From contig CACZQM010000177.1 of assembly GCA_902783285.1 (NCBI GenBank), positions 1 to 38,780 of the forward strand: a stretch of DNA of 38,780 nt, written 5' to 3'. Below are positions 1 to 38,780 of this stretch, piece by piece. A program made the translations under genes and the position numbers. Under the pieces are notes generated by a model. That model did not search any database, was not told the origin of the DNA, and worked only from the letters and a program-made list of their open reading frames with translations. Numbering within the stretch: position 1 is the stretch's first letter; every line of letters begins with the position of its first letter. Source of the stretch: an uncultured Desulfovibrio sp. GTDB taxonomy: Bacteria > Desulfobacterota > Desulfovibrionia > Desulfovibrionales > Desulfovibrionaceae.

Positions 1-1141
1 CCTCCAGGAAGGAATCTCCCCAGCGGGAGCGCATCATGCTCCAGCACTCCGATCCGGGCCGGTACATGGCAGCCACAGCCGCATCGGCGCTCCAGGTGGG
101 GATGCCTTTCCCGCCCAGGCTGCGGAGCGCGGCGGACTTGCCGCATCCCGGCATGCCCGTGAGTATGAGCATGTCCATGCCGTCCCCGAGCGCCAGCATG
201 GTCTGCATGAAATCCTCCGGAGGAGGGCAGGTGAAAGCCATGGCGCGCCCGTCCGCGGGGTGCTGGAATTCCAGCTTCCAGGCATGCAGCATCTGGCGCT
301 TTGCCGGGCATGCCGGATCCTTCGGACCGTAAACGGCATCGCCCAGCAGGGGGAATCCCTCCTGCGCCATATGCACCCGTATCTGATGCGTCCTCCCCGT
401 GAAGATGCGCACGGCAAGCAGGGCGGCCGTGCCGCCGGGCAGGGCATAGAGGGTCTCCCATCTCGTGAGGGCGCTGCGCCCGCCTTTGGCTTCGGGAACG
501 ATGGCCATGCGTGTTTTCTGCGTGGGATGCCTGCCTATGGGGAGGGCGCATTCGCCGCTGCCTGCGGGCCTGCCGCGCGTGATGGCCAGGTATGTCTTGT
601 GCACTTCGCGCGCGGCGAAGGCTTCTGCAAGGCGCAGGCGCGCGCGTTCGGAAAGCGCTGCGATGACAAGCCCCGAGGTGTCCTTGTCGAGCCTGTGGAC
701 GATCCCCGGGCGTTGCCCTTCCTGCAGGGAAAGCTGCGGAAAACGCATGATCAGCCTGTTGACGAGGGTCCCCTCCGGGCAGCTGGGGCAGGGATGCATG
801 GTCAGCCCGGCCGGCTTGTTGATGACGGCGATGTCCTGGTCGCTGTACAGGATGTCCAGCGGTCCGTCTTCCGCTGCGGGGGATCCCTGGGGCACGGGGA
901 GCGAGAGCTCCGCCACCTGCCCCGGCCGCAGGCGGGCGTCTGCGCTGGCGCACGGACTGCCGTCCACGAGGCAGTGCCCCTCTTCCACGAGCTTTTTCAC
1001 GCGGCTGCGGGATTCCCCGGAAGCGGAGGCAAGGAAGGCGTCCAGCCTGACCTTTCCCCCCGCGGGCACGGCTGCCCGCACGGTCCGGAGCCCTCCGTCC
1101 ATTTCAACAGCATCGATTCCTTCTTCAAAGATATCGCTCAT
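1..1141 (-). CDS. RluA/RluD-family pseudouridine synthase fused to dephospho-CoA kinase (3' end cut by the window)
   Basis: Reading leftward from ATG at 1141, an uninterrupted frame of 380 codons runs off the window edge. Residues about 20-70 look like an S4 RNA-binding domain (RLDAFL, then SRSRVKKLVEEG). Residues about 85-300 are a pseudouridine synthase with the catalytic motif HRLDKDTSG (nucleophile Asp152) and the later RTHQIRVH motif. After a short join, residues about 325-380 begin a P-loop kinase: LILTGMPGCGKS (Lys335), then SADAAVAAMYRPGSE, which matches the start of CoaE. Known family roles are isomerising uridine in 23S rRNA and phosphorylating dephospho-CoA, the last step of CoA synthesis. 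The fusion is seen directly; CoaE identity rests on only the first ~55 residues. No promoter was identified for it. Neighbouring genes do not explain the pairing. Confidence 0.88.
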   Translation of the reverse strand, partial: MSDIFEEGIDAVEMDGGLRTVRAAVPAGGKVRLDAFLASASGESRSRVKKLVEEGHCLVDGSPCASADARLRPGQVAELSLPVPQGSPAAEDGPLDILYSDQDIAVINKPAGLTMHPCPSCPEGTLVNRLIMRFPQLSLQEGQRPGIVHRLDKDTSGLVIAALSERARLRLAEAFAAREVHKTYLAITRGRPAGSGECALPIGRHPTQKTRMAIVPEAKGGRSALTRWETLYALPGGTAALLAVRIFTGRTHQIRVHMAQEGFPLLGDAVYGPKDPACPAKRQMLHAWKLEFQHPADGRAMAFTCPPPEDFMQTMLALGDGMDMLILTGMPGCGKSAALRSLGGKGIPTWSADAAVAAMYRPGSECWSMMRSRWGDSFLE

Positions 1142-1265
1142 GCCATACCTCGCGCAGATGGCAGGCTGCCCGCCCTCCGCAAGGACATGCTACGGCATGA
1201 AGCGCCTCCGTGCAAGGAGCGCCGCCTGCAAAGCGCATCCCGGCGGGATATGCGGGATTCTTTTC

Positions 1266-1294
1266 TGGACAGCAGCTGAAGGAAAGCTTATGAT
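1266..1294 (+). promoter_or_regulatory. Sigma-70 promoter for the 34-residue gene
   Basis: TGGACA (1266-1271), a 17-base spacer and TATGAT (1289-1294) form a good housekeeping promoter. It places a start near 1301, about 27 bases before the small gene at 1328. Confidence 0.6.
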
Positions 1295-1327
1295 ACGCAG
1301 GCAAATTTGAACGCAAGGAGTATTTCT

Positions 1328-1432
1328 ATGGCCCACAAGAAAGTTGAACGCGCCAAAGAACTTGACCGCCGCCGCCATCGCCGCGCAAAGCGCCTTAAGG
1401 AGCGCGTCAAGGAAGCCAAGGCTGCCAAGTAG
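1328..1432 (+). CDS. 34-residue highly basic protein
   Basis: ATG at 1328 follows the ribosome binding site AAGGAG at about 1314-1320 and encodes 34 residues. The protein begins MAHKKVERAKELDRRRHRR and is almost entirely Lys, Arg, Glu and Ala, so it should form one amphipathic, strongly basic helix. No domain can be assigned. Its charge fits an RNA- or ribosome-associated peptide, but that is inference. It has a recognisable promoter upstream (1266-1294) and a strong terminator downstream (1468-1497), so it looks like a complete single-gene transcription unit and not a chance frame. It is likely to be missed by annotation because of its size. Confidence 0.8.
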   Translation: MAHKKVERAKELDRRRHRRAKRLKERVKEAKAAK

Positions 1433-1467
1433 CAGCCGCTTTGTCGTCTGGCATATTTTTTATCTCT

Positions 1468-1497
1468 GGCGTGCCGGCTGTTGCGGCACGCCTTTTT
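1468..1497 (+). terminator. Rho-independent terminator after the 34-residue gene
   Basis: A perfect 9-bp stem GGCGTGCCG / CGGCACGCC with a 7-base loop is followed by TTTTT. Confidence 0.85.
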
Positions 1498-1516
1498 CAC
1501 GTCAGCACCCACGACC

Positions 1517-1855
1517 ATGCCCATTTACGAATACGCCTGTCCCGCCTGCGGCAGGACCTTTGAGGAACTCTGCCTGGGCGGATCCGGGGAGGAAAAGCCC
1601 TGTCCGTCCTGCGGCGCATCATCCCGCCGCGTCATTTCCAACACATCCTTCATCCTGAAAGGCGGCGGCTGGTTTGCCAGTTCCTACGGACACGGCACCA
1701 GCAACCTCTTTGACAAGTCCCATGGCGTGCCGTCCGTGCATGACGGCGGCAAGCCGGAATCCGGCTCCGGTGCGGATGCAAAGGAAAAGGGCGCTGCTGC
1801 GCCTGCCGAAAAAACTGAATCGCCGAAACCTTCCGGCGGCAAGGAGCAACAATGA
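1517..1855 (+). CDS. FmdB-family zinc-ribbon protein
   Basis: The 112-residue protein starts MPIYEYACPACGRTFE and has a second pair in CPSCGASS. The two CxxC motifs form the FmdB/CxxC_CxxC_SSSS putative regulatory zinc ribbon. The C-terminal half (about residues 65-112) is a low-complexity tail rich in Gly, Ser, Ala, Lys, Glu and Pro, probably disordered. ATG 1517 was chosen over an in-frame ATG at 1481, because the earlier one falls inside the terminator hairpin and adds residues foreign to the family. No strong ribosome binding site precedes either. The gene's stop overlaps the purB start (ATGA at 1852-1855), so the two are translationally coupled. The molecular role of the family is not established. 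Confidence 0.85.
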   Translation: MPIYEYACPACGRTFEELCLGGSGEEKPCPSCGASSRRVISNTSFILKGGGWFASSYGHGTSNLFDKSHGVPSVHDGGKPESGSGADAKEKGAAAPAEKTESPKPSGGKEQQ

Positions 1856-3150
1856 TAGAGCGCTACTCCCGCAAAGAAATGGCTGATATCTGGACGCTGG
1901 AAAACCGCTACCGCTGCTGGTTCAAAGTCGAGCAGGCCGTTTGCCGCGCATGGTGCGAGCAGGGCGTGATCCCCGCCGCCGACCTGGAGAACATCCTGGC
2001 CGATGTCGATTTCGACGTCGAGAAGATCCTGGAGATAGAGCAGGTCACGCGCCATGACATCATTGCCTTCCTTACCTTCCTGGAGCAGAAGATCGGTCCG
2101 TCGGCGCGCTTCATCCACCTCGGCTGCACCTCTTCCGATATCGTGGACACGGCCATGGCCCTCCAGATGGTCCAGGCCGGCGAGATGATCCTTGCCGACT
2201 TCGACATGGTGCTCGAGGCCATCCGGGAGCTGACTCTGGCGAACCAGGGCCTCGTGTGCATCGGCAGGTCCCACGGCATCCATGCCGAGCCCACGACCTA
2301 CGGATACAAGTTCGCCGGCTTCTACGCCGAATTCCTGAGGGACAAAAAGCGCTTTGCCGACGCGCTCGAAGACATACGCACGGGCAAGATCTCCGGCGCC
2401 GTGGGCACCTACACGGTGGTCACGCCGTCCATCGAAGCGCGCGCCTGCGAACTGCTGGGGCTGAAGCCGGACATCATCTCCACGCAGATCATCCAGCGCG
2501 ACCGCTATGCGCATTACTTCACCGCGCTGGCCATAGCCGCCGGCACCGTGGAACGGATCTGCGTGGAACTGCGCCACCTGCAGCGCACCGAGGTGCACGA
2601 AGTGGAGGAAGGCTTTGCCAAGGGGCAGAAAGGCTCGTCGGCCATGCCCCACAAGCGCAACCCCATCTCCGCCGAAAACATGTGCGGGCTTGCCCGCGTC
2701 ATACGTTCCAATGCCCTTGCCTCGCTGGAAAACCAGGCCCTCTGGCACGAGCGCGACATCAGCCATTCCTCCGTGGAGCGCATCATCACTCCCGATTCCA
2801 CCATCCTCATGGATTACGTGCTGCACCGCCTCACGCGGCTCATCAAGGGGCTGCGCATCCTGCCCGAAAACGTGGAGCGCAACCTCTGGGGCAGCTACGG
2901 GCTTTTCTTTTCGCAGCGCGTGCTCACCGCCCTCATCGAAAAGGGGATGCCGCGCCAGCAGGCTTACGTGGCCGTGCAGAAGCGGGCCATGGAAAGCTGG
3001 GAGACGCACCGTCCCTTCCCCGAGCTCATCCGCAGCGACGAGGACATCAGGGGGCACCTTTCCCCTGAGGAACTGGATGCGGTCTTTGACGTGAAGCATT
3101 ATTCGCGTTTTGAATCCGAGATCGTCGGCCGCGTGCTTGCGCAGCGCTGA
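1852..3150 (+). CDS. purB: Adenylosuccinate lyase
   Basis: This 432-residue protein belongs to the fumarase/aspartase superfamily. It contains the signature loop GSSAMPHKRNP near residue 262 and the conserved GCTSSDIVDTA and GRSHGIHAEPTTYG segments, with the length usual for bacterial PurB. It cleaves SAICAR to AICAR plus fumarate and adenylosuccinate to AMP plus fumarate, in the cytosol, as a tetramer. Its ATG overlaps the stop of the zinc-ribbon gene by four bases. A strong terminator follows at 3171-3200. Assignment is by family motifs read in the translation and is essentially certain. Confidence 0.97.
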   Translation: MIERYSRKEMADIWTLENRYRCWFKVEQAVCRAWCEQGVIPAADLENILADVDFDVEKILEIEQVTRHDIIAFLTFLEQKIGPSARFIHLGCTSSDIVDTAMALQMVQAGEMILADFDMVLEAIRELTLANQGLVCIGRSHGIHAEPTTYGYKFAGFYAEFLRDKKRFADALEDIRTGKISGAVGTYTVVTPSIEARACELLGLKPDIISTQIIQRDRYAHYFTALAIAAGTVERICVELRHLQRTEVHEVEEGFAKGQKGSSAMPHKRNPISAENMCGLARVIRSNALASLENQALWHERDISHSSVERIITPDSTILMDYVLHRLTRLIKGLRILPENVERNLWGSYGLFFSQRVLTALIEKGMPRQQAYVAVQKRAMESWETHRPFPELIRSDEDIRGHLSPEELDAVFDVKHYSRFESEIVGRVLAQR

Positions 3151-3170
3151 CAGGAGTGTTGCCCGATCTG

Positions 3171-3200
3171 CCGCCGCCCCGTTGTGGGCGGCGGTTTTTT
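3171..3200 (+). terminator. Rho-independent terminator after purB
   Basis: A 9-bp GC stem CCGCCGCCC / GGGCGGCGG with a 6-base loop is followed by TTTTTT. Confidence 0.9.
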
Positions 3201-3205
3201 GTGCA

Positions 3206-3234
3206 TTGCGCGGCAGCGCGTTTTCAGGTATGCA
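3206..3234 (+). promoter_or_regulatory. Possible promoter for the L,D-transpeptidase-like gene
   Basis: TTGCGC (3206-3211), 17 bases, TATGCA (3229-3234). It lies just past the purB terminator and 38 bases before the next start codon. Match to consensus is moderate. Confidence 0.4.
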
Positions 3235-3271
3235 GGCAGCAAGGCATCGCTCAAACTACGGGAGGTCCGGG

Positions 3272-4204
3272 ATGCGCCCAGCCGTTTTTCTTTTGCTTTT
3301 CCTTTCCATGATCGTTCCGTGCCGCGCCATGGCCGGATGGACGGCGCGCATCCCCCAGGGGGCTCCGGAACATTTTTTTGCCGAGGACAAGGGCAGGGAC
3401 GTGCTGCATAAGATGGCGGGGGCGACCATCGTCAAGGAGTATCCCAGCATCCATGGGAAAGTCGAAGGCGACAAGCAGGTTCAAGGGGACCTGAAGACCC
3501 CCGAAGGCATCTATTTCGTCACGCGCAAGGTCACCCAGCAGCTGGACTTCATGGAATACGGCCCCCATGCCTTCGCCCTGAGCTACCCCAATCCCGTTGA
3601 CCGCCTGCTGGACAAGACGGGCGGCGGGATCTGGCTGCACAGCAAGGGGCGCCCCATCAAGGGAGTGCAGACGCGCGGCTGCATCGCCGTGGAGCAGGAA
3701 GCCATCATAAGCCTCGTGCCCGATCTTGCCCCGGGCACGCCCGTGCTCATCGCGCAAAGCCTGGCCGGTGTTCCTTTCGACAAGGACGCGGCTCCTGCAG
3801 CCGGATCAGCTGCGGAGCAGAAGCCTGAGGCTGCGGGTGCAGACAGGGAAAAGGTGCTGGCGCTGACCCGCCAATGGCTGGCGGGGATGGAGAAGAAAGA
3901 GGGATCCGTCCTCTCGCTTTACGACGCCGCGCAATGGAAAAAAGCCAACCGCGAGGAATTTTCCGCCTTCGCGGTCAAAAAGCGCACGGAGCTGGCGCTC
4001 GCGGAGGACCCGGTCAAGGGCGGGGACGTGCGCCTTCTCGAAGGCCCGGGATACTGGACGGCGTTTTGCCCCCTGGAATTCAAGGGGAAGGACGGCACGC
4101 AGCAGGTCAGCAAGGTGCTTTACTGGCTGCCGGATGGCAGGGGTTCGTTCCTCATCATCGGCGAGTTCAACGCCGGGAGCGCGGCAGACGCGGAAAAGTC
4201 CTGA
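3272..4204 (+). CDS. Secreted YkuD-type L,D-transpeptidase/L,D-carboxypeptidase with a C-terminal extra domain
   Basis: ATG 3272 follows GGGAGG and gives 310 residues with a signal peptide (about residues 1-21, MRPAVFLLLFLSMIVPCRA), so the product acts in the periplasm on peptidoglycan. A YkuD catalytic domain spans about 40-160, with His123 and Cys137 in the motif TRGC (T134-C137) where the classical family has S/T-H-G-C. A linker rich in Ala, Pro and Glu leads to a C-terminal domain (about 210-300) that looks like an NTF2-type alpha/beta fold. That order (YkuD then NTF2-like) resembles the cell-shape enzymes Csd6 and Pgp2 of epsilon-proteobacteria, which trim tetrapeptides. The resemblance is from memory of domain layout, so the carboxypeptidase role is inference. 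It sits alone between purB and a convergent gene. Confidence 0.82.
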   Translation: MRPAVFLLLFLSMIVPCRAMAGWTARIPQGAPEHFFAEDKGRDVLHKMAGATIVKEYPSIHGKVEGDKQVQGDLKTPEGIYFVTRKVTQQLDFMEYGPHAFALSYPNPVDRLLDKTGGGIWLHSKGRPIKGVQTRGCIAVEQEAIISLVPDLAPGTPVLIAQSLAGVPFDKDAAPAAGSAAEQKPEAAGADREKVLALTRQWLAGMEKKEGSVLSLYDAAQWKKANREEFSAFAVKKRTELALAEDPVKGGDVRLLEGPGYWTAFCPLEFKGKDGTQQVSKVLYWLPDGRGSFLIIGEFNAGSAADAEKS

Positions 4205-4215
4205 GGACTTCCCCG

Positions 4216-4803
4216 TCATCCCCGGAGGGAAAGGCTGTCCGCCGGACGCGTTGGAGGGGCGGTGCCGCCAACGGACGCGATGATCTGCCGGGCGCATCTC
4301 TCGGGGGAGAGCCCGGCCGTGTCCACGGTGACCGTGGCATAGCGTTCGTACAATCCTTCCCGTTCGCGGAAGAGATCCTCCACCGTCTGCCCGGGCGCGA
4401 TGGCAAGGCCGCGGTCCGGATTGCGCGCGATGCGTTCCAGGATGACGTCGATGCGCGCCTTGAGATAGACCACAGGTCCCATGGCGCGCAGATGCTCCAT
4501 GGTGGATGCGCGGTAGACGACGCTGCCGCCCGTGGCGAGCACCGTGCGCGACAGGCGCAGCCCGCCGACGATCTCCGCTTCCATGTCGATGAAGGCGTCT
4601 TTGCCCAGGGCGTCGCTGATCTTCTGCAGGGGGGCGGCATAGGCGGATTCGATGATGTGGTCGCTGTCGGCAAAGGCCCAGCCAAGCGCGGAGGCCGCAA
4701 GCTTGCCGATGGTGGTCTTGCCGACGCCAGCCATGCCTATGAGGGAAATGCACCAGTCCTCGTTCAGGAGGGTGCTTCCCAGCGGGGAAATATCGCTGCT
4801 CAT
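4216..4803 (-). CDS. Shikimate-kinase-like P-loop kinase, substrate uncertain
   Basis: The 195-residue protein (ATG at 4803; an in-frame GTG at 4809 is the alternative) has Walker A GMAGVGKT (23-30) and the DSD pair (46-48) of shikimate kinases, and the length is right. Two substrate features are altered. The FR..E segment that supplies the shikimate-binding arginine reads FIDMEAE (71-77), and the GGG loop reads ATGGSVVY. The lid RPLL reads RGLA. The family phosphorylates shikimate in aromatic amino acid synthesis, but these changes suggest a different small hydroxylated substrate. It lies behind the rpsI terminator on the same strand with no clear ribosome binding site or promoter, and it converges with the L,D-transpeptidase gene 11 bases away. 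Family is secure; substrate is open. Confidence 0.75.
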   Translation of the reverse strand: MSSDISPLGSTLLNEDWCISLIGMAGVGKTTIGKLAASALGWAFADSDHIIESAYAAPLQKISDALGKDAFIDMEAEIVGGLRLSRTVLATGGSVVYRASTMEHLRAMGPVVYLKARIDVILERIARNPDRGLAIAPGQTVEDLFREREGLYERYATVTVDTAGLSPERCARQIIASVGGTAPPTRPADSLSLRG

Positions 4804-4837
4804 GGGCACAGCCTACACCCGATCCGCGAAAAATCAA

Positions 4838-4865
4838 ATAAAAAAGCCCGCCGCAAAGGGCGGGC
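4838..4865 (-). terminator. Rho-independent terminator after rpsI
   Basis: Read on the minus strand, a 7-bp stem (GCCCGCC / GGCGGGC at 4846-4865) is followed by a T-rich run, seen as A-rich 4838-4845 on the plus strand. Confidence 0.85.
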
Positions 4866-4887
4866 CGTGAAGCACAGGGAAAGAGGA

Positions 4888-5280
4888 TTAACGCTTGGAG
4901 TACTGGAAGCGGGCGCGGGCTGCGGCAAGGCCGTACTTCTTGCGTTCCTTCTTGCGGGCGTCGCGGGTGAGCAGGCCGGCGCGCTTGAGCACGGCGCGGA
5001 GCTCGGCATCAGACTGCAGCAGGGCGCGGGCGATGCCAAGGCGCACGGCTTCGGCCTGGCCGGAGATGCCGCCGCCGCAGACGTTGACCTTGATGTCGAA
5101 CTTTTCGGCGAGCTTGGTCAGCACAAGGGGCTGGCGCACGATCATCTGCAGGGTTTTGCGGGGGAAATACTGTTCCATCGGACGGCCGTTGACCTCGATC
5201 TGGCCGGCGCCGGGATAAAGGCGGGTGCGGGCGACAGCGGTCTTGCGGCGGCCTGTGCCATAATCAAAAGACGTGGGCAT
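4888..5280 (-). CDS. rpsI: 30S ribosomal protein S9
   Basis: The 130-residue protein begins [19 protein letters not shown] and ends in the characteristic basic tail [10 protein letters not shown], which reaches the ribosomal P site. ATG 5280 was chosen because the AGGAGT site lies 6-7 bases upstream and the sequence then begins as in other S9 proteins. A longer frame upstream adds seven unrelated residues. It follows rplM by 10 bases, the universal L13-S9 pair, and ends in a strong terminator. Confidence 0.98.
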
Positions 5281-5290
5281 TGCAGGACTC

Positions 5291-5725
5291 CTACTTCTCA
5301 AAGGTCAGGGGCTTCGGGGACTGGGCGGCGTGGGGATGTTCCGCGCCGGCGTAGATCTTCAGTTTCTTGAGCATGGCGCGGCCAAGGCGGTTCTTGGGCA
5401 GCATGCCGCGGACGGCCTTGCGGAGCACTTCTTCGGGCTTTGAGGCGAGCATGTCCGCCAGGGAGGTGGCCTTGAGCCCGCCGACCCATCCGGAATGCCT
5501 GTAGTACATCTTGTCCTGCAGCTTGGTGCCGGTCACGCGGATCTTTTCGCAGTTGATCACGACCACGAAATCGCCATTGTCCATGTGGGGGGCGAATTCA
5601 GGCTTGTGCTTGCCGCGCAGCCTGTTGGCGATCTGGGCGGCAAGGCGTCCGAGGATCTGGTCCTGCGCATCGACCAGATACCACTGGCGGTCGATGTCCG
5701 ACAGCCTGGGGCTGAAAGTTTTCAT
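5291..5725 (-). CDS. rplM: 50S ribosomal protein L13
   Basis: The 144-residue protein begins [20 protein letters not shown] and contains the L13 hallmarks [28 protein letters not shown] and [21 protein letters not shown] 5725 follows CAGGAGC; a frame reaching farther upstream gives a non-L13 extension. It is the first gene of the rplM-rpsI operon. A GC palindrome lies just before its ribosome binding site (5738-5751) and may take part in translational control, since L13 is a known autoregulator of this operon in E. coli; that role here is inference. Confidence 0.98.
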
Positions 5726-5737
5726 ATCAAGCTCCTG

Positions 5738-5751
5738 CCCCGCGCGCGGGG
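5738..5751 (-). promoter_or_regulatory. GC palindrome in the rplM leader
   Basis: CCCCGCGCGCGGGG is a perfect 14-base palindrome that ends about 4 bases before the rplM ribosome binding site. In the leader RNA it could form a 5-bp stem with a CGCG loop. It has no T-run and is therefore not a terminator. A role in operator binding by L13 is only a suggestion. Confidence 0.4.
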
Positions 5752-5902
5752 CGGTTATTGCGCCTGTGGCGTTGTTCACGACAAATGCCTTCCCGCAGGG
5801 GAAAGCGCTTTCAAAAGGCCCGTGCAAGTTAAGGGACATGCGCCGCACAACGGGGAGCGCGGGTGGGCATGGACCAGGAGCAGTTTACCAGGCTGCCTTC
5901 CC

Positions 5903-5931
5903 TTGCAAAAGCAGGCGGAAGGGCATATATG
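5903..5931 (+). promoter_or_regulatory. Sigma-70 promoter for the YfbR-like HD gene
   Basis: TTGCAA (5903-5908), 17 bases, TATATG (5926-5931), 35 bases before the start codon at 5967. Strong match. Confidence 0.6.
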
Positions 5932-5966
5932 TCACAAATCCGAATATTATGCAAGCGAGGATTTTC

Positions 5967-7220
5967 ATGCGCAGCATCAGGAAAAGCCTTCTCCAGTTCA
6001 TTTTTTCGGGGGCGAACATGCGCCGGTGGAACGACAAGCTGAGGCCGGCGGAACTCTTTGAGCTGGACAAGCAGGCGCACAAGATGATCGTGGCCTTCCT
6101 CCTCTGGCAGAAAAACACCTCGTCCATGACGGGAGAAGAGCGCAGGAAGATCGGGATCGACATCATCGAAGGCGGGCTGTTCGACTATTTTTACCGCCTC
6201 ATCATCACCGACATCAAGCCGCCCGTCTTTTACCGCATCAAGGAGAACAGGCAGCATTACGCCAGGCTGACGGAATGGGTGCTCAAGCAGCTGGAGCCGC
6301 GCATCCGCCCGCTGGACGAAGACTTCTGGGCGCGGCTCGCCGCCTACCACCGCCGTGACAGTGGGGAAGGGGAGGACCTTGCGGGCAGGATACTCAGCGC
6401 TGCGCACATGTACGCCTCGCAATGGGAGTACAAAGTCATCGAGCCGTTCAACCGCTTTGACGAGGAGATGCAGGACATCGGCGCATCCTTCAACAAGAGG
6501 CTCCTCGCCTACAAGGATGTGGAGGGGGTGAGCGAACTGCTTTCCGTGCCGGGCGGGACCGCGCTCGCGCGCGTGGCCAACCTCTGCGGGCACTTGCGCT
6601 TCCAGATACGCTGGGCCAACACGCCGCGCGTCCCGGCCACCACGGTGCTGGGGCACATGTTCGTCGTGGCCGTGTTCTCCTACCTGTTCAGCCTGTATTT
6701 CGAAGGTTGCGCGCAGCGCCGGATCAACGATTTCTACTGCGGGCTGTTCCATGACCTGGCGGAGCTGCTCACGCGCGACATCATCACCCCCGTCAAGCGT
6801 TCCGTGGACAGCCTGCCCGCGCTCATCCACGAATACGAGGATGAAGAATTGCGGCGCAAGATCCTGGATCCGCTGGACCAGGAAGGATGCGGGGCCATAC
6901 GCGAACGCCTGGAATATTATCTGGGGCTCGCCACGGGCTCGGAATTCAACGACACCTGCGTCCGCTCGGGCAGGGTGACCAGGCTGGAGGGATTCGACGA
7001 CCTGCAGGCTGGCTTCAACCGTGATGAGTTCGACCCCAAGGACGGGCAGCTCATCAAAGCCTGCGACAACCTGGCCGCCTTCATCGAGGCATATTCCTCC
7101 ATCCACAACGGCATCCAGTCCCCGCATCTGTACGAGGCCCAGATCCGCATCCGGCGTGACAACGCCGGGACGCAGTTCGGCGGCTTCAGCATGGCCACCC
7201 TGCTGGGCGACTTCGACTGA
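5967..7220 (+). CDS. Large HD-domain phosphohydrolase with a YfbR-like core
   Basis: The 417-residue protein (ATG 5967, preceded by GCGAGG) has its recognisable core in about residues 212-375. The pattern IRW (R215, W216), then H230, then FHDLAELLTRDIITPVK (H262, D263, E266), then CDNLAAFIEA (D367) follows, in order, the metal- and substrate-binding motifs of YfbR-type HD 5'-nucleotidases, which dephosphorylate deoxynucleoside monophosphates. YfbR itself is about 200 residues. Here there is a ~200-residue helical N-terminal extension with no motif I recognise and an insert of about 90 residues between the HD pair and the last aspartate. No signal peptide or clear membrane segment is seen, so it is probably cytosolic. 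Nucleotidase activity is inferred from motifs, not proven. Confidence 0.75.
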   Translation: MRSIRKSLLQFIFSGANMRRWNDKLRPAELFELDKQAHKMIVAFLLWQKNTSSMTGEERRKIGIDIIEGGLFDYFYRLIITDIKPPVFYRIKENRQHYARLTEWVLKQLEPRIRPLDEDFWARLAAYHRRDSGEGEDLAGRILSAAHMYASQWEYKVIEPFNRFDEEMQDIGASFNKRLLAYKDVEGVSELLSVPGGTALARVANLCGHLRFQIRWANTPRVPATTVLGHMFVVAVFSYLFSLYFEGCAQRRINDFYCGLFHDLAELLTRDIITPVKRSVDSLPALIHEYEDEELRRKILDPLDQEGCGAIRERLEYYLGLATGSEFNDTCVRSGRVTRLEGFDDLQAGFNRDEFDPKDGQLIKACDNLAAFIEAYSSIHNGIQSPHLYEAQIRIRRDNAGTQFGGFSMATLLGDFD

Positions 7221-7264
7221 GCGCGCAGGCGGGAAAGGCGGCAGGCTCCGGGACCTGCCCGGGG

Positions 7265-7292
7265 AGCGGCCGCATGCCGCTATTTTTCTTTC
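7265..7292 (+). terminator. Likely terminator after the HD gene
   Basis: Stem AGCGGC / GCCGCT (7265-7281) with loop CGCAT is followed by ATTTTTCTTTCTT. It overlaps the last codons of the convergent der gene, so the two genes share this end. Confidence 0.6.
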
Positions 7293-8713
7293 TTCGCATG
7301 GGAGGAGCGCAGGTGCAGGCGCATGGGCGCATGCCGGATGCCGAACAGCTGGCGCAGTGACCGTTCCAGGTAGCGGCGGTAGGATTCCGCCACGCGATCG
7401 GCGTCGTTGACGAAGCAGACGAAGGTCGGCGGCTCGCTTTCCGCCTGGGTGAGGTAGAAGAACTTGGGCCGCACGCGCCGCACGACGGGCGCCTGGTGCC
7501 GGGAGAGCGTTTCTTCCATGGCGCGGTTGAGCAGCCCGGTGGAAACGCGCGTGCCGCATTCGGCGTAGATGCGTTCGGCCAGGGGGATGAGCCTGCCCAA
7601 CCCCTCCCCTGTGAGGGCCGAGACCGGCGTCACGGGGATATGGGAGCAGAAGGCGAGCTCATCGCGCAGGTCCCTGAGCACCGCGTCACGGCTTTTGGGG
7701 GGGATGAGGTCTATCTTGTTCAGCACGATGAGGAAGGGGGTCTTGCGCTCGTCCAGCAGCTCCACGAGCCGCTTGTCTTGCGCGGTGAGCCCTTCCGAGG
7801 CGTCCAGCAGCAGGAAGGTGACGTCCGCCTTGGTGGTGCTCTTGATGGAGGAGTTGACGGAATAGCGCTCCACGGCGTCTGTCACCCGGGAGCGGCGGCG
7901 CACGCCGGCGGTGTCCACCAGGGTGTACTTCCGCCCGTTCTTTTCCAGGGAGAGGTCGACGCTGTCGCGCGTGGTCCCTGCCTCGCCGCTGACGATCATG
8001 CGCTCCCTGCCCAGGAAGGCGTTGGCCAATGAAGATTTGCCTGCATTGGGGCGTCCCAGCAGGCAGAGCCGCAGGTTCTCGGCTGCGCGGCGCCGGCGGA
8101 TGCCCGGCGTATCGCCGTCTTCCTCGAGGTCCGCGGACGGCGCTCCGGCTTCCTCCGCGTCCTGCTCCTGTTCCGGCAGGAGCGCGCGCATCTCCTCCTC
8201 CAGCCCGCGCAGGTTGAATCCATGTTCCGCCGAGCAGGCGATCATGGGGAAGCCCAGGCCGTGGAATTCCGCGCTCAGCAGGTCTTCCTTCTCGGCGCCG
8301 TCGACCTTGTTCACCACCAGGAGCACGGGCTTGCCGCTGCGCCGCAGATAGGCGGCGAGGTGCTCGTCGAAGGGGAGCAGGCCGTCTTTGCCATCCACCA
8401 CCATGCACAGCAGGTCCGCTTCCTGCAGGGCTTCTTCGGCCTGGCGCAGGATCTCGGCCTCAAAGCCGCGGATGCCCCTGGGGCCCTCGGCCACGGCGCA
8501 GTGGCTGTCCAGGGTGATGCCGCCCGTGTCCACCAGGATGAAGGGGGCCTCGCCCCGCTGGCGCACCGTGCCTTCCATGCGGTCGCGCGTGACGCCGGGC
8601 ATGTCGTGCGTGATGGCCCGGTTGCTCCGGATGAGCCTGTTGAACAGGGTCGATTTTCCCACGTTGGGGCGGCCGAGCAGGACGACTTTGGGAAGGGAGG
8701 ATTCGGGCTGCAT
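7280..8713 (-). CDS. der: Ribosome-assembly GTPase Der (EngA)
   Basis: The 477-residue protein has two tandem GTPase domains. The first (about residues 8-170) has GRPNVGKST, a DMPGVTRDR switch, DTGG and NKVD. The second (about 205-370) has GRPNAGKSS, GTTRDSVD, DTAG and NKID. A KH-like C-terminal domain ends in a basic tail. Two consecutive G domains are unique to Der, which acts in 50S subunit maturation. ATG 8713 is preceded by GAGGAA; the frame extends farther upstream, but that part resembles nothing in the family. An acidic linker (about 175-200) separates the G domains and is rather long. Confidence 0.97.
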   Translation of the reverse strand: MQPESSLPKVVLLGRPNVGKSTLFNRLIRSNRAITHDMPGVTRDRMEGTVRQRGEAPFILVDTGGITLDSHCAVAEGPRGIRGFEAEILRQAEEALQEADLLCMVVDGKDGLLPFDEHLAAYLRRSGKPVLLVVNKVDGAEKEDLLSAEFHGLGFPMIACSAEHGFNLRGLEEEMRALLPEQEQDAEEAGAPSADLEEDGDTPGIRRRRAAENLRLCLLGRPNAGKSSLANAFLGRERMIVSGEAGTTRDSVDLSLEKNGRKYTLVDTAGVRRRSRVTDAVERYSVNSSIKSTTKADVTFLLLDASEGLTAQDKRLVELLDERKTPFLIVLNKIDLIPPKSRDAVLRDLRDELAFCSHIPVTPVSALTGEGLGRLIPLAERIYAECGTRVSTGLLNRAMEETLSRHQAPVVRRVRPKFFYLTQAESEPPTFVCFVNDADRVAESYRRYLERSLRQLFGIRHAPMRLHLRSSHAKKEK

Positions 8714-8741
8714 GGGATTCCTCGGATGGCATAAGGATGGC

Positions 8742-8768
8742 GGCCGCGCGGGCGCGCGGCCCGTTTTT
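8742..8768 (+). terminator. Terminator-like hairpin between der and the PaaK-like gene
   Basis: An 8-bp stem GGCCGCGC / GCGCGGCC with loop GGGC is followed by CGTTTTT on the plus strand. No plus-strand gene ends here: der runs the other way and the next plus-strand promoter lies downstream at 8852. It may block antisense transcription out of der, or be part of the der leader. Confidence 0.5.
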
Positions 8769-8851
8769 AATATCCTGCTTGCGGGACGAAAACAAGCGTG
8801 CCGCAAAAATAGCATCAACCATTTGGAATAAAAAGATAAAAAAAATAATTC

Positions 8852-8880
8852 TTGCAATGCTGCGGCAATGTGCGTATATA
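8852..8880 (+). promoter_or_regulatory. Sigma-70 promoter for the PaaK-like gene
   Basis: TTGCAA (8852-8857), 17 bases, TATATA (8875-8880), within a distinctly AT-rich stretch and 39 bases before the start codon. Strong match. Confidence 0.7.
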
Positions 8881-8918
8881 TTCAACCCCTCAGCAAATCT
8901 TTTATACCGGAGCTGCCC

Positions 8919-10184
8919 ATGACCCGCAAAGATCGCACGGAAGGCATCTACAGCCGCCGTGAAGTCCTCGACGAAAGCGAACGCCGCCAATACAACCTGA
9001 TCCAGCTCAAGGACCTGCTCTCCTACGCCTACCGCTATTCCGAAGACGTGAAGAAGCGCTTCGACCGCGCGCAGTTCAACGTGGAGAAGTTCAAGACGCT
9101 TTCTGACATCAAGCACATCCCCATCCTCAAGAAGAAGGAGCTTATCTTCCTGCAGACCATGGGGCCGCGCCTGGGCGGGCTGCTCACCAAGGATATCGGC
9201 GACTTGCGCCGCGTCTTCCTTTCGCCCGGACCGATCTTCGATCCCGAGGACAGGTCCGACGACTACTGGGGCTATACCGAGGCCTTTTATTCCGTGGGCT
9301 TCAGGCCGGGCGACGCCGTGCAGGTGACCTTCAACTACCACCTGGCCCCCGCCGGGCTGATGTTCGAAGAGCCCCTGCGCAACCTGGGCTGCGCGGCCAT
9401 CCCTTCCGGACCGACCGACGCCGGCACGCAGCTGGACATCATGCAGAAGCTGCGCGTTTCGGGCTACGTGGGCACGCCGAGCTTCCTCAAGCATATCGCC
9501 GACAGGGCCGAGGAAAAGGGCCTCAACCTGCGCAAGGACCTGTTCCTGGAAGTGGCCTTCGTCACCGGCGAGCGCCTTTCCGAGAAGATGCGCTCCCAGA
9601 TGGAGAAGAAGTACGACATCATCATGCGCCAGGGCTACGGCACGGCGGATGTCGGCTGCATCGGCTACGAGTGCTTCCAGAAGGAAGGGCTGCATATCTC
9701 CAACCGCTGCTACGTCGAGATATGCCATCCCGACACGGGCATTCCGCTCAAGGACGGCGAAGTGGGCGAAGTCGTGGTCACGGCCTTCAACAAGACCTAT
9801 CCCCTGATCCGCTTGGCCACGGGCGACCTTTCGTACATCGACCGCACGCCCTGCGCCTGCGGGCGCACGAGCCCCCGGCTGGGGAGCATCGTGGGCCGCG
9901 TGGACACCACGGCCCGCATCAAGGGCATGTTCGTCTATCCGCATCAGGTGGAGCAGGTCATGGCGCGCTTCGAGGAAGTCAAGCGCTGGCAGATCGAGGT
10001 CACCAACCCCGGCGGCGTGGACGAAATGATCCTGTACATCGAGGCCAGCCAGTTCAAGCGCAAGGAAGAGCTGCTGCATATGTTCCGCGAGCGCATCAAG
10101 CTGCGCCCCGACCTGCGCGTGCTCACCCCCGGCAGCCTGCCGCCCCAGATCAAGCCCATCGAAGACAAGCGCGTCTGGGATTAG
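8919..10184 (+). CDS. Phenylacetate-CoA-ligase-like (PaaK family) protein
   Basis: The 421-residue cytosolic protein has the PaaK-type adenylate-forming layout: YGTADVGC (near residues 245-252), TGDLSYID, then CACGRTSPRLGSIVGRVD, a small C-terminal domain, and a terminal IEDKRVWD where the catalytic lysine of the family sits. The phosphate-binding loop, normally SSGTTGKP, is replaced by LSPGPIFDPED (about residues 104-114). This could reduce or change ATP use. The family activates aryl acids such as phenylacetate to CoA thioesters, but no aromatic-degradation genes are nearby and the substrate is unknown. ATG 8919 is preceded by GGAG. It has its own promoter and a probable terminator, so it is likely monocistronic. 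Confidence 0.8.
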   Translation: MTRKDRTEGIYSRREVLDESERRQYNLIQLKDLLSYAYRYSEDVKKRFDRAQFNVEKFKTLSDIKHIPILKKKELIFLQTMGPRLGGLLTKDIGDLRRVFLSPGPIFDPEDRSDDYWGYTEAFYSVGFRPGDAVQVTFNYHLAPAGLMFEEPLRNLGCAAIPSGPTDAGTQLDIMQKLRVSGYVGTPSFLKHIADRAEEKGLNLRKDLFLEVAFVTGERLSEKMRSQMEKKYDIIMRQGYGTADVGCIGYECFQKEGLHISNRCYVEICHPDTGIPLKDGEVGEVVVTAFNKTYPLIRLATGDLSYIDRTPCACGRTSPRLGSIVGRVDTTARIKGMFVYPHQVEQVMARFEEVKRWQIEVTNPGGVDEMILYIEASQFKRKEELLHMFRERIKLRPDLRVLTPGSLPPQIKPIEDKRVWD

Positions 10185-10210
10185 CTGTTTTCCGGGATGC
10201 AGAACGAGGA

Positions 10211-10243
10211 GCGGGCGCTGCGCGGGCGGCGCCCGCCTGTTTT
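10211..10243 (+). terminator. Likely terminator after the PaaK-like gene
   Basis: Stem GCGGGCGC (10211-10218) / GCGCCCGC (10229-10236) is followed by CTGTTTTCT. The T-run is short and interrupted. Confidence 0.5.
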
Positions 10244-10379
10244 CTGCGTCCGGGCAGGGGCAGGGCATGCGCCCGCTTTCTTTTGCCCCTTCCTTTTCCC
10301 CGGTTTTTCCTATAGGGTCTTTGCGTCGCCGGGATGCCGCCCGGCTTGCAAACGCATTTTCTACCCCATGAGGTTGCGC

Positions 10380-10886
10380 ATGGAGTTCACACCCACTGAG
10401 CGCGCGATCCTGCGCATCGTCCAGAAGGACATCCCGGATTCCCTCACGCCTTTCGCCGATATCGCCGCCCAGGCCGGCTGCACCGAGGAAGACGTGCTGG
10501 AGCTGCTCAACCGCCTCAGGGATTCCGGCGCCATCAGGCGCTTTGGCGCCAGCATCAAGCACCAGCGCACGGGCTGGACTTCCAACGCCATGGTGGCCTG
10601 GAAGGCCAGCGAAGCCCAGGCCGACGCCGCGGGCGCCTTTGCCGCGGCGCATCCCAGGATCTCCCACTGCTATTACCGGCCAAGCCCCTACCCGGACTGG
10701 CCCTATACCTTTTACACCATGGTCCACGGCAGGAGCGCGGAAGACTGCCTCGCCGTCGTCGAAGAGATACGCCGTTCCACCCCGCTGGAGAGCTATGAGA
10801 TCCTGAACAGCATCAGGGAACTGAAAAAAATCTCCATGACCTATTTCAATGAGCCCGCCGGCGGCTCAGGAGGGAACAATGGATAG
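10380..10886 (+). CDS. ahbB: Siroheme decarboxylase subunit (AhbA/AhbB family, probably AhbB)
   Basis: The 168-residue protein has an Lrp/AsnC-like winged-helix N-terminus (about 1-65, ending in the family motif [10 protein letters not shown]) and the AhbA/AhbB ferredoxin-like C-terminal domain (about 75-150). Proteins of this type are often annotated as AsnC regulators or NirD-like. In sulfate reducers they are the two subunits that remove two acetate carboxyls from siroheme to give didecarboxysiroheme on the alternative heme route. ATG 10380 was chosen because GAGG lies 6 bases upstream; an ATG at 10368 is less well placed. The end overlaps hemL by 8 bases, which supports a role in tetrapyrrole synthesis. 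AhbB versus AhbA cannot be settled by eye. Confidence 0.72.
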
Positions 10887-12153
10887 CAAGCGTTCCGCCG
10901 CATTGTTTGCCCAGGCCAGGGAACTCATCCCCGGAGGCGTCAACAGCCCCGTGCGCGCATGCCGCAACGTGCACGCCGATCCGCTTTTCATCGCTTCCGC
11001 CAGGGGAGCGCACCTGAAAACGGTCGATGGCGAGGATTTCATCGATTTCCTCGGCTCGTGGGGCCCCATGCTGCTGGGGCATGCCCATGCGCGTGTGGTC
11101 GCGGCCATACAGCGCGCTGCGGCGCTCGGCACCAGCTACGGCGCGCCCTGCGAGGACGAAGTCGAGCTGGCGCGCGTGGTCTGCGAAGCCCTGCCTTCGG
11201 TGGAGATGGTGCGCATGGTCAATTCCGGTACGGAGGCGACCATGAGCGCCCTGCGCCTGGCGCGCGCCTTCACCGGGCGGAACAAGATGGTCAAGTTCAT
11301 CGGCGGCTACCACGGGCATGGCGACGCCTTCCTGGCCAGCGCGGGCTCCGGCGTGGCCACCTTCTCCATCCCCGGCACACCGGGCGTCCCGGCCGAGACC
11401 GTGAAGGACACGCTGCTCGCCCCCTATAACGACATCGACGCCGTGCGCGCCCTTTTCGAGAAGGATCCCGGGGGCATAGCCGCCGTGTTCGTGGAGCCCG
11501 TGGCGGGCAACATGGGCCTGGTGCTGCCCCAGCCGGGCTTCCTGGCAGGACTGCGCGACCTTTGCACGCGCTACGGGGCGCTGCTCGTGTTCGACGAGGT
11601 CATCACCGGCTTCCGTGTGGACTACCGCGGCGCGCAGGGACGCTTCGGCATCATGCCGGACCTGACGACCTTCGGAAAGATCATTGGCGGGGGGCTGCCC
11701 GTGGGCGCCTACGGAGGCAGGGCGGATATCATGGCCCATGTCGCCCCGCAGGGCGAAGTGTACCAGGCAGGCACGCTTTCGGGCAATCCGCTGGCCATGG
11801 CTGCCGGGATCGCCACGCTGGAAGTGCTCAGGCACTCCGACTACGCGGGACTGGAAAGCCGTGTGCACGCCTTTGTCATGGAACTTGAAGAGATACTGCG
11901 CAGCAAGGGCGTCCCGGTGCAGATCCCGCACATAGCCTCCATGTTCAGCGTGTACTTCACCGAGGCGCCCATCGTGGACTTTGCCCACGTGCAGACCACG
12001 GACCAGCGCCTTTTCGAGGCCTTTTACAAGCAGATGCGCGCGCAGGGGATCTTCATGGCGCCTTCAGCCTTCGAGGCGAACATGCTCTCGTTCGCCCACA
12101 CGGACGAGGACTTCTCCAAGGCGCTGGACGCTGCCCGCAGCGTGAGGTTTTAG
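10879..12153 (+). CDS. hemL: Glutamate-1-semialdehyde 2,1-aminomutase
   Basis: This 424-residue class III aminotransferase contains [44 protein letters not shown] and the PLP lysine in [13 protein letters not shown] (Lys267). It converts glutamate-1-semialdehyde to 5-aminolevulinate, the committed precursor of siroheme, heme and cobalamin, in the cytosol. A strong AGGAGG at 10868-10873 precedes the ATG, inside the end of the siroheme decarboxylase gene, so translation is coupled. Length and motifs are typical. Confidence 0.97.
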
Positions 12154-12159
12154 CAGGCC

Positions 12160-12501
12160 ATGGGACCGCGTTTCTTCAAGCTCGAGATCTTTGTCCCGGA
12201 GACGCACTTCCCCCTGTTGCGGGAAACGCTGAGGGAACAGGACGCAGGCCACATAGGCAGGTACGACAGCTGCCTGGCGTACAGCAGGGTAAGGGGCTCC
12301 TGGCGTCCTTTGGAAGGCGCGGATCCGTTCATCGGGCGTGCGGGCGAGCTCTGTGAGATGGATGAGGTCAAGATCGAGGTCACGGTCAGCGCCGGGAGGC
12401 TGGAACAGACGGTCAGGGCGGTGAAGGGCGCGCACCCCTATGAAGAACCGGTGATCAACATCATCCCGCTGTGGGGAACGGGGCTGCAGGGGGCGCAATG
12501 A
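12160..12501 (+). CDS. YqfO-like (NIF3 C-terminal-type) small protein
   Basis: The 113-residue protein starts 6 bases after hemL. It begins with KLEIFVPETHFPLLRETLREQDAGHIGRYDSC and contains AHPYEEPVINIIPL, the hallmark of the stand-alone PII/CutA-like domain found inserted or fused in YqfO/NIF3 proteins. Such domains form trimers with a ferredoxin-like fold. Their function is not established; annotation as a divalent-ion tolerance or NIF3 protein is by similarity only. The close spacing suggests cotranscription with ahbB-hemL, but a tetrapyrrole role is not supported by motif. Confidence 0.8.
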   Translation: MGPRFFKLEIFVPETHFPLLRETLREQDAGHIGRYDSCLAYSRVRGSWRPLEGADPFIGRAGELCEMDEVKIEVTVSAGRLEQTVRAVKGAHPYEEPVINIIPLWGTGLQGAQ

Positions 12502-12574
12502 GCGCCGGGCATCCCCTCATCGCGGCGGACCGGCAGGAGCAGCGGCTCGTTGCGGCACAGGTGTTTTCCATCCC

Positions 12575-12603
12575 TTGACAAGGCCCGCGATCCGGCTTAT
12601 TTT
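12575..12603 (+). promoter_or_regulatory. Sigma-70 promoter of ssrA
   Basis: Consensus TTGACA (12575-12580), 17 bases, TATTTT (12598-12603). A start near 12610 gives a 5' leader of about 36 bases ahead of the mature tmRNA. Confidence 0.75.
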
Positions 12604-12645
12604 GACCGCCTGTGGTTTTGCCATCCTTACCATGCCATCATTCAT

Positions 12646-13023
12646 GGGGGCGCATTGGTTTCGACGGGGATGCTGGAAGCCATGGCAGCAGGTCGAGGCG
12701 CCGCTGGCCTCGTAAAAAGCGGCAACAAAGTAATTGCCAACAACGATTACGAATACGCCTACGCTGCATAAGCGGGGCAAATTGGCGGCATAAGCGCCGC
12801 CACGCCGGAGCGGATGACGTCCGATAGTCCGCCGAGGCGCCGATCTTTCGGGCTGGCTCGCGTTTGCTCCTGCCGGAGCGCGGGCGAGGATGCACGGTGG
12901 GATAACCGAAGGATGCCCGTCTGCGGGCCCATCCCCAGGCGAAAAGCCAAACGCAGACTAAGCCTGTAGACGCTTTGCGCGGACCTTTCTCGGACGGGAG
13001 TTCAACTCTCCCCGCCTCCACCA
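12646..13023 (+). ncRNA. ssrA: Transfer-messenger RNA (tmRNA)
   Basis: The 5' end GGGGGCG (12646-12652) pairs with CGCCTCC (13013-13019) as a 7-bp acceptor stem with one G-U pair, and ACCA is encoded at 13020-13023. The conserved TGGTTTCGACGGGG lies near the 5' end. The T arm GGGAG-TTCAACT-CTCCC lies near the 3' end. The resume codon GCC at 12736 opens the tag ANNDYEYAYAA, ended by TAA at 12769-12771 (tag codons 12736-12768). The RNA is one-piece, 378 bases. It rescues stalled ribosomes with SmpB and marks products for proteolysis. Confidence 0.97.
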
Positions 13024-13040
13024 CAGGATATTTTCAGACA

Positions 13041-13081
13041 GCCTCACAAAGTCCATAAGACTTCGTGAGGCTTTGATTTTT
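13041..13081 (+). terminator. Rho-independent terminator after ssrA
   Basis: A 13-base stem GCCTCACAAAGTC / GACTTCGTGAGGC with one A-C mismatch and a 5-base loop is followed by TTTGATTTTT. Confidence 0.88.
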
Positions 13082-13154
13082 CAGATTATTTGCGTCTCGT
13101 ATGATTTCATGTATGTATGACAAGCTCATCCATGCTCATCGGGGAGAAGGACTC

Positions 13155-14831
13155 ATGGACACTTTTTTATCCTTTAACTCTGGATCCAATAAGTATCCCT
13201 CACGCCGCAGCGTGGTGTACGGAACGAATGGAATGGTCTGCACATCCCAGGCGCTGGCGGCCCAGGCCGGGCTTGACATACTGAAAAGGGGAGGCAATGC
13301 GATAGACGCTGCCCTAGCCACGGCGATCAGCCTGACTGTGCTGGAACCTCCCAGCAATGGCGTTGGCAGCGATCTGTTCGCGCTGGTCTGGCATAAGGGA
13401 AAGCTGTACGGGTTGAACGGCAGCGGTCCTGCTCCCATGGCGCTTACCAGGGAAAAAGTGCTGGCGAAACTCCATCAGGACGGCAAGGCGAAGGGGACGT
13501 GTTCGGACAGCGGGGAGATCATGGACCTATCCGTTTCCTCCATGCCGGACAACGGTTGGGAGACTGTGACCGTTCCCGGTGCGCCTGCTTCATGGAAAGC
13601 GCTTCATGAACGCTTTGGCGTTGCAGATCTTGCTTCATTGTTTGAAGCGGCGATCCGGTATGCGGAAGATGGCTATCCCCTGCAGCCGGTCTGCAGCAAA
13701 TTATGGAAGGAGAATGCCTCAAAAGTCTCAGGGCTGGAAAAGGAAATGATGTATCAGCCCTTTTGGGAGACATTTTTCAAGGACAAAAGGCTGGAACCGG
13801 GAAGCGTCGTAACGATGCCTGAGCTGGGCAGCACACTGCGCAGGCTGGCAGAGAGCAACTGCGACAGCTTTTATAAGGGAGACATTGCCAGGGAAATGAG
13901 CCGGTTTTCCCGTGAAACGGGAGGCTATCTCACCGAAGCAGATCTGCATGATTATCGACCTGAATGGGTCGAGCCCATCAGGCTGGATTACCGGGGATAC
14001 GATGTATGCGAGATCCCGCCCAACGGCCACGGCCTGGTCGTCCTTATGACGCTGAACATATTGCGGCATGTGGCTTTGACGGAAAAGGAAGATCCGGAAA
14101 CGGTGCATAAGCAGCTGGAAGCCATGAAGACGGGATTCACGGACGGAAAGATGTATATTGCGGATCCTCGTTACATGAAAGCAGATGTCGCGTACTTTCT
14201 CGGTGAGGGATATGGCAAGAAACGGGCTGCGGAGATCGGTGCCGGTGCCCGTCTTCCCAGGCCGGTGGACTTGGACTGTGGAGGTACAGTGTACCTTTGC
14301 ACGGCAGACCGTGAGGGGAACATGGTGTCCCTGATCCAGAGCCATTTCAACAACTTCGGTTCCAAGCTGTCCGTTCCGGGGACAGGCATCCTGCTGAACA
14401 ACAGAGGAAAGAATTTCAGCCTTGACCCGGGACATGACAACTGCCTGGCTCCAGGGAAAAAACCGTATCATACCATCATACCGGGATTCTTGCTGAAAAA
14501 CGGGGAGGCCGTAGGGCCTTTTGGCGTTATGGGCGCCTTTATGCAGCCTCAGGGGCATGTCCAGGTCGTCAATAACCTGATCGATTTTTCCCTGAATCCC
14601 CAGGAAGCACTGGATGCGCCGCGCTGGCAGTGGATAGGCGGTAAAACCGTTGAAGTGGAAGCTGGTTTTGAAAAAAAGACAGTGGAAGACCTGAAGAAGC
14701 GGGGCCATGTCATAAGCGTTGCGGAAGACTTCACCTCTTTTGGCAGGGGACAGATGATCCTCCGGCAGCCTGGCGGCGTTTACGCGGCTGCTACGGAACC
14801 GCGTGCCGACGGCGTCGTCGCCGCCTGGTGA
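13155..14831 (+). CDS. Gamma-glutamyltransferase family protein without signal peptide
   Basis: The 558-residue Ntn-hydrolase contains GGNAIDAALATAISLTVLEP, PPNGHG, and the autocleavage site GGTVYL with catalytic Thr378, then GNMVSLIQS and a late FGVMGAFMQPQGHVQ. Autoprocessing would give a large subunit of about 377 and a small subunit of about 181 residues. ATG 13155 is preceded by GGGGAGAAGG; no signal peptide is present, so the enzyme is probably cytosolic, unlike classical periplasmic GGT. The family transfers or hydrolyses gamma-glutamyl groups, for example of glutathione. Codon use is visibly less GC-rich than in hemL or serS, and the gene lies directly downstream of ssrA, a common integration site, so transfer from elsewhere is plausible. 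Confidence 0.88.
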   Translation: MDTFLSFNSGSNKYPSRRSVVYGTNGMVCTSQALAAQAGLDILKRGGNAIDAALATAISLTVLEPPSNGVGSDLFALVWHKGKLYGLNGSGPAPMALTREKVLAKLHQDGKAKGTCSDSGEIMDLSVSSMPDNGWETVTVPGAPASWKALHERFGVADLASLFEAAIRYAEDGYPLQPVCSKLWKENASKVSGLEKEMMYQPFWETFFKDKRLEPGSVVTMPELGSTLRRLAESNCDSFYKGDIAREMSRFSRETGGYLTEADLHDYRPEWVEPIRLDYRGYDVCEIPPNGHGLVVLMTLNILRHVALTEKEDPETVHKQLEAMKTGFTDGKMYIADPRYMKADVAYFLGEGYGKKRAAEIGAGARLPRPVDLDCGGTVYLCTADREGNMVSLIQSHFNNFGSKLSVPGTGILLNNRGKNFSLDPGHDNCLAPGKKPYHTIIPGFLLKNGEAVGPFGVMGAFMQPQGHVQVVNNLIDFSLNPQEALDAPRWQWIGGKTVEVEAGFEKKTVEDLKKRGHVISVAEDFTSFGRGQMILRQPGGVYAAATEPRADGVVAAW

Positions 14832-15141
14832 AGATCCTGCATCGTGGCGGCAGGCATCCTTCCTGTTTCTTTTTTTGCCTGGGGGAGCATATCGTTCCCC
14901 AGCGTGGATAAAAGCCCTTGCATCATGAACTGCCTGGATGAGCCCTGCCTGCGGCAGTCCGCGCTGCCGGACGCCCTATCCAGGGTATCTTGCCAGGCCG
15001 CGGGCGGGGGGACACGGATGCAGGGTGTCCTGCGGGATCCCAGGGGCAGAGGTCTTTTTCAGGCTGACTTTCCCCCCTGCTTCCTTTATGATGCTGCCGT
15101 GCACAGCAAATCTTCACAGTCAGGCCGCCAGGAGGTGACGA
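14832..15141 (+). other. Intergenic stretch of 310 bases
   Basis: The first part holds a weak hairpin (CAGG / CCTG, 14851-14865) with a long T tract TTTCTTTTTTT (14866-14876), a possible terminator for the transferase gene. A second hairpin CTGGGG / CCCCAG lies at about 14880-14905. The right end carries the promoter listed for the FAH gene. Short frames in both directions lack family resemblance or a good start, and no gene is called. Confidence 0.5.
15064..15092 (+). promoter_or_regulatory. Likely promoter of the FAH-family gene
   Basis: CTGACT (15064-15069), 17 bases, TATGAT (15087-15092), about 50 bases before the start codon. Confidence 0.45.
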
Positions 15142-15972
15142 ATGAAACTTGCCACATTCATCCATGAAGGGAAGGAGCGAGTCGGGATAGTCGATGGCGA
15201 CGGCGTGATCCCGGTCCCGGGATGCGCATCCATGGAGGATCTGATCCGTACGGGCCTTCCGGCAGAGCTGCCGCATGTGCGGATCCCCCTGGAAGACGTC
15301 AGGCTCCTGGCTCCGATCCCGAGGCCTTCCCAGGATGTCATATGCCTGGGCATGAACTTCGCGGACCATACCCATGAGGCGGCGAAGTTCCATCCGACGC
15401 TGGTGCGGGAAAGCCATGCCGTGTATTTTTCAAAGCATGTGAACGAAGCGGTCCCTGACGGCGGGGTGGTGGACAGCCACCCCGATGTGACGAGCCAGGT
15501 GGATTACGAGGCCGAGGTGGCGGTCATCATCGGCAGGGACGCCCTCAGGGTCAAAAAGGAAAACGCCCGGGGATACGTTTTCGGATATACGATCCTCAAT
15601 GACATCTCCGCCAGGGAGGTCCAGACCCGGCACAAGCAGTTCTTCCTGGGGAAGAGCCTGGATGGCTTTGCTCCCCTTGGGCCATGGATCGTCACGGCAG
15701 ACGAATTCCCCTTCCCGCCGGCCATCGGCATCCGCTGCCGTGTGAATGGGGAGCTCCGGCAGGACGGCAACACGTCCAGCTGGATCTATGGGATAGAGGA
15801 CGTCATCGAAGAGCTTTCCGCAGGGATGCTGCTGAAGGCGGGGACGATCATTTCCATGGGGACGCCCGCCGGGGTCGGCATGGGATTCCAACCGCCGAAA
15901 TTCCTGAAGAAAGGCGATGTCGTTATCTGCGAAGCGGATGGCATCGGCACATTGACGAACAGGATCGGCTAA
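15142..15972 (+). CDS. Fumarylacetoacetate hydrolase (FAH) family protein
   Basis: The 276-residue protein has an N-terminal beta domain and then the FAH catalytic core: LGMNFADHTHEA, DYEAEVAVIIG (metal-binding glutamates), GYTILNDISARE, LGPWIV, and MGTPAGVGMG near the end. Members are cytosolic metal-dependent acylpyruvases, 2-hydroxyhepta-2,4-diene-1,7-dioate isomerases or oxaloacetate decarboxylases; the exact substrate cannot be read from sequence. A strong AGGAGG precedes ATG 15142. It follows the gamma-glutamyltransferase gene but has its own likely promoter. Confidence 0.88.
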   Translation: MKLATFIHEGKERVGIVDGDGVIPVPGCASMEDLIRTGLPAELPHVRIPLEDVRLLAPIPRPSQDVICLGMNFADHTHEAAKFHPTLVRESHAVYFSKHVNEAVPDGGVVDSHPDVTSQVDYEAEVAVIIGRDALRVKKENARGYVFGYTILNDISAREVQTRHKQFFLGKSLDGFAPLGPWIVTADEFPFPPAIGIRCRVNGELRQDGNTSSWIYGIEDVIEELSAGMLLKAGTIISMGTPAGVGMGFQPPKFLKKGDVVICEADGIGTLTNRIG

Positions 15973-16099
15973 GCGGCGCCGGTGGGCGCCCTGCTCCGGC
16001 ACCTGGCAGCGAGGCCCGTTCTGCCGGATCCTTGCACCCAGGAAGAACAGCATGGCGCCTTCCCCCTCCTGCCGGTCGCAATGGCCGGAGCAGGGAACG

Positions 16100-16570
16100 C
16101 TATGCCTTTGCGCTTGCCAGGGCCTTCTCCATTTTCGCCCTGGCTGGCCCGTACTTGTCCAGAAGACGGACGCGGACATCTTCGGGAAGCCTGCCCAGGC
16201 GGTCAGGGTCTGTGTTGTGGAGCAGGTCTGCCAGCTTGACAGCCATGGCTTCCCTGCAGCCTGAAGCAATGATGCCGTCGATGTATTCCGGATAGGGAAC
16301 CCCTTTCCTGTGCGTGAGGAGCCTGACCTCTCCGCATACCTTGGGACCGAAGCGCGTTTCCACTTCCTCGAAGGTCGCCTTCCCGTCCTCGACGGCATCG
16401 TGAAGAAGGGCGGCTATGCAGGCGGAGCCGTCCAGCCTGAGTTCCTCCACCATTTCCCTGGTCCTGAGGAAGACGGCGACCGGATGGGTCCAGTACGGCA
16501 CGCCGTTCTTGTCCGCATCCCCCTCGCAACGCACGGCCAGGAATTCCATGGCCTCCATAAGGCTGTCCAT
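16100..16570 (-). CDS. Small HD-domain hydrolase, (p)ppGpp-hydrolase-like
   Basis: The 156-residue protein (ATG 16570 after GGGAGG) is a stand-alone HD domain of the RelA/SpoT hydrolase type: His29 in THPVAV, LLHDAVED (H57, D58, E61, D62) and VKLADLLHN (D115, N119). The spacing matches the metal and catalytic residues of Mesh1 and other small alarmone hydrolases. There is no synthetase, TGS or ACT domain. Such enzymes remove pyrophosphate from (p)ppGpp or act on related nucleotides such as NADPH in Mesh1. It is convergent with the FAH gene. Hydrolase fold is well supported; alarmone specificity is inferred from the motif spacing. Confidence 0.8.
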   Translation of the reverse strand: MDSLMEAMEFLAVRCEGDADKNGVPYWTHPVAVFLRTREMVEELRLDGSACIAALLHDAVEDGKATFEEVETRFGPKVCGEVRLLTHRKGVPYPEYIDGIIASGCREAMAVKLADLLHNTDPDRLGRLPEDVRVRLLDKYGPARAKMEKALASAKA

Positions 16571-16594
16571 CGTGACCTCCCTGTACGATCCGAA

Positions 16595-16624
16595 ATGATC
16601 CTGGTCAGAGCTTGTTGCTGTCAA
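16595..16624 (-). promoter_or_regulatory. Possible promoter of the small HD hydrolase gene
   Basis: On the minus strand, TTGACA (16619-16624) is followed after 18 bases by GATCAT (16595-16600). The -35 is perfect; the -10 is weak. The start codon is 25 bases downstream. Confidence 0.4.
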
Positions 16625-16643
16625 CAAAAAATTGACATGTCCA

Positions 16644-16718
16644 TATCTGTTTATCGGATAAAAATATCATGTGATGCGCTGTTATTTTCCGAACTATCCA
16701 TATATTTTTATCTGTTTA
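16644..16718. repeat. AT-rich spacer with a 10-bp direct repeat and an operator-like palindrome
   Basis: TATCTGTTTA occurs at 16644-16653 and again at 16709-16718, 65 bases apart. The first copy runs into the inverted repeat TTTATC-G-GATAAA (16650-16662). The area is much more AT-rich than the surroundings and lies upstream of the HD hydrolase gene and downstream of the RND gene. It could bind a regulator, but none is identified. Confidence 0.45.
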
Positions 16719-16805
16719 ATAGATGATTACATGGTCGCGCATAAAGGTCCTGCCTGCCATGCGATCCAGAGTCAGATCTTGTCCGCGGGAGCATCTCCCA
16801 GGCGT

Positions 16806-19800
16806 TCATGACCCTTTGCAGGGCTCCCGCACGCCGAAGGCCAGTGCGTAACCGACGGGGATGACGATGAGCGTCAGCAGCGTGGCTGCAAGAAGGCCGA
16901 AGACGATGGTGGCGGCCATGGCGTCGAAAAACACGTCGAAAAGCAAGGGCAGGATGCCCAGCACAGTGGTCCCGGCAGCCATGGTCACCGGCCTGAGCCT
17001 GCTCACGGAAGCCTCCACCAGCGCCGCATAGGGCGGCCTGCCCTTTTTCCGTTCCAGGCCGATCTGGTCGAGGAGCACGATGGAGTTTTTGAGCAGCATG
17101 CCCGTGAGCCCGAGGAATCCCAGTATGGCCATGAAGCCGAAGGATTTGCCCGTGACCAGCAGTCCGGCGACGACGCCGATGAGCGCGAAGGGTATGGCGC
17201 AGAAGGCCAGGACCGGCTCGCGCAGGGTCCTGAACAGGCTCATGAGCATGAGGAACATGAGCAGCATGAAGAAGGGGAAGGTGGCGCGCACGCCTTCCAG
17301 GGCATCTTCCTTCTGTTCGTATTCCCCGGCCCATTCCATGGTGTAAAGCGGCGGGAGATGGATGGATCCGATCTTCTCTTTGATCTCGTCCCTGAGCTGC
17401 GCGGCGTTGACGCCCCATTCGCTGCACTGCGCGGTGATGGTCGGGATGCGGTCCCTGTGCCAGATCTGCGGTGCCACCCAGACGGTTTCAAAACCGTCTG
17501 TGACGGCCTCCAGGGGCAGGTTCCTGCCGGCGGCGTTCCAGACCTGCACGCTGGACAGCTGGCTGAAGGAGCGTTCTTCCCTGACCGGGCGCGAGATGAT
17601 GGGGATGAGCTCGTCGCCTTCGCGGAAGGCCCCGCAGGCGACGCCGCTGAAGTTCCATTGCAGGGATTGGGCGAGGTCTTTGCGCGTGATGCCCGAGCTG
17701 CGCCCCTTGAGCTCCGAATAGAGGATGCGGCTCGTCTTGACGGGCGGCCGCCAGTCATCGCGTATGTGCCGGGCATGGCCGCTCTGTCGCATGATCTCCT
17801 TGGCCTGCGCGGCCAGCTCCCGCAGGACATCGCTGTCCGGTCCGGAAAAGCGCACCGCCACCTTGGAAGGGATGCAGATGACGTCGCTGAAGCGCAGCAC
17901 CATGGCATCCGCGCTGGGAAAGTTCCTGGCGAGGAACGCTTCGATCTGCGGCGTGAGCGTGTCGATGTCCTCCACGCTGTCCGTCTCCATGACCAGCTGC
18001 CCGTAGTCAGGGGAGGGGCTGGTGACATCGTAGCTGAACAGGAAGCGCAGGCTGCCTGCGCCCACGAACTCCGTCACGTTCCGGATGCCCGGGAGCTTGC
18101 TGACATAGGCGGCTATCTGCCTCACGTCGCCCGCGGTCTCGTCGATGTGGCTGGCGGAGTTGCGCCAGTAATCGATGTAGAATTTCGTCCTGGCGGAATC
18201 GGGGAAGAAGGACTGCGGGACGGACAGGAAGCCTGCGGCAGAGACCGCAAGCGCGGCAAACAGGGCGCCCATGGTCAGGGTGCGGTGGCGCAGGCAGGCC
18301 GCGAGCAGGCACCGGTAGGCCCTGTATACCGCCCCACCGTAGATCTGGCCGGATCCCTGCGGTTGCGGTCTGATGAGGAAGAGGCAGAGCAGGGGCGTGA
18401 AGGTCAGCGCCATGATCCAGCTCAGAAGGAGCGAGATGGCGATGACGGAGAACAGGGACCGGCAGAATTCGCCGACGTTGCCGGTGTTCAGCCCGATGGA
18501 GCCGAAGGCCAGGATGGCGACCAGGGTCGCTCCCAGAAGGGGCCAGGCCGTTTCGCGGGCGATCTCGGAAAGCGCCGCTTCGGGCCGCGCGCCCGCCGCG
18601 GTCTTGACGAGGTATCCGTCAGCGATGACGATGGCGTTGTCGACGAGCATGCCCAGGGCAAGGATGAGCGTGCCCAGCGAGACCATGTGCAGGTCGATGC
18701 CTGCGGCGTGCATGCAGATGAAGGTGCCCAGGATGGTGAGCAGCAGCGTCGCCCCGATGGCTATGCCCGAGCGCAGCCCCATGGTCAGCAGGAGGACGGC
18801 GATGACGATGCCCACGGATTCCACGAGATTGGCCATGAAGGTCTTGATGGAACGCCTGACATCGTCGGACTGGTAGTTGACAAAGCCAACGGTCATGCCC
18901 CCGGGGAGGGAGCTGCGCATTTCTTCCAGCCGCTTCTGGATGGCGTTCCCCAGGGACACGACATTGGCGCCTTCCACGGCGGAGATGCCGATGCCTATGG
19001 CGGGCTCGCCGTTGAAGCGCATGATCTGGCTTGCCGGCTCCGCATGCCCGCGGCTGACCCTGGCGATGTCGCCAAGGCGCAGGAGCGTGCCCGGGCTGCC
19101 CGTGATGATCAGGTCGCGGATGTCGTCCAGGCTGTCTATGGAGCCGGAGACCATGAGGCTGGCATACTCATCCGCTATGTGCACAGATCCTGCGTCCGCC
19201 TGGGCATTGCTGCTTTCCAGCGTCTGGAATATCTGCTGCTGCGTGATGCCGAGCCCGGCCAGCCGGGCGCGGTCGAATTCCACGTAGATGGCCTTTTCCT
19301 GGACGCCCCAGAATTCCACGCGGGCGACGCCGCTGACCAGCAGCAGCTGCTTTTTGATAAGGTCCGCCTGGGCTTTAAGTTCGTCGATGCCGTATCCTTT
19401 GCCGGAGATCGCAAGGAACATGCCATAGACGTCGCCGTAATCATCCCCTACGCGCATGCCTGCGACGCCCGCAGGCAGGCGGGGGCGTATGTCGGCGGTC
19501 TTCCGCCGCAGTTCGTCCCAGATCTGGGGCAGTTCCGCGGAATCGACCTCGGGGCGTATGTAAACGTTGATGAGCGAGAACCCGTTGCGGCTGACCGAGG
19601 TCAGGTAGTCCACCTGGGCCATTTTCTGGATCTCTTCCTCGATCTTCTCGGTCACTTCCCGCTCGACCTGGCGGGAAGCGGCCCCCGGGTACAGCGTCGT
19701 CACCGTGGCCCGTTTTATCTTGAAGGGCGGGCTTTCCAGCTTGCCCATGCCCTGGTAGGAGGCGATGCCCCCCAGGAGCACGGCCAGCATGAGCACCCAA

Positions 19801-19841
19801 AAGAGCGCCTTGTGCTGCAAGGCATATTCAACGATCTTCAT
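16806..19841 (-). CDS. RND-family efflux pump, inner-membrane subunit
   Basis: The 1011-residue protein has the RND layout: an N-terminal helix, a large periplasmic loop, a helix bundle with LILALGMLVDNAIVIAD (proton-relay aspartate), a second helix near residue 525, a second periplasmic loop and a C-terminal bundle with LKNSIVLLDQI (relay lysine). Length fits HAE-1/AcrB-type pumps. The pumps export drugs or other amphiphiles with a periplasmic adaptor and an outer-membrane channel. ATG 19841 was chosen because GGGAG lies upstream and the sequence then starts MKIVEYALQHKALFW, typical of the family. Neither adaptor nor channel gene is adjacent. The substrate is unknown. Confidence 0.93.
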   Translation of the reverse strand: MKIVEYALQHKALFWVLMLAVLLGGIASYQGMGKLESPPFKIKRATVTTLYPGAASRQVEREVTEKIEEEIQKMAQVDYLTSVSRNGFSLINVYIRPEVDSAELPQIWDELRRKTADIRPRLPAGVAGMRVGDDYGDVYGMFLAISGKGYGIDELKAQADLIKKQLLLVSGVARVEFWGVQEKAIYVEFDRARLAGLGITQQQIFQTLESSNAQADAGSVHIADEYASLMVSGSIDSLDDIRDLIITGSPGTLLRLGDIARVSRGHAEPASQIMRFNGEPAIGIGISAVEGANVVSLGNAIQKRLEEMRSSLPGGMTVGFVNYQSDDVRRSIKTFMANLVESVGIVIAVLLLTMGLRSGIAIGATLLLTILGTFICMHAAGIDLHMVSLGTLILALGMLVDNAIVIADGYLVKTAAGARPEAALSEIARETAWPLLGATLVAILAFGSIGLNTGNVGEFCRSLFSVIAISLLLSWIMALTFTPLLCLFLIRPQPQGSGQIYGGAVYRAYRCLLAACLRHRTLTMGALFAALAVSAAGFLSVPQSFFPDSARTKFYIDYWRNSASHIDETAGDVRQIAAYVSKLPGIRNVTEFVGAGSLRFLFSYDVTSPSPDYGQLVMETDSVEDIDTLTPQIEAFLARNFPSADAMVLRFSDVICIPSKVAVRFSGPDSDVLRELAAQAKEIMRQSGHARHIRDDWRPPVKTSRILYSELKGRSSGITRKDLAQSLQWNFSGVACGAFREGDELIPIISRPVREERSFSQLSSVQVWNAAGRNLPLEAVTDGFETVWVAPQIWHRDRIPTITAQCSEWGVNAAQLRDEIKEKIGSIHLPPLYTMEWAGEYEQKEDALEGVRATFPFFMLLMFLMLMSLFRTLREPVLAFCAIPFALIGVVAGLLVTGKSFGFMAILGFLGLTGMLLKNSIVLLDQIGLERKKGRPPYAALVEASVSRLRPVTMAAGTTVLGILPLLFDVFFDAMAATIVFGLLAATLLTLIVIPVGYALAFGVREPCKGS

Positions 19842-19932
19842 GCAGGGACTCCCGGTCAGCGGCAGGCAAAGGACCTCCCTGCCGGCATGTCCATCCGGAA
19901 GGGGCTTCCAGCCCTGCGGCTTTCCGGGGGGC

Positions 19933-19962
19933 ATATTAACGCCGGAAGGCGTCGTTCGGCAA
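19933..19962 (-). promoter_or_regulatory. Likely promoter of the RND gene
   Basis: On the minus strand, TTGCCG (19957-19962), 18 bases, TAATAT (19933-19938); with 17 bases the -10 reads TTAATA. It lies about 92 bases before the start codon. Confidence 0.5.
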
Positions 19963-20006
19963 GCCTTGGCGAAAAGCTACGCCGGAGGGGGGCAAATGTC
20001 CTTGCA

Positions 20007-20023
20007 CGGCAGGCTGCCTGCCG
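20007..20023. repeat. Inverted repeat downstream of the three-gene cassette
   Basis: CGGCAGG (20007-20013) / CCTGCCG (20017-20023) with a 3-base loop. There is no T-run on either side, so it is at best a weak transcription end for the cassette. Confidence 0.3.
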
Positions 20024-20079
20024 CCTGCAAGGAAGATGCGGCAAGCAGGAAAGGGGCGCCAGGATCTGCCGGGCCGCCG

Positions 20080-20424
20080 TCAGGGGAACAGGACGAGCCC
20101 TGCCAGGTAGCTGGCGCCGTTGGTCAGCAACAGCGTTTTGAAGAGCTTTCTGCCATCGGCGTCGAAGACGCAGAGGCAGAGCATCCATTCCAGGCAGACC
20201 ACGGCGGCCTCGCAGCAAAGGGCGAAGGCGCCGCGGTTGCTCTGGTAGGCGCACTGGACGGCAAATCCGTTCAGCAGCAGATTCGTCATGGCATTCACGG
20301 CGGCGAACCACAGCAGCTGGCGGGGGCGCCGGAACCCGCAGGCGAAGAAGAGCGGCGTTTCGATGAGCACGGTGAGGACCATGGGCAGGAACATGCCCGG
20401 CAGCATGGCGGACACCTCAGGCAT
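20080..20424 (-). CDS. Small four-helix membrane protein, third gene of the cassette
   Basis: The 114-residue protein is nearly all hydrophobic, with about four membrane segments. Notable features are two acidic residues within hydrophobic segments (VLIETPLFF and CLEWMLCL), a short basic loop FRRPRQ, and the sequence NAMTNLLLN. ATG 20424 overlaps the stop of the transporter gene by eight bases (ATGCCTGA), so it is translationally coupled. I do not recognise a named family. Buried glutamates and the tight coupling suggest it works in the membrane with the MFS-like protein, perhaps as an accessory subunit; this is inference. Confidence 0.72.
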   Translation of the reverse strand: MPEVSAMLPGMFLPMVLTVLIETPLFFACGFRRPRQLLWFAAVNAMTNLLLNGFAVQCAYQSNRGAFALCCEAAVVCLEWMLCLCVFDADGRKLFKTLLLTNGASYLAGLVLFP

Positions 20425-21448
20425 GGTCTGCCCCGCCGTAGCCCAGGCGTGCCCGTTCCGCCCCTCCATGCCTGGCATAGAGCAGGCCGGCAAGGAAGAG
20501 CAGCATGAACTGCGCCGCCACCATGCCGGGCATGGGGAAGAAAGATCCCTGCCTGAAGAACGCCCCCGGCAGCAGGCATCCGGCGGCCATGCCGGACACC
20601 ATGCCCGGATGCGCCGGGAAGCACCAGTGCGCCAGCCGCAGCGTCAGCGGCATGGTCATGTTGAAGGCGAAGGCCAGCAGCAGGGCGGAAGCCAGACCGC
20701 GCAGCTGCAGCGCCGCAAAGCTGATGAGGAAGACGGCAAGGACGGTGTTCCTGTAGCCGGCCTTGTCGCAGAAAAGCCCGCCCAGGCATTTGCCGGCGGC
20801 AAACACGCAGGCAAAGAGCAGGGCGTGTCCCGCAACGGAGCCGCCCCCGCCGAAGCCGCGCAGGACGACGCCGCCCATGAGCAGCGCCGCGCAGCAGAAC
20901 AAGGGCAGTTGTGGGGCATGGGGCATCCCTGCGGCCGAAGGGTCCGGGGGCATGGCTTCCCCGGGGGCTGCCCGGTGCAGCGCAACGGCGGATCCGGCGG
21001 CGCAGGCTGCGCACGCGGCAAGGAAGGGCAGCGCTGGGACCATGCCGCCCAGTCCCAGGGCAAGCCCCACGGCGCCGCCGGAAACGAAAAGGCCGGGCTC
21101 AAAAAACGCCCCGGACCGGACGAGCACGCATCGCCCGCCGGCAGCATGGAAGACGCAGTTGCCCAGCCCCAGCAGCGCGGCCTGGGCCGCAGGACCGAGG
21201 GCCGGCACGCAGCCCAGCCCCAGCAGGAAGGGGGATGCCGCCAGCGTCCGGACCGTCCATGCGGGGCGCTCGTCCAGGGCCAGCCCTGCCGCCCATTGCC
21301 CGCCGAAGGCGATGGCATTGTACATGGCGAAAAAGAAGGCGGCGCGCTCCCATTGGGGCTCCCGCAGGGCGTAGTCCATCATGGCCGCGGCACAGGTCCC
21401 GTCCACGGCCAGGTGGAAGAGCGTGAGCAGCGCGGCCAGGAGCCTCAT
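20417..21448 (-). CDS. MFS-like polytopic membrane protein, second gene of the cassette
   Basis: The 343-residue protein has roughly ten to eleven membrane segments. It begins MRLLAALLTLFHLAVDG and has conserved-looking polar spots within the membrane: HLAVDGTCAAAM, MYNAIAFGGQ, GLGNCVFHAAGG and LLPGAFFRQG. The first half resembles MFS transporters of the fosmidomycin-resistance sort, but it is shorter than the usual 380-420 residues, so one or two helices may be missing. Its ATG overlaps the stop of the secreted-protein gene (ATGA at 21448-21445) and its end overlaps the next gene. Transport function is likely; substrate is unknown. Confidence 0.72.
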   Translation of the reverse strand: MRLLAALLTLFHLAVDGTCAAAMMDYALREPQWERAAFFFAMYNAIAFGGQWAAGLALDERPAWTVRTLAASPFLLGLGCVPALGPAAQAALLGLGNCVFHAAGGRCVLVRSGAFFEPGLFVSGGAVGLALGLGGMVPALPFLAACAACAAGSAVALHRAAPGEAMPPDPSAAGMPHAPQLPLFCCAALLMGGVVLRGFGGGGSVAGHALLFACVFAAGKCLGGLFCDKAGYRNTVLAVFLISFAALQLRGLASALLLAFAFNMTMPLTLRLAHWCFPAHPGMVSGMAAGCLLPGAFFRQGSFFPMPGMVAAQFMLLFLAGLLYARHGGAERARLGYGGADHA

Positions 21449-22053
21449 TTCGTCCTGGCCGGCCAGGGCTTCAGCCACGTCTCAGGGATGCCGCCGGGAT
21501 CATGGGCGGACTGCCCGCCCACATCTGCGGGGAGCATGGCCCCTCCCTTCTTCTCCAGCACGGCGGAATGGCTGCACTGGAACCTTGGACCCTGCTCATC
21601 TACAAAGAGGTACGCCGTGCTGCCCGCAGGGATCGGCAACGGCCCCTTTTTCCTGACCGTTCCCTTCTGGTAGCGGTGGAGCTTGACCTCGGCATCCAGG
21701 GAGAAGACGGCTTTTTCCCCGTCCGTCAAAGCATCTGCGGGGATGGGGATGAGGAACCTGGAAGCGAGGGGCGCTTCGTTGTGGACGTAGCATCTCCATG
21801 CCTTCACGGGCTCTGTGCGGGCAGACAAGGCCACGCTCATGTTGCACGGGCCCGGGACGGTCACGGTGAAGCAGGGGACGGGCGTCCCCTGGGCATTGGC
21901 GCGGGGGACCATGGCAAAGCCCGGCTCGACGCTGACATCGCTGCTGAAGGGTTCGGCCAGGACATAGCGCGGGGGCGGCGGCAGGAGGTCTGCCGCCGCG
22001 GGCACGGCCGCGGCCATGCAGCATATCGCCATGAGCAAAGAGAAGATCTTCAT
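21445..22053 (-). CDS. Secreted protein of unknown function, first gene of the cassette
   Basis: The 202-residue protein has a clear signal peptide (about 1-21, ending AAAVPAAA) and a mature start DLLPPPPRYVL. The body (about 40-165) looks like a beta-rich domain with FTVTVPGPCNMSVALSA, a WRCYVHN and a FQCSHSAVL segment; three cysteines are in the mature part. No lipobox is present, so it is periplasmic or exported. ATG 22053 follows GGAGGAACG. It is the first gene of three that overlap by 4 and 8 bases, with an MFS-like transporter and a small membrane protein. I do not recognise the family. A periplasmic binding or maturation partner of the transporter is one possibility. Confidence 0.7.
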   Translation of the reverse strand: MKIFSLLMAICCMAAAVPAAADLLPPPPRYVLAEPFSSDVSVEPGFAMVPRANAQGTPVPCFTVTVPGPCNMSVALSARTEPVKAWRCYVHNEAPLASRFLIPIPADALTDGEKAVFSLDAEVKLHRYQKGTVRKKGPLPIPAGSTAYLFVDEQGPRFQCSHSAVLEKKGGAMLPADVGGQSAHDPGGIPETWLKPWPARTK

Positions 22054-22108
22054 CGTTCCTCCGGGCAAGGGAGCCATGTTGCAGGCGGACGGGATGTCCG
22101 CTGCCTGC

Positions 22109-22137
22109 ATCCTATCCCGTATGCCGGAGATTTTCCA
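22109..22137 (-). promoter_or_regulatory. Possible promoter of the three-gene cassette
   Basis: On the minus strand, TGGAAA (22132-22137), 17 bases, TAGGAT (22109-22114). Each hexamer matches consensus at four positions. It lies about 55 bases before the start codon. Confidence 0.35.
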
Positions 22138-22235
22138 GTGTTTCCCTGCACGTTCCCGCCTTGCCGCGCCGCATCGCCTTTGCCTGGGGACCGCCAGGCC
22201 GGCAGCTGTGCGGGGCGTGGGGCGCACCGCCATGA

Positions 22236-22264
22236 TTGACGGGCGGCGGCGGCAGGGATAAAAG
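22236..22264 (+). promoter_or_regulatory. Possible promoter of serS
   Basis: TTGACG (22236-22241), 17 bases, TAAAAG (22259-22264), about 58 bases before the start codon. Confidence 0.45.
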
Positions 22265-22322
22265 ATTTTCTTGCGTCCACCATAGGTGCCGCACACTTCA
22301 ACGATCCAAGGAATTTTTGCCC

Positions 22323-23609
22323 ATGCTTGATCTCAAGTTGCTGCAGAAGCAGCCGGAAGTGGTCGCCAAGGCCCTTGCCGACCGCCATTCCAGCGTATCC
22401 ATCGAGGAATTTCAGGAACTGGACGCCAGGCGCCGCGCCGCCCTTACGGAAGTGGAAACGCTCAAGGCGCAGCTCAAGAAGGAATCCGGCGACGTCGCCA
22501 GGCTGAAGCGCGCCGGGCAGGACGCCTCCGGACTCGTGGCGAAGCTGGGGCTGCTTTCGGACCGCATCAAGGAGCTCGACCAGAAGGCCGACGACATCAA
22601 GGAGCAGCTTTACCAGTGGATGCTGCGCGTCCCCAACATCCCGGACGCTTCCGTGCCCGTGGGGCTCGACGAGAACGACAACCCCGAGCTGCACCGCTGG
22701 GGGACGCCGCGCGAGTTCGGCTTCGCCCCCAAGCAGCACTTCGAGGTGGGCGCGGCCGCAGCCGGGCTGGACTTCGAACGCGGGGCCAAGCTCGCCGGAT
22801 CGCGCTTCTGCGTTTCGCGCGGCGTGTTCGCGCGGCTGGAACGGGCGCTGATGAATTTCTACCTGGACACGCAGACCACGGAATTCGGGGCCACGGAGAT
22901 CCTGCCCCCGTTCATGGTCAACCGCGCCACCATGCAGGGCACGGGGCAGCTGCCCAAGTTCGAGGAAGACCTCTTTAAAATGCCGGAGTGGGACTACTAC
23001 CTCATCCCCACGGCGGAAGTGCCCGTGACCAACCTGCACGCCGGAGAGATCCTCGAAGAAGACCAGCTGCCGCTGCGCTACACCGCCGGCACGCCCTGCT
23101 TCCGCTCTGAAGCCGGCTCCGCCGGCAAGGACGTGCGCGGGCTGATCCGCCAGCACCAGTTCATCAAGGTGGAGATGGTGCGCTTCGCCCATCCCGGCAA
23201 GTCCTGGGAGGAGCTGGAAAACATGCGCCGTTGCGCGGAGATCCTGCTGGAGAAGCTGGAGCTGCCCTACCGCACGATCACGCTCTGCACCGGCGACATG
23301 GGATTCGGCTCGGCCAAGACCTACGACGTGGAAGTCTGGCTGCCGGGGCAGAACACCTACAGGGAGATCTCTTCCTGCTCCAACTGCGTCGACTTCCAGG
23401 CCCGCCGCGCCAACATACGCTTCCGTCCGAAGGGCGGCGGCAAGCCGGAGTTCGTGCATACGCTCAACGGTTCCGGCCTGCCCACGGGGCGCTCCCTGGT
23501 CGCCGTCATCGAGAATTACCAGCAGGAAGACGGCTCCATCGTCATCCCGGCCGTGCTCCGTCCGTACATGGGCGGGCTGGACGTCATCCGTCCGGATGCG
23601 GTCAGATAG
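22323..23609 (+). CDS. serS: Serine--tRNA ligase
   Basis: The 428-residue class II synthetase has the N-terminal helical arm (about 1-110), which grips the long variable arm of tRNA-Ser, and a catalytic core with [27 protein letters not shown], the motif 2 region [23 protein letters not shown] (shortened here to its key residues R, E and H), and motif 3 [20 protein letters not shown]. It charges tRNA-Ser, and tRNA-Sec where present. ATG 22323 follows AAGGAA, and the sequence then begins MLDLKLLQ as in other SerRS. A hairpin terminator follows. Confidence 0.97.
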
Positions 23610-23633
23610 GGCCTGGCCATCAAGGAAACCACG

Positions 23634-23660
23634 AAGGCGCGGCCATGCCGCGCCTTTCTC
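23634..23660 (+). terminator. Terminator after serS
   Basis: A 10-bp perfect stem AAGGCGCGGC / GCCGCGCCTT with loop CAT is followed by a short TTCTC run. Confidence 0.65.
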
Positions 23661-23818
23661 GTTGGCCATGGCAGGCGGCATCGCCTGCAGGCAAGAGGGA
23701 CCGGATCCGCTCCGCCTGCCGCGCAGATCCCCGGATATGGACAACGCCGGCGTGTTCTGCCATGCTTCCCAAGGATGCGTGCCTGCCTGCACGCCCACCC
23801 GAACGCAAGGAGCGCTGC

Positions 23819-24955
23819 ATGACGCTGCACGACATACCCACCCCATCGGCCATCCTGGACGCGGAGATCTTCGAGCGCAACTGCGAGCGGATGAAGGGCA
23901 AGGCTGCCGGCCTGGGCGTTGCCCTGCGCCCGCACCTCAAGACGGGGAAATGCCTGCAGATGGCCCTGCGCCAGATGACCTCCCCGCAGGGGCCGGCCAC
24001 GGTGTCCACCCTGCGCGAAGCCGAGGTGTTCTTTGCGCACGGCGTGACCGACCTTACCTATGCCGTGGGCATCACCCCGTCCAAGCTGCCCCGGTGCAAG
24101 GCGCTCATCGACGCGGGCTGCAGCCTGAAGGTCATCCTGGACAATGCCGCCGCGGCAAAAGCTGTTTCCGCCTTCTGCACACGGGAGGGCGTGTCCATCC
24201 CCGTGCTCATCGAGATCGACAGCGACGGGCACCGCTCGGGCGTCCCGGCGGGATCCCCCCTGCTGCTGGAAGTCGCTTCCTGCCTTGAAGGCGGGGCGCG
24301 GCTCGCCGGCGTCCTCACCCATGCCGGGGATTCCTACAAGTGCCAGGGCGCAGCATGCTGCATAGCAGCCGCGGAAAACGAGCGCGCCATGGCGGTGCTG
24401 GCTGCGGAAAGGCTGCGTGCCGCGGGATACGCCGTCCCCATCGTCAGCGTGGGCTCCACGCCCACCGCCGTTTTCGCGCGCAGCCTGCAAGGCGTGACCG
24501 AACTGCGCTGCGGCGTGTACGGCACCTTCGACCTCGTCATGGCAGGCATAGGCGCCTGCGGCGTGGAGGACATCGCGCTTTCCCTGCTGGTCGAAGTCAT
24601 CGGGCACCAGCCCGAAAAAGGCTGGATCATCACCGACGGGGGATGGATGGCCCTCTCGCGCGACAGGGGCACGGCTTCGCAGTCCGTGGACCAGGGCTAC
24701 GGACTCGTCTGCGATATCGACGGCAAGCTCCTGGACGGGCTCATCGTCACGGCAGCCAACCAGGAGCACGGCATCATCGCCCGGCGGGACGGCGGGGCGG
24801 CGGACATCTCCCGCTTCCCCGTGGGCTCACGCCTGCGCATCCTGCCCAACCACGCCTGCGCCATGGGCGCCCAGCATCCCTTCTACCGCGTCGTCCGCCT
24901 GGGCGTCGAGGTCGTGGACACATGGGAGCGCTTTGGCGGCTGGTACGAATGTTAG
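23819..24955 (+). CDS. D-threonine aldolase / D-serine dehydratase-like PLP enzyme
   Basis: The 378-residue protein has the fold-type III alanine-racemase-like barrel: TPSAILDAEIFERNCERM, then RPHLKTGKC with the PLP lysine (Lys41), VLIEIDSDGHRSG, LTHAGDSY and VGSTPT for phosphate binding. A C-terminal beta domain ends with LPNHACAMG, where the His and Cys bind the metal of D-serine dehydratases. The family splits D-3-hydroxy amino acids (D-threonine aldolase) or deaminates D-serine. ATG 23819 follows AAGGAG. The next gene is a RidA family member starting 11 bases later, which removes reactive enamines of the kind made by serine dehydratases; that favours a dehydratase. The choice between the two activities remains open. 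Confidence 0.8.
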   Translation: MTLHDIPTPSAILDAEIFERNCERMKGKAAGLGVALRPHLKTGKCLQMALRQMTSPQGPATVSTLREAEVFFAHGVTDLTYAVGITPSKLPRCKALIDAGCSLKVILDNAAAAKAVSAFCTREGVSIPVLIEIDSDGHRSGVPAGSPLLLEVASCLEGGARLAGVLTHAGDSYKCQGAACCIAAAENERAMAVLAAERLRAAGYAVPIVSVGSTPTAVFARSLQGVTELRCGVYGTFDLVMAGIGACGVEDIALSLLVEVIGHQPEKGWIITDGGWMALSRDRGTASQSVDQGYGLVCDIDGKLLDGLIVTAANQEHGIIARRDGGAADISRFPVGSRLRILPNHACAMGAQHPFYRVVRLGVEVVDTWERFGGWYEC

Positions 24956-24966
24956 GAGGACACCCC

Positions 24967-25347
24967 ATGCGGACGTTCATCGCTCCGGACGCGCCCGCGC
25001 CCAACGGTCATTACAGCCATGCCGTCGTCTTCAACGGCGCAGCCTGGCTTTCCGGCATCCTGCCCAACGCGGTCGCACCCGGCGCTCCGCTCGAAGAACA
25101 GTTCGATGCGGTGTTCCGCACCATACGGACCATCCTTGCCGGCTGCGGGACGGACCTTTCGCGGACGGTGCTGTGCAGGATCTACATCGCCGACCTGGAC
25201 GACTGGCCGGAGGTCAACAGGCTGTACGCCGATGTTTTTGGAGAACACAGGCCGGCGCGCGTCGTCGTGCCCGTCAAGGAGCTGCATTTCGGCTACAGGC
25301 TGGAAGTCGAGCTCATGGCGGAGGCAGGGGAAGGACGCGCGCGGTGA
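24967..25347 (+). CDS. RidA-family (YjgF/YER057c) protein
   Basis: The 126-residue protein has the RidA pattern GHYSHAVVFNGAAWLSGILP, LEEQFDAVFRTI, LCRIYIADLDDWPEVNRLY and PARVVVPVKEL, where the Arg of PAR corresponds to the substrate-binding arginine. RidA proteins form cytosolic trimers and hydrolyse enamine/imine intermediates such as 2-aminoacrylate. The ribosome binding site AGGAGG overlaps the stop codon of the upstream PLP enzyme gene, so the two are clearly one operon. Together they suggest a D-amino-acid dehydration step with its own enamine clean-up. Confidence 0.88.
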   Translation: MRTFIAPDAPAPNGHYSHAVVFNGAAWLSGILPNAVAPGAPLEEQFDAVFRTIRTILAGCGTDLSRTVLCRIYIADLDDWPEVNRLYADVFGEHRPARVVVPVKELHFGYRLEVELMAEAGEGRAR

Positions 25348-25384
25348 CGGCGCCCTGCGCATCCGCCAGCCGGCGCCCTGCGCA
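25348..25384. repeat. 14-bp direct repeat
   Basis: CGGCGCCCTGCGCA occurs at 25348-25361 and 25371-25384, starting right after the RidA stop codon. It lies between convergent genes; no function is apparent. Confidence 0.6.
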
Positions 25385-25411
25385 AGGGGAGGGCGGCTGC
25401 GGGCAGGTCGC

Positions 25412-26146
25412 TTATCCTTCCGCCGCTGCGCTCTGGCTTGCAAGGGCGGTGGAGAACTCCGCCAGCTTTTCCTGGTCCCAGAAGGCCACGGCGCGCAGTG
25501 GGGCCGCGAGGACGGCATTGCCCGGTGCCTTGCCAAAAAAGAGGAGGACCACGTCCCACGGCTCATAGATCTTGCCGCGGCCGTCTTCCGCGCCCGTGCG
25601 GGCCAGTGCAAAGGCAAAATGGGGGAAGCCTTCCGTGCCTGTGGCGAAAAGTTCGGACGCGAGCGCGAAGTCGCCGAAGCTGCCGTGCTTTTCCGCGAGC
25701 TTTTTAAAGACGCCCTCCATGTCTTCAGGAGCATAGGGCGGGGTCAGTTCGCGGAGTTCCGGCGTATAGGGCTGGATGAAGAGCTGCGCGTTGTGCTGCA
25801 TGGTCCAGGGACCGCCCAGGGGGGCATCCTTCAGCGAGCGCATCTCTGCGCTGGCGATGACGGAACGCATGCCTTTGTCCGTCTCGAAGAGGGATTCGGG
25901 AAAGGCGGCGACGGTGCAGTTCGAGCCTTCCTGCCTGAGGAAGGCAAGGACCCTGGCGCCGGGCTCGAACTTGCCCGGGATGCCCTTTTTGACGATGCAC
26001 TTCGCCGCGAGGGGGCACCGCCCCCAGAGGCTGCGCTTCGGGCGTTCCAGCAGGGAATAGGGGCCGATGTCCCCGTAAAAGGCGGTGATCTCATCCACAG
26101 AAAATTCTTCGCCGGGCTTTGCGTTTTCCCAACCGGTGAAAGCCAT
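25412..26146 (-). CDS. Conserved-looking protein of unknown function
   Basis: The 244-residue protein (ATG 26146 after GAGGAGCG) has no signal peptide or membrane segment. I recognise no domain. Visible features are an aromatic-rich N-terminus (VDEITAFYGDIGPYSLL), a WGRCPLAAKC pair of cysteines, and IYEPWDVVLLFFGKAP in the last third. The composition is that of a normal soluble protein, and the start and ribosome binding site are good, so the gene looks real. It lies 73 bases behind the TauE/SafE gene on the same strand and may share its transcript. Confidence 0.65.
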   Translation of the reverse strand: MAFTGWENAKPGEEFSVDEITAFYGDIGPYSLLERPKRSLWGRCPLAAKCIVKKGIPGKFEPGARVLAFLRQEGSNCTVAAFPESLFETDKGMRSVIASAEMRSLKDAPLGGPWTMQHNAQLFIQPYTPELRELTPPYAPEDMEGVFKKLAEKHGSFGDFALASELFATGTEGFPHFAFALARTGAEDGRGKIYEPWDVVLLFFGKAPGNAVLAAPLRAVAFWDQEKLAEFSTALASQSAAAEG

Positions 26147-26219
26147 GTTCCGCTCCTCGTGATAATGGTCGAATGCTGTCCAGCATAATTAAAAGCCGTT
26201 GGGCGCGCTGTCAACCGTG

Positions 26220-26984
26220 TCAGGCGATAAAAAAGCGGTAGATCAGCGTGCAGAGCAGCAGCGAGAGGGAGATGTAGAGGAAGATCCGCACGATGCGCGG
26301 GCCCACGCGTATGGCGAGCCGCGTGCCCAGCTGGTTGCCGATGATGTTGGCCACGGCGCAGGGGATGGCCGCGGCATACAGCACCACGCCGCCGGTGGCG
26401 AAGACAGCGAAGCCCCCGGCATTGGAGGCGAGGTTGAAGATCTTTGCCGTGGCCGATGCCCTGACCAGGTCCATGCGGAGCAGGATGTGCTGGGCCAGGA
26501 TGAAGAAGCTGCCCGTGCCAGGGCCGAAGAAGCCGTCGTACATCCCGATGACGAAGCCCATCAGGATCACCTTGGTCCACAGCCCCTTCTGGGGGAGTTC
26601 CCCGCCCCTGCCGAAGCTGTGCCCGGAGAACAGGGATATCGCCATGCCCACGGGCAGCAGGAAGACGATGACCCTGCCCAGGACGGCGCTGTCCAGAAGC
26701 ATGGCGAGCCCTGAGCCCGCCATGGCCCCGCAGAAAGCCGAGGCGAAGCCTGCGGGCGCGATGCGCATGACGATGAGGTGGCTGCGTGCATAGGCCCATA
26801 CTGCGGAAAGCGTGCCTATGGTGGTGGCGCACTTGTTCGTGCCGAGCACGGCGTGCGGGGGGATGCCGCAGAGCAGCAGGACAGGCGTGGTGATCAGCCC
26901 TCCGCCGCCGGCGATGGAATCGACGAATCCGGCAACGAGGAAGAAAAAGCAGAGCAGAAGGATGAGTCCTGCGGAAAGTTCCAT
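26220..26984 (-). CDS. TauE/SafE-family membrane permease
   Basis: The 254-residue protein has about eight membrane helices and the two family repeats: GFVDSIAGGGGLITTPVLL in the first half and VIGMYDGFFGPGTGSFF in the second. The family exports sulfite, sulfoacetate and other organosulfonates, or small anions. ATG 26984 follows GGGAGGACAGC. It lies 78 bases behind the amidase gene on the same strand, downstream of cysteine-synthesis genes, which fits but does not prove a sulfur anion substrate. Confidence 0.9.
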   Translation of the reverse strand: MELSAGLILLLCFFFLVAGFVDSIAGGGGLITTPVLLLCGIPPHAVLGTNKCATTIGTLSAVWAYARSHLIVMRIAPAGFASAFCGAMAGSGLAMLLDSAVLGRVIVFLLPVGMAISLFSGHSFGRGGELPQKGLWTKVILMGFVIGMYDGFFGPGTGSFFILAQHILLRMDLVRASATAKIFNLASNAGGFAVFATGGVVLYAAAIPCAVANIIGNQLGTRLAIRVGPRIVRIFLYISLSLLLCTLIYRFFIA

Positions 26985-27062
26985 GCTGTCCTCCCAAAAT
27001 GTGGAAAGCCTTTCCTATGCCATCCGGGGCGGGCTGTCCAGCAGGATCTCCCTGTCCCGCTT

Positions 27063-27845
27063 TCAGTACATCCGGGGCACGCGGTCGGCGAGCACGGGGA
27101 AGGAGCCCCTGAGGGACGGGGCAAATGCCGGGTCAAGGCTGGCGCAGATGCGTTCTTCCCCTTCTCCTCCGCGCGCGAGCACCGTCCCGTCCGGCGCGAT
27201 GGCCAGGGAACCGCCGCCAAAGGCGGTGTCCCCCGACGTGCCGCAGCGGTTGCAGGCGACCACGTGCATCTGGTCCTCCACGGCGCGCGCCCTGAGGAGG
27301 ATCTCCCACTGGGCGATGCGGGAGGCAGGCCATTCCGCGGCGACGAAAAGCGTCTCGGCCCCTTCCAGGGCGAGCCTCCGCGCCAGTTCCGGGAAGCGTA
27401 TGTCGTAGCAGGTCACGCAGGCGCAACGCATGCCGCCGAGCGTGAAGACCGTCCTTCGCGTGCCGGGCGCCAGCCAGCGGCATTCGCCCATGGGACGGAA
27501 GAGGTGGATCTTGTCGTAGCAGGCGATGAGCCTGCCGTCCTGGCCGATGACCTGGGCGCGGTTGAAGACCTGCCCGCCTTCACGGGCGAGCACGGAACCG
27601 CCGGCGAACGCCACATGGAACCGGCGGGCCAGCCCGCCCAGGAAATCCGCTTCCCGCCCGCCGCCCGGGGAGGCGAGCCCTGCCGCCTGCTCAAGGGCGT
27701 AGCCGGTGGACCAGAGCTCGGGCAGGGTGATCACGTCCGGCGGCTCAGGCGAATCCGCGAGCGCCCGCACATGCCGCTCCACGGCGGCCATGTTGGCGCT
27801 GACGTCACCGAGGCGCACGTCGAGCTGGAGCAGGGCGCAGCGCAT
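27063..27845 (-). CDS. Carbon-nitrogen hydrolase (nitrilase superfamily, omega-amidase-like)
   Basis: The 260-residue protein has the catalytic triad in its usual places: Glu43 (LPELWSTGY), Lys112 (YDKIHLF) and Cys146 (CVTCYDIRFPEL). Length and motifs fit the Nit/omega-amidase branch, which hydrolyses 2-oxosuccinamate-type amides or deaminated glutathione; the substrate is not readable. ATG 27845 follows AGGAGTAAGC and lies 2 bases after the heptosyltransferase stop, so it belongs to the same operon. Cytosolic. Confidence 0.88.
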   Translation of the reverse strand: MRCALLQLDVRLGDVSANMAAVERHVRALADSPEPPDVITLPELWSTGYALEQAAGLASPGGGREADFLGGLARRFHVAFAGGSVLAREGGQVFNRAQVIGQDGRLIACYDKIHLFRPMGECRWLAPGTRRTVFTLGGMRCACVTCYDIRFPELARRLALEGAETLFVAAEWPASRIAQWEILLRARAVEDQMHVVACNRCGTSGDTAFGGGSLAIAPDGTVLARGGEGEERICASLDPAFAPSLRGSFPVLADRVPRMY

Positions 27846-27847
27846 GC

Positions 27848-28840
27848 TTACTCCTGCCAAGGGCTCAGGAAGCCCTGCATCGTTTTGTCGAGCGTTTCGT
27901 ATACCTGGCGCACGGGGATGTCCCTCACGTCGTCATTGATCTCGGAAACGGCGGAGAAGTTCAGGGGGCCGCGGGGCGTCCACAGGCGTTCCGACCACGG
28001 GTAGGTGATGGAGACCGTGGGCACGCCCATGGCGCCTGCCAGATGCTGCGGCGCCGACGTGCATGTGACGAACGCGTCGCAGGTCTTGAGGAATGCCGCC
28101 AGCCCTTGCAGGGAATCATCGCCGATGAAGGTATGCATGCGCGGGTCGGCCATGCCGGAAAAGGCGTCGAGCAGGGGGGCATCGCTCTTCCCTGCGATGA
28201 TGTAGACCTCGAGCCCGCTGTTCCACGCGAGCAGCCTCTGCGTGAGCTGTGCGAATTTTTCCGCGGGCCAGCGCAGTCCCTGCTTTTTGATGTTGCCTAT
28301 GAAGATGCCTACGCGCTTCAGCCCGTCCAGGGGCGGATGCTCGCTGCGGACGCGCTGTTCGACGGCGGGCGGCAAGGCGAAGCGTATGCGGATGTCCGGC
28401 GACTCGTCGTGCGGCAGGGAAAATTCCGCTTCCAGCTCGCGCAGCATGACTCCGGAATAATGCTCCCCGTCCTCAGGGCGTCCGCTCCACGGGGCAAGAC
28501 GCCCCTTGTTGAGCATCCCCTTGACCTTTCCCCTGGAAAGCGCCGTGAGGATGCGCAGCGTGCGCGATGCGGCGTTGAAATTGACGACGAGGTCGTGCCT
28601 GGCGAGCAGGCACGGCAGGAGGGAGAACCAGGAAGCTGGGGCATGCTTGTCATAGATGCAGACGCGGTCGATATCCGGATTGCCTTCAAGGGCCACCGCT
28701 CCCAGGGGGCTTGCGACCACGGTCATGCGGGCATCAGGGTACAGGACGCGCAGCCGGTGCAGCACCGGCGTGCTCACGAGCATGTCGCCGATGCGGTCGC
28801 AGCGGAGGCAGAGGATGCTGAAAGACGGCATGGTCCTCAT
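27848..28840 (-). CDS. Glycosyltransferase family 9 (heptosyltransferase-like)
   Basis: The 330-residue protein starts with SILCLRCDRIGDMLVSTPVL, the GT9 N-terminal motif, and has a C-terminal sugar-nucleotide region with FIGDDSLQGLAAFLKTCDAFVTC and PQHLAGAMGVPTVSI. GT9 enzymes add heptose from ADP-heptose to lipopolysaccharide core, on the cytosolic face of the inner membrane. Its ATG overlaps the stop of the serine acetyltransferase gene by four bases (ATGA at 28840-28837). A second ATG three codons on has a poorer ribosome binding site. Acceptor is unknown. Confidence 0.88.
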   Translation of the reverse strand: MRTMPSFSILCLRCDRIGDMLVSTPVLHRLRVLYPDARMTVVASPLGAVALEGNPDIDRVCIYDKHAPASWFSLLPCLLARHDLVVNFNAASRTLRILTALSRGKVKGMLNKGRLAPWSGRPEDGEHYSGVMLRELEAEFSLPHDESPDIRIRFALPPAVEQRVRSEHPPLDGLKRVGIFIGNIKKQGLRWPAEKFAQLTQRLLAWNSGLEVYIIAGKSDAPLLDAFSGMADPRMHTFIGDDSLQGLAAFLKTCDAFVTCTSAPQHLAGAMGVPTVSITYPWSERLWTPRGPLNFSAVSEINDDVRDIPVRQVYETLDKTMQGFLSPWQE

Positions 28841-29799
28841 TCCTTGCTCCGGCTGTTCCCCGTCAGTGCTTCTCCCGGCTTGGCCTTCGCTCCGCTCTGC
28901 ACGATGCGGCTCTCCGGCGGCACGCTGTGCGTGAGCCAGACGTTGCCGCCGATGACCGAGCCCTTGCCGATGGTGATGCGCCCGAGGATGGATGCCCCGG
29001 CATAGACCGTGACGTTGTCTTCGAGGATCGGATGGCGCGGGATGCCCTTGACCAGGGTGCCGTCAGAATTCTTGGAAAAGGACAGGGCCCCCAGCGTGAC
29101 GCCCTGGTAGAGCCGGCAGTTCTGCCCGATGATGCAGGTCTCGCCGATGACGACCCCCGTGCCGTGGTCGATGAAGAAGTTGCCTCCGATATGCGCCCCG
29201 GGATGGATGTCGATGCCGGTGTGGGAATGGGCCATCTCAGCGATGATGCGCGGGATGATGGGCACCTTGAGCTCGTACAGTTCGTGCGCCACGCGGTGGT
29301 GGATCATGGCCAGCATGGACGGATAGCAGAAGACCGCCTCGCCGGGGCTCGTGGCTGCAGGATCGCCTTCATAGGCTGCCTGCGCGTCGCCGATGAGCAT
29401 GGCGCGGACATGGGGCACGCGCTTCATGAAGCGCATGGCAAGCTCGCTGGACGCCACATCGCTGCCGCGGCAGTCGTTCATGTAATCGGCGCAGGCAAAG
29501 CATCCGCCGCGGCGGATCTGCTCGGCAAGCATCCTGAAAATGGAGTCAAGGTTCGCGGAAAGGTGGTAGCGCAGCGATTCCCGGTATACCTTGGACGGGC
29601 CGAAATATCCCGGGAAAAGCACGGCCTTCAGGCGGGCCATGAGTTCCTTGAGGGAATCATAGGAGGGCATCGAGGTGTGGCAGTCGCGGAAGGCAAGCAC
29701 CGGTGAAAGGGCCGAAGGCTCGCAGAGCGCTTCGGTGACGTCGTCAAGCTCGCGCATCCGGGAAAGGAAAAGCTCCCTGGCGGGTTCGTCGGTCGGCAT
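28837..29799 (-). CDS. cysE: Serine O-acetyltransferase
   Basis: The 320-residue protein has a long helical N-terminal part (about 1-180) and a left-handed beta-helix C-terminal domain: HSHTGIDIHPGAHIGGNFFIDHGTG, VVIGETCIIG, GVTLGA and YAGASILGRITIG. It makes O-acetylserine for cysteine synthesis. The catalytic His in HTGIDIHPGA and the DHGTG are present. The long N-terminus is the EpsC/plant-like type. The C-terminus ends in SRSKE and lacks the terminal isoleucine that lets CysE dock into CysK. It starts 2 bases after the cysK stop, after AAGGA. Confidence 0.92.
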   Translation of the reverse strand: MPTDEPARELFLSRMRELDDVTEALCEPSALSPVLAFRDCHTSMPSYDSLKELMARLKAVLFPGYFGPSKVYRESLRYHLSANLDSIFRMLAEQIRRGGCFACADYMNDCRGSDVASSELAMRFMKRVPHVRAMLIGDAQAAYEGDPAATSPGEAVFCYPSMLAMIHHRVAHELYELKVPIIPRIIAEMAHSHTGIDIHPGAHIGGNFFIDHGTGVVIGETCIIGQNCRLYQGVTLGALSFSKNSDGTLVKGIPRHPILEDNVTVYAGASILGRITIGKGSVIGGNVWLTHSVPPESRIVQSGAKAKPGEALTGNSRSKE

Positions 29800-29801
29800 G
29801 G

Positions 29802-30722
29802 TCAGTCCTTGGGGAAGAGTGGGGTGGAAAGGTAGCGCTCGCCGGTGTCGGGGATGACGGTGACGATGTCCCTGCCGGCAAATGCCGGCAGGCGCGCGAG
29901 CTGCAGGGCGGCGTGGACATTGGCCCCGGCCGTGATGCCGCAGAGCAGCGATTCCTGCTGCATGAGCATGCGCGACATGCGCATGGCCTCATCGGTGCTC
30001 ACGGTGAGGATGGCATCGACAAGGCTGCGGTCGAAGACGCCGGGCACGAAGTTGGCCCCTATGCCCTGTATGCCATGGCTCCCGGCCCTGCCCTGGGAAA
30101 GGACGGGCGATTCCTCCGGCTCCACGGCGGCGCAGCAGATGCCCGGGAAGGCTTCCTTGAGGCGGCGGCTTATGCCCATCAGTGTCGCACCCGAACCCAC
30201 TCCGGCGGCGAATGCCGCCGGGCGGATGCCCTCTGCCTGGCATTGGCGGACGATCTCAAGCCCCGTGGCCTGGTAATGCACCGCAGGGCCGATCGGGTTG
30301 GCAAACTGGTCGGGGCGGAAGGCCGACAGTTCGGCCTGCAGTTCCGCCGCCTTGTCCTGGGCCCCCTGCATGCCCGCCGCAGCAGGCGTGAGCACGAGCC
30401 TGGCCCCCAGGGCATGGAGCAGGGCGCGGCGTTCCAGGCTGGAGGATTCCGGCATGGTAAGGAAGAGGCGCAGCCCTTTTTGCGCGCAGACGATGGCCAG
30501 CCCGATGCCCAGGTTGCCGCTGGTGGCTTCCACGACCGTCCCGCCCGGCTTCAGCGAGCCTTCCGCCATGGCGGCTTCGATGTAGCCCAGGGCGGCCCTG
30601 TCCTTGATGGAGCCGCCGGGGTTGCGGGATTCGTTCTTGACGAAGATGCGCGCCGGCAGGCTTGCGGAAAGGCTTTCCAGGAGGATGAGCGGCGTGCTGC
30701 CGATGGTTTCCAGAAGCTTCAT
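29802..30722 (-). CDS. cysK: Cysteine synthase (O-acetylserine sulfhydrylase)
   Basis: The 306-residue fold-type II PLP enzyme has Lys40 in NPGGSIKDRAA, the TSGNLG substrate loop, GVGSGATLMG for the PLP phosphate, and VIPDTGERYLST at the C-terminus. It makes cysteine from O-acetylserine and sulfide. ATG 30722 follows GAGG. It is directly followed by the serine acetyltransferase gene, so the last two steps of cysteine synthesis are cotranscribed. The NPGGS loop is a small variation on the more usual NPxxS. Confidence 0.94.
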   Translation of the reverse strand: MKLLETIGSTPLILLESLSASLPARIFVKNESRNPGGSIKDRAALGYIEAAMAEGSLKPGGTVVEATSGNLGIGLAIVCAQKGLRLFLTMPESSSLERRALLHALGARLVLTPAAAGMQGAQDKAAELQAELSAFRPDQFANPIGPAVHYQATGLEIVRQCQAEGIRPAAFAAGVGSGATLMGISRRLKEAFPGICCAAVEPEESPVLSQGRAGSHGIQGIGANFVPGVFDRSLVDAILTVSTDEAMRMSRMLMQQESLLCGITAGANVHAALQLARLPAFAGRDIVTVIPDTGERYLSTPLFPKD

Positions 30723-30743
30723 GTGGACCTCACCGTGTTTCGA

Positions 30744-31025
30744 TCAGGATTCTTCCGCATCGTCCCTGGTGAACATGCGCCAGCGGACGATGTCTTCACC
30801 GTCGGCGCGCAGGCGCTCGGGCACGACATGGAGGATGGGCTCGTTCTGCCAGTAGTAGGTCATGCTGTTGTCCGGGGCGATGGCGCAGTCCATGCCGGTG
30901 GCGATGTCCGCCGGCGTCAGTTCGCGCAGGGCGACGCCGCGTTCGGCAAGCTGCTCGCGCAAAAGCTCTTCGACGCGCGCGGCGACGCGGGCGTCCGGCT
31001 TCGGGGGGGATCCGTGCTGTCTCAT
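30744..31025 (-). CDS. 93-residue protein of unknown function between leuB and cysK
   Basis: ATG 31025 follows GAGGACAGC. The protein is soluble, with a helical N-terminal half (VAARVEELLREQLAERG) and a C-terminal half holding MTYYWQNEPILHVVPERL. I recognise no family. It lies 33 bases behind leuB and 21 bases ahead of cysK on the same strand, so it is very probably cotranscribed with them. Good ribosome binding site and ordinary composition argue it is real. Confidence 0.7.
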   Translation of the reverse strand: MRQHGSPPKPDARVAARVEELLREQLAERGVALRELTPADIATGMDCAIAPDNSMTYYWQNEPILHVVPERLRADGEDIVRWRMFTRDDAEES

Positions 31026-31058
31026 GCTGTCCTCTTGATGCGCATCCTGCGGCCGGAC

Positions 31059-32147
31059 CTATGCACGCGGCTGCCCGATCCTGTCACGGATGGCCTGGCC
31101 CATCTGCGACGTGGAAAGGCAGGCTGCGCCCTTGCCGGCGATGTCGGCCGTGCGCAGGCCGGCATTGAGCACGGCGGTGACGGCTCTATCCAGGGCTCCG
31201 GCCTCTTCCGTGAGCCCCAGCGAGTAGCGCAGCAGCATGGATGCGGAAAGGATGGTGGCGATGGGGTTGGCGATGCCCTTCCCGGCGATGTCCGGAGCGG
31301 ATCCGTGGCTCGGCTCGTAAAGGCCGAAGGAGCCGTCGGAAAGGCTGGCCGATGGCAGCATGCCCAGCGAACCCGTGATCATGCTGGCTTCGTCGGAAAG
31401 GATGTCGCCGAACATGTTGGACGTGAGGATGACGTCGAACTGCCCCGGACGGTACACGAGCTGCATGGCGGCGTTGTCCACGTACATGTGGGAGAGGCTG
31501 ACGTCAGGGTAATCCGCGGACATCTCGGTCACGACGCGCCGCCAGAGGCGGGAGGTCTCCAGCACGTTGGCCTTGTCCACGCTGGTCAGGACCTTCTTCC
31601 TGGACATGGCGGCCTTGAAGGCCACATGGGCGATGCGCCGTATCTCTGTCTCGCTGTAGCGCTCCACGTCATAGGCTTCCGGTCCGAACGCGCCGTCGCG
31701 CCATCCGTGCTCGCCGAAGTATATGCCGCCCGTGAGCTCGCGCACGATGAGCACGTCCATGCTGCCGCCCATGTTTTCCGGCTTGATGGGGCAGGAGGCG
31801 GCCAGGGCGCGGTGCATGATGGCCGGGCGCAGGTTGGCGTACAGGCCCAGGCCCGAACGGATCTTGAGGAGGGCCTTTTCCGGCCGCTCCGGACCGGGCA
31901 GCGCATCCCACTTGGGACCGCCCACAGCACCCAGGAGGACGGCGTCGTGCTGCCTGCATACGGGGACGGTCTCTTCGGGGAAGCACGTGCCTGTGGCGTC
32001 GTAGGCGGCCCCGCCCATGAGCAGCCTGGTGAAGCTGAAGCGGTGCCCATATGCGGCGCCCAGCTTTTCGAGGGTCTTAAGGGCCTCCTCTACGATCTCC
32101 GGGCCTATGCCGTCGCCCGGAATGACGGCGATGCGGAAGTCTGCCAT
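31059..32147 (-). CDS. leuB: 3-isopropylmalate dehydrogenase
   Basis: The 362-residue protein begins [17 protein letters not shown] and contains [36 protein letters not shown] and [20 protein letters not shown], with [18 protein letters not shown] near the C-terminus. It oxidises and decarboxylates 3-isopropylmalate with NAD+ in leucine synthesis. ATG 32147 follows GAGGTG; a longer frame upstream is out of family. It lies 49 bases behind leuD on the same strand. Confidence 0.97.
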
Positions 32148-32196
32148 GTCGGTGTCACCTCGGAAGAAAAGGGAAAAAGGTTTGCGGGAGCCCTGC

Positions 32197-32703
32197 TCAG
32201 GCGCCGCGTGCTGCGATCTTGGCTTTGGAATAGTTGACGAGCCCGCCGCAGGCGATGAGCTCCTGCATGAAGGGCGGGAACGGCTCTGCCTGGAAGGTGA
32301 GCCCCAGGGTCTCGTCCGTGATGGTGCCGGTGGCAAAGTCCACGCGCACCGTATCCCCGGGGCGGATGGCCTTTGCCGCTTCTTCGCATTCCAGGATGGG
32401 GAGCCCGATGTTCAGGGCGTTGCGGTAGAAGATCCGGGCAAACGTCGATGCGATGACGCAGGATATGCCCAGGTGCTTGATGGAAAGGGGGGCGTGCTCG
32501 CGTGAGGACCCGCAGCCAAAGTTCCTGCGCGCCACGAGCACGTCGCCGGGGCGCGCTTCGCGGGCGAACTGCGGATCCGCCGATTCCATGCAGTGCGAGG
32601 CCAGTTCCTGCGGATCGGTCACGTTGAGGTACTTGCCGGGGAGGATGACATCGGTGTTCACGTCGTCGCCGAAGGTGAAGGCCTTGCCGCGTGCTTCCTG
32701 CAT
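32197..32703 (-). CDS. leuD: 3-isopropylmalate dehydratase small subunit
   Basis: The 168-residue protein has the short archaeal-type LeuD pattern: [31 protein letters not shown] and NIGLPILE. It forms the swivelling domain partner of LeuC. ATG 32703 shares one base with the leuC stop (TGATG) and follows AAGGAGG, so translation is coupled. Confidence 0.96.
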
Positions 32704-33977
32704 CAGTTTTCCTCCTTCAGGAGTTCTTCGGGGCTGATGATGCGCCCGGCCACGGCTGAAGCCGCGGCCACGGCCGGACTGCACAGGTACACTTCGGAAT
32801 CCACGTGGCCCATGCGCCCCACGAAATTGCGGTTGGTGGTGGAGAGGCATTTTTCGCCTGCCGCAAGGAGCCCCATGTGGCCGCCAAGGCAGGGCCCGCA
32901 GGTGGGCGTGCTCACGGCGCATCCCGCTTCCATGAAGATGCGCAGGAATCCCTTTTCCATGCATTCCATGTAGATGGCCGGCGTGGCAGGGATGACGATG
33001 GCGCGCAGCCTTTCGTGCACCTTGCGCCCCTTGAGGATGGATGCCGCCGTTGCCATGTCGTCCATGCGCCCGTTGGTGCAGGAGCCGATGAACACCTGGT
33101 CCAGGGGCACGTCGCCCACGTCGTCGATGCTGCGCGTGTTCGAAGGCAGGTGCGGGAAGGCCACCGTGGGGCGGATGGCCGAAAGGTCAATGTCGAAGGT
33201 GCGCTCGTATTCCGCGTCCCCATCCGGCTCATAGGCGGTCCAGGGCTTGCGGCAGTGCACGGCAAGATAGGACCGGCAGATGTCATCCACGGGGAAGAAG
33301 GCGTTCTTGGCGCCGGCCTCTATGGCCATGTTGGCGATGGTGAAGCGGTCGTCCATGGAGAGGGCGGCGACGCCGTCCCCGCAGAATTCCATGGAGCGGT
33401 AGAGCGCGCCGTCCACGCCGATCATGCCGATGATGTGGAGCATCACGTCCTTGCCGGAGACCCATCGCTGCAGCCTGCCGCCCAGGCGGAAGCGCAGTGC
33501 GGCAGGGACCTTGAACCAGTTTTCGCCGGCGGCCATGCCCATGGCCAGGTCCGTGCTGCCCACTCCTGTGGAGAACGCGCCCAGGGCCCCGTAGGTGCAG
33601 GTGTGCGAGTCCCCGCCGATGATGAGTTCGCCGGGGGCCACGATGCCCTGTTCGGGCAGCAGGGCGTGCTCTATGCCCATGCGGCCCACGTCGTAGAAAT
33701 GGGAAAGGGCGTTTTCCCGGGCAAAGTCACGGCAGGCCTTGCACTGCATGGCGGCTTTGATGTCTTTGTTGGGGGCGAAATGGTCCAGGACGACGACGAC
33801 CTTGTCCCGGTCGAAAACGCGGGATGCGCCGGACTTGCGGAATTCCGGCACGGCCAGCGCAATGGTGATGTCGTTGCCCATGACCACGTCGAGCCGGGCT
33901 TCGATGAGCTGCCCGGCGGAAACGTTCTCCAGTCCCGCGTGCGCGGCAAGGATCTTTTGCGTTGCTGTCATTCCCAT
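32703..33977 (-). CDS. leuC: 3-isopropylmalate dehydratase large subunit
   Basis: The 424-residue protein is the short (LeuC-2/HacA-like) type that pairs with a separate small LeuD. It has [13 protein letters not shown], the [4Fe-4S] ligands Cys300 ([11 protein letters not shown]), Cys360 and Cys363 (CGPCLGG), and [10 protein letters not shown]. It isomerises 2-isopropylmalate to 3-isopropylmalate. ATG 33977 follows GAGGAGACC; an ATG two codons on is possible. It opens the leuCDB run. leuA is not in the window. No convincing attenuator or leader peptide was found in the 130 bases upstream. Confidence 0.96.
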
Positions 33978-34109
33978 GGGGGAGGTCTCCTCGTAAGCGG
34001 TTGCCCCTTAAGCATGGAGCAGCAGCGTGGAAAAAGCAAGAGTCTTTAGGCGCCCCTTCCCCCGCCACGGCGTTGCGCAGGGCAAAAACGGACGCCGCCG
34101 CCGGGCGGT

Positions 34110-34142
34110 TTAAAGACGGAACGCCGGAGGGGCCGGCGTTCC
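34110..34142 (-). terminator. Terminator after the proline-rich lipoprotein gene
   Basis: On the minus strand a perfect 10-bp stem GGAACGCCGG / CCGGCGTTCC with a 5-base loop is followed by GTCTTT. The T-run is modest. Confidence 0.7.
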
Positions 34143-34162
34143 GCTGGAGATCCTGGAGGGGC

Positions 34163-34579
34163 TTACTTCCTGGGCATCCCTGGACGCGCAGGCATGCGGT
34201 GGTCGGCGGCAGGGCGGCCCGGCATGGGCTGGGGCTTCACGTCAGGCGCATGCACCGGCTTGACCGCCGGCCTGGAGGCCGGCTTGGGCACGGGCTTGAT
34301 GTCCGGCTTATGCGCAGGCGGCCGCACGTCAGGCCTGGGCGCCGGCTTGACATCCGGCTTCGGCACCGGCTTGGGCGCCGGCTGCACATGCCCGGGGTGC
34401 GGACGGTCGGGCGCCGGCCTGACATGCGGCGGAGGCGGCGGGGTATGTCCGGGTACCGCATGGTGCCCATGATGCGGCGGAGCGTCATAGTAATGATCGT
34501 CCCATTCATGGCAGCCGGTAGCCAGCAGGGCAAAGGCGCCCGCAGCCATCATGGCGAGGATGTTGCGGTGGAATCTCAT
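34163..34579 (-). CDS. Proline-rich putative lipoprotein
   Basis: The 138-residue protein has a signal sequence ending LLATGC (Cys23 as lipid anchor). A His/Tyr-rich patch follows (HEWDDHYYDAPPHHGHH), and then about 85 residues of Pro-Lys/Arg-Pro-Val repeats (KPVPKPDVKPAPRPDV and variants) down to the C-terminus. The mature part should be extended and basic, suited to spanning or binding the cell wall. No domain is recognisable. ATG 34579 follows AAGGAGC. It is monocistronic with its own terminator. The His patch could bind metal, which is speculation. Confidence 0.75.
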   Translation of the reverse strand: MRFHRNILAMMAAGAFALLATGCHEWDDHYYDAPPHHGHHAVPGHTPPPPPHVRPAPDRPHPGHVQPAPKPVPKPDVKPAPRPDVRPPAHKPDIKPVPKPASRPAVKPVHAPDVKPQPMPGRPAADHRMPARPGMPRK

Positions 34580-34685
34580 GTCAGCTCCTTTTGCAGCAGG
34601 TTGATGATGCTTCTTTTTCCCACAGCGGAAGCCCCGGGTCAAGGAGCGCTGCGTTTAAAAACATTGCAAAGTCCTGCGGCGTATC

Positions 34686-36986
34686 TCAGCTGTTGTAGAA
34701 ATTGATCAGGCATCCGGCAAGGATGATGCGCCGTTCCTCGTCCGTCAGCGCGCCCAGGCGCAGCTCGGCCTTTTCTGCGGCGCCGTCCTGCATGACCCAG
34801 GCGCAAACGCCCTCCTGGCCGCCGGCGATGGCGGAGCGGATGCCGGGGACGAGCACGAAGGCGCCCAGCTCCAGCCGTTCCCCGAGGGCGGGATCGACAA
34901 GGAAGGGCAGCATGCCCCAGTTGACGAGGTTGGAGCGGTAGCGCTTGGTGGCGTATTCCACGGCAAGGTTGGCCCAGCCTCCGAGCACTTTCTGGCAGGA
35001 TGCGGCCTGTTCCCGCGCGCTGCCGTCGCCGGGCTTCACGGCAAAGATGGCGGAGCCGAAGCCCAGGTCCTCCATGGTCCCCCGGGCGAAGACGCGGTCC
35101 CAGGCTTCCGGTGCGGCGCTGCGCAGCGCGGAGCATGCCGCGGTGGCGTATCCCAGGGCGTCGGCGTCGGCGTGGTCGGCCTCGCGCCGGCGTTCGATCT
35201 CGCGGACGGACTTGGCGCGCCCCACATAGCCGGGATCCTTGCGCGAAAGGGCGAATTCCGAAAGCTTGAGGGGATTGGAGCGCAGGGAGGATGTCTCGCC
35301 GGAGGGGATCAGTTCGTCGGTGGTGGTCACAGGATCGTGGATCACGCTGTCTACGCGCAGCAAAAGATGTTCCGGCAGGGCGGGCATCGCAGGCCAGTCG
35401 GTGATGTTCGGCCCCATGATGAGGGGGGCATCGGGCTGCGGGCGGCCCACGCCATCGTAGCAGCGCGACGCATAGGGGAGCGGATCGAAGGCGTATCCGA
35501 GATCGCAGCTGAGCCCGTCCCAATCCAGTTCCGTGGCCGGCGTGAGCCTGCCGCCGTTCGCTGCCGTGGCCGCAATGGAGCGCGCATCCATCAGGGCGAC
35601 GCCTGCCAGCTGCCCATTGCCCGGCTTGGAGCCTTCTCGGTTGGGGAAGTTCCTCGTGGAATGCCGCAGGGAAAGCGCTCCGTGGGCCGGTGTGTCCCCT
35701 GCGCCGAAGCACGGGCCGCAGAAGGCGGTCTTGACGATGGCCCCCGCCTCCATGAACCGGGCGTAGGAGCCGTTCCTGACCAGTGCCAGCGCCTGCGGCT
35801 GGGATGCCGGATAGACGTTGAGCGAAAATGCCCCGCCCTGCGGGCCGGGATGGGCTGCCAGGATGCGCGACGCGACGGTGAGGTTCTCATACGTGCCTCC
35901 GGCGCAGCCCGCGATGACGCCTTGGTCGGCCCATACGCCGCCGCTGCGTATCTTGCCCCGCAGGTCGAATCCCTTTGCCAGGCTGCCGAACTGCCTTGCG
36001 GCTTCTTCTTCCACATGGCCCAGGTAGTCCGCAGGATGGGCGGCGACTTCCGCCACGGGGAAGGCGTTGCTGGGATGGAAGGGGAGGGCGATCATGGGTT
36101 CCACGCGGGAAAGGTCGATGCGCACGAGGGCGGAGAAGGCCGCCGGGGCGTCATGCCGCAGCGGGCGGTAGGCATCGGCCCGTCCGTGCGCGGCGAGGTA
36201 TGCCTGCACCTTGGGGTCGGTCTCCCAGATGGAGGAAAGGCAGGTGGTCTCGGTGGTCATCACGTCTATGCCGCAGCGGTAGTCGACGGACAGGCCGGCA
36301 AGCCCCGGCCCGGCAAACTCCAGCACGCGGTTTTTCACCACGCCGCTTTTGAACACGGCGGCGATGAGCGCCAGCGCCACATCCTGGGGGCCGACGCCCG
36401 GCCGGGGGGCGTTTTCGAGCCAGACCAGGACGGCTTCGGGCATGGCGATGTCGTAGGTGCGCCCGAGGAGCTGCTTGACCAGTTCCGGCCCGCCTTCGCC
36501 AAAGCCCATGGTGCCCAGGGCCCCGTAGCGCGTATGGCTGTCCGAGCCCAGGATCATGCGTCCGCAGCCGGCCATCATCTCACGCGCGTACTGGTGGATG
36601 ACGGCCATGTGCGGGGGCACATAGATGCCGCCGTATCTGCGCGCCGCGGAATAGCCGAAGAGGTGGTCGTCCTCGTTGATGGTGCCGCCTACGGCGCAAA
36701 GGCTGTTGTGGCAGTTGGTGAGCGCGTACGGCAGGGGAAAGCTCTTCAGCCCGCTGGCGCGCGCCGTCTGGATGATGCCCACGAAGGTGATGTCGTGGGA
36801 GAGCATGGCATCGAAGGTGATGTGCAGCACGCCGTCCCTGCAGTCCGTGGCGTGGGCGGCAAGGATCTGCGCGGCCAGCGTGGCGCCGGCGGCCTTTTCC
36901 ATGTCGATGCCTTTTTCCCTGGCTTCCTGCGGGGCGAGCAGGCATCCTCCATCAAGGACGACGGGCGTGTTTCTGACAGTGATCAT
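34686..36986 (-). CDS. Aconitase-superfamily hydratase, YbhJ-like
   Basis: The 766-residue protein has the aconitase fold pattern in one chain. It has GSDSHTRYGALGTMG (148-162), iron-sulfur ligands Cys361 (IAGCAGGTYEN) and Cys423/Cys426 (FCGPCFGAG), NFPNREG, then a swivelling domain containing ARGTMEDLGFGSA and a WGMLPFL segment. Length and layout recall E. coli YbhJ, an uncharacterised hydratase, more than aconitase A or B. The substrate is unknown. ATG 36986 follows AGGAG. A sigma-54-type promoter lies upstream and a sigma-54 activator gene is divergent, so expression is probably induced by a specific signal. The SCTN motif of true aconitases is changed to GCAGGT. Confidence 0.85.
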   Translation of the reverse strand: MITVRNTPVVLDGGCLLAPQEAREKGIDMEKAAGATLAAQILAAHATDCRDGVLHITFDAMLSHDITFVGIIQTARASGLKSFPLPYALTNCHNSLCAVGGTINEDDHLFGYSAARRYGGIYVPPHMAVIHQYAREMMAGCGRMILGSDSHTRYGALGTMGFGEGGPELVKQLLGRTYDIAMPEAVLVWLENAPRPGVGPQDVALALIAAVFKSGVVKNRVLEFAGPGLAGLSVDYRCGIDVMTTETTCLSSIWETDPKVQAYLAAHGRADAYRPLRHDAPAAFSALVRIDLSRVEPMIALPFHPSNAFPVAEVAAHPADYLGHVEEEAARQFGSLAKGFDLRGKIRSGGVWADQGVIAGCAGGTYENLTVASRILAAHPGPQGGAFSLNVYPASQPQALALVRNGSYARFMEAGAIVKTAFCGPCFGAGDTPAHGALSLRHSTRNFPNREGSKPGNGQLAGVALMDARSIAATAANGGRLTPATELDWDGLSCDLGYAFDPLPYASRCYDGVGRPQPDAPLIMGPNITDWPAMPALPEHLLLRVDSVIHDPVTTTDELIPSGETSSLRSNPLKLSEFALSRKDPGYVGRAKSVREIERRREADHADADALGYATAACSALRSAAPEAWDRVFARGTMEDLGFGSAIFAVKPGDGSAREQAASCQKVLGGWANLAVEYATKRYRSNLVNWGMLPFLVDPALGERLELGAFVLVPGIRSAIAGGQEGVCAWVMQDGAAEKAELRLGALTDEERRIILAGCLINFYNS

Positions 36987-37077
36987 GCGTTCTCCTGTGC
37001 GTTTCAGTGGGGCTGCGTCCGGGCTGCCAGTGTATGCCGCCTCCCAGCCCGCCGCAAGGGGCAAAAAGGGCGTTTTC

Positions 37078-37092
37078 GCAGGAGCTGTGCCA
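37078..37092 (-). promoter_or_regulatory. Sigma-54 (-24/-12) promoter for the hydratase gene
   Basis: On the minus strand the sequence reads TGGCACAGCTCCTGC, which matches TGGCACGNNNNTTGC at all but two informative positions, with the exact spacing between GG and GC. It would start transcription near 37066, about 80 bases before the hydratase start codon. It lies in the spacer shared with a divergent sigma-54 activator gene. Confidence 0.7.
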
Positions 37093-37145
37093 TTGCCATT
37101 GCCAGGGCATTCATGTATGCAGACTTTAAGAGGAGAGTTGGAAGC

Positions 37146-38540
37146 ATGCTGCAGGACTATCTCGACCAGGTGCTCGACGTTTTCAGCGATGGCGTGTGCG
37201 TCACCGACGCCGGAGGAAAGGTCTTATATGTCAACGCCATGCACGGGAAGATCACCGGCATCCCCCGCGAGAGCATGATCGACCGCGACGTGCTGGAGTT
37301 CACCGGCAGGGGCGTTTTCGACACCGTGATCAATCCGGAGGTGCTGCGCACGGGCAAGCCGCTCACCAAGGTGCAGACGCTTTCCAGCGGGAGGCGCCTT
37401 GTGCTGGAAGGCCACCCCATTTTCGACCGTGCGGGGCGCGTCGTCTTTTGCGTCACCATCCTGCGGGACGAGAGCCGCCTTGAGGAGATGAGGGGCAAGA
37501 TAGAGTTCCAGAAAGAGCTGCTGGACGTGTTCACCAAGCTGAGCAGCGCGGCGCGGATGCAGGACGCGGACATGCCGGAGATCGTGCAGAGCGGATCCAT
37601 GGCGGCCCTGTGTTCCAAGATATCCATGCTTGCCAAGACCGATGCCCCGGTGCTCCTCCTGGGCGAAACGGGGGTGGGCAAGGACGTGCTGGCCAAGCGC
37701 ATCCACCGTGAAAGCGACCGGAAGAACTGCCCCTTCATCAAGGTGGACTGCGGCAGCATCTCTCCCGGGCTCATCGAAACGGAACTTTTCGGCTACGTGG
37801 GCGGGACGTTCTCCGGCGCGAACAGGAACGGCAAGGTGGGGCTCATCGAGGCCGCGGATTCCGGGACGGTGTACCTTGACGAGATCGGCGAACTGCCCCT
37901 GGCCATGCAGACCAGGCTCCTGCGCTTCCTCCAGGACGGCGAGGTGCTGCGCGTGGGCGCGACGCATCCCAAGCGGCTCGACGTGCGCATCATCGCCGCC
38001 ACGAATAAAGACCTTGAATCCGCCATCAGGAGCGGCGAGTTCCGCAGCGACCTCTACTACAGGCTGCGCATCGCCGTGCTGGAGATCCCGCCGTTGAGGG
38101 AGCGCAGGGACGACATCCTGCCCATGGCGCATTTCTTCCAGGATTTCTACAACCACAAGTACGGAAGGAAGATGTCCTTTTCGGCGGATGCGGAAAAAGC
38201 CATGCAGGCCCATGCGTGGCCCGGGAACGTGCGGGAACTGCGCAACATGATCCAGGGGCTGGCCGTGACCTGCACGGACGATGTCATCCTGCCGGAGCAC
38301 CTGCCGTTTGCCGCGGCGGAGTCAAGGCATGAGGATCCCCAGGGCGACATGGTCCCCGGCATCGTTTTTGACGGGCGCACATGGAAAGACATCATGCGCG
38401 ACATGGAAAGCGCCGTGCTCCATGCGGCGATGCGCCGTTTTGGCAGCATCCCTAACATCGCCAGGGAGCTGAAGATAGACCGGAGCACGGTCTTCAGGAA
38501 GGTGCGCGACCTGGAACAGCGGGGGGAAAAGTTCAGCTAG
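37146..38540 (+). CDS. Sigma-54-dependent transcriptional activator with PAS sensor
   Basis: The 464-residue protein has an N-terminal PAS domain (about 1-110: FSDGVCVTDAGGKVLYVNA), a short linker helix, an AAA+ domain (about 145-380) with Walker A GETGVGKD (173-180), the sigma-54 contact loop GTFSGA (220-225, normally GAFTGA) and Walker B TVYLDEIGE, then a Fis-type helix-turn-helix (about 440-460). It would open sigma-54 promoter complexes when the PAS domain senses its ligand. ATG 37146 is chosen because AGGAG lies at 37131-37135; ATG 37113 would add 11 residues. It is divergent from the hydratase gene and probably controls it. Confidence 0.9.
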   Translation: MLQDYLDQVLDVFSDGVCVTDAGGKVLYVNAMHGKITGIPRESMIDRDVLEFTGRGVFDTVINPEVLRTGKPLTKVQTLSSGRRLVLEGHPIFDRAGRVVFCVTILRDESRLEEMRGKIEFQKELLDVFTKLSSAARMQDADMPEIVQSGSMAALCSKISMLAKTDAPVLLLGETGVGKDVLAKRIHRESDRKNCPFIKVDCGSISPGLIETELFGYVGGTFSGANRNGKVGLIEAADSGTVYLDEIGELPLAMQTRLLRFLQDGEVLRVGATHPKRLDVRIIAATNKDLESAIRSGEFRSDLYYRLRIAVLEIPPLRERRDDILPMAHFFQDFYNHKYGRKMSFSADAEKAMQAHAWPGNVRELRNMIQGLAVTCTDDVILPEHLPFAAAESRHEDPQGDMVPGIVFDGRTWKDIMRDMESAVLHAAMRRFGSIPNIARELKIDRSTVFRKVRDLEQRGEKFS

Positions 38541-38603
38541 CAGCCCCTCCGGGCCGGGGGCCCCAGCACCTGCAGCACAGGTCCCCTGCCGGGGCAGGGC
38601 ATG

Positions 38604-38633
38604 AAAAAAGCGCGGATGCCTTCGCATCCGCGC
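38604..38633 (-). terminator. Rho-independent terminator of the right-edge gene
   Basis: On the minus strand a 10-bp perfect stem GCGCGGATGC / GCATCCGCGC with a 4-base loop is followed by TTTTTT (A-run 38604-38609 on the plus strand). Confidence 0.88.
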
Positions 38634-38657
38634 CGGACGATGCAGGACCAGCTGGCC

Positions 38658-38780
38658 TTAGTCTTCGTCGTACACGGGGTTGAGATTGTAGGCCATCTCG
38701 ATGCCGTCGTGCAGGGATCCCGTCACCAGGCAGCCGTTTTTCATGATGCGGGCCACGCGCTCAAAGAGGTCGAGGTCCTC
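38658..38780 (-). CDS. 3' end of an unrecognised gene (cut by the window)
   Basis: The last 40 codons and a TAA stop (38660-38658) of a minus-strand frame enter from the right edge. The visible end runs from EDLDLFERVARIMKNG to MAYNLNPVYDED. The composition is ordinary and a strong terminator follows 25 bases later, so it is a real gene end. Too little is present to name it. Confidence 0.7.
   Translation of the reverse strand, partial: EDLDLFERVARIMKNGCLVTGSLHDGIEMAYNLNPVYDED

Follow-up and report, generated by a model that had tools for sequence, protein, structure and literature searches.

Genes A, B and C lie together on the minus strand of the window, by which we mean the whole 38,780-nucleotide stretch that was analysed, and their coordinates agree with those of a preliminary description of this DNA. 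The features of the locus are as follows.

21445..22053, minus strand: gene A, encoding a predicted exported protein of 202 amino acids that has a hypervariable body and whose homologues precede B in other genomes
21991..22053, minus strand: signal peptide of A (residues 1-21), read from the sequence, ending at a predicted cleavage site
21970..21990, minus strand: mature N-terminus of A (DLLPPPP), a conserved start at the predicted cleavage site
21445..21448, minus strand: stop/start overlap of A and B (ATGA, 4 bases)
20417..21448, minus strand: gene B, encoding a predicted MFS-type 12-helix carrier of 343 amino acids (AlphaFold2, Foldseek and profile-profile comparison)
20417..20424, minus strand: overlap of the B stop and the C start (8 bases)
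20080..20424, minus strand: gene C, encoding a predicted four-helix membrane protein of 114 amino acids (AlphaFold2 and conservation over 34 sequences)

Both overlaps, of 4 and 8 bases, had been noted in the preliminary description and are present. The divergent gene upstream of the trio is serS. A simple scan found no sigma-70-like promoter for A-B-C, and terminator-like sites near the trio are no more frequent than expected by chance. About 240 bases past C, on the same strand, lies a gene for an RND efflux permease (window 16806-19841; Pfam ACR_tran, E 9.9e-148). The host's draft genome (1.9 Mb, 206 contigs) contains a single copy of B.

By profile comparison and predicted fold, B belongs to the MFS superfamily. 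Its AlphaFold2 model has 12 helices (pLDDT 83, pTM 0.84), and the top Foldseek matches of this model are MFS carriers (78 at E<=1e-3, best 2.9e-6). Profile alignment by hhalign placed B with five MFS_1-type carriers (L057, L044, L043, L071 and L058) at a probability of 97.9 and E 5e-13; a Pfam scan of three of these carriers matched MFS_1 in every case, at 4e-36 or better. None of 29 B members matches an MFS model or any other Pfam or NCBIfam model at E<=0.01, and no sequence match to B was found among solved structures. Like MFS_1-type carriers, B has 12 helices in an MFS fold, a conserved His and Asp in helix 1, an FH pair in helix 4 and a motif-A-like GG...D..G after helix 8. Unlike them, it falls below detection by the Pfam and NCBIfam MFS models, is about 40-60 amino acids shorter and travels with A and C. 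MFS carriers are generally taken to work alone. B had been described as a shortened MFS-like protein with the polar motifs HLAVDG and FHAAGG. The motifs and the MFS likeness hold up, but the label "shortened" does not, as the loops are short and all 12 helices are present in the model. Across 29 sequences, the polar residues that never vary are His12, Asp16, Cys19, Tyr43, Gln51, Asp59, Asn97, His101, Arg197, Lys220, Asp228 and Thr269. Judging from the helices that carry them (1, 4 and 7), His12, Asp16, Asn97, His101 and Arg197 probably lie near or face the central cavity.

The AlphaFold2 model of C (pLDDT 85.5) consists of helices at residues 2-28, 34-57, 64-86 and 91-112. Invariant over 34 sequences are Glu22, Gly30, Glu72, Glu79, Asn102, Ser105 and Gly109; the three glutamates fall within predicted helices, consistent with the earlier remark that C carries buried glutamates. 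Under the positive-inside rule, basic loops lie on the cytoplasmic side. Because loops 1 and 3 of C are basic, both termini are predicted to be outside, and the conserved basic loop GYRR would be cytoplasmic. No known family or sequence relative of C was found in Pfam, NCBIfam, PADLOC or PHROGs, and Foldseek returned no known fold at E<=1e-3. The best match of a second structural comparison, to the membrane part of WbaP (Z 9.0; rmsd 3.7, 106 residues aligned), falls short of the caution threshold that the tool sets for helical bundles. A CLN6 Pfam match in 3 of the 34 members (best E 5e-4) is weak and was taken as chance.

A first scan of genome contigs with B yielded 12 loci; they belong to Desulfovibrionaceae, Selenomonadales/Schwartzia and Synergistaceae, and the titles mark many as drafts from rumen or gut. 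At E<=1e-3, the B profile matched in 25 of 300 Selenomonadales-class, 13 of 288 Desulfovibrionaceae and 12 of 180 Synergistaceae-class genomes, a few of these being weak MFS matches. Gene order was examined in 47 non-redundant loci with a B score >200, from which 13 repeat loci had been removed beforehand; they come from Desulfovibrionaceae, Negativicutes and Synergistia. Four of them stop at the edge of a contig; in 36 of the 43 that could be evaluated, the gene immediately downstream of B is C. The remaining seven form one Negativicutes group in which a CcdA-thioredoxin gene follows B, and C is located elsewhere in the genome in six of those seven. On the other side, an exported ORF directly precedes B in 40 of 46 loci with a readable 5' side. 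L006 has an A fragment at this position, and nothing exported was found upstream of B in L003, L004, L029, L052 and L040. An A fragment does lie past C in L040; in the remaining four (4 of 46 loci) an exported neighbour was found on neither side. In L004 the signal finder had flagged an ORF upstream of B, which was discarded as false.

The presence of C follows that of B. Of 288 Desulfovibrionaceae genomes, 10 contain C, and each of these 10 has B; in an eleventh genome with B (G374) the gene is cut at a contig end (Fisher p 1.2e-17, a statistic uncorrected for kinship). B and C distances are correlated with r 0.82 over 22 loci, a value reached by none of 2000 within-group shuffles, and with r 0.91 over 24 when two distant loci are added. 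Such a correlation is expected of partners, and of shared descent too. At the level of sequence, A-B-C is a conserved and co-inherited unit, with part of the co-inheritance in related genomes being kinship. The preliminary description had inferred equal dosage from the tight coupling. Equal dosage cannot be derived in this way, given an A-B spacing that ranges from -8 to +206 nt over 30 resolved loci, the presence of two or three A genes beside some B-C pairs and the detachment of C in one Negativicutes group.

These surveys bear on whether the trio is a unit at all. Linkage by descent only, with three independent genes in one travelling operon, would fit the origin of many loci in few genera, the detached C and the four loci that lack A. 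We regard it as very unlikely, since the trio adjoins in three phyla, since C is kept where it is detached and B and C match in presence, and since no neighbour gene other than the trio recurs across groups. The preliminary description had named a lack of adjacency in other genomes as grounds for rejecting its proposal, and the proposal withstood this check. A link to the RND pump or to CcdA was rejected because the former follows C in the window, the latter follows B in the one Negativicutes group, and neither recurs across groups. A phage, plasmid or defence origin was also rejected, as searches of plasmids, viral contigs, PADLOC and PHROGs gave no match. Horizontal transfer was considered and dropped: B is absent from all 18 other genomes of the window's genus that were searched and is patchy in the family, but the B tree fails to resolve the window.

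Export of A, as first proposed, is supported by a signal peptide, MKIFSLLMAICCMAAAVPAAA, read from the sequence and predicted to be cleaved just before DLLPPPP. Of the 40 exported proteins directly upstream of B, 39 have D-[V/I/L/M/A] where cleavage is predicted. This count is position-defined, which frees it of profile bias, but it includes close relatives (the 40 parsed proteins form 25 clusters at 50% identity). A Pro follows at mature positions 3-7 in 38 of 40 A proteins parsed by script. As a control, [AG]D[VILMAT] occurs near the predicted site in 5 of 140 ORFs, a rough figure that depends on a crude home-made signal-peptide finder and greedily chosen ORFs. In all, 47 exported proteins were gathered, many through a profile that contains the motif column. 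Forty were parsed by script, and the motif is visible by eye in six of those outside the parse; loci missed by the script in which A was read by eye include L002, L007, L008, L037, L038, L061, L063, L066 and L072. The exported protein upstream of B in L041 lacks the motif.

The body of A is poorly conserved. In the first set of loci, BLAST gave the window's A a single, weak match, with 31% identity over 74 residues; identity over that set was 46-57% for B and 34-45% for C. Bodies were compared by profile (hhalign) after removal of the first 14 mature residues. Across Desulfovibrionaceae, Negativicutes and Synergistia these trimmed bodies still match (best E 1e-15), with E 1.4e-9 between the Desulfovibrionaceae and Selenomonadales sets and 2.5e-13 between the Selenomonadales and Synergistia sets; matches for other pairs are weaker, and one small Negativicutes set aligns poorly with three of the other four A sets. 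Since the bodies match across phyla, A constitutes one family in these three groups, in which the predicted mature N-terminus is the constant part while the body diverges. Mature A is about 123-190 amino acids long. No solute-binding Pfam match was found for the window's A or five other A proteins, and an HmuY match of one A (E 0.014, under its cut-off) was taken as chance. Tandem A genes precede a single B-C pair in three loci (three genes in L061, two in L002 and two in L063), and within each tandem the mature start is the same and the bodies differ. At a contig end, L067:1030-1767 holds A and the start of B in one open frame without a stop, which is either a draft error or a real fusion.

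A tag placed exactly at the predicted cleavage site, attached to varying bodies and shared by tandem A genes, is also what might be expected if A were cargo, with its mature N-terminus as a sorting tag and B-C anchoring, processing or moving A after Sec export. We consider this unlikely. B keeps carrier-like motif residues (Asp59 and Asp228) as well as the residues on the cavity helices, and MFS carriers are not known to move folded proteins, which counts against such a role. Relatives of C in Bacillota bear on the same question from both sides.

When 398 Bacillota genomes were searched with the C profile, 23 matched, one of which is the query's own source. In 19, the C domain makes up the C-terminal half of a longer protein that has a signal peptide and an N-terminal ectodomain; three other C domains adjoin a B relative (L076, L094 and L095), and one further B-C pair was seen by eye in L147. 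The fused domains are related to C by profile comparison (E 1.5e-17), and these distant relatives keep the Glu, Asn and Ser/Gly positions. In contrast to A-B-C, the fused proteins are single polypeptides in genomes without a clear B (the B profile matches in 3 of the 19, always weakly and partially), and their ectodomains, of both types, have no detectable homology to A bodies (hhalign E 0.1-0.9). The fusions were for this reason dropped as a Rosetta stone for A. The ectodomains begin NSAEPPS or DxGPKPS. Two types, from L079 and L088-L093 and from L074, L075, L077, L078 and L080-L087, are found fused to the C domain in these Bacillota without Omp85; no kinship between the types was detected, and six examples gave no Pfam or NCBIfam name.

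Permanent fusion of an ectodomain to C is not what a cargo role for A would suggest, with the reservation that the ectodomain is no detectable homologue of A. Pointing the other way, in L094 (order B-C-A) and L076 (order B-C-A') the exported protein downstream again starts ADT or ADV. That of L094 (L094:589-1425, minus strand) follows B and C, starts ADTLEVPDNDFFYRHS and has a C-terminal membrane anchor; it is of a type that we take to be common and unnamed in Clostridia.

The existence of ectodomain-C fusions without a clear B, together with the GYRR loop, also fits a role in signalling, in which A-C would be an extracytoplasmic sensor regulating B, or B-C a non-transporting receptor complex read by other proteins. 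Such a role seems improbable, given that no kinase, regulator or other family recurs beside the unit across groups and that B retains its carrier-like conserved residues.

Omp85 was found in 13 of 13 tested genomes with a free A, in none of the 19 with fused ectodomains and in none of four other Bacillota with B and C; put by group, it is present in all 16 tested genomes of the other three groups, including three distant Synergistia, and in 0 of 23 Bacillota. A rule that A is free in two-membrane and tethered in one-membrane cells was rejected as only suggestive, because the split follows phylogeny and two loci of the distant Synergistia (L069 and L070), which encode short membrane-anchored A-like proteins, run counter to it.

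The composition of the unit recalls the TRAP (DctPQM) and TTT (TctCBA) transporters, which likewise combine an exported, a four-helix and a 12-helix protein in one operon (PMC5812351). A further likeness is that the 12-helix protein, here B, is the best conserved of the three. The differences are that the large subunit has an MFS fold, with MFS carriers as its fold matches, that A is small and hypervariable and that the gene order is not the same. No DctM or TctA Pfam match was found for B (the window's B and 29 members), and no DctQ or TctB match for C (the window's C and 34 members). Given the MFS fold and the lack of TRAP or TTT family matches, A-B-C may work like these systems without being one of them. 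In group II ECF transporters, exchangeable subunits share one membrane engine. A-B-C may resemble them in that several exchangeable subunits could share one engine through a common short docking motif; it differs in having no ATPase and in that the exchangeable part is exported rather than a membrane protein.

Taken together, we favor the reading that A, B and C act as a single functional unit. Its likeliest form is a secondary transporter in three parts, with an MFS carrier as its base and A docking through its N-terminus; we put the probability of this reading at roughly 45%. B would move a small polar solute by means of the proton gradient, in the direction of either uptake or export, with the five residues named above near its central cavity. 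C would sit beside B with its N- and C-termini outside, linking B to A, and A would use about ten residues at its mature start to dock onto B-C from outside. Docking of this kind would allow different A bodies to be used with one membrane pair. The reading draws on the conserved gene order across phyla on both sides of B, on the co-occurrence, tracking distances and retention of B and C, on the assignment of B to the MFS by fold and profile, on the several A genes that can accompany one B-C pair and on the TRAP/TTT-like composition. The position of the Bacillota ectodomains at the N-terminus of C also fits a C with its N-terminus outside and a partner there.

Several observations argue against a three-part transporter. 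Genomes with fused ectodomains and no clear B suggest that C can act without B, and those ectodomains, not being detectable homologues of A, offer no direct Rosetta stone. The loci without an exported neighbour and the motif-less upstream protein of L041 are exceptions to the pattern. The body of A is far less conserved than B, which is unusual for a specific substrate binder. In addition, mature A is smaller than the solute-binding proteins of TRAP and TTT systems, and co-inheritance is partly kinship. A bolder version, which we think rather unlikely, would make A-B-C a third type of tripartite secondary transporter with no relation to TRAP or TTT. Exported proteins bearing a short D-V-x-x-P address would then be interchangeable and plug into an MFS carrier via a new four-helix subunit, so that one membrane engine serves several partners.

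The trio had been put forward as an undescribed system forming a transport machine with a periplasmic partner. What stands is a co-inherited unit of an exported, an MFS and a four-helix protein for which we found neither a family (Pfam, NCBIfam, PADLOC and PHROGs) nor a paper in open-access searches, the latter being weak evidence of absence from print. If the three-part reading is true, tripartite design would have another chassis, a widespread MFS carrier that comes with its own four-helix subunit and exported partner. A testable function would then be available for three protein families without names, among them a C domain that is also fused to unrelated ectodomains. The motif at the mature N-terminus offers an easy way to look for partners by sequence and to test docking.

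Other features of the window were noted in passing. Downstream of serS, overlapping frames on the plus strand (23231-24955 and 24340-25347) encode a protein with an alanine-racemase-N/D-serine-dehydratase domain and a RidA-family (L-PSP) protein. Between the RidA gene and a TauE/SafE transporter gene, a 244-amino-acid open frame on the minus strand (25412-26146) has no Pfam match at E<=1e-5. A tmRNA gene at 12646-13023 (plus strand) encodes the tag peptide ANNDYEYAYAA.
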